DNA of 33,031 bases from Anaerolineae bacterium (lineage in GTDB: Bacteria > Chloroflexota > Anaerolineae > JACIWR01): contig JACIWR010000002.1 of assembly GCA_014360845.1 (NCBI GenBank), positions 1-33,031 on the forward strand. The letters run 5' to 3'. Below the pieces are notes generated by a model. The model had not been told where the DNA came from and searched no databases. It saw only the letters and a list, made by a program, of their open reading frames with translations. Shown in pieces: positions 1 to 33,031 of this stretch. Within the stretch, counting starts at the first letter, position 1. The number at the start of each line of letters is the position of its first letter. The position numbers and the translations under genes were made by a program.

Positions 1-63
1 TCAACGAATAAACGAATAGACCGCGATGATGGGCATTCGCTTATTCGTTCCACCATTCGTTGA
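1..63. repeat. Nested inverted repeat (TCAACGAAT..ATTCGTTGA; AACGAATA..TATTCGTT)
   Basis: 1-9 is the reverse complement of 55-63; 11-18 is the reverse complement of 42-49. Confidence 0.7.
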
Positions 64-260
64 CAGTATGCTGCCCGATTCAAGTGTCAACCCATTCTGA
101 ACCATCCCGCGACTTATGAACTTTAAGAAGTTGTTTCGGGTATAGAAATCGCCCGGCCGCCCCGAGCTAAAGCCTTCGGCGCGGCTCAGGCCGAGGGCTC
201 AGGGCTGAGCAGCCCAAGCCCGCTGAAGACGGGCTATTGGTGCGCTCGAACGGTCGTTTA

Positions 261-313
261 GGGCGCTTGCAGCGCCCTTCCACTGTTTAGCCTGGAGCTT
301 CCAGCTCCAGGCT
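261..313. repeat. Two adjacent hairpins downstream of the AGE-epimerase gene
   Basis: GGGCGCT-TGC-AGCGCCC (261-277) and AGCCTGGAGCT-TCC-AGCTCCAGGCT (289-313), both perfect stems, just 3' of the minus-strand gene ending at 317. No clear U-tract. Confidence 0.65.
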
Positions 314-316
314 GGA

Positions 317-1519
317 CTACGAGCCCAAAATGCCAGAGTCCAGAATCGAAAAAGGAGTGTGGTGCACGATCTCCATACACGCCCGTCCGTTGTGATAGGG
401 CGTTTTCCAGATGCTGCCCTTTTCGCCCCGGCATTCGCCCTCAGGGGTGATCTCCTGGTGCCACTCGCCGTATTCCCTGTCCACCTGTCGGGTGAAAACC
501 CATTCCTCGACGTGGGCGAAGGCATCTAGAAAACTTTCGTCGCCGCTTAAAGCGTAGGCATTGAGAAAGCCCACCAGGGCTTCGGCCTGGACCCACCACA
601 CTTTTTGTTTCGCGGTGACCTGGCCGCTCTCGTCGCCCTCGTAAAAGACACCCCCGTCTTCGCGGTCGAGGCCCTTCCTGAGAACTGTCCCGGCCAGCCG
701 CAGGGAGGTCTCATGGATAGCGGGGGCATTGCCGAATCCGCAGACGTCGCCCGCTTCCCTGAGGAGCCAGGACAGTTCTATGTCGTGTCCGTAGGATACG
801 GGAGAGGGCAGAGGCGTCCAATCGGGTTCGAAGAACAGGTGGACACGTCCCCTCCGGGCGTCGGTGATGGTGTGGGTGCACAGGTCTATTAACTCCTCCA
901 GGCGAGTTTTGACTGGCGCCTCCTGAGAAGCCCGGTAAAGGTTGGTGAGGGATTCCAGGAGGTGGATATGGGTGTTCATGGTTTTTCTATCCCCGCTCAC
1001 CCCATAGTCCGGATGCTGGGGTATGGGCTCCCACTCCTCCGAGAAGGATTCCCGGTAGCCTCTCCATTGGTCATCGTGACCGAATTGGTCTATAACATCA
1101 AAGGTCTGCAGGGCGAGTTGAAGGGCTTCCTCGTGAGCAAAGGCCAGGAAGTATTCGCTCAGGCCGTAGATGGCAAAGCTCTGCCCGTAGAGATGCTTTT
1201 GCTTGTTAAGGGGCAGGCCCTCCGCCGAGACCAGGTAGTACCAGCCCAGTCTTACCGGGTCGTAGAAACGCTCCCGGAGGAAGCTAAAGGCGTGGTCCGC
1301 CATCTGGCGGTATGCCGGCTGCGGGTCAACCCTGTAGGCCGCCGAGAAGGCCCAGAGGAATCTGGCGTGCTGCACAAGGCTCTTCGGTTGGGAGGGTAGG
1401 GGGGTGCCCCTCCGGTCGAGAGCGCCGTGGAACCCGCCGTGCCGGGTGTCCGGGCCGTGCTTTATCCAGAAGGCCATGATTTCGTGTAGGTGGTGGAGAT
1501 ATTTGTCCCTGTCTATCAT
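317..1519 (-). CDS. AGE-family epimerase, cellobiose 2-epimerase-like
   Basis: 400 aa ORF with GGFHGALD, LYGQSFAIYGLSEYFLA, NTHIHLLESLTNLY, SYGHDIELSWLLREA, KVWWVQAEALVGFLNAY and PYHNGRACMEI, which are cellobiose 2-epimerase/AGE motifs. Confidence 0.9.
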   Translation of the reverse strand: MIDRDKYLHHLHEIMAFWIKHGPDTRHGGFHGALDRRGTPLPSQPKSLVQHARFLWAFSAAYRVDPQPAYRQMADHAFSFLRERFYDPVRLGWYYLVSAEGLPLNKQKHLYGQSFAIYGLSEYFLAFAHEEALQLALQTFDVIDQFGHDDQWRGYRESFSEEWEPIPQHPDYGVSGDRKTMNTHIHLLESLTNLYRASQEAPVKTRLEELIDLCTHTITDARRGRVHLFFEPDWTPLPSPVSYGHDIELSWLLREAGDVCGFGNAPAIHETSLRLAGTVLRKGLDREDGGVFYEGDESGQVTAKQKVWWVQAEALVGFLNAYALSGDESFLDAFAHVEEWVFTRQVDREYGEWHQEITPEGECRGEKGSIWKTPYHNGRACMEIVHHTPFSILDSGILGS

Positions 1520-1548
1520 TGATTCTCCATCCTGCGATGGGTGAGGTA

Positions 1549-1684
1549 GCTCGGCCCCGCTCCCGCGCTATGGAAAGCGCGGCTACGGAAAAGGTGCATA
1601 AGGGTAGGCGCGGATTCTGTCCCGCGTCTGAGCAGTACGCTCGGCCCCGCTCCCGCGCTATGGAAAGCGCGGCTACGGAAAAGG
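1549..1684. repeat. 46-bp direct repeat, two identical copies 90 bp apart, each with a hairpin
   Basis: GCTCGGCCCCGCTCCCGCGCTATGGAAAGCGCGGCTACGGAAAAGG at 1549-1594 and 1639-1684; internal stem CCGCGCT-ATGGAA-AGCGCGG. Confidence 0.9.
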
Positions 1685-1696
1685 AGACGGCGGCGA

Positions 1697-2713
1697 TCAC
1701 GGGATTTGCTCTGATCGCAACTCGTCCGGCAGGCTGGCCCGCAGGTTGGCGTAGATGCCCGCGTTGACCTCCACCCCCAGATTTTCCAGGGCCAGGAGCA
1801 CGGCGCCTACCACCGGCTCGAACTCCGGGAGGACGATAGTGGCCTGGGGAGCGACGCGATGCACCACCTGTGTCACCGTGTCTATCAACAGCGGTCCTTT
1901 GCCTTTGAAAACGCTGCCCCCCAGCACCACTTCCACATCTGCGGCTTCCACTCCTAGCCGCTGGATGATGGCGTTGGCCGTGATGCCCACCTCGGTCCCC
2001 ACCCGCATCAGCAGCTCCTGGGCCACCTGATCCCCGGCATAGGCCGCTTCGAAGACCAGGGGCACCAGGGCCAGCAAGCGGCGCTGATCGAACTGGCCGG
2101 GATAGTAGTCAAGCTGGCTCTGGTAGAGCTGGGAGATCAGCTCCTCCACCGAGGGGAGTCCCAGGGCTGCCAGCACCATCTCCGTCAGCATAGTGGGCTG
2201 ACCTCGCCCGTCCCAGGCGCGGCAGATGAGGCGGATTACCTCCTGGGCGATGTCGCTGCCCCCGCCCCAATCACCCGACAATGCTCCCAGGCCCGGCAGT
2301 TGCACCTCCCGCCCGTCGGGGCCGATGCCGCCAGCGTTGAAGCCGGTGCCGCAGATGACGGCCACCCCCCAACGGCGCTTGAGACCGGCCCGCAGGGCGA
2401 CCATGGTGTCGTTTTTGATGCGCACCCGCCGGGCCAGGTTCATGCCCTCAAGCGCCGGGGTGAGGAGGGCGAAATCCACGGGCAGGTCTGCTCCGGCCAG
2501 GCCGAAGAAGCCAAAATCCACGGGAGGAGACACACTGGCCTGAGTCAAGGCTTCCTCGCAGGCCCGGCGTATCTCGGTCAGGGCTGGCTCCAGCCCGACT
2601 GCCTGGTGATTGCCCGGTCCACCCTGACCAAAGCCCAGGATGTGGCCCTCGTCATCGGCGACCAGGGCGAAGGTCTTGCTTGCGCCAGCGTCCACACCCA
2701 GAACGAGACTCAT
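1697..2713 (-). CDS. BadF/BadG-type ATPase, N-acetylglucosamine kinase-like sugar kinase
   Basis: Protein from MSLVLGVDAGASKTFALVADDEGHILGFGQGGPGNHQAVG with GWGVAVICGTGFNAGGIGPDG and LGALSGDWGGGSDIAQEVI. The longer ORF to 3493 overlaps the GH4 gene and is spurious upstream of this Met. Confidence 0.85.
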   Translation of the reverse strand: MSLVLGVDAGASKTFALVADDEGHILGFGQGGPGNHQAVGLEPALTEIRRACEEALTQASVSPPVDFGFFGLAGADLPVDFALLTPALEGMNLARRVRIKNDTMVALRAGLKRRWGVAVICGTGFNAGGIGPDGREVQLPGLGALSGDWGGGSDIAQEVIRLICRAWDGRGQPTMLTEMVLAALGLPSVEELISQLYQSQLDYYPGQFDQRRLLALVPLVFEAAYAGDQVAQELLMRVGTEVGITANAIIQRLGVEAADVEVVLGGSVFKGKGPLLIDTVTQVVHRVAPQATIVLPEFEPVVGAVLLALENLGVEVNAGIYANLRASLPDELRSEQIP

Positions 2714-3993
2714 GTGCTCCTCTCGAATTGGGGCAGGTAGGCCCGGTTGGCTTCCCTGATGGCCGTCCACAGTCTGTGGGCCACGGCAAAAGAGGGCACC
2801 AGGGGATGGGTCAGAAGGGCCTGTAGGGCCGCTCGCTCGTCTCCCTCTGCCGCCGCCTGCACCGTCAGCTCCTCGTAGGCTTTGACGGCCTGGACTAAGC
2901 CCCGAATGGAGGGGGGCATGGGGGCCACGGGCAGCGCTTGTGCGCCGCTTCTGTTGATTACCGCAGGCAACTCCACCACACAGTGCGGTGGGAGATCGGG
3001 CAGAGCGCCGTTGTTGCGCGTGTTGACTATGTGCACCTCTCCCGCGTCGTGATGCAGGGCGTTGATGACGGCCACGGCCACGGTGGAGTAGTAAGCTCCA
3101 CCGCGCTTCTCTAGCAACGGGGGCTTGTGCTTCAGGTTGGGATCGGCGTAGAGCTCCAACAGGCGGGCTTCGATCTCCTGCACCTCCTCTCCTCTGGTTT
3201 TCTCCGCCCGGCGCTGCTCGTCCAGCACCTGATCGTGATGGTAGTAATAGCGCAGGTAATAGCTGGGGATCATGCCCAGCGTCTCCAGGAGCTGAGGAGA
3301 GAAGGGGGATTCGCCCGCTCTGGCCTGGGCAATAGCGCCCTCCAGCACCTGAGCGAAGACGTCCTCGCCGTCCAACTGCACGCCGCGAATCCAGCTCAAA
3401 TGGTTCAGACCCACGTAGTCCAGCCGGATGCGCTGGGGTGCCACGCCCAGTTGCCGCGCGATGCCCTGCTGGAACCCGAAAGGTGAGTTGCACAGGCCGA
3501 TGGTGGGCACCTCGCTGTATTTGAGCAGGGCCTCGGTGATAAGGCCCGAAGGGTTGGTGAAATTGATGAGCCGGGCCTCGGGGGCCACCTCGGCTATGTC
3601 GTGAGCGATGTCCAGGAGCACGGGGATGGTGCGCAGAGCTTTGGCAAAGCCGCCGGGCCCGGTGGTCTCTTGGCCCACCACACCGAATTGAAGGGGTATC
3701 TTCTCGTCCCGGATGCGGCAGGCCAACCCTCCCACGCGAATCTGGGTGATGACGTAGTCGGCTCCCGCCAGCGCCTCTTCCCGCCGCGTGGTGAGCTTTA
3801 GCTCGATGTCGGCTCCGGCGGCGCGCAACATGCGCTCGGTCAGCCCGCCCACCACGCGCAACCGCTCCTCGTCGATGTCCATCAGGGCGATGGTGCTCAC
3901 CGGCAACTCATCCCTTTTCTCGATGAAACCTTCGATGAGCTCCGGGGTATAGGTGCTGCCTCCGCCGATGACACAGATTTTCAATTCGCTCAC
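2710..3993 (-). CDS. Glycoside hydrolase family 4 (6-phospho-beta-glucosidase-like)
   Basis: GTG start VSELKICVIGGGSTYTPELIEGF (NAD-binding loop), GQETTGPGGFAKALRTIPVLLDIA, NFTNPSGLITEALLKY, GLCNSPFGF and GLNHLSW are GH4 motifs. Confidence 0.88.
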   Translation of the reverse strand: MSELKICVIGGGSTYTPELIEGFIEKRDELPVSTIALMDIDEERLRVVGGLTERMLRAAGADIELKLTTRREEALAGADYVITQIRVGGLACRIRDEKIPLQFGVVGQETTGPGGFAKALRTIPVLLDIAHDIAEVAPEARLINFTNPSGLITEALLKYSEVPTIGLCNSPFGFQQGIARQLGVAPQRIRLDYVGLNHLSWIRGVQLDGEDVFAQVLEGAIAQARAGESPFSPQLLETLGMIPSYYLRYYYHHDQVLDEQRRAEKTRGEEVQEIEARLLELYADPNLKHKPPLLEKRGGAYYSTVAVAVINALHHDAGEVHIVNTRNNGALPDLPPHCVVELPAVINRSGAQALPVAPMPPSIRGLVQAVKAYEELTVQAAAEGDERAALQALLTHPLVPSFAVAHRLWTAIREANRAYLPQFERST

Positions 3994-4022
3994 TTCACGT
4001 CTCCGCCAATGCTCAGAGCTTT

Positions 4023-4080
4023 TTACCGCAGAGACCGCCGAGCACGCCGAAGGCAGGCAGGTGCAAGACCTGTCCCTACT
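4023..4080. repeat. Mosaic of two dispersed-repeat types (TTACCGCAGAGACCGCCGAG... and GGCAGGTGCAAGACCTGTCCCTAC)
   Basis: First part resembles the repeat at 19062-19091; second part resembles the inner hairpin of the repeat at 32231-32285. Confidence 0.6.
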
Positions 4081-4191
4081 GGCAAAATGCGCAAAAACGA
4101 GTGTGCAGAATACCACACTCGCTGTTATGAGCGCGCTCAGGTCTGCTGCTCTTCGCTGGGGACCCGGCACGAGGTGTCGGATCTGTAACTC

Positions 4192-5175
4192 TCAGAGGGA
4201 GTTTCCCTTGATGAAATCCATCAACTCGTCAAAGTACGCATAGGCCAGACAGGTGACCGTATCCGCCCCGCCGTAGTAAATGGCTATGCGCCCCGTCGGC
4301 GGGTCGCATAAAGCGGCGCAGGGAAAGACCACGTTGGGCACATCGCCGACACATTCGTAGTATTCCCTGGGATTGAGCAGGTAAGGGCGCGTTCTGTGGA
4401 TGACCCGCCAGGGCTGTTCTAAATCCAGGAGCGCCGCGCCGAAGCTGTATACGAACCCGTTACACGAGGTCAGCACCCCGTGGTAAATCAGCAGCCACCC
4501 TTCGGTCGTCTCTATGGGGGTCGGTCCCGCGCCGATCTTGGTGGATTGCCAGCCCCCCACGGGCGACATGACATGCCTGTGGTGTCCCCAGTGAATCATA
4601 TCGGGGCTTTCGCTGTAGAAGATGTCGCCAAAGGGGGTGTGCCCTCTATCGCTGGGCCGGCTGAGCATGGCGAACTTGCCGTTTATCTTGCGCGGGAAAA
4701 GCACCCCGTTTCTGTTATATGGCAGGAAAGCGTTTTCCATCTGATAAAAGGTCTTGAAATCATAGGTGTAACCCACGCCTATGGTCGGGCCGTGGTAACC
4801 GTTACACCAGGTAACGTAGTACCTATCCTCCAGCCAGCACACCCGGGGATCATAGCCGTAGACGAAATGACCGATTTCATCATCGTCACACTGGAACTGA
4901 ATGCGCTGCGGCTCTATCTCCCAGTGGATACCGTCCTGGCTCATTCCGGCGTGGAGCTGCATCACTCGGGCCGTGTTATCGCAGCGGAACACGCCGGCAA
5001 AGCCGTCCTCGAAGGGGACAACAGCGCTGTTGAAGATGCTGTTTGTGTTGGGTACCGCCTCGCGCGTGATGATGGGGTTTCTCTCCGAGCGCCAGACCAC
5101 GTCACGGCATCCGCGAGGCCGCTCTTCCCAGGGGATGTTGGGTAATTCAGGTCCAATGATCTTCGCTGTTGACAT
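4192..5175 (-). CDS. GH130 beta-mannoside phosphorylase-like protein
   Basis: [106 protein letters not shown] and [24 protein letters not shown] are GH130 motifs. Confidence 0.88.
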
Positions 5176-5200
5176 CCTTTCTCCTTGTTTCCTGCCCGGC

Positions 5201-6151
5201 TTATTCCATGTAGCGGCTGCAGGCCACAAAATGGTCGTCTTCCACCTGGACCAGAGGGGGCCTGTGCGTGAGACAGTCTGCGCTTCTCTCCGCCTCTGGA
5301 CATCTGTCGTAGTACACACAGCCGGTGGTTATCTGCGACTGCTTTCCCCTCAGCTCGACCTCCACCTTTTCCCATTTCTTGTCCAGGCGCGGGACCGCGG
5401 CCATGAGCATCCTGGTATAGGGGTGCAGCGGAGTGTTGTATAGCCTATCCGTCGAGCCCATTTCCACCACACAGCCTCGATAGAGGATCACCGCGTGCTC
5501 GCTGATGTAGTAGCCCAGCGAGAGATCGTGCGTGATGAAAAGGATGGACAGGCCCCGGGACTCTTTGAGGTCTGCCAGCAGGTTGAGGACATCAATCCGC
5601 GTGGAGGCGTCGAGCATGCTGATAATCTCGTCGGCCACGAGGAATTGAATGTCCAGCAGCAGCGCGCGGGCGATGAGGAACCGCTGGAGCTGTCCACCAC
5701 TGAGCTGATGGGGGAACTTGTTTAAGACATGAGCGGGGTTCAGGCCGACAGCCTTCAGAGAGTCCTCTAACTTGCCGTTCCACTCCTGGTCCTTCATGCC
5801 GGGGAAGAACTCTTCCCTGACGATCCTGAAGATGCGGTCGGCTTTGAAAATGGGGTTATAAGAGCTAAAAGGGTCCTGGAAAACACCCTGTACCTGTCGG
5901 TAGTAATCTTTCAGCGCCTCTCCTTGCAAGGTGGAAATATCAACACCGTTAAAGCTGATGGTACCCGAAGTTATGGGCGTGAGGCGCAAAATCATCCTGC
6001 CTATAGTGGTTTTTCCGCTTCCACTTTCGCCAATCAGAGAAACAACCTCTCCATCGGGGACCTCGAAACTGACATTACTTACGGCGTGGAGCTCTTTTCC
6101 ACCGAAGGTTCCAACCCTGTATACTTTCGATACTCCGTCCAGCTTAAGCAT
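5201..6151 (-). CDS. Opp/Dpp-type ABC transporter ATP-binding protein
   Basis: [74 protein letters not shown]-terminal [11 protein letters not shown] Opp-type Cys motif. Confidence 0.92.
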
Positions 6152-7106
6152 TCGATTCGAACTCCTTCCAGCAAGCGACGAAGTGGCCTGGTTCGATCTC
6201 GATGAACGGCGGCACATCGAAGCATTTGTCAAAAGCGACGGGACATCGTTCTCGGAAACGGCACCCCACCGGGGGATTGAGGAGCAGCGGAGGTTTGCCG
6301 GGAATGCCCGCCAGCCGCTGTTTGGAATGCTTGACCCCTACTTTGGGCAAGGAACCGATTAACATTTTCGTATAGGGATGCCGTGGATTGTGGATAATCA
6401 CCTGAGTAGAGGCTTTCTCCGCCAGTTGTCCCGCGTACATTATCATGATGCTGTCGGCTATCTGATAAAGAATCGAGATGTCGTGGGTGATGACCATCAG
6501 GCTTTTCACAAAGCCCCGATCGCGGAACCCGACGAGCATTTCCGCCACGGCCTTCTGCGTCGAAACATCCAGGGCCGAGGTTATCTCGTCGGCGATGAGC
6601 AGGGAGGGGTTTAGCAACGTGGATAGCACCATCACCATTCTCTGCTTCATCCCCCCGGATAGCTCTATGGGGTACATGTTCAACACATCGTGAGACAGTT
6701 CGACCAGGTCCAGTCTCCTCTTCAACTCAGGGAGGGTGGCTTTATAGCTCACTTTCCGCGATTCGAGGATCTCGGCGGTCATCTTTCCGATTTTACGAGT
6801 GGGGTTCATGGCGTTCATCGCGTACTGGGGGATGATGGAGATTTTTTTGAACCTGAACTCATTCATTCTCTCCATATCCCAGATGGGCAATTCTTCGTTG
6901 TCGAGGGTCACCCGGCCCTCGATGAAGCGCATGGGCGGTTTCAAATAGATCAGGCTGTGGCCGAGGGTGGTCTTGCCGCAACCCGATTCGCCGGCCAGAC
7001 CCATAATCTCCCCATCGGCGATGGTGAAGGTAGCGTTCTCCAGGGCCTGCACATCCCCTCTTAGGGTTCGATAATAGACAGTAAGGTTTTCTACTTGTAG
7101 ACTCAC
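6144..7106 (-). CDS. Opp/Dpp-type ABC transporter ATP-binding protein
   Basis: VSLQVENLTVYYRTLRGDVQALENATF (GTG start at 7106), GESGCGKTTLGHSLIYL, IELSGGMKQRMVMVLSTLLNPSLLIADEITSALD, CRFRERCPVAFDKC. Confidence 0.92.
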   Translation of the reverse strand: MSLQVENLTVYYRTLRGDVQALENATFTIADGEIMGLAGESGCGKTTLGHSLIYLKPPMRFIEGRVTLDNEELPIWDMERMNEFRFKKISIIPQYAMNAMNPTRKIGKMTAEILESRKVSYKATLPELKRRLDLVELSHDVLNMYPIELSGGMKQRMVMVLSTLLNPSLLIADEITSALDVSTQKAVAEMLVGFRDRGFVKSLMVITHDISILYQIADSIMIMYAGQLAEKASTQVIIHNPRHPYTKMLIGSLPKVGVKHSKQRLAGIPGKPPLLLNPPVGCRFRERCPVAFDKCFDVPPFIEIEPGHFVACWKEFESNA

Positions 7107-7110
7107 GATC

Positions 7111-7977
7111 TCACATCTCCCTGAGTTTGGGGTTGAAAACTTCATCCAGCCCGACGTTCATGACGTAAAGCGCCCCGACAATGGCGGCGATAGCCGCGCC
7201 CGGCGGGATCAGCCACCACCACATCCCCAATTGCAGAGCGGCCCACAGGACGGCGTTGTTCATCATCAGCCCCAGGGACATCCCCCGCGTGGGACCGAGG
7301 CCGATGAAGTCCAGCGTGGCCGCATTGAGAATGGCGCCGCCGAACTGGAGGATAAAGACCAGAAACAGGTAGGACATCATGTTCGGTGCGATCTCCGTGA
7401 ACACAATCCGCAGGGAGCTGCGACCACTCATCCGGGCCAGGTCCACGAATTCCCGCGTGCGCAGGGAGAAGGTCTGGGCGCGGATAGCCCGCGCTGCCCA
7501 CGGCCAGGCCGTCAGCCCGATGAACACGCTCTCGGTGAGGATACCTCGCACCGCCAGGTAAGCAGCGATGATGATGAGGACTGATAACGTGGGGATGATG
7601 AGAACGATGTTCGTGAGCATATTGAGAATCTCATCCACCATCCCGCCTCGATAGCCGGCCAGGAGGCCGATCACCACACCGACCAGGGTACCAATCCCAC
7701 CACCGATCAGCCCCACGATGAAGGTGGACCGCAGGCCATGGGCGAACTGGCTGTAAACATCCTGACCGAAGGTGGTGGTCCCGAACCAGAACTCCGATGA
7801 GGGCGGTTGCGCCGAGGGGCCCGCATAGGTGTTGGGGTCATATTCGGTTAAAAACGGACCGATAATCGCAAAGAGCAAAAAGAAGACAAGGATGCCCAAA
7901 CCGACCCGCAGTTTGCGGTTTCGCAGGGCGAAGTAAAGAAATTCGCTTCGGACCTCTTTAGGCCGTTCTTGCGCCAT
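7111..7977 (-). CDS. ABC transporter permease (DppC/OppC-like)
   Basis: Hydrophobic protein with FGTTTFGQDVYSQFAHGLRSTFIVGLIGGGIGTLVGVVIGLLAGY and EFVDLARMSGRSSLRIVFTEIAPNMMSYL (EAA loop). Confidence 0.92.
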   Translation of the reverse strand: MAQERPKEVRSEFLYFALRNRKLRVGLGILVFFLLFAIIGPFLTEYDPNTYAGPSAQPPSSEFWFGTTTFGQDVYSQFAHGLRSTFIVGLIGGGIGTLVGVVIGLLAGYRGGMVDEILNMLTNIVLIIPTLSVLIIIAAYLAVRGILTESVFIGLTAWPWAARAIRAQTFSLRTREFVDLARMSGRSSLRIVFTEIAPNMMSYLFLVFILQFGGAILNAATLDFIGLGPTRGMSLGLMMNNAVLWAALQLGMWWWLIPPGAAIAAIVGALYVMNVGLDEVFNPKLREM

Positions 7978-7979
7978 CG

Positions 7980-8966
7980 CTATTCTCCCGTCATCCCTAA
8001 TCTCGTCCGCGGATCCACCACAATGTAGACCAGGTCAATGATAAAGTTCGCCAGCAGAACGCCAGTGATGATGAAAAGAAAGCAACCCTGGATCAGGAAG
8101 TAATCCTGGTTCTGCACAGCATTGAGGATCATGTACCCGATGCCGGGGTAGGCGAAGACAATCTCCGTGGCAAGGGCGCCGGCGACGATGCCGCCCAGTT
8201 GGAGGGCCAGCCCGGTGATCTGGGGGAGCATGGCATTGCGGAAAGCATACTTGCGGATCAGCCTCTGAGGCGTGCCCAGGGATTCCAGATAGCGGGAGTA
8301 TTCCGACTCCAGTTCATAGATGATCATATTCCGCATGCCAATGGCCCACCCGCCGAACATTACCAGGAACAACGAGGAGAAAGGCAGGAACCAGTGCCAC
8401 AGGAGATCCTTGATGAAAAGCCAGGAGAGATGGGGGCGTAGCCCGAAGCCATAGGCACCGGCGATAGGGAAGATGCCAGCCACGTTGCCCAGGGCCCAGG
8501 CCAGCACAATGGCCAGCCACATATACGGGCTCGCCGTCAGGATATAGCCCAGAGGAAGGATGGTGTTATCCAGCCAGCGGACCCGCGCGGCAATGGCCCC
8601 CACCCGGTTCCCGGCAATCCAACTGAGGATGATGGCCGGGAGCAGGAGGAAGAGGTCATAAGGCACTGCCCGCTTGATGATCTGGAATACCGGCTGTGGG
8701 AACAACCAGGTGCTGATCCCCAAATCCCCCCGGAACAGGGCAGCCCAAAAATTCAGATACTGTTGCCAGAGAGGAAGGTCCAGTTTGAAGGCGCGGATGT
8801 AGTAACTGCGCAGCACCTCGGCTGAGTCAGCGCGCAGGGCCATACGGGCCAGCATCGTATCCACCGGGTTGCCCGGCATGAAGCGGGGGATGAGCCAGTC
8901 TATGGTCACCGCGACAAAAAAAGTAAGCAAATATATCAGCAGTTTTCTTCCTAAATAACGTCTCAT
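7980..8966 (-). CDS. ABC transporter permease (DppB/OppB-like)
   Basis: MRRYLGRKLLIYLLTFFVAVTIDWLIPRFMPGNPVD, EAA-like loop, FAYPGIGYMILNAVQNQDYFLIQGCFLF. Confidence 0.92.
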   Translation of the reverse strand: MRRYLGRKLLIYLLTFFVAVTIDWLIPRFMPGNPVDTMLARMALRADSAEVLRSYYIRAFKLDLPLWQQYLNFWAALFRGDLGISTWLFPQPVFQIIKRAVPYDLFLLLPAIILSWIAGNRVGAIAARVRWLDNTILPLGYILTASPYMWLAIVLAWALGNVAGIFPIAGAYGFGLRPHLSWLFIKDLLWHWFLPFSSLFLVMFGGWAIGMRNMIIYELESEYSRYLESLGTPQRLIRKYAFRNAMLPQITGLALQLGGIVAGALATEIVFAYPGIGYMILNAVQNQDYFLIQGCFLFIITGVLLANFIIDLVYIVVDPRTRLGMTGE

Positions 8967-9104
8967 TGTGACTCCTTCAGGCGTAAGGGAGGCGTGAAGA
9001 GAGTTCTACTCTCGTTGCTGGGGGGTAATTGACTCGGAGAGCCGGCCAGTAGCACCGGGGAAAGGACTCTGGCCTCTGTCCGAAGCCATCCCCGCTATTA
9101 GAAA

Positions 9105-9141
9105 GGGTCGCCCCTCCCTCAGGGTGAAGAAGGGGCGACCC
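9105..9141. repeat. Intercistronic hairpin between SBP and permease genes
   Basis: GGGTCGCCCCT (9105-9115) and AGGGGCGACCC (9131-9141), perfect 11-bp arms, just downstream of the minus-strand SBP stop at 9156. Confidence 0.8.
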
Positions 9142-9155
9142 ACAGGAGCTACAGC

Positions 9156-10970
9156 TTACTGGACCGGCTCCAGCTCGGTGAGCATGAGGATGGCAGTCAT
9201 GTTCCAGTAACCGTTCCAGGTGCAAGGCAGGTACTTGGGGGCACCCTCCTGGGCGGATGGCCAGTTGGTCCAATAGGTGCTGTTCCACTGAGCCCACAGG
9301 CCGTTGTACCAGAGCGGCACCGCTGGCATATCGGTCAACTGGATCCGCTGGATCTCGGCAATGACGGGCTTCATGGCCTCCGGATCAATGGGGGTCTTGT
9401 CCAGTTCAACTACCAGGTCGAAGACCTCGGGATTGTCGTACCGGCCAAAGTTCCCATTGCTCATGACATCGGTGATGGGATTGCGGAAGAGCCAGAAGTA
9501 GAAGGTCCAGGGGGTGTCACTCATGTTGGAACCAAAGTTGTTGATGGCCATATCAAAGGTGCCACCGGTGAGCTGGTCCCAGTATCCGCCAAAGTCCGGG
9601 AAGTCTGGCTGGAGGTTGATCCCCACTGCCTGGGCGCCGTTGGCGACGACCTTGATGGACTCCATCCAGTCCGTCCACCCGAAGGGGACGATGATCTTCA
9701 GCTCGATCTTGGAGCCATCGGGCGCTTCCACGAAGCCGTCCCCGTCTACGTCCTGGTAACCGGCCTCAGCCAGGATAGACCGAGCCTTGTCTGGGTCATA
9801 CGTGAAGCCCAGCTCATCAACCACGTCTTGGTCCACATACTGCTCCCAGACGGGGAGAAGACCGGTCGGGTTGCACTTTTGGACGATGTTACCGTAGACT
9901 TTGGTGACGATCTCATCCACGTCCACGGCGTAGGCCATCGCCTTGCGGAAGGCCGGGTCGTCCATCGGCTTCTTGGTGGTGTTCATGAACAGGAAGGCAG
10001 TGTTAGCGGAGAGCATGTAAGGCGGATCGTCATACCAGGTCTGAACGCCGTAACCGCCCTCCACCAGGGTGGCGATGCCGGGCAGGAAGTTGTTGCTCAG
10101 GTCCATTTCGCCCTTCAGGAACAGGCCCAGAGCCACGTTGTTGCTGGGGTTGACGATATCCACGATGTACTTGGGACCGACGGAGAGGCCCAGGGCATCC
10201 TTCGCCCACCAGCCCTCGTTCCGCTTCCAGACCATGCGGTCCTCGGAGTGGGTCTCGTAGAGGTAGGCACCCGTCCCCACCGGGGGCAGATTGTCGCCAT
10301 TGACGATGTCCTCCTCTGAGCGACCTTCCCAGAGGTGCTTGGGGACCATGGCCACGGAGTACAGGGTGTTCCCCCACTCCTGGTAGCGGACTTCCTTGAA
10401 GGTGAACTGTACCGTGTACTCGTCCACCGCCTCCACCTTATCCAGCCAGTCCCACAGCGGCTTGTAATAGACACCATCCAGTTTGCCCAGTTCGAAGGTG
10501 TAGACGACATCGGCGGAGGTGAAGGGCTCGCCGTCGCTCCACTGGACGCCCTGGCGGAGTTTTACCTCGTAGACGTTGTCACCCACCCAATCGCCGCTCT
10601 CGGCCAGCCAGGGGATGTACTCGTTCTTCAGCGGGTCGTAGAGGAAGAGGGTCTCATTGCAGAGGCCAATCACCCCCATGGCGTAGGAACCGGGCTGGAG
10701 CGGGTTCCAGGATGTGGGCGGTCCCCACTGCTTGCCGCTGGTGTAAAGGGTTTCGTTGCGGGGGTAGGTGACCTCGGCTTCCTCGGCGGGCGCTGGGGTG
10801 GCCGTGACCACTTCTACCACAGGGGTACCGGCCACAATGCGTGTGACCTCGACCTCTTTTTCCTCTGTGACGATGCGTGTGACCTCGACGGTTGCCGGTT
10901 GGCAGGCTGCTAATACAAGGGCCGCGATGGTCAGCAGGCCAACCACGGTGAGAAATTTGCTTCCTCGCAT
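9156..10970 (-). CDS. ABC transporter substrate-binding protein, family 5 (Opp/Dpp-like) lipoprotein
   Basis: Lipobox MRGSKFLTVVGLLTIAALVLAAC; QGVQWSDGEPFTSADVVYTFEL; FRKAMAYAVDVDEIVTKVY; YDPDKARSILAEAGYQDVDGDG. Confidence 0.92.
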   Translation of the reverse strand: MRGSKFLTVVGLLTIAALVLAACQPATVEVTRIVTEEKEVEVTRIVAGTPVVEVVTATPAPAEEAEVTYPRNETLYTSGKQWGPPTSWNPLQPGSYAMGVIGLCNETLFLYDPLKNEYIPWLAESGDWVGDNVYEVKLRQGVQWSDGEPFTSADVVYTFELGKLDGVYYKPLWDWLDKVEAVDEYTVQFTFKEVRYQEWGNTLYSVAMVPKHLWEGRSEEDIVNGDNLPPVGTGAYLYETHSEDRMVWKRNEGWWAKDALGLSVGPKYIVDIVNPSNNVALGLFLKGEMDLSNNFLPGIATLVEGGYGVQTWYDDPPYMLSANTAFLFMNTTKKPMDDPAFRKAMAYAVDVDEIVTKVYGNIVQKCNPTGLLPVWEQYVDQDVVDELGFTYDPDKARSILAEAGYQDVDGDGFVEAPDGSKIELKIIVPFGWTDWMESIKVVANGAQAVGINLQPDFPDFGGYWDQLTGGTFDMAINNFGSNMSDTPWTFYFWLFRNPITDVMSNGNFGRYDNPEVFDLVVELDKTPIDPEAMKPVIAEIQRIQLTDMPAVPLWYNGLWAQWNSTYWTNWPSAQEGAPKYLPCTWNGYWNMTAILMLTELEPVQ

Positions 10971-11042
10971 TTCTATCTCCTCCTATTTTTGGATGCTAAT
11001 TTATGGAAACCGACCAACCAACACGCACATTAGCTGTTCTTT

Positions 11043-12065
11043 TCAGGAGCTCATCACCTCCTTCTCGCGACATGATTTGCGGATCACGAGTTGGGTCGGT
11101 AAAACGATCCGCCTGGGTCCGGCACCGGGGTGCTCGATTAAGTCGAGCAGCATCTCCACCGCTAAAGCCCCCATCCGCCTGACGGGCTGGCGCACGGTGG
11201 TCAGCGGCGGTTCGAGCGCTGAGGCAAGGGGAATATCATCGAAGCCGACCAGGGATATATCTTGAGGCACTCTCAAGTTCTCCTGGCGGAGCGCCTTTAG
11301 AGCACCGAGAGCCATTATATCGCTGGCGACAAATACAGCACTGGGAGAAGCAGAGAGCAAACGCTGCATGCCCGCCACACCGCCGCTCTCTCTGAAATCG
11401 CCCTCGACAATCAGCTCTTCCTCAATAGGGAGATCGTGGGCTGCCAAGGCTTGACGATAGCCGCGCAGACGGTCTTGCCCAGAGATCATGTCCAGCGGGC
11501 CGGTGATGGTGCCGATGCGACGGTGTCCTAGTTGGATCAGGTGCTCAACCGCCATCCGCGCCCCGTTGACGTTGTCCACGTCCACGTAGTTGATTTGTTC
11601 GTCGGGATGTCGTCCCACGGAGACGAAGGGGATACCATCGCGCAGCAGAGAGGGGATAACGGGGTCTTGCAGGGAGGCGGAGGCCACGATCACACCGTCC
11701 ACATAGCCACTGCGCATCACACGCTGGTACGTCTTTTCCTGGCCAGTGGGATCGTTAAACAGGGAGAGCAGCAATTGGTAGTGATGGGTGTTGCAGGCTT
11801 CGGTAGCTCCTTGCAACAGGAGGGGGAAGAAGGGATCGGTGAAAAGAGTGGTCACCGTTTCGGGGATTACCATGCCAACAATACGAGTGCGATTGGTGAC
11901 CAGACTGCGAGCTACGGCGTGAGGTTGATAGCCGCACTCCTGGATCGCCTGCCAGACTCGCTCTCTGGTCTCGGCGCGGACGTTGGGGTGGTTATTGATC
12001 ACGCGCGAGACGGTGGAGCGAGAAACGCCAGCTATCTGGGCGACTTCTTCTAGGGTAGGGGGCAT
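11043..12065 (-). CDS. LacI-family transcriptional regulator
   Basis: N-terminal HTH MPPTLEEVAQIAGVSRSTVSRVINNHPNVRAETRERVWQAIQECGYQPHAVARSL plus periplasmic-binding-like effector domain. Confidence 0.95.
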   Translation of the reverse strand: MPPTLEEVAQIAGVSRSTVSRVINNHPNVRAETRERVWQAIQECGYQPHAVARSLVTNRTRIVGMVIPETVTTLFTDPFFPLLLQGATEACNTHHYQLLLSLFNDPTGQEKTYQRVMRSGYVDGVIVASASLQDPVIPSLLRDGIPFVSVGRHPDEQINYVDVDNVNGARMAVEHLIQLGHRRIGTITGPLDMISGQDRLRGYRQALAAHDLPIEEELIVEGDFRESGGVAGMQRLLSASPSAVFVASDIMALGALKALRQENLRVPQDISLVGFDDIPLASALEPPLTTVRQPVRRMGALAVEMLLDLIEHPGAGPRRIVLPTQLVIRKSCREKEVMSS

Positions 12066-12075
12066 GACTCACTCC

Positions 12076-12089
12076 TGGGAGCGCTCCCA
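12076..12089. promoter_or_regulatory. LacI-type operator O1, TGGGAGCGCTCCCA
   Basis: Perfect 14-bp palindrome 11 bp upstream of the lacI-family start codon. Confidence 0.85.
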
Positions 12090-12142
12090 ACAAAATACCA
12101 CAAAAATCGAGTGGGCATTTGTTGGACAGGCTTGGAATATTC

Positions 12143-12162
12143 TTTTGGGAGCGCTCCCAAAA
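12143..12162. promoter_or_regulatory. LacI-type operator O2, TTTTGGGAGCGCTCCCAAAA
   Basis: Perfect 20-bp palindrome with the same core as O1, immediately downstream of a minus-strand -10 box. Confidence 0.9.
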
Positions 12163-12164
12163 AT

Positions 12165-12193
12165 AGTATATCATATTTTGGGAAGTGTGTCAA
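12165..12193 (-). promoter_or_regulatory. Sigma70-type promoter for the lacI/transporter operon
   Basis: Minus strand TTGACA (12188-12193), 17-bp spacer, TATACT (12165-12170). Confidence 0.8.
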
Positions 12194-12256
12194 GGGGTTA
12201 TTCTTAAAATTTTCGTAACTGTTCAGCGGTGCGTAGTGGGAGATGAGTCTTTACAG

Positions 12257-12277
12257 CGCCGCCGGTTCACGGCGGCG
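12257..12277. repeat. Hairpin CGCCGCCG-GTTCA-CGGCGGCG between divergent promoters
   Basis: Perfect 8-bp arms with 5-nt loop. Confidence 0.6.
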
Positions 12278-12305
12278 TGATGAGGCTTGCGTTCTGTCGT
12301 GTCGG

Positions 12306-12333
12306 TTGACAGTGCGCGATAATGATGTATAAT
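12306..12333 (+). promoter_or_regulatory. Sigma70-type promoter for the TA operon
   Basis: TTGACA (12306-12311), 16-bp spacer, TATAAT (12328-12333). Overlapped by the direct repeat ATGTATA (12325-12331, 12337-12343). Confidence 0.75.
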
Positions 12334-12369
12334 ACGATGTATATATGCCTGATGAAGGAGGTGTCCGCG

Positions 12370-12627
12370 ATGACTCGCATGGTCCGCAAACAAATCTATA
12401 TTGAACCCCGGCAAGAGGCGCTGCTCAAGCGACTGGCCCGCATCACGGGTTTGACAGAAGCGGAGATTATTCGCCGCGCTGTCGAGCAACAGGTGAGGGT
12501 TATTCTCTTCCCCCGCCGTGACCTGAATGCATGGCAAGAGGAGAAGGCCTTTATAAATAACCTGGTTCAACAGGGACCTGTACCTGGGGGCAGGACTTGG
12601 CTTCGGGAGGACCTATATGAGCGCTAG
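12370..12627 (+). CDS. Ribbon-helix-helix (CopG/VapB-like) antitoxin
   Basis: MTRMVRKQIYIEPRQEALLKRLARITGLTEAEIIRRAVEQQVR; RBS AAGGAGG upstream of ATG 12370. Confidence 0.8.
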   Translation: MTRMVRKQIYIEPRQEALLKRLARITGLTEAEIIRRAVEQQVRVILFPRRDLNAWQEEKAFINNLVQQGPVPGGRTWLREDLYER

Positions 12628-13069
12628 TATTTTCGTGGACACCAACGTGCTGGTCTATGCCTATGATCGGTCTGAACCACAGAAGCAGCTACAGGCCCTG
12701 GAGGTATTGGATCGTCTGGTGACTACTGGAGTGGGTGCAATCAGTAGCCAGGTTCTCTCGGAGTTCTTTGTGGCCGTGACCCGCAAGATAGCCGCGCCAT
12801 TGACGGTGGATGAGGCTTATGAACGTATTAAGAACTATCTCCAGTCCTGGATAGTTCTCGATCTGACCGGAATGGTAGTCTTGGAGGCCGCTCGTGGGGT
12901 GCGAGATCATCAGTTCAACTTCTGGGATGCGCAAGTATGGGCGGTGGCCCGACTGAACCAGATTCCCGTCGTCTTCAGCGAAGATTTTCGGGTTGGGATG
13001 GTGGTTGAAGGGGTGCGATTTGTCAATCCTTTTGCTGAGGATTTTCAATTAGAGGAGTGGGTAGCATGA
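12617..13069 (+). CDS. PIN-domain toxin (VapC-like)
   Basis: FVDTNVLVYAYDRSEPQKQ, ISSQVLSEFFVAVTRK, FNFWDAQVWAVARLNQIPVVFSEDF; overlaps the antitoxin ORF. Confidence 0.88.
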   Translation: MSASIFVDTNVLVYAYDRSEPQKQLQALEVLDRLVTTGVGAISSQVLSEFFVAVTRKIAAPLTVDEAYERIKNYLQSWIVLDLTGMVVLEAARGVRDHQFNFWDAQVWAVARLNQIPVVFSEDFRVGMVVEGVRFVNPFAEDFQLEEWVA

Positions 13070-13130
13070 TACGTCGCTGTAGCACTGCCCAGGCTCTCGT
13101 CATCGGCGTCCAAAATGACAGAGGAGTTGA

Positions 13131-13895
13131 TCAATACCCCAGTCGCCGTGCTCGTTGATGCATCCACACCGGCGGTACCATGAACAGGACACCGCTGACT
13201 AGCAGCACCAGCAGGTCCAGCCAAGGGTTGAGCAGGCCCACGCCCAGCACGGCGTAGTTCATCAGGTCCTGGGCGTAGGTCAGCGGCGAGAGGTAGGCCA
13301 CGGTCCGCGCCGCCGGGGCCATCTCCGTCAGGGGGATGAAAGTGCCGCTGATGAACAGCAGTCCCCAGCGCAGGAGTGTACTGGGCATCTGCACATCGCC
13401 CGGATTGCGGGTGGGGATGGAGCCGAAGATCAATCCCAGGGCAGAGAAGGAGAAGGAACCCAGGATCACCCCAGCCACCAACAGCCAGGGCTGGGCAATG
13501 GTCGCCCCGAAAGCCAATACGCCGACGAGCAATGAGAATATGGACACGCCGATGGCGAAAAGAGCACCCACTGATGCCTTGCCCAGCAACAAAGTCAGGA
13601 GCGACATGGGCGCGGCCAACAGCCGGTCATAGGTCCCCAGGCGTCGCTCCAGGGGGATGATGAACGGCCCGGCTGCAGCTGCGGTGAAAAAGGTGGTTAG
13701 AGCCAGCAAGCGGGCGACTCCCTGCGCCGCTCCCATCTCCCGTCGCACCGAAAAGGAGAAGAACATGAAGAAGGGCATCATGAAGCCGAACATGATCATC
13801 CCCGGTCGGAGATAATGGACTTTCATGTCCTTCACGATTACCACCCAGGCCTGGGCCAGTTCGTCTTGCAGTCGTTGCCGCCATCCGCCTTTCAT
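13131..13895 (-). CDS. ABC-2 type transporter permease
   Basis: Multispanning ORF with LERRLGTYDRLLAAPMSLLTLLLGK and LSPLTYAQDLMNYAVLG; overlaps the ATPase ORF by 4 bp. Confidence 0.88.
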   Translation of the reverse strand: MKGGWRQRLQDELAQAWVVIVKDMKVHYLRPGMIMFGFMMPFFMFFSFSVRREMGAAQGVARLLALTTFFTAAAAGPFIIPLERRLGTYDRLLAAPMSLLTLLLGKASVGALFAIGVSIFSLLVGVLAFGATIAQPWLLVAGVILGSFSFSALGLIFGSIPTRNPGDVQMPSTLLRWGLLFISGTFIPLTEMAPAARTVAYLSPLTYAQDLMNYAVLGVGLLNPWLDLLVLLVSGVLFMVPPVWMHQRARRLGY

Positions 13896-14935
13896 CGTCT
13901 ACCTCCCATCTGACCTTTCATCCCTCGTCGCCGGGGCCTGTCGTTCTGTATTTCGTGACGCACCGTTCCTACCTGTTGGCCGGTGAGTTCCAGGAAGACA
14001 TCCTCCAAGCTGGGACCCAGCGTGCTGAGGCTGATCACTTTCAGCTCGTTCGCCCGGGCGTAGTCCGTCACCTGCGGCAGTAAAGCCGACGGGTCTTCGG
14101 TGTACAGCCGCCACTTGTCGCCCCACTTGACCGCCGTGGTCACCCCAGGCAGTGCTGTCAGAGCCTCACCCCAACCTCCCGAAGGTTCAAAACCTTCGGG
14201 AGGTTCCAACGCTACCTCTACCGATTGCACTCGCCGGAAAGTGGCTTTCAGTCGCTCCGGGGTGTCAATGGCGGCGATGCGTCCGTGGTTGATGATCGCC
14301 ACCCGATCGCAAAGCTGATTGGCCTCCTCGATCTGGTGAGTAGTCAGAAAAATCGTCGTCCCCTCGGCGTTCAGTTGGCGGATAAGGTCCCGTATGGCGC
14401 GGGCGCTCTGGACATCCAGGCCTGGCGTCGGCTCGTCCAGGAAAAGAAGGGGCGGCCGGTGGATGATGGCCATGGCAATGCTCAGGCGACGGCGCATTCC
14501 CTTGGAAAAGTTCTCCACTTTGACGTCCCGCTTCTCCCAGAGACCAAAGATTTCCAGTAACTGCTGCGCCCGCTCCGCCCGCTCGGCGCGGGGCACGCGG
14601 TAGAGTTGGGCGGTAAACATCAGGTTGTCCCAGGCAGTCAGTTCGGTGTAGACGTTGGACTCCTCCGGCACCAGACCCATTTGCCGTTTGACCGGGTAGG
14701 CCTCGCGGGCCAGGTCGTGGCCGAAGATGACGATGCGCCCCTCCGTCGGCTCCAAGAGGGTGGTCAACATGCGCTGGGTGGTGGTCTTGCCAGCGCCGTT
14801 GGGTCCCAGGAAGCCGAAGACCTCCCCCTGGCGTACCGCAAAGTTGATGTGGTCCACGGCCAGCACGCCAGATCCGGGCCGGCCGTAGACCTTGGTCAGG
14901 TTGTTCACCTCGATGGCGTAATTCAGATTCGACAC
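13892..14935 (-). CDS. ABC transporter ATP-binding protein (ABC-2/DrrA-like)
   Basis: GFLGPNGAGKTTTQRMLTTLLEPTEG, FSKGMRRRLSIAMAIIHRPPLLFLDEPTPGLD, LTTHQIEEANQLCDRVAII. Confidence 0.92.
   Translation of the reverse strand: MSNLNYAIEVNNLTKVYGRPGSGVLAVDHINFAVRQGEVFGFLGPNGAGKTTTQRMLTTLLEPTEGRIVIFGHDLAREAYPVKRQMGLVPEESNVYTELTAWDNLMFTAQLYRVPRAERAERAQQLLEIFGLWEKRDVKVENFSKGMRRRLSIAMAIIHRPPLLFLDEPTPGLDVQSARAIRDLIRQLNAEGTTIFLTTHQIEEANQLCDRVAIINHGRIAAIDTPERLKATFRRVQSVEVALEPPEGFEPSGGWGEALTALPGVTTAVKWGDKWRLYTEDPSALLPQVTDYARANELKVISLSTLGPSLEDVFLELTGQQVGTVRHEIQNDRPRRRGMKGQMGGRR
14173..14205. repeat. Intragenic palindrome AACCTCCCGAAGGTT-CAA-AACCTTCGGGAGGTT
   Basis: Perfect 15-bp arms with 3-nt loop inside the ABC ATPase CDS, encoding EPPEGFEPSGG. 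Confidence 0.9.
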
Positions 14936-14947
14936 CGTTTCTCTCCT

Positions 14948-15157
14948 CTACTCTGCCGCTTTCATCTCGGCGATGCGCTCTTCCACGGCCTTGACCTCGG
15001 CCTGTAGTTCCTTCAGGTATTCCTCCAGCCAGGCGATGCGTTCCTCGCGGGTGGGGAAGTGTCGCCCGAAGGGAAAACCAGGCCCCCAGGCCATGGGATC
15101 GCAGCAGCATCCGCCACCGTGGCCGGGATGACCGTGAGGTCCACCGTGTCCACACAT
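14948..15157 (-). CDS. Small protein: His/Cys/Gly-rich N-terminus plus coiled coil
   Basis: MCGHGGPHGHPGHGGGCCCDPMAWGPGFPFGRHFPTREERIAWLEEYLKELQAEVKAVEERIAEMKAAE; sits between PadR and ABC genes. Confidence 0.75.
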   Translation of the reverse strand: MCGHGGPHGHPGHGGGCCCDPMAWGPGFPFGRHFPTREERIAWLEEYLKELQAEVKAVEERIAEMKAAE

Positions 15158-15162
15158 ATCGT

Positions 15163-15567
15163 TCACCTCCCTTCTTCTGCTGATTGGAAATGTGCCTGGT
15201 ATTCGGCCAGGAAGCGGTCTAACCGCTCTCGCGTCCTGCGGATGTTCACCGCCCAGGCGTGCAGATACTCCAGGCCCTCGTCGGTGATCTCGTACACGCG
15301 GCGGGCTGGGCCACTCCCTTCCGTATCCCACGACGAACGCACTAATCCCTCCTGCTCGAACTGGCGCAGCGTGCGGTAGAGCAGGCCAGGGTCGGCGCCG
15401 GGGGTCTCGTCGTCCTGGCCTAATCGTTCCATGAGTTCGTAGCCGTGGGCGGGCTTTTGAGCCAGGAGCAACAGCAACCAGGGCTGCATAAAACCCCGCA
15501 CTCGCCCCCTTCCAGGACAGCAGTGCTCTTCGCTTTCGTCTTGCTCCCTGTGATGGCTGTTACACAT
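15163..15567 (-). CDS. PadR-family transcriptional regulator
   Basis: GFMQPWLLLLLAQKPAHGYELMERLGQ...DPGLLYRTLRQFEQEGLVRSSWDTEGSGPARRVYEITDEGLEYL; N-terminal MCNSHHREQDESEEHCCPGRGR. Confidence 0.9.
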   Translation of the reverse strand: MCNSHHREQDESEEHCCPGRGRVRGFMQPWLLLLLAQKPAHGYELMERLGQDDETPGADPGLLYRTLRQFEQEGLVRSSWDTEGSGPARRVYEITDEGLEYLHAWAVNIRRTRERLDRFLAEYQAHFQSAEEGR

Positions 15568-15601
15568 CGAGCGACTCCTCCGTTTAATAAGATAATGTCT
15601 G

Positions 15602-15622
15602 CTATATGACTGACACATATAG
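15602..15622. promoter_or_regulatory. Candidate PadR operator CTATATG-ACTGACA-CATATAG
   Basis: 7-bp inverted repeat upstream of the padR start. Confidence 0.55.
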
Positions 15623-15713
15623 TATAACACAGAAAACCCACTGTGTCAAGTCAAGGCAAAAGGATGAATCCGCCGTGGCACAGGTTGTCAGAGGGAAAGC
15701 TCGCGGTGGCCGA

Positions 15714-16223
15714 TCACCCGCCAAAAGTTTGGAGCACGGTGCGTGGCGGGAAGGAGATAGCTTTCTGGGGGCAGATGCGGGCGCACTCGGTGCATTCCAC
15801 CTGGCACTTCAGAGGTGAGGCCACGTAGACTCTCCGGTCGTCCGTGGTAAAGTCGAACACCTTCTCGGGGCAGAAGGAGACGCACTTGCCGCAATTGTCG
15901 CAGAGGTCCTCGTAGAGGGTGGGGAACCAGGGGATCTGCTCGCGGGGGATGCCTCGCCAGGTGCCGTACTCGGTGCGGCAGGTGCAGCCGCTTTCTTGTT
16001 GCGCGCAATATTTGCGGTACTCCCGTAGCAGAGCTTCGGCATATTCTGCTTCGCCAGCAACGGGAATGTAGTTATCCTTCCGCGCCCGGGCCAGCAATTC
16101 TGGCACCAGTGCTTCATCCGGATCACGCCCTGCCTTATAGAACTCGGCGAACATCTCGTCCAGGCCGACCATGCCGGTCATGAAGCGCCCGACCAGGATC
16201 TGACGATAGCTTAATGTGCTCAT
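15714..16223 (-). CDS. Fusion of a small helical domain and a 2x[4Fe-4S] ferredoxin domain
   Basis: N-part VGLDEMFAEFYKAG..EYAEALLREYRKYCAQQ; C-part IPREQIPWFPTLYEDLCDNCGKCVSFCPEKVFDF...KCQVECTECARICPQKAISFP. Start taken as MSTLSYRQ. Confidence 0.85.
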   Translation of the reverse strand: MSTLSYRQILVGRFMTGMVGLDEMFAEFYKAGRDPDEALVPELLARARKDNYIPVAGEAEYAEALLREYRKYCAQQESGCTCRTEYGTWRGIPREQIPWFPTLYEDLCDNCGKCVSFCPEKVFDFTTDDRRVYVASPLKCQVECTECARICPQKAISFPPRTVLQTFGG

Positions 16224-16335
16224 CGGTATTCTCTGCCAGTCTTTCTCTGCGGCGGTTGGCAAAACCGCTCTGTTAGAACAAACGACTGCCGCTGATTTGT
16301 TGCATGCCTGCCCCAGGCACTTCGATCAGCACTTT

Positions 16336-16482
16336 TCACCCACCTTCGAGAGCCTCGTTGGCCTTCTTTTTCAGATGCTGTTCGATGAATTGCAGGGCTG
16401 CCTCTTTGTCTTGATCAATGATGATGCGACAGAGCTCCAGCAGTTCTTCGTCGCTCAGGGGTATGACCAGCGCTTTTTTCAT
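16336..16482 (-). CDS. Small helical hypothetical protein (48 aa)
   Basis: MKKALVIPLSDEELLELCRIIIDQDKEAALQFIEQHLKKKANEALEGG; co-directional with neighbours. Confidence 0.6.
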   Translation of the reverse strand: MKKALVIPLSDEELLELCRIIIDQDKEAALQFIEQHLKKKANEALEGG

Positions 16483-16526
16483 GCTTTGCTTCCTCCTCGA
16501 TGACCGGGCAGCGAGGCCGGGATGGT

Positions 16527-18431
16527 TCACAGCAGAGTGGAGATCAGCCAAAGGGCCAGCCCGGCAAAGAGCAGGGTCATGCCCAATTTGATCGTGGCCG
16601 CGTGCCGTTGCAGAAAGCCGCTCAACTGCTTCGCTCCCGTTCCGTACCAGACCAGGACGAAGACCACCAACAAGGGGGTGATGAAGAGCAGGTTGTAGAG
16701 CAGCAGGAATGACGCCGCACGGGTGCGCATCTCCGGCACGCTCATGACGAAGATGATGGTGGGCAGGTAGACCTGTCCGGTGCAGGCCAGTTCCAGGAAC
16801 GAGACGATGATGCCGGTGAAGAAGGCGCCGGCCACGAAGGCCCGCGAACGGCGTCCCCGGCGGATGATGGCGTTGATGCGCATACGCAGTCCGTGCGGCA
16901 GGTTGAGGGCCATGTCGCCGATTTCCCCGCGCCGTGCCTTGTGGAAATCCAGGAAGCTGATGACGGCCAGCACGGCACAGAGGGCCGCTGTCAGGCCGTA
17001 GAGCCAGCGTCCCAGGGTGGTCAACAGTTCGGCGAATAGTCCCAGCACGCGGTGGAAGCCTAACCCCACCGCTAAGTAGGCCAGAAACACGCCCACCGTG
17101 AAGGCTGTTCCCACGGTTAGTATCTCTTTCCCTTTGCGCCCGCTGATGGAGAGGTAAGAGACGAAGAAGATCAGGGTGGCGAAGGCGCAGGGATTGAGGC
17201 CGTCAATCAGTCCGGCGAGGGCGACGGTCAGTACGCCCAGCGATTTGAACCGCTCCACGATGCTTTGCTCCGCCTCAACAGGGTCGAACTCTTCCCAGAG
17301 GGGCGGTGCGCCGATGGTGACGTACTTTTCCACCAGCACCTCCAGGCTGCGGGCGTTGATCTCCTCGCCAATGAGGGCTTCGTGGCCGACGAAGACGGCA
17401 GGGGCGGTGAGGCGCTTTTCCTCCGGCACCCCGGCTTGGGCGCCCAACCATTCGCACAGGGCCGAGTGCTCCCGCACGTCGAACTCGACAACTGCCAGTG
17501 GATAGCGTTGCTGGAGGTAGCGCAGGTCCAACTCGGCGCGGTCGCACTCCCGGCAACCGACCTGGTAGAAGTAGGCCAGGTGGATGGTCGGGGCATCGCC
17601 CGCCGTCGGCGAGGGAGTGGGACTGACCTGCACCTCCGGCAGGGCGACTCCGCCCTGGGCCAGGTACATGCTTACCAGGTCGGCGAGACGGGCCTCAATC
17701 TCCTTGTCCCCTACCAGGGCATGTTCCCCGATGAAAACCTCGGGCATACCGCCTACCTCCAGGCCGTATTGCCGTTCCAAGGCGCGCATCAGGGAGTAGT
17801 TGTCCGCCGATCCTTCCACGTCCCTTTCCTCAACCAGCAACTGCGCGCCATACTGTGCTTGCAGAGGGGCAATTACCTCTTCTTTAACGGTCAGGCACTC
17901 GCCGCATTTGCGATCGTAGAAGTAGTAGAAGGCCACCTGGGGTTGCGGTGTGATGACCAGGGGCGGTTCTTCCTCGTCGCCGCAGTGCTTGCAGACTTTG
18001 ATAGTCGGTTCCAGGAAAGGGGGGGCGTTGGGGCGAGGCGGATAGTCCACCCCGCCGGCGGCCAGGTAGCGAGCGATGGTCTCACCCAGCCGGGCGCGGA
18101 TCTCGTCCTCGCCGATGAGGGCTGTATCGCCGATGAAGACCTCCGGGATGCTCACCTGATCCGCCGGTATCCGGTAGGCGGCTTCCATGTCTAACAGCCA
18201 CTCGTAGTTCTCGGCGGTGGAGATTTCGATGAATCGTATCTCCAGTTGCTCCCCGTACTTCGTCTGTAAAGGCGGGAGTACTTCGTCCATCACCGCCCGG
18301 CAGTGGGGACAATCCTCGGAGTAGAAAAACAGAAGGCGCACTACCGGCCCGTCGGCCTGGACAGCGGGCAGCAACAGACCTAGCTCGATCAGCAGCAACA
18401 ACAGTGTTAGCAACAGCGCGGTTTTTTTCAC
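16527..18431 (-). CDS. Triple thioredoxin-like domain protein fused to a CcdA/DsbD-like membrane domain
   Basis: Signal peptide; FYSEDCPHCRAVMDEVLPPL, YFYDRKCGECLTVKEEVIAPLQ, YFYQVGCRECDRAELDLRYLQ; C-terminal VALAGLIDGLNPCAFATLIFFVSYL. GTG start at 18431 preceded by GGAGG. Confidence 0.85.
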   Translation of the reverse strand: MKKTALLLTLLLLLIELGLLLPAVQADGPVVRLLFFYSEDCPHCRAVMDEVLPPLQTKYGEQLEIRFIEISTAENYEWLLDMEAAYRIPADQVSIPEVFIGDTALIGEDEIRARLGETIARYLAAGGVDYPPRPNAPPFLEPTIKVCKHCGDEEEPPLVITPQPQVAFYYFYDRKCGECLTVKEEVIAPLQAQYGAQLLVEERDVEGSADNYSLMRALERQYGLEVGGMPEVFIGEHALVGDKEIEARLADLVSMYLAQGGVALPEVQVSPTPSPTAGDAPTIHLAYFYQVGCRECDRAELDLRYLQQRYPLAVVEFDVREHSALCEWLGAQAGVPEEKRLTAPAVFVGHEALIGEEINARSLEVLVEKYVTIGAPPLWEEFDPVEAEQSIVERFKSLGVLTVALAGLIDGLNPCAFATLIFFVSYLSISGRKGKEILTVGTAFTVGVFLAYLAVGLGFHRVLGLFAELLTTLGRWLYGLTAALCAVLAVISFLDFHKARRGEIGDMALNLPHGLRMRINAIIRRGRRSRAFVAGAFFTGIIVSFLELACTGQVYLPTIIFVMSVPEMRTRAASFLLLYNLLFITPLLVVFVLVWYGTGAKQLSGFLQRHAATIKLGMTLLFAGLALWLISTLL

Positions 18432-18479
18432 GCTATCCTCCGGAGGCAAGTTCGATCAGTGGGCCATGGAAGCCGCCGT

Positions 18480-19028
18480 TTACTTCTTGGGGCCGATGGC
18501 CGGCAGGTCCACAGCCAGCATATCGGCCAGTTGAGCTAGTTGGGCGGCGTATTGTGGTTCCTGCAGCGTGGTGCAGGCTTCCAGTTTCACGTGGCCCGCT
18601 ACCAGTTTGTTGGCAAAGACGAAACAGGTAGCCTCGCCGCAGGCCTTGCAATTGGTGCGCGGGAGCAATTTGTAGACTTCCATGGAGGTGGGGCGCCGAT
18701 GGGTCTCGTAGTCGGGCTCAATTTCGTCTCGCCGCTCCCAGGTGCGGTTGACCAATTTTATCAGCCCTTCCACTTCTTTGATCGCCGCCTGGCGGTCCTC
18801 CACATTGCTGACCGCAATTTGATAGGGGTGAAAGGCGATGTTGTGGCCTCCCTTTTTCCAGGTGAGGGCCGGTACGGCGGCGTTGTAGACCGCGCCGCGC
18901 AGGGTCGCGTTCAGGTAGGGCAGTACCTCACGGATGTCGGTCTTCAGGCGGGCGACAGCGCTGAAACGCTCCGCTCCCGGTTCGCAGGGTGGCGTAGAAA
19001 CCTCCAGGTCGTATTCTTCGATCAACAT
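18480..19028 (-). CDS. Fe-S cluster domain protein with CxxCGxxxC motif (AcsC/CdhE-like Fe-S domain)
   Basis: MEVYKLLPRTNCKACGEATCFVFANKLVAGHVKLEAC, preceded by an uncharacterised N-terminal domain. Confidence 0.75.
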   Translation of the reverse strand: MLIEEYDLEVSTPPCEPGAERFSAVARLKTDIREVLPYLNATLRGAVYNAAVPALTWKKGGHNIAFHPYQIAVSNVEDRQAAIKEVEGLIKLVNRTWERRDEIEPDYETHRRPTSMEVYKLLPRTNCKACGEATCFVFANKLVAGHVKLEACTTLQEPQYAAQLAQLADMLAVDLPAIGPKK

Positions 19029-19061
19029 CGTAGTCGCGTCTCCTTATCAGTTTTCGTGCTT

Positions 19062-19316
19062 GTTTACCGCAGAGCTCGCGGAGAACGCAGAGCATTCAGA
19101 ACGGCTCTTTCCAGGGCTGGGCCGAAAGCCCTCTGATGCGAAACTGGCCTACGGACAAGGCTCAAACCTGGAGTCCTGCGCTACAATGGCCCTTCGGCGG
19201 GGCTCAGGACAGGCCCTTCGGCGGGGCTCAGGACAGGCCCTTCGACAGAGCTCAGGGCAGGCCCTTCGGCGGGGCCAAAATCATCCCTCTGCGGCCTCTG
19301 CGTTCTCGGCGGTTAA
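19062..19316. repeat. MITE-like element: about 30-bp imperfect terminal inverted repeats around a 24-bp tandem array
   Basis: Left TTACCGCAGAGCTCGCGGAGAACGCAGAG; right, reverse-complemented, TTAACCGCCGAGAACGCAGAGGCCGCAGAG. Confidence 0.65.
19189..19276. repeat. 24-bp tandem repeat, about 3.7 units (GCCCTTCGGCGGGGCTCAGGACAG)
   Basis: Units 19189-19212, 19213-19236, 19237-19260 (variant) and partial 19261-19276. Confidence 0.9.
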
Positions 19317-19363
19317 AAATACCTGGTTTTATTGCCGACCACCGGTCGGCGTCGTTACACGTG

Positions 19364-19597
19364 TCAGGTGCCGTTGAAGCCGACTTCCACGCGCTTGTCT
19401 GGCCAGACAATGGTCGGCACTTTTCCCTGACCTCCGTTGAGGAGTAGCATTTCGTACATTTTAGCGGCATCTTTCTGCACATCATACACGACATAGGTCA
19501 CGCCGTCGTGGTCTAGCTTGCGCTTCAGGGCTCGCGTGTAGGGGCAGCCTTCCTTGCTGTAGATTTCTACGGGTTTGGTGGCATCGTCTTTTTTCAT
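19364..19597 (-). CDS. Glutaredoxin-like protein (possibly the Cys form of the UXX-star family)
   Basis: PVEIYSKEGCPYTRALKRKLDHDGVTYVVYDVQKDAAKMYEMLLLNGGQGKVPTIVWPDKRVEVGFNGT. Confidence 0.75.
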   Translation of the reverse strand: MKKDDATKPVEIYSKEGCPYTRALKRKLDHDGVTYVVYDVQKDAAKMYEMLLLNGGQGKVPTIVWPDKRVEVGFNGT

Positions 19598-19684
19598 CTT
19601 CGGTCCTCCTGGTATATCAGTGCGAAGTTGCAGGGGCTGACCGCCGTGTCAGCCATAGGGCGGATAAGGCTATCCGCTCCGCTT

Positions 19685-20419
19685 CTAATCAATGCGTCGT
19701 TGCAAAATCCAGACGGCCAGGGCGAAGAAGAGCAGGGTGAACCCGGCCAGCGCGCCCAGGTCCAGGGCGGTTTGGGCGGATACCGTGCCCAGCAGTGTGG
19801 CCCGAAGGGCCTCCACGCTGTAGGTGAGGGGCAGGGCGCGGGCCAGCACTTGCAACGCCGGTGGCAGATCGGTCAGGGGCACGAATACCCCGCCCAGGAA
19901 AATCATGGGAAAGCGGAAGAAGTTGGCCAGGGTCTGAGCCTCGAACACTTCTTGCACCGCCACTGAGACGAGAGCGCCCAAGGTCGAAAAGGCGGTTGTG
20001 CTCAGCAACAGGGCGAGCAGGGCCGGTGCCAGCCGCCACATCGCCAGGCTAAAGCCTATGGTCACCCCGATCAGTACCAGTCCGCTGATCAACAGGCCAA
20101 AAAGTACCCCACCCACCACTTTTCCGGCCAGCACAGCCGGTAGGGTGAGGGGGGCCAACAGCAGCCGCTCCAACGCCCCGATGCGCCGCTCGAAGGTGAT
20201 GACGATGGCCTCCATCGAGGTGGCACTGAAGAGAGCGGTCATGGCCACCAGGCCGGGGGCCAGGGCCCGCAGGTCGCCCGGGGTGCGGATGGCGAAGGCC
20301 AGAATCAGGGCGGCGGGGAACAGCATGCCCCAACTGATGTTGGGCGGCTTGAGGTAATAGGCTCTCATGTCCTTGAGGGCGATGTAGCAGATGCCGCGCA
20401 AATCGTCACGCCATATCAT
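19685..20419 (-). CDS. ABC-2 type transporter permease
   Basis: Membrane ORF with FERRIGALERLLLAPLTLPAVLAGKVVGG and LPLTYSVEALRATLLG; overlaps the ATPase by 4 bp. Confidence 0.88.
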   Translation of the reverse strand: MIWRDDLRGICYIALKDMRAYYLKPPNISWGMLFPAALILAFAIRTPGDLRALAPGLVAMTALFSATSMEAIVITFERRIGALERLLLAPLTLPAVLAGKVVGGVLFGLLISGLVLIGVTIGFSLAMWRLAPALLALLLSTTAFSTLGALVSVAVQEVFEAQTLANFFRFPMIFLGGVFVPLTDLPPALQVLARALPLTYSVEALRATLLGTVSAQTALDLGALAGFTLLFFALAVWILQRRID

Positions 20420-21321
20420 CGGTTCCCCTTTTCGGCCAGCATCACCTCGACACTCAAGCCGGTGAGTTCGATGAAAGCCTCTTCCAGGGTAGGCTGGATG
20501 GTGTTCACCGCCATCACTCGTTTACTCTCCGCTGCGGCGTGGTCCAGGGTCACACGCACTGCGCTTTCCACGTCCTCCCCGCGAAAGCGCAGCCGCTCCT
20601 CGCCGGAAGGGCCTGCCAGACGCACTTCCACGGTCGCTCCCCCGCTCACCCGCGATTTGAGCCCCTCGACCGTGTCCAGGGCGACGATGCGTCCGCGCAC
20701 GATAAGGGCCACTCGATCGGCCAGCCGCTCTGCTTCTTCCAGGTAGTGGGTGGTCAGGAAGATGGTCACTCCCTCCTGCCGCAGCCGCTCGATGAGGGCG
20801 CGTAACCCCCGCGCGCTGACCACGTCCAGCCCTACCGTCGGCTCATCCAGGAAGAGGAGGCGGGGACGGTGGATCAGGGCGGCGGCAATGGTCAGCGCTC
20901 GCTTCATCCCCCGCGAGAGGTGGGCGAAAGGGACATCCCGTTTGTCTTCCAGCCGGAAGCGATGCAGCAACTCATTGGCCCGCTGAGCTCGTTCCGCACG
21001 GGGTACGCCATAAAGCTGGCCAGTGAAGATCAGGTTGTCCCGCGCGGAGAGTTCATCGTAGAGATTGGATCGCTCTGGCACCACGCCCACTTGTTTTTTG
21101 ATGCGCGGCAGTTCGCGGTGCAGGTCCAGTCCCAGGACGCGGGCCTTGCCCGCCGTGGGCCGCGAAAGTCCGGTCAGCAGGCGGATGGTGGTCGTCTTCC
21201 CTGCGCCATTGGGGCCCAGGAAGGCGAAGACCTCGCCCTCTTGTACCGCGAAGGAGATGTGGTCCACGGCGGTCAGGGAGCCGTAGGTTTTGGTCAAATT
21301 CTCGGTCTCAATGGCGAACAT
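20416..21321 (-). CDS. ABC transporter ATP-binding protein
   Basis: GPNGAGKTTTIRLLTGLSRPTAG, HLSRGMKRALTIAAALIHRPRLLFLDEPTVGLD, LTTHYLEEAERLADRVALI. Confidence 0.93.
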   Translation of the reverse strand: MFAIETENLTKTYGSLTAVDHISFAVQEGEVFAFLGPNGAGKTTTIRLLTGLSRPTAGKARVLGLDLHRELPRIKKQVGVVPERSNLYDELSARDNLIFTGQLYGVPRAERAQRANELLHRFRLEDKRDVPFAHLSRGMKRALTIAAALIHRPRLLFLDEPTVGLDVVSARGLRALIERLRQEGVTIFLTTHYLEEAERLADRVALIVRGRIVALDTVEGLKSRVSGGATVEVRLAGPSGEERLRFRGEDVESAVRVTLDHAAAESKRVMAVNTIQPTLEEAFIELTGLSVEVMLAEKGNR

Positions 21322-21367
21322 TCATCCCCGTACAACGCTGATCGGCATACCACCCTTCAGCAGGACC

Positions 21368-21643
21368 TTATGCCCCCCGCTGCATCCACGCCGGATTCCA
21401 CGGCTCGTCGAGCAGAGTCACCTTCGCCTCTTTGACCCCCGGCACAGCCGCCGCTGCCTGGCGCACCTGAGCGGTGATCATGTCCGCCAGGGGGCAGAAG
21501 GGGGCGGTGAGCACCATCTTGATTTCCACCGTGTCTCCCTCGATGGCGATCTCCCGAATCATCCCCAGGTCCACCACGCTCATCCCAATCTCTGGATCAA
21601 TCACCGGCCGCAGGGCATCCATAATCCTTTCTTGAGTTAACAT
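21368..21643 (-). CDS. MIP18/PaaD-like (DUF59) Fe-S assembly protein
   Basis: ALRPVIDPEIGMSVVDLGMIREIAIEGDTVEIKMVLTAPFCPLADMITAQVRQAAAAVPGVKEAKVTLLDEPWNPAWM. Confidence 0.9.
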   Translation of the reverse strand: MLTQERIMDALRPVIDPEIGMSVVDLGMIREIAIEGDTVEIKMVLTAPFCPLADMITAQVRQAAAAVPGVKEAKVTLLDEPWNPAWMQRGA

Positions 21644-21655
21644 CTTTTTCTCCTC

Positions 21656-22186
21656 TCAATGTCGTCGCCAGAGACCGCGCATTCCATCCAGGAACTCGGG
21701 CACGGTCTGGCGTGGAAAACGCGGCCAGGTGGCGATGACCACCAGGCCGATCCATCCCACGAGCAGCATCCCGTATGGGGGCGCCATCCGCCACGCGGTC
21801 CAAATCATAGTGCCGTAGGGCAGGGCCTGTAGTCCCCAGGCCAGGTGGACCGAGCCAAAGTGCCACAATGCCGCCGCTCCGGCGGCCACGTAGGCCACGG
21901 CCAGCCAGGGGGAGATGAACCCGGCCAGGGTCAGGTAGGCCCACACGCCCAGAGCCACGGTCATGTCCGCTTCCAGATCGTGGTCTCCAATCCAGGTGTG
22001 GATGCCACGCGGGTCACGACGGGCCAGAGGGCCGTCCAGTACGTCGCTGATCCAGGCGGCCAACAGCGTCAGAGCAGCGGTCGGCAACGCTGGCGATCCG
22101 CCGTGAAAACTCAGCCATATCAGGTACAATCCCAGCAGGAAACGGATACCGGTCAAGGTATCGGCTATGGTTTTGGTCTGGATCAT
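21656..22186 (-). CDS. CDP-alcohol phosphatidyltransferase family protein
   Basis: Membrane ORF with DVLDGPLARRDPRGIHTWIGDHDLEADMTVALGV, matching DGxxAR..G..D..D. Confidence 0.75.
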   Translation of the reverse strand: MIQTKTIADTLTGIRFLLGLYLIWLSFHGGSPALPTAALTLLAAWISDVLDGPLARRDPRGIHTWIGDHDLEADMTVALGVWAYLTLAGFISPWLAVAYVAAGAAALWHFGSVHLAWGLQALPYGTMIWTAWRMAPPYGMLLVGWIGLVVIATWPRFPRQTVPEFLDGMRGLWRRH

Positions 22187-22189
22187 GGT

Positions 22190-22879
22190 TCACCCCTTCG
22201 GCAGGTTGGCCGCTTCAGAGGCGAAGGTGACACGACTTGCGGAAGGTGCGGCCAGCCTGGACACTGCTTGTAATGTCTCCATCAGTGCATTAGGCACCGG
22301 GCAACTGGGCCGGCAGAGGTAATCTGGGGCCAGGGTGTATACCTGGGTCTCGTTCAGCGGTTTGTTCAACTCGGCGACCAGGTCCAGCGGCGGCAGCGCT
22401 TCACCCAGGTTCAACGCGGCTGTGCAGCTTCCGGCGATAGACAGGCATATCTGGCCCTCATCGGCCCAGGCCACCGTGATCTGTAAGCGGTGGCCGCAGT
22501 CGCTGGCTGTCACCAAGATGGTGATGCGCATTGCTTGGGCGCGGAGTTGCTGGCAGCGCGGGCAGTGGCAGCGTACCCACACGGTTTGACTCTTCGGCAC
22601 GGGGGCCTGGCGGGGAACGGTGCTGAGGGAGCTCAGGAGCTGGATCACCTTTTTGCCGGGCAGGCAGTAGCGTACTCGATTGCCCTCTCGGCATGCTGTC
22701 ACCAGCCCCGCCTGGCGTAGCACCGCCAGGTGTTGGGAGATGTTGGCCTGGCGGCGGCCCAAAGTCAGGCACAGATGGTCTACATACTGGTCCCCGTTTT
22801 GTAGTGCGTACAGGATGCGCAGGCGAACGGGATGGGCCAGAACTTTGAAGAGGCGTGCCAATCTCTTGTAGGTGTCCAT
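22190..22879 (-). CDS. ArsR-family regulator fused to a Cys-rich C-terminal domain
   Basis: HTH FKVLAHPVRLRILYALQNGDQYVDHLCLTLGRRQANISQHLAVLRQAGLV; CHCPRC linker; C-terminal DCGH...SCTAALNLGEALP...YLCRPSCPVPNALMETLQAVSRLA. Confidence 0.85.
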   Translation of the reverse strand: MDTYKRLARLFKVLAHPVRLRILYALQNGDQYVDHLCLTLGRRQANISQHLAVLRQAGLVTACREGNRVRYCLPGKKVIQLLSSLSTVPRQAPVPKSQTVWVRCHCPRCQQLRAQAMRITILVTASDCGHRLQITVAWADEGQICLSIAGSCTAALNLGEALPPLDLVAELNKPLNETQVYTLAPDYLCRPSCPVPNALMETLQAVSRLAAPSASRVTFASEAANLPKG

Positions 22880-22919
22880 GGCTCCCTCCGCTCGTTACCT
22901 TGCCGCGCCGGAACTGACC

Positions 22920-23216
22920 TCACCGACCGGCTTGGTCCTTCTGCGCGCAAAAGGCAGCGTACTCGCGTAAAAGTGCCGCCTTGTATGCCTCCTCTGCTGA
23001 GCGCGGCACGTAATTCTGGGTTCTTATCATAGCCAATAGTTCGTCTTGTACCGATTCATTGGGTTCTAGCCCCAAAGCGTAAAGTTGCTCAAAGGCTGCT
23101 TGCAACCCGACTATTCCCACGGTCAGGCCATTGCCATAGATGTCCACCTGGGTGATGCTACTATCTCCGCCGCAGCAGCCGGCCGTTCGCCACATCATCG
23201 GTCCCCGTCCGGGCAT
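22920..23216 (-). CDS. Small helical protein with N-terminal CCGG motif
   Basis: TAGCCGGDSSITQVDIYGNGLTVGIVGLQAAFEQLYALGLEPNESVQDELLAMIRTQNYVPRSAEEAYKAALLREYAAFCAQ; resembles the N-part of the 15714-16223 protein. Confidence 0.75.
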   Translation of the reverse strand: MPGRGPMMWRTAGCCGGDSSITQVDIYGNGLTVGIVGLQAAFEQLYALGLEPNESVQDELLAMIRTQNYVPRSAEEAYKAALLREYAAFCAQKDQAGR

Positions 23217-23286
23217 GATTTCACCTCCTGATCACCGGGCCGAACAGGTGTTTCCCTCCGACGAACCAGTCCCGCTCATCCCAGAG

Positions 23287-23316
23287 GGGGACGCCGGAGT
23301 GCTGGCCGGCGTCCCC
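23287..23316. repeat. Hairpin GGGGACGCCGG-8nt-CCGGCGTCCCC
   Basis: Perfect 11-bp arms in the gap between the ferredoxin and small-protein genes; short TTT on the plus strand only. Confidence 0.65.
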
Positions 23317-23371
23317 TTTGTGCTTCTGCCGTGTTCCCAGAGTCGGGTCTTCTGGGAGAGGTAGGTGAACC

Positions 23372-23656
23372 TCACTCACTCTTGTACTGTTGCCTCAGCT
23401 CTCGGATGAGGGCCACTATCTCCTCTTTGTCCGGGAACTGGATGGCTTCCATGGAGCATATCTTAGCACAAGACTTGCAGAAGACCACGCAGTTAGTGGG
23501 ACGGGCTACCACGGGATGCCCATCGTTGTCATCCCAGTCGAAGACGTCGTTGGGACAGAACTCGTAACACTCCTGACAGCCCGCGCAAGAATCATAGTCA
23601 ATGGTGGGCCACCAGGGTATCTTTTCCCGGGGAATGTTTTGATATACCTGAGCCAT
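23372..23656 (-). CDS. 2x[4Fe-4S] ferredoxin
   Basis: IPREKIPWWPTIDYDSCAGCQECYEFCPNDVFDWDDNDGHPVVARPTNCVVFCKSCAKICSMEAIQFP. Confidence 0.92.
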   Translation of the reverse strand: MAQVYQNIPREKIPWWPTIDYDSCAGCQECYEFCPNDVFDWDDNDGHPVVARPTNCVVFCKSCAKICSMEAIQFPDKEEIVALIRELRQQYKSE

Positions 23657-23720
23657 GGGGGATCACCTCTCAGTCCAGGCGGGACGAGACAGAAGCTGGC
23701 CCGTCCCGCCTGTTGGTTTA

Positions 23721-24080
23721 TTAACCCAACTGGGCTATTGCCTCGGCCACTTTGTTGTAGGCCTCGTCAGTGGTCATGTTGCGCAGATCGAGGGAAACAA
23801 CTTGCTGGTCAAAGTTGCCCCCTACCTCGGCGAAAGCGTCCTTGAACATCTTGCGTTGCATGACGGGATCACAAGCGCCTACGACGTAGGTGTGGCCGGG
23901 CTTGGCGTAGTCCTGCCAGAAACGGTCGCCGTCTTCCACGCAGAGCTGGGGATGCACGATGGCATACTCCACGTCCAGCTCGGTGCGCACGCGGTTGATA
24001 AGCTGCCAAAGGTTCAGGCTTTGGAAGCCGGGGCACTCCCCGGTGCAGATGCACATCACGAATCTCGGTTTATCGGCCAT
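23721..24080 (-). CDS. Stand-alone HdrA N-terminal-like domain protein
   Basis: FVMCICTGECPGFQSLNLWQLINRVRTELDVEYAIVHPQLCVEDGDRFWQDYAKPGHTYVVGACDPVMQRKMFKDAFAEVG resembles the IC.CG...C...VV.ACSPR.HE..FR..L...G region of HdrA. Confidence 0.65.
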   Translation of the reverse strand: MADKPRFVMCICTGECPGFQSLNLWQLINRVRTELDVEYAIVHPQLCVEDGDRFWQDYAKPGHTYVVGACDPVMQRKMFKDAFAEVGGNFDQQVVSLDLRNMTTDEAYNKVAEAIAQLG

Positions 24081-24242
24081 TGGTGATACCTCCGTGAAAT
24101 TTTTAGAGTTAGGGTTGATTCTCGTGACAGGGCCGCCAGGGCATAAGCGGCGGTGCTCGTTTACAACCCGCTCCTCGCCCGCGCTGGCACGGACAGCGGC
24201 GGACCTTTTTCACCGACTTTGACTTCCTTGCCGATAACATTA

Positions 24243-25397
24243 TCACTTGCCTTGCCTTATATCAGGGACTGGGGGACAGGTGCAGGGTAGCCGATGATGG
24301 CGCTTCAACGTCCGCACCAGATAAGCTACCGCCAACCCGACCACGAAGCCCACGGCCATGTTGGTCGCTACGGAAAGGGCCGCGGTGAACAAGGCCAGGT
24401 ATAGCTTCCATCCCCGCAGCTTCACCACTACTCTGGCCAGCTCGATGCCCACCAGCAGCATCATCCCGCCCACCAGGGGCATGGGGAAGGCGGCCAGCAG
24501 ATTGCCCACCGAGCGGCTCAGGAACAATCCCAGGAAGAGCTCGATAATCCCCTCCAGGATGCTGGTGCCGCCGGTGCGCGCTCCAAAGTAATACTGCCCG
24601 GCCAAACCCCCGGCCCCGTGGCACATGGGCATCCCGCCAAAGAAGGAACTGACCACGTTCATGATGCCCATGTTCAACATCAACTTGTGCTCGCTGACCG
24701 GCTTCTCCGGGAAGTAGTCGCGAATCAGAGCCGCGGTGGCGATGACGGCATTGGTGATGGACAGCGGAATCTGGGCGAAACCGGCCAGCAACATGGCCCG
24801 CCAGACATCTTCTAGCCGGGGCACCGTCAACGGCGGCAGGGTCAGAGTCAACTCCAGCGAACCCCGCAGCTCCCCACGCCAAGCGATGATGCCTATCCCC
24901 AGGGCCATGAGCACAATGGACGCCGGGGCGTAGCGGTTCTGGCGCAGGGTGAGCACGATGATGACGGCCAACACTCCCAGCAGCGGGGCTGGTCGCATCA
25001 TCTTGAGCCCCGTCCAGGCCAGCGTTACGCCCAGGGCCAACTGAATGCCCCGCACCAGAAAGGTCGGCGTGATGGCGATGATCTTGCGCAGCGCCCCGCT
25101 GAAGACCAGCAGAAACCAGGTCAGGCCCAGACCGAAGCCCGAGGCGTAGACCAGCGAGGCCGGCCACTGTTGGGTGATGGCGGCCACGGCGATCACCTTT
25201 TTGGGTTGCAGGGGCATGGGCAGGCGGTAGATGAGCCCGATGGCGATGTTGGTCAGGCCCATCATCACGAACAGTCCCGCCGGATTGAGTCCGTTGACCA
25301 CGATGAAGCCGATGGCCAGGGGGAACAAGGTGCCGAAATCCCCCATGGACCCGGCCAGCTCCCGCAGGTTGAACTCGAAATCTTTGTGCTTACTCAT
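24243..25397 (-). CDS. Putative sulfate/molybdate transporter (MOT1-like)
   Basis: FNLRELAGSMGDFGTLFPLAIGFIVVNGLNPAGLFVMMGLTNIAIGLIYRLPMPLQPKKVIAVAAI and MCHGAGGLAGQYYFGARTGGTSILEG are characteristic of MOT1-type transporters. Confidence 0.85.
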   Translation of the reverse strand: MSKHKDFEFNLRELAGSMGDFGTLFPLAIGFIVVNGLNPAGLFVMMGLTNIAIGLIYRLPMPLQPKKVIAVAAITQQWPASLVYASGFGLGLTWFLLVFSGALRKIIAITPTFLVRGIQLALGVTLAWTGLKMMRPAPLLGVLAVIIVLTLRQNRYAPASIVLMALGIGIIAWRGELRGSLELTLTLPPLTVPRLEDVWRAMLLAGFAQIPLSITNAVIATAALIRDYFPEKPVSEHKLMLNMGIMNVVSSFFGGMPMCHGAGGLAGQYYFGARTGGTSILEGIIELFLGLFLSRSVGNLLAAFPMPLVGGMMLLVGIELARVVVKLRGWKLYLALFTAALSVATNMAVGFVVGLAVAYLVRTLKRHHRLPCTCPPVPDIRQGK

Positions 25398-25692
25398 CTC
25401 CGCCTTGGTCAGGCTGCGGTTTCAGCGATGACTCGGCTACGATGGTGCGTGCTCTGCCGGCCATAAGCACTTCTGCCACGGCGATGGCCTCTCGCATTTC
25501 CATATCACTGGCTCCCAATCTGCGCGCACGGGCAGAATGGTTCTCAAATCAGGGGCCGCATCCCGTGGCCAGGGCCACACTGAGCCCGATCAATTGCTTC
25601 GTCTTGCGGTCCAGTGCGCCGTCGGCGAAGACGGTGCGATAAAAATCAACGAACTTCTGATTGATTTCGGGATTGACCTCCAGCAGCGTCAT
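25390..25692 (-). CDS. AhpD/carboxymuconolactone decarboxylase-like protein, candidate selenoprotein (in-frame TGA at codon 48, CxxU)
   Basis: Manual minus-strand translation: MTLLEVNPEINQKFVDFYRTVFADGALDRKTKQLIGLSVALATGCGP[TGA]FENHSARARRLGASDMEMREAIAVAEVLMAGRARTIVAESSLKPQPDQGGDE*. The TGA (25549-25551) sits at the second Cys of the family CxxC...H motif; homologous sequence continues in the same frame. Overlaps the next gene's start. Confidence 0.82.
25515..25540 (-). promoter_or_regulatory. Candidate bacterial SECIS hairpin immediately 3' of the in-frame TGA
   Basis: mRNA-sense CCA-U-UCUGC-[CCGUGCGC]-GCAGA-U-UGG: 5-bp upper stem, U-U mismatch, 3-bp lower stem, GU in the apical loop; loop G is 20 nt after UGA. 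Confidence 0.6.
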
Positions 25693-25787
25693 CGCTCCCC
25701 TCCTTTGGGCAATTTACATGGGCGGCGTGGCGTCCGGTTTGTGGGGCGAGATGGCAGGCAGGGCCGTCCGCCGCTGCATTTTTGCTC

Positions 25788-26072
25788 TCAGCAGGTTTCT
25801 TCCAGCAATGAGAGGTGGTCTCCGTCTTGTAGCGGGGCCTTTTCATCGAAATTACGCACGGCATATCGCCCACCCACGTTCAGCAGGTAAGGCCCCACGA
25901 TGTCGTGTTTGTCTGCGGAGATAACCTCTCCCACCAACGCCGGCAGTGCCCGGGCCAGGGCGGCAAGCACATCGCGCCAGGTGGCCTCCTCGGCCACGGT
26001 GATGGTCACCTCTTTCCGGTCGGCTATGATCCGCGCCGGTCCGGTCAGCTCGACGATCAGTTGTTTGCTCAT
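25788..26072 (-). CDS. ThiS/MoaD-like ubiquitin-fold protein ending in ...LLEETC rather than GG
   Basis: MSKQLIVELTGPARIIADRKEVTITVAEEATWRDVLAALARALPALVGEVI...YLLNVGGRYAVRNFDEKAPLQDGDHLSLLEETC; AGGAGG RBS. Confidence 0.78.
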   Translation of the reverse strand: MSKQLIVELTGPARIIADRKEVTITVAEEATWRDVLAALARALPALVGEVISADKHDIVGPYLLNVGGRYAVRNFDEKAPLQDGDHLSLLEETC

Positions 26073-26104
26073 TCGTAATCCTCCTCGGGTGACAGTCACC
26101 TGAC

Positions 26105-27043
26105 TTATGCGGCCAGCATCCCGCGGATGATGACATCCACAGCCGTCTCCTCGTCCAGGCCGCGCGACATCAGCGTCTCCAGTTCTTTCTTGTTCACCGT
26201 GCCAATGGCCGCCTCGTGAGTCACATAGGCCCGGTCATCCCGCACCTTCACGATGGGGACGGCATTGGCCACGGCCCGATCGCGCACCACCTCGATGCAG
26301 TCCACGTGACCGCGGGCGAAGGGAGCGTTGCCCTCGGTGGCACCAATCACCTCGCTGGTGGCTTCATCCCGCACAGCGATGCGCGATTTGGCCAGCCCGC
26401 GCGCGTGTTCCCCGTTGAGGCGAATGGTCTCCTTGACCGTGATGGCGTCGTTCCCGTAGCCGTAGGCTTTGGCCACGAGTTCGGCCACGCCGTGGGCGGC
26501 CACGTCCACCACATAGTCGAAATCCAGCTTCCCCACTCGTCCCGTGGTCAGAGCGAACTCGGAGCTGTAGTACCCGCCCTCGTCCACCTTGACCTGGGCT
26601 TTGGGCACCACCTCCACGCCGCCGGCCTCACCGTGGTAATGAGTCTCAGCGTATTTCATGGTGGCGTTCTTGCCCACGTGGATGCGGGCCTCCATCAGGT
26701 GTCGCACGTTGACGGCGTTGGGGAAGGTGCAATGGGCGATGAACTCGGCCCGCGCCCCGTCCCCAATCTCAAACTCGGGCAAAATCTCCTGCACGCCCTC
26801 GGCGGGGATCACCCCAAAGCACAGGTGGGCCGGGATGTCCAGTTGTGCTCCGGGCTCAACGATGACCTTGACCCGCACGCCGTGCTCGATCTCCTCCGGC
26901 TCGATACGCACCCCTGGTACCTGGTTAGCTCCCAACACGCGGTTGCCGCTGATGACCAGGCTGGCCACTTTGGGCGAGCGCAGAAAGTTGGGATCACCTC
27001 CCGATCGCTCGTAGGCTTTCAGAATGGCTTCAAAGTCGCTCAT
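26105..27043 (-). CDS. SufB/SufD-family Fe-S cluster assembly scaffold
   Basis: YAETHYHGEAGGVEVVPKAQVKVDEGGYYSSEFALTTGRVGKLDFDYVVD, GATEGNAPFARGHVDCIEVVRD, VTHEAAIGTVNKKELETLMSRGLDEETAVDVIIRGML. Confidence 0.9.
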   Translation of the reverse strand: MSDFEAILKAYERSGGDPNFLRSPKVASLVISGNRVLGANQVPGVRIEPEEIEHGVRVKVIVEPGAQLDIPAHLCFGVIPAEGVQEILPEFEIGDGARAEFIAHCTFPNAVNVRHLMEARIHVGKNATMKYAETHYHGEAGGVEVVPKAQVKVDEGGYYSSEFALTTGRVGKLDFDYVVDVAAHGVAELVAKAYGYGNDAITVKETIRLNGEHARGLAKSRIAVRDEATSEVIGATEGNAPFARGHVDCIEVVRDRAVANAVPIVKVRDDRAYVTHEAAIGTVNKKELETLMSRGLDEETAVDVIIRGMLAA

Positions 27044-27785
27044 AGCCCCCTCCTGGTGCTTCTACGGGTCCGGCTACCTCGCAGGGGAGACAGCGGCGGG
27101 CGTAATGTTCGCGCACTGTTTGCGGCTCGCCCACGCGCACGATCTCCCCTTCGCACATCAGCGCGGCCACGTCGGCTACCGGCACCATCTCGTCACGATG
27201 GGTGATGAGCAGCACCGTTGTGCCTTCCGCGGCCATGCGCCGGATGAGGCGCGCGATGTCGTCCAGCGAGAGCACGTCAATCCCCGAATCCGGTTCGTCC
27301 AGAATGGCCAGCCGGGGACGCATGGCGTAGACGGCGGCCAGCTCGATACGCTTCCGTTCGCCGCCGGAAAGAGCATCGTTGACCGTGCGCTCCAGGTAGA
27401 CCTGAGGCGAGAGAGCGACAGCGGCTAATGCTTCCTCCACGCGCGCTGGTGATGGCTCTTTCATCCCCAGGGTTAGATAATCCTTTACTTTCAAACCCTC
27501 GAAGTGGGCCGGATTCTGCCAGGCCAGGGTCAGGCCCAGCCGCGCCCGCTCGGTGATGGACATGGTGGTGATGTCCTGTCCGGCGAAGAGAATTCGGCCT
27601 CGGTCGGGGGTGTATTCGGCGCAGCCCATCAAAGTATAGGCCAGGGTAGACTTGCCCGAACCGTTGCGGCCCAGCAATCCGTACACCTGGCCGGGGGCGA
27701 TGGTCATGTTCACTCCACGCAAAATCTTCTGGCCGTTGCGTTCCAAGTGCAAATCCTCGATTTTCAAAAGGAATTCGTCATCCAT
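27030..27785 (-). CDS. sufC: SufC-like Fe-S assembly ATPase
   Basis: LKIEDLHLERNGQKILRGVNMTIAPGQVYGLLGRNGSGKSTLAYTLMGC, NDALSGGERKRIELAAVYAMRPRLAILDEPDSGIDVLSL; overlaps the SufB-like gene. Confidence 0.92.
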   Translation of the reverse strand: MDDEFLLKIEDLHLERNGQKILRGVNMTIAPGQVYGLLGRNGSGKSTLAYTLMGCAEYTPDRGRILFAGQDITTMSITERARLGLTLAWQNPAHFEGLKVKDYLTLGMKEPSPARVEEALAAVALSPQVYLERTVNDALSGGERKRIELAAVYAMRPRLAILDEPDSGIDVLSLDDIARLIRRMAAEGTTVLLITHRDEMVPVADVAALMCEGEIVRVGEPQTVREHYARRCLPCEVAGPVEAPGGGYERL

Positions 27786-27846
27786 ACCCGATACCTGCCT
27801 CCATGTTTTCTCCGGGTGGTCTGATTGGGTAGCAAGGCTGAGCTAC

Positions 27847-28218
27847 TCACTCACAGGGTTCCTGGCCTGTCTGACAGCGGGGACAGGTGCAGCCCGGCAA
27901 AGGGACTGTCAGGGCCAGGCCCGACTGCACTTCTATGCCCTGGGCGCGCAGGATGTCCTTCCCCAGCCGCAAGAAGTCGCCTACCCGCTCGTCGCTCAGG
28001 CGGTAATGGACCAGCAGCCCGTCCTTGCGGTCGGTGACCAGACCCGCCTTGCGCAGGGTGGTCAATTGCTGTGATATGTAGGGCTGACGTTTGTTCAGGG
28101 CGGCGACCAGGTGACAGACGCAGGCCTCTCCTTCACGAGCCAGCAGTTCGAGGATGCGCAGCCTGGTGGGATGAGCCAGAGCCTGGAATACTTTGGCCTG
28201 TTGTTGATATGTGTTCAT
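27847..28218 (-). CDS. ArsR-family regulator with Cys-rich C-terminal tail
   Basis: MNTYQQQAKVFQALAHPTRLRILELLAREGEACVCHLVAALNKRQPYISQQLTTLRKAGLV...PGCTCPRCQTGQEPCE. Confidence 0.93.
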   Translation of the reverse strand: MNTYQQQAKVFQALAHPTRLRILELLAREGEACVCHLVAALNKRQPYISQQLTTLRKAGLVTDRKDGLLVHYRLSDERVGDFLRLGKDILRAQGIEVQSGLALTVPLPGCTCPRCQTGQEPCE

Positions 28219-28237
28219 GCTGCTCCTATTTACTAGT

Positions 28238-28261
28238 CTATATTCGATTGATTGAATATAG
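28238..28261. promoter_or_regulatory. Candidate ArsR-type operator CTATATTC-GATTGATT-GAATATAG
   Basis: Perfect 8-bp inverted repeat 20 bp upstream of the ArsR start, with an ATATTC/GAATAT core. Confidence 0.75.
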
Positions 28262-28355
28262 TATACACCCTTTTGCAAATCTGTCAAATCGGCACGGGGG
28301 CCTCTCGCGGTTTGGGGCGGATGAAGTTGAGGTTTGCTGGGGGGTGTGGTACAAT

Positions 28356-28390
28356 GTGAGGCGTGAAACGTGAGGCGTGGAACGTGAAAG
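28356..28390. repeat. Short direct repeat GTGAGGCGTG(A/G)AAC x2 plus partial
   Basis: 28356-28369, 28370-28383 and GTGAAAG 28384-28390. Confidence 0.6.
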
Positions 28391-28449
28391 GCAACACGTG
28401 CTCGGCGAAACTGAACTGTGCGCAGCACATAGATTGAGGAGCAACCCTG

Positions 28450-29604
28450 ATGGCATTGACTGGAATTCGCGTGCTGGACCTCTCACGGCTATTGCCAGGA
28501 CCCTTCTGTTCGATGATTCTGGCCGATTTCGGGGCCGAGGTGATCAAGATCGAGGAGCCGGTGCGGGGTGATTACATGCGCAGCATCCCGCCCCTGGCGC
28601 GGCAGGAGGGAGCGGTGTTCCTGGCCGTGAATCGCAACAAAAAGAGTCTGACGCTGAACCTGAAGACAGAGGCCGGGCGGCGCATTTTTATGCAATTGGC
28701 CCGGACGGCGGATGTTCTGCTGGAAGGCTTTCGGCCCGGAGTGATGGCCCGCCTGGGGCTGGATTATGCGGCGCTGCGGGAGGTCAATCCCCGCCTGGTG
28801 TACTGTTCGCTGAGCGGCTACGGGCAGGCCGGCCCTTACCGCCAGCGAGCCGGGCACGATCTCAATTACATCGCCCTGGGCGGGGTGCTGAGTCTGCTGG
28901 GTGGGGAGGATTGCCCGCCGACCGTCCCCGGCGTGCAGCTCGCCGACCTGTGCGGCGGATTGTGGGCGGCGCTGGCCATTACCCTGGCCCTGTTGGCCCG
29001 CGAGCGGACCGGCGTGGGGCAGTATCTGGACGTGGCTATGCTGGACAGTGTGGTGTCTTTGTTGACCGTGCCCGCTGCTGTGCATTTCCTCGGCGGAAAT
29101 GTTGACGGCGGACCTCGTCCTGCTCCCGCGACGGGGCAGGCCAATTACAACGTGTACCGTACCCGCGATGGACGTTACATGACCCTGGGAGCGCTGGAAG
29201 TCAAGTTCTGGCGCGCCTTCTGCCAGGCGGTGGGGCGCGAGGATTGGATTGAGCGTCAAGACGATGACCGGCTGGTGGGTGAGGTGCAGGCCCTCTTTGC
29301 TACGCGGACGCTGGCCGAGTGGGAAGAGCTCTTCACCGGGCAGGATGTGTGTTGCGAGCCGGTGCACACCCTGGAAGAAGTCTTCGCCGATCCGCAGGTG
29401 CAGGCGCGGGGGATGCTGGTGGAGGTGGAGCATCCGCTGGAGGGAGGGCTGAAGCAACTGGGTATGCCCATCAAGCTCTCGGGCACGCCGGGCACGGTAC
29501 GCACTCCGCCGCCACGCCTGGGCGAGCACACGGAGGAGCTGTTACGCGCTCTGGGGTACAATGCGGAGGCGATTGCAGACCTGCGGGAGCAGGGCGTGGT
29601 ATAG
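28450..29604 (+). CDS. CaiB/BaiF family (type III) CoA-transferase
   Basis: MALTGIRVLDLSRLLPGPFCSMILADFGAEVIKIEEPVRGDYMR, NRNKKSLTLNLKTEAGRRIF, LVYCSLSGYGQAGPYRQRAGHDLNYIALGG. Confidence 0.95.
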   Translation: MALTGIRVLDLSRLLPGPFCSMILADFGAEVIKIEEPVRGDYMRSIPPLARQEGAVFLAVNRNKKSLTLNLKTEAGRRIFMQLARTADVLLEGFRPGVMARLGLDYAALREVNPRLVYCSLSGYGQAGPYRQRAGHDLNYIALGGVLSLLGGEDCPPTVPGVQLADLCGGLWAALAITLALLARERTGVGQYLDVAMLDSVVSLLTVPAAVHFLGGNVDGGPRPAPATGQANYNVYRTRDGRYMTLGALEVKFWRAFCQAVGREDWIERQDDDRLVGEVQALFATRTLAEWEELFTGQDVCCEPVHTLEEVFADPQVQARGMLVEVEHPLEGGLKQLGMPIKLSGTPGTVRTPPPRLGEHTEELLRALGYNAEAIADLREQGVV

Positions 29605-29694
29605 CGTTGTAAGGCGGGTTGGGAGACGCACCGCCGTGAAACAGGTGGTGCTGGTTGTGGACGGAAGAGAGACCCACCCGCCCCGCCGCTTTCA

Positions 29695-30873
29695 CTACAA
29701 AGAGGCGCGGATGGCGTCGCCCAGGGCGGCGATGCCCTGGCTGATGTCGTCGGGCGGGAGGTAGCTAAAGGCCAGGCGCAGGTTGCGCTCGCCGCCCCTT
29801 TCGGCGAAGAAGATGTCACCGGGCAGGCAAGTGACGCCGCGCTGCTCGGCGGCGGCGATCACCTGGCGGGCCAGGAGGGGCGCGGGCAGGGTTAGCCAGA
29901 TGAAGAACCCGCCCCGCGGATGGGTCCAGGTGACGCCCGGCGGCATGGAATGGGCCAGGGCGGTCAGGGCTGCGTCGCGGCGGGCGCGGTAAATCTCCCG
30001 CAGGCGGGCGATATGGGGCTCCAGCAGGCCGCGTTCACAGAAGTTGGCCACTACATGGGAGGCGAAGGGATTGGCCCCGCCGCCCATGCTCCGCAGCCCA
30101 CAGTGAGCCAGGCGCTCGATGACTTGCGGGGCGGCAGTGACCCAACCCAGGCGCAGGCCCGGGGCCAGGATTTTGGAGAAGCTACCCACACGGATCACGG
30201 TCTCGCGGGACTCGTCCAGGGCGAAGAGGGAAGGGGGCACATCGCCCTCGTAGCACAGGTCACGGTACACGTCATCCTCGATGATGCGCAGTTCGTGGGC
30301 GCGGGCCAGGTCAATGAGCTGTTTCCGGCGCTCTACGCTGAGGGTGACCCCGGTCGGGTTCTGGAAGTTGGCGATGGTATAGAGGAACAGTGGTCGCTCG
30401 CCTGCGCGGCGCAGTTCTTCCAGACGCTGGGCCGCGCTTTCAACGATCAGCCCCTCCTCGTCCACCGGCACCTGGAACAGGCGCAGGTGATGGTCGCGGA
30501 AGATGTGCAGGGTATCGGTGTAAGTCGGGGCCTCGACCAGGACGGCGTCGCCGGGGTGGGTGAACAGGCGGGCGATGGCATCCAGGGCGCCGGCGCATCC
30601 GGCGGTGATGGTCAGGTGCTGGCGGCCCAAGGAGAGGCCCTCATCGCGTTCGATTTTGGCCCTCAGGTAGTCAATCAGGGGGCCGTAGCCCTGTTCGGGG
30701 CCGTATTGCAGGGCCAGGGAGCCTTCTTCGCGTAGTGAGTATTGGCAGGCGGCGAGCAGCTCGGCGATGGGGAAGGATTCGGGGGCCAGGTGTCCGTAGA
30801 TGAAGGAGCGCATCCCCGGCCCGCCGCCGGCCTGTACATCGCGCAGGGGGTCGAAGTCAGACTGAGTGTGCAT
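29695..30873 (-). CDS. PLP-dependent aminotransferase (class I/II, 2-aminoadipate aminotransferase/MocR-like)
   Basis: LTITAGCAGALDAIARLFTHPGDAVLVEAPTYTDTL, YTIANFQNPTGVTLSVERRKQLIDLA, IIEDDVYRDLCYEG, VIRVGSFSKILAPGLRLGWV. Confidence 0.93.
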   Translation of the reverse strand: MHTQSDFDPLRDVQAGGGPGMRSFIYGHLAPESFPIAELLAACQYSLREEGSLALQYGPEQGYGPLIDYLRAKIERDEGLSLGRQHLTITAGCAGALDAIARLFTHPGDAVLVEAPTYTDTLHIFRDHHLRLFQVPVDEEGLIVESAAQRLEELRRAGERPLFLYTIANFQNPTGVTLSVERRKQLIDLARAHELRIIEDDVYRDLCYEGDVPPSLFALDESRETVIRVGSFSKILAPGLRLGWVTAAPQVIERLAHCGLRSMGGGANPFASHVVANFCERGLLEPHIARLREIYRARRDAALTALAHSMPPGVTWTHPRGGFFIWLTLPAPLLARQVIAAAEQRGVTCLPGDIFFAERGGERNLRLAFSYLPPDDISQGIAALGDAIRASL

Positions 30874-30898
30874 GGGCGTTTTGCCTTGCTTGGGAAGA

Positions 30899-31240
30899 TC
30901 AGAGATCGGAGATCGTACTTATCACCTGTGCCAACTGCTGGATAATGTCTGATACACTGAGGGGATCTATAGCCACGTGATGGTCAGGATCTTCTGCCGG
31001 ATGCAGATGCCATCCCCTGATATTATCACAGTCTATACCCCATATTCGATTTTGCCCCTGTATAAGGGCGAAAGCCATTGTCTCTGTCTCTTCGTTGTAG
31101 TAGAAAGACAGAAACATCTTGCTATGCAGATAGGCCCGGCCGCTGACAGTGGGCCCCTCGGTGCTCAGGCCTACCTGCTTCACTTCTTCAAGATTCGCCA
31201 GCGCGTTCAGCAGTTCCTCAACAAAGGCCCTGATATCCAT
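30899..31240 (-). CDS. Small protein, possible TumE/DUF6516-like toxin of a TA-like pair
   Basis: AYLHSKMFLSFYYNEETETMAFALIQGQNRIWGIDCDNIRGWHLHPAEDPDHHVAIDPLSVSDIIQQLAQVIS; overlaps the upstream small gene. Confidence 0.6.
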   Translation of the reverse strand: MDIRAFVEELLNALANLEEVKQVGLSTEGPTVSGRAYLHSKMFLSFYYNEETETMAFALIQGQNRIWGIDCDNIRGWHLHPAEDPDHHVAIDPLSVSDIIQQLAQVISTISDL

Positions 31241-31535
31241 ACGACCTCAGCGTCTCGTAATGTCGAAGGAGGGTCACTGCTTTTTCCCAGGCCCAGGAAT
31301 CTTGTTCCACCTCCCATGAATAAGGATCAGTTTGTAGGGTACCTTCCTGGCACCGCCGGGAGAATTCTTCAAAGGACATCCCCCATTTTTGCTCGAATTG
31401 GGCGATTTGTTCTCGCAGGGCCTTGCTCTTCAATTCTACGTATTCTGATAGCACTTTCCAGAGAGCTGTTTCCAGGTCTGGTGTTTGCGTGGCTTTGGTC
31501 AAGAATTCCCCTAATCGTGGTGATACGGTAACCAT
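31218..31535 (-). CDS. Small hypothetical protein, possible antitoxin partner
   Basis: MVTVSPRLGEFLTKATQTPDLETALWKVLSEYVELKSKALREQIAQFEQKWGMSFEEFSRRCQEGTLQTDPYSWEVEQDSWAWEKAVTLLRHYETLRS; GGGGAGGA RBS. Confidence 0.6.
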   Translation of the reverse strand: MVTVSPRLGEFLTKATQTPDLETALWKVLSEYVELKSKALREQIAQFEQKWGMSFEEFSRRCQEGTLQTDPYSWEVEQDSWAWEKAVTLLRHYETLRSYGYQGLC

Positions 31536-31616
31536 GCCGTCCTCCCCGTTTTCCCGAGCTTTTTCGCGTAGGTGCTGGCGCATTTTGTCAGTCAGAGGGC
31601 ATTTACCTTTAACCCA

Positions 31617-32955
31617 TTATACTCTAACTCCAAGCTCGACGCAAAAGCGGGTGTTTTCCGAATCGAGATGGGTGACGACGCCAGTGAGCCCGTCCACTTC
31701 AACTAAATCGCCATCGCGCAAAAGGGCGGTGATGCCCGGGATGCCGGCCACAGCGGGCAGGCCGTACTCGCGGGCTACCACCGCGCCATGGGAGAGTTGC
31801 CCGCCGCGCTCCATGATCAACCCGGCCAAACGACCGAACAGGGGTGTCCAGCCGGGATCGGTGCTGCGCGTGACCAGCACGTCGCCAGGCCTGATCTTGT
31901 CGAATTGTTGCGGGCTGAGCACCACTCGCGCCGGGCCCCGGGCTACTCCCGGACTGACCGCTCGTCCGCGCCAGCGGGTCTCGTCGGTGACGGTCTCGGT
32001 CAGCGGTTGTGTGCCGCGCAGGAAGGCAGGATAGGACAGATGGGGGGCCAGCTCCCACTCCCGTTGCAGGCGCTCGAACTCCTGCCGCCGGGCTGCTGCC
32101 ATTCTGTAGGACGGGATGCCAGCGTTCGACTGAGCCCCTTCGATTACACTCAGGGTATAGCTCACGCCGAAGTCCCGTCCTACGCTGCGTTTTTCGAGAA
32201 CGATCTTTTGTATCTTCTCAATAATTTGGGGTAGGGGCAGGTCTTGCACCTGCCCGCCTGGGCGACCGCAAGGGTTCGCCCCTACATTTTGAGAAGATAC
32301 GATCTTTTCGATCTCGCCGATGGTCAGGAAGAAAACGTCGTCGGCCTGAGCCAGCAATCCCTCGTTGGCCAGCCTCTCCCCGATGAGCAGGAAAGCGCGG
32401 CGTTGGAGGGCCAGGGCCCGTTGCCAGTGGAAGCGCTGCTCCTCGCGCAGGATCACGTATTCCCGGGCCAGGGCCAGCACCCAGTCGAAGAGGCGACATC
32501 GCAGGCGGCCCAAGAACTGTCTTCTCAGCGCGGCTCGGACTTTGTCCTCGGTGGCCTGACGCTCGGCAGCGCGGGCGGCCAGGTCTGGTGGGGTAGGGGG
32601 CAGGCTTTGCAGTAGTCGCCGGACCTGGGTGGGGTCGTCGGCGAAGGTGGGATTGTAGATGTCGAGGGAGAAAGAGCGATGGCCGTAGCGGGCCAGGAAA
32701 TCCTGCCAGGCTGGCGATGACCCATTGTCTCCTCCGGCGCTTTGACACAGCTCGTACAGGGCCAGGTCCATTTCGACGGATTTATTGGGCAGGCCAATCA
32801 GGAGGCGCGAGACCGTGTCACCATCGCCGACGAACCACTCCAACACGGCCAGGGTCAGGTCGGCGGCGGTCAAACTCCAGCGATGGATGCTCAACAGCTT
32901 GCGATGCCACTCCTGCAGTTCCCTCACCACTTCCCAGAGTTCCCCCGGTGGGCCG
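31617..32955 (-). CDS. PEP-utilising enzyme (PEP synthase/PPDK swivelling-domain protein), 5'-truncated
   Basis: GDVLVTRSTDPGWTPLFGRLAGLIMERGGQLSHGAVVAREYGLPAVAGIPGITALLRDGDLVEVDGLTG; reading frame continues upstream of the listed ORF (PGELWEVVRELQEWH) until the poly-G tail. Confidence 0.88.
32231..32285. repeat. 55-bp palindromic dispersed-type repeat inserted in-frame in the PEP-utilising enzyme gene
   Basis: GTAGGGGCAGGTCTTGCACCTGCCCGCCTGGGCGACCGCAAGGGTTCGCCCCTAC: 8-bp terminal inverted repeats and two internal hairpins; flanked by GTATCTTCTCAA/TTGAGAAGATAC (32210-32221/32289-32300). Confidence 0.8.
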
Positions 32956-32971
32956 GGGTGGGGTGGGTGGG

Positions 32972-33029
<58 letters not shown>

Positions 33030-33031
33030 TT

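Follow-up and report, generated by a model that had tools for sequence, protein, structure and literature searches.

Read with TGA as U, positions 25390-25692 on the minus strand of the window (the whole stretch of DNA analysed, 33,031 nucleotides) encode a CMD/AhpD-like protein, here termed CMD-U, in which UGA codon 48 is very probably read as selenocysteine; we put the probability of this reading at about 0.96. The gene comprises 100 codons followed by TAA, and the single in-frame TGA is the only interruption of the frame. The translation is MTLLEVNPEINQKFVDFYRTVFADGALDRKTKQLIGLSVALATGCGPUFENHSARARRLGASDMEMREAIAVAEVLMAGRARTIVAESSLKPQPDQGGDE*. Upstream of the gene, AAAGGAGGGGAGCG-ATG forms a strong Shine-Dalgarno site.

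25390..25692, minus strand: CMD/AhpD-like gene CMD-U, 100 codons plus TAA, predicted to encode a selenoprotein from the TGA=U reading, the Pfam match and conservation
25549..25551, minus strand: TGA within the frame at codon 48, predicted to encode the selenocysteine of CGPU, from the reading and the alignment of homologues
25693..25706, minus strand: Shine-Dalgarno region AAAGGAGGGGAGCG upstream of the CMD-U ATG, from direct reading
25515..25540, minus strand: possible bSECIS hairpin CCA-UCUGC-loop(CCGUGCGC)-GCAGA-UGG, a prediction that is not significant alone

The list of table-11 open reading frames contains none in this frame. The first-pass annotation had placed a candidate gene here (25692 to 25390, minus strand), with a TGA as codon 48 of 100 at the position of the second active-site Cys; these coordinates, the affected residue and the motif proved right. 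A six-frame scan of the window for CxxU motifs, requiring no fewer than 20 open codons ahead of the motif and 30 behind it and with out-of-frame GC-rich readings judged by eye, gave CMD-U as the sole credible match among the matches listed. No credible second hidden CxxU gene emerged from this six-frame scan, and the gap before the gene of the CCGG protein (listed further below) likewise held no credible hidden gene.

Family assignment and active site

Score, active-site motif (CxxC(U)xxxH) and all-helical fold all place CMD-U in the CMD/AhpD superfamily. The Pfam CMD domain (PF02627) matched residues 8-78 with E=5.6e-16 and 58.7 bits, above the curated cut-off of 23, and the AhpD core domain model TIGR00778 scored 49.8 bits against a cut-off of 27.8. 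The Pfam match runs across the TGA, which agrees with the earlier claim that CMD/AhpD sequence lies on both sides of this codon. The active-site motif is CGPUxxxH (C45-G-P-U48-xxx-H52). Of the 14 inspected loci of Cys homologues, every one has a Cys aligned with U48 and a His aligned with H52, and 13 have a Cys aligned with C45. An AlphaFold2 model computed from an eight-sequence alignment was all-helical, with a mean pLDDT of 85.7 and values of 96-98 in the surroundings of the active site. Its top matches in the PDB were CMD/AhpD proteins, with 3bey and RclX (7y4r) at the head, at moderate single-chain TM-scores of about 0.6.

Conservation of the TGA codon

The TGA codon is common to four genomes from three families: that of the window, G001 of the same genus, and G018 and G266, which belong to the same class and to other families. 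The copies in G001, G018 and G266 are 86%, 64% and 55% identical to CMD-U, respectively, and all three keep TGA at exactly codon 48, so that the comparison with TGC or TGT in relatives, which had been proposed earlier, comes out for TGA. Among the 396 genomes of the class, these four are the ones with CMD-U and its TGA; a scan of the contig collection gave only the G001 copy and one distant Cys homologue from Mesorhizobium. In G266 the motif is CQPU, followed by an intact frame up to the gene's own stop. The G018 copy shows a 1-nt deletion about 17 codons after the TGA (L004, about 1688-1692), beyond which the expected protein continues in the next frame. This frameshift is either an assembly error or the mark of a decaying gene, in which case the decay would be very recent.

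For the pair of window and G001, dN was 0.07 upstream and 0.09 downstream of the TGA, and dS was 0.87 upstream and 0.64 downstream. Judged by these rates, the codons on both sides of the TGA are under purifying selection, and the low dN relative to dS after the TGA therefore indicates that the downstream part is maintained as protein. The first-pass annotation had named decay around this site in close homologues among the observations that would speak against a selenoprotein; the downstream frame is instead under selection. Several features expected of a selenoprotein gene are present: the TGA is aligned with the Cys of homologues, similarity extends to both sides, and conservation in independent genomes is combined with selection on the downstream part.

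A rival reading takes the interrupted frame for a pseudogene, in which a nonsense mutation has inactivated a CMD gene of the Cys type, or for the result of a sequencing error at the TGA. It could draw on the use of TGA as an ordinary stop by neighbouring genes, on the additional frameshift in the G018 copy and on the failure to find tRNA-Sec in the own draft. We consider it very improbable: codon 48 is TGA across the three families, this codon coincides with the position of the catalytic Cys, and beyond it the window, G001 and G266 all keep an intact frame, a part of the gene on which purifying selection acts. Cross-family conservation has already largely refuted this rival reading.

Decoding of the TGA codon

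Selenocysteine at codon 48 is consistent with the gene content of the genome from which the window derives, a draft of 4.36 Mb in 578 contigs that is 89.9% complete. Its selA (589 bits), selB (337 bits) and selD (381 bits) all scored above cut-off. The selD gene (L028 1077-2126, G000:C189) itself carries an in-frame TGA (AAGUAAK), at what we take to be the canonical active-site position, so this genome evidently uses UGA for selenocysteine. With the Rfam model RF01852, tRNA-Sec was not found in the 89.9% complete draft; it was found, with anticodon TCA, in five relatives (G001, G018, G010, G027 and G054). On the contig syntenic to the selC region of G001, which carries other tRNAs, synteny breaks off some 180 bp short of the place where the gene is expected. 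The missing tRNA-Sec is treated here as a presumed gap of the incomplete draft. The sel genes that the first-pass annotation had put forward as a check were thus recovered as far as selA, selB and selD are concerned, but tRNA-Sec was seen in G001 and not in the own draft.

The frame is open whichever amino acid the TGA encodes, and decoding as Trp or Cys through a changed code, or suppression, would therefore also yield a full-length protein. Several genes adjoining CMD-U end in TGA, however, from which it follows that TGA is a normal stop and that the code is otherwise standard. Given also the presence of selA, selB and a TGA-containing selD, and given that Cys-to-Sec at CxxU is a known exchange in the CMD/AhpD family, we regard insertion of a residue other than selenocysteine as having a negligible probability.

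A bSECIS predictor had been suggested as a further check. A hairpin can indeed be drawn, with its apical loop 18-25 nt after the TGA, roughly the loop distance known for bacterial SECIS elements, but its stability did not exceed that of dinucleotide shuffles (z=-0.60) or synonymous-codon shuffles, which leaves the element weakly supported. Between the window and G018, 11/12 same-residue codons within the 14 codons after the TGA were nucleotide-identical, against 16/33 upstream (Fisher p=0.014), and this may be read as an indirect hint of a bSECIS. The synonymous constraint after the TGA was weaker and not significant in the window/G001 pair alone (p=0.13) and was absent in the comparison with G266. 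A bSECIS after the TGA of CMD-U is a plausible prediction.

Genes surrounding CMD-U

CMD-U lies within a putative operon on the minus strand, which is followed by further small genes.

27847..28428, minus strand: regulator of the ArsR type (HTH_5), first gene of the putative operon, with an uncertain start codon
27030..27785, minus strand: SufC-like ABC ATPase
26105..27043, minus strand: SufBD-core protein, resembling SmsB but far below the SmsB cut-off
25788..26099, minus strand: small ubiquitin-like/sulfur-carrier-like protein, weak SAMP1 match
24243..25397, minus strand: MOT1/SulP-type permease
23721..24080, minus strand: Cys-containing protein of 119 aa without a match in Pfam or NCBIfam, by eye like the N-terminal part of HdrA
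23372..23656, minus strand: 4Fe-4S ferredoxin
22920..23216, minus strand: CCGG protein of 98 aa, without a family match and conserved in the cassettes of both G001 and G018

The order ArsR, SufC-like, SufBD-like, ubiquitin-like carrier, CMD-U and permease is shared by the window and G001, and downstream of the permease both carry the 119-aa Cys protein, the ferredoxin, the 98-aa CCGG protein and an ArsR with DUF6951; G001 has extra genes around the ferredoxin. In G018 an ArsR gene lies directly upstream of CMD-U and a separate methyltransferase downstream, followed by most of the cassette. In G266, CMD-U stands between a homologue of the protein at window 21656-22186 and a TDT transporter, on a contig that also carries an ACR3-like protein, two DGC proteins, a dihydrolipoamide dehydrogenase-like ORF (recognised by sequence reading) and a GcvH-like lipoyl-carrier protein. 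AhpD is known to use lipoamide, and the last two proteins fit such a use by analogy; this pair lies outside the operon of the window.

The SufBD-like protein was present in 43 of the 396 class genomes and the 119-aa HdrA-N-like protein in 18. All four genomes with CMD-U also carry the SufBD-like protein, a co-occurrence that is suggestive only, as two of the four belong to one genus. Dependence of the whole cassette on the selenoprotein was considered and rejected on these counts, set against 4/396 for CMD-U with TGA: the cassette proteins are far more widespread, and CMD-U is therefore an optional member.

In G001 and G018, the two small Cys proteins of 98 and 119 aa are accompanied in the cassette by ferredoxin, SufBC-like and DUF59-like genes. 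Both of these genomes also have YlbF-like, CoA-binding and zinc-ribbon genes between the 119-aa and CCGG proteins, which are missing from the cassette of the window (22920-24080 compared with L046 11243-14230). Elsewhere in the window, the protein at 15714-16262 (minus strand) appears by eye to be a fusion of CCGG-protein-like and ferredoxin domains, which are separate genes in the cassette.

Proposed mechanism and role

The product would be a 100-residue, single-domain protein with the all-helical CMD/AhpD fold, probably oligomeric, into which the SelA/SelB/SelD/tRNA-Sec machinery would insert selenocysteine at UGA codon 48. By analogy with the family, the target of attack by Sec48 would be a disulfide or peroxide, or else an oxidised compound of sulfur or of a metalloid, and Cys45 would resolve the selenenylsulfide formed at Sec48. 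The C45/U48 pair would then be re-reduced by a cellular dithiol, presumably of the dihydrolipoamide type as for AhpD. The chemistry is, on this analogy, most likely that of a thioredoxin/AhpD-like reductase, acting as a selenol/thiol disulfide reductase.

As to its substrate, the company of an ArsR regulator, a SufC/SufBD-like scaffold, a ubiquitin-like carrier and a MOT1/SulP permease suggests that CMD-U serves sulfur/metalloid redox handling. We judge the chances of a role as sulfur/metalloid reductase to be about even. A peroxidase-type antioxidant role of the selenocysteine protein, AhpD- or RclX-like and functionally unrelated to the operon neighbours, deserves serious consideration, though we lean against it. 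None of the operon genes examined could be recognised as an AhpC-type peroxiredoxin, the curated families that come nearest in score include the arsenic-related ArsM_AhpD_UU and TIGR04169 (both below cut-off), and the SufBD-like protein carried by all four CMD-U genomes occurs in just 43/396 of the class, while the closeness of the fold to RclX (7y4r) and to AhpD-core structures, and the description of AhpD proteins as restoring oxidised peroxidases (PMC10460364), point towards the antioxidant role.

Starting with its ATG, the permease gene shares 8 nt with the end of CMD-U (window 25390-25397, minus strand), and the same overlap is found in G001. This suggests translational coupling between the two genes, and permease translation may therefore depend on successful insertion of selenocysteine. 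A more far-reaching proposal is that an uncharacterised sulfur/metalloid operon under ArsR control has CMD-U as its redox component and that UGA read-through also gates expression of the MOT1/SulP permease. This seems unlikely to us; if it were true, selenium supply would act as a switch for anion uptake via this permease.

Comparison with known CMD and AhpD-like proteins

Selenoproteins of the CMD/AhpD-like type with CxxU have been on record since 2005. The Sargasso Sea and GOS surveys (PMC1088965, PMC2398784) described CMD domain-containing (Pfam02627) CxxU selenoproteins, or AhpD-like 2, and CMD/AhpD-like CxxU selenoproteins are listed in a 2026 review (PMC13188914), as the first-pass annotation had rightly assumed in calling them an established concept. 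A literature search returned nothing on CMD selenoproteins of Chloroflexi, nor on AhpD selenoproteins with arsenic or ArsM.

CMD-U scored under the cut-off of every NCBIfam selenoprotein family. The GSU3128 family (seleno)protein model NF041047 describes, like CMD-U, small single-domain AhpD-like proteins with Sec members; it matched residues 25-87 only, at 50.6 bits against a cut-off of 110. The best-scoring matches were to the C-terminal AhpD-like domains of NF041537 (ArsM_AhpD_UU; E=1.9e-19, 69.7 bits, cut-off 510) and NF045649 (MduS; E=9e-16, 57.8 bits, cut-off 380), scores that cover the AhpD part only, as both families are methyltransferase fusions whereas CMD-U is a stand-alone domain. 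The arsenosugar biosynthesis-associated peroxidase-like family TIGR04169, which is also matched by the closest Cys homologues of CMD-U in the phylum, aligned with residues 4-81 at 56 bits, below its cut-off of 120; a radical-SAM arsenosugar partner could not be recognised in the CMD-U operon. To the full 177-position model of AhpD proper (TIGR00777) the score was 27.1 bits, far from the cut-off of 191.95. The closest solved structures by sequence and fold, RclX (7y4r) and O27018 (3bey), have Cys at the position of the predicted selenocysteine.

Compared by domain and motif, the Sargasso Sea and GOS proteins share with CMD-U the Pfam domain, the CxxU and the exchange of Cys for Sec at the second active-site Cys; CMD-U differs from them in that its lineage is of the Anaerolineae type and its operon is defined. 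It is probably a new subfamily within the already known CMD/AhpD selenoproteins. Gene callers using table 11 stop at the TGA, so that CMD-U is lost or truncated, and together with scores below every NCBIfam selenoprotein cut-off this means that it has likely been missed across the lineage. With its defined and partly conserved operon, this CxxU CMD subfamily offers a testable pathway for a selenoprotein family without established function.

Follow-up and report, generated by a model that had tools for sequence, protein, structure and literature searches.

An in-frame UGA in an Anaerolineae CMD/AhpD-like gene most likely encodes selenocysteine and is followed by a candidate SECIS hairpin

Does the UGA that interrupts a small redox gene of an Anaerolineae bacterium terminate translation, or is it read as selenocysteine (Sec)? 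The gene lies in a 33,031-nt stretch of contig JACIWR010000002.1, referred to here as the window. It occupies positions 25390-25692 on the minus strand, belongs to the AhpD/CMD-like group (PF02627) and contains a single in-frame UGA at 25549-25551. Reading through this codon yields a product of 100 amino acids with the motif C45-G-P-U48-F-E-N-H52 (in context, ...GCGPUFENHSARARRLG...). When scored through the UGA, the product matched the Pfam CMD/AhpD model with 58.7 bits (cut-off 23), which places it within the CMD domain family, and at the sequence level it also matched CMD/AhpD proteins of known structure, 3bey and 7y4r among them. Comparison with cysteine-containing homologues aligned the UGA with the second Cys of the CxxC motif, CxxUxxxH in the window corresponding to CxxCxxxH in the homologues. 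Most likely, the internal UGA encodes Sec and the product is a small redox protein of a type known before; an annotation that treats UGA as a stop only would truncate the gene. A literature search returned no report of such a selenoprotein gene in this Anaerolineae lineage.

CMD-like and AhpD-like CxxU selenoproteins have been described before (PMC1088965, PMC1794560, PMC13188914). They feature in the Sargasso Sea selenoproteome (PMC1088965), and those of the PF02627 CMD-like type have an entry in PMC13188914. Like them, the window protein has a CMD/AhpD domain in which a predicted Sec replaces the second Cys of CxxC, and it shares with them the existence of Cys homologues and a bacterial SECIS element—here a candidate one—immediately downstream of the codon. 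Unlike them, it is a stand-alone protein of 100 amino acids in a neighborhood of SufC, SufBD-like, MoaD-like and MOT1 transporter genes. Its best NCBIfam match (69.7 bits) was to the CxxU-containing AhpD domain of the arsenite methyltransferase/AhpD selenoprotein NF041537, but the window protein is devoid of an ArsM domain and stays far below that model's cut-off of 510; likewise, with 50.6 bits it does not reach the cut-off of 110 for the GSU3128 family (NF041047). The gene adds one selenoprotein to the already catalogued CxxU CMD/AhpD-like type, without reaching the specific NCBIfam selenoprotein models.

Inspection of homologues revealed a UGA at the corresponding residue in nine genomes of the same phylum (G000, the genome studied here, as well as G006, G018, G266, G120, G516, G466, G586 and G481), alongside 32 distinct homologues with Cys. 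The same-genus orthologue in G006 retains the UGA at 86% identity, while G516, G466, G586 and G481 contribute more distant UGA-bearing homologues. A scan of genome contigs returned one close relative, a scan of viral contigs no homologue, and a plasmid search distant homologues only, all below 60% identity. Relative to the same-genus orthologue, dN/dS amounted to 0.085 upstream of the UGA and to 0.141 downstream of it, which, judged from these substitution patterns, places the reading frame past the codon under purifying selection. The orthologue in G018 (locus L024, around 1680-1700) appears to have lost one base past the hairpin, which puts the sequence out of frame and reflects either an assembly error or real decay.

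Were the UGA an ordinary stop, the locus would be a pseudogene or would encode a protein of 47 aa with noncoding sequence behind it, and the hairpin downstream would have formed by chance. The unexceptional stability of this hairpin and the failure to find a tRNA-Sec gene in the assembly (both detailed below) would fit such a scenario, yet purifying selection after the codon, retention of the UGA at one residue across nine genomes, some of them distant, Cys at this position in other homologues and the presence of selA, selB and a UGA-containing selD all speak against it. Mainly because of the conservation, we deem this reading very improbable. The original prediction had taken the hairpin as support for recoding over a pseudogene. 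Recoding indeed appears well supported, but mainly on comparative and genomic evidence rather than by the hairpin: the case is strong because a PF02627 protein carries UGA in place of Cys, because of the dN/dS values and the nine UGA homologues, and because selA, selB and selD are encoded in the genome.

The selD gene of this genome (contig C189, 1137-2066; locus L018) harbors an in-frame UGA of its own. The orthologues in G006 and G018 carry this UGA as well, and ~17 nt downstream of the codon a hairpin with a small loop containing G can be made out by eye. Across the genomes compared, the presence of selA does not separate those with UGA from those with Cys. A tRNA-Sec gene was found neither in the assembly (~90% complete, 578 contigs), as judged by search and inspection of a few contigs, nor on the contigs bearing selA, selB and selD; Rfam tRNA-Sec matches in the genome turned out to be tRNAs for Ser, Leu, Trp and others. 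The neighborhood that contains tRNA-Sec in G006 has a matching contig here, without tRNA-Sec. Since a tRNA-Sec with anticodon TCA is present in G006, a member of the same genus, and in other relatives, its absence is likely, though not proven, to be an assembly gap. In G466, the UGA-containing CMD gene is closely followed by a peroxiredoxin-like frame with the sequence ANW-UGA-PYC (UxxC; locus L076, about 2062-2400); going by its sequence, this frame is likely a second selenoprotein, its stop having been seen only as an asterisk in the translation.

The codon might alternatively be read as another amino acid, through a change of the genetic code or nonsense suppression. Nothing specific points that way, beyond the fact that an in-frame UGA alone cannot distinguish between these options. 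Against it, UGA serves as the stop codon of other genes in the window (the MoaD-like gene at 25788 is one), the UGA in question falls exactly on the catalytic Cys, and the Sec machinery is present, rendering this explanation scarcely credible.

We consider it likely that the gene encodes a CMD/AhpD-like CxxU selenoprotein whose UGA is decoded as Sec via SelB and the downstream hairpin. Specifically, we infer that SelB binds the hairpin at 25515-25540, that Sec is inserted and that the product is redox-active, along the following route. A complex of SelB-GTP and Sec-tRNA-Sec would bind the hairpin at its GU loop, 17-19 nt past the UGA, and deliver Sec to the ribosomal A site at this codon, giving rise to a 100-residue CMD/AhpD-like thiol oxidoreductase with an active-site CxxU in place of CxxC. 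Without SelB-mediated delivery, termination would leave a 47-residue fragment.

From the recoded codon onward, the mRNA reads UGA-UUUGAGAACCAUUCUGCCCGUGCGCGCAGAUUGG. RNAfold returned the hairpin CCA-U-UCUGC / GCAGA-U-UGG with loop CCGUGCGC (25515-25540, minus strand) as both the minimum free energy (MFE) and the centroid structure, at -11.4 kcal/mol, bearing out the sequence, coordinates and base pairing that had been assigned to it. The accompanying claim of a GU apical loop about 20 nt past the UGA held in part. In the MFE structure, the loop comprises 8 nt, starts 17 nt past the UGA and has CC as its first bases. In an alternative structure only 0.2 kcal/mol above the MFE (-11.2 kcal/mol), C19 pairs with G24, and the resulting apical C(GUGC)G places a GUGC loop (25526-25529, minus strand), with the GU expected to contact SelB, 19 nt past the UGA.

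All points of the published bSECIS model were found in this near-MFE form, including the start of the loop, for which the MFE structure with its leading C,C falls short. The remaining features hold for the window hairpin in general: the upper stem UCUGC/GCAGA has 5 bp (4-16 bp in the model), the spacing from UGA to apical loop is 17 nt (MFE) or 19 nt (near-MFE) within a range of 16-37 nt, and the energy of -11.4 kcal/mol lies below the limit of -7.5 kcal/mol. In G006 and G018, folds of 45-52 nt likewise fell below -7.5 kcal/mol, but the local hairpins came only to -5.8 to -7.4 and -6.3 kcal/mol. Compared with the bacterial SECIS consensus (bSECIS/bSECISearch), the element is thus alike in its position directly after the UGA with a spacing of 17-19 nt, its small GU-first loop in the near-MFE form, its stem of at least 4 bp and its MFE below -7.5 kcal/mol; it departs from the consensus in the 8-nt, CC-first loop of the MFE structure, in its C-C and U-U mismatches and in being weaker in the sister species. 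As a predicted insertion signal, the hairpin is believable but not outstanding.

How readily would such a hairpin arise by chance? Dinucleotide shuffling gave z = -1.32, with 18 of 200 shuffled sequences at least as stable. Codon-matched recodings of the same peptide folded at a mean of -12.2 kcal/mol, and 59% of them were at least as stable as the native hairpin, so the comparison with codon-matched controls, a refuting check named in the original prediction, spoke against the hairpin as evidence. Hairpins with a GG/GU loop that satisfy the SECIS model also occurred at ~6.5% of ordinary in-frame positions of the window and in 21% of synonymous recodings of the peptide. The hairpin is no more stable than expected by chance and, taken alone, is weak thermodynamic evidence for recoding; we rejected its energy as an argument in its own right. 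Stable hairpins after a given codon are common in GC-rich genes, and SECIS calls should rest on comparative evidence.

Comparison of the UGA orthologues gave a mixed picture of stem conservation. Between the window gene and its two closest relatives there were three disrupting and no compensatory changes: G006 breaks the stem pair C10-G33, whereas G018 breaks U13-A30 and C17-G26, the latter re-forming through shifted pairing. All three share an identical CUG/CAG core and GUGC loop. This pattern leaves room for a variant in which the UGA is still read as Sec but the working SECIS consists of the apical part only (CUG...CAG plus the GUGC loop) or of another pairing such as that of G018 (CUGGC-CGUGC-GC-G-CAG), the lower CCA/UGG stem being incidental. 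The bSECIS model, whose sole stem requirement is an upper stem of 4-16 bp (PMC13188914), would accommodate such a minimal element; in the window itself, however, both the MFE and the centroid structure contain the entire stem, and we view the variant as possible but somewhat doubtful.

Hairpins whose loop begins with GU or GG were present in 9 of 9 UGA genes as opposed to 8 of 32 distinct Cys homologues (P = 7e-5; spacing 16-37, energy limit -6 kcal/mol, structures up to 2 kcal/mol from the MFE). Loop spacing was 17-19 in seven of the nine and 29 in the other two, and narrowing the range to 16-20 retained 7 of 9 UGA and 4 of 32 Cys genes (P = 4e-4). These P values are optimistic because the relaxed criteria with the -6 kcal/mol limit were adopted after stricter ones, applied to a UGA set that was still incomplete, had given no significant difference (3/6 versus 6/33, P = 0.12), and because the sequences form about three or four related groups, the counts being uncorrected for relatedness. 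Synonymous sites downstream of the codon were frozen between G000 and G018, with 2 of 14 changed in the 17 codons after the UGA versus 28 of 53 elsewhere (Fisher P = 0.014); a corresponding test against G006 pointed in the same direction without reaching significance (P = 0.13). Between G466 and G481, one stem pair, read by eye, switched from U-A to C-G on both sides. The expectation of a conserved stem was therefore not borne out pair by pair in the closest relatives, while a G[U/G]-loop hairpin is common to all nine UGA genes.

The selenoprotein gene sits in a gene cluster in which the SufC-like, SufB/D-like, MoaD-like and MOT1-like genes likewise lie on the minus strand. Upstream are genes for an ArsR protein, a SufC-like ABC ATPase (27030-27785; TIGR01978, 179.3 bits, below the cut-off of 212.8), a single-domain SufB/D-like protein with a SufBD core (26105-27043; PF01458, 60.9 bits, cut-off 27) and a small MoaD/ThiS/SAMP1-like protein (25788-26099; NCBIfam SAMP1, 29.5 bits, below the cut-off of 60). 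Immediately downstream, a MOT1-like molybdate/sulfate transporter gene (24243-25397; PF16983, 164.9 bits, cut-off 30) overlaps with its start the end of the selenoprotein gene, followed by genes for a 119-aa protein and a ferredoxin. Gene order is kept in the same-genus locus L008; G018 keeps ArsR, the selenoprotein, the 119-aa protein and ferredoxin, with SufC/SufBD further away. It is conceivable, if rather unlikely, that the CMD-CxxU selenoprotein is specific to this lineage and serves a sulfur-handling module of SufC, SufBD-like and MoaD-like proteins, together with a MOT1-type transporter, as its redox partner. This would be a role for Sec in sulfur or molybdenum/metal trafficking that is not yet on record.

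Further features of the window deserve mention. The 119-aa protein (MADKPRFVMCICTGECPGFQ...; 23721-24080) gave no match in Pfam or NCBIfam; G018 and G006 encode versions with 79-92% identity, and its gene accompanies that of the CxxU protein. At 24109-24240, a short frame rich in Cys and Arg (MLSARKSKSVKKVRRCPCQRGRGAGCKRAPPLMPWRPC) bears a loose resemblance to a frame that lies downstream of the G266 CxxU gene. At the end of the window (32950-33031), a long homopolymer-like tract, poly-Pro/poly-Gly in translation, is probably a low-complexity contig edge. Finally, the palindrome GGTGACNGTCACC at 26088-26100, adjoining the SufBD-like gene, recurs in L101 (1387-1417), L028 (1689-1719), L066 (1356-1386) and L053 (1017-1029); its settings elsewhere include positions beside selA, near the G120 selD, near the G018 tRNA-Sec and at the CMD gene of G120, in its truncated 5' portion. 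It is probably a dispersed repeat, the loci compared being biased towards selenium genes.
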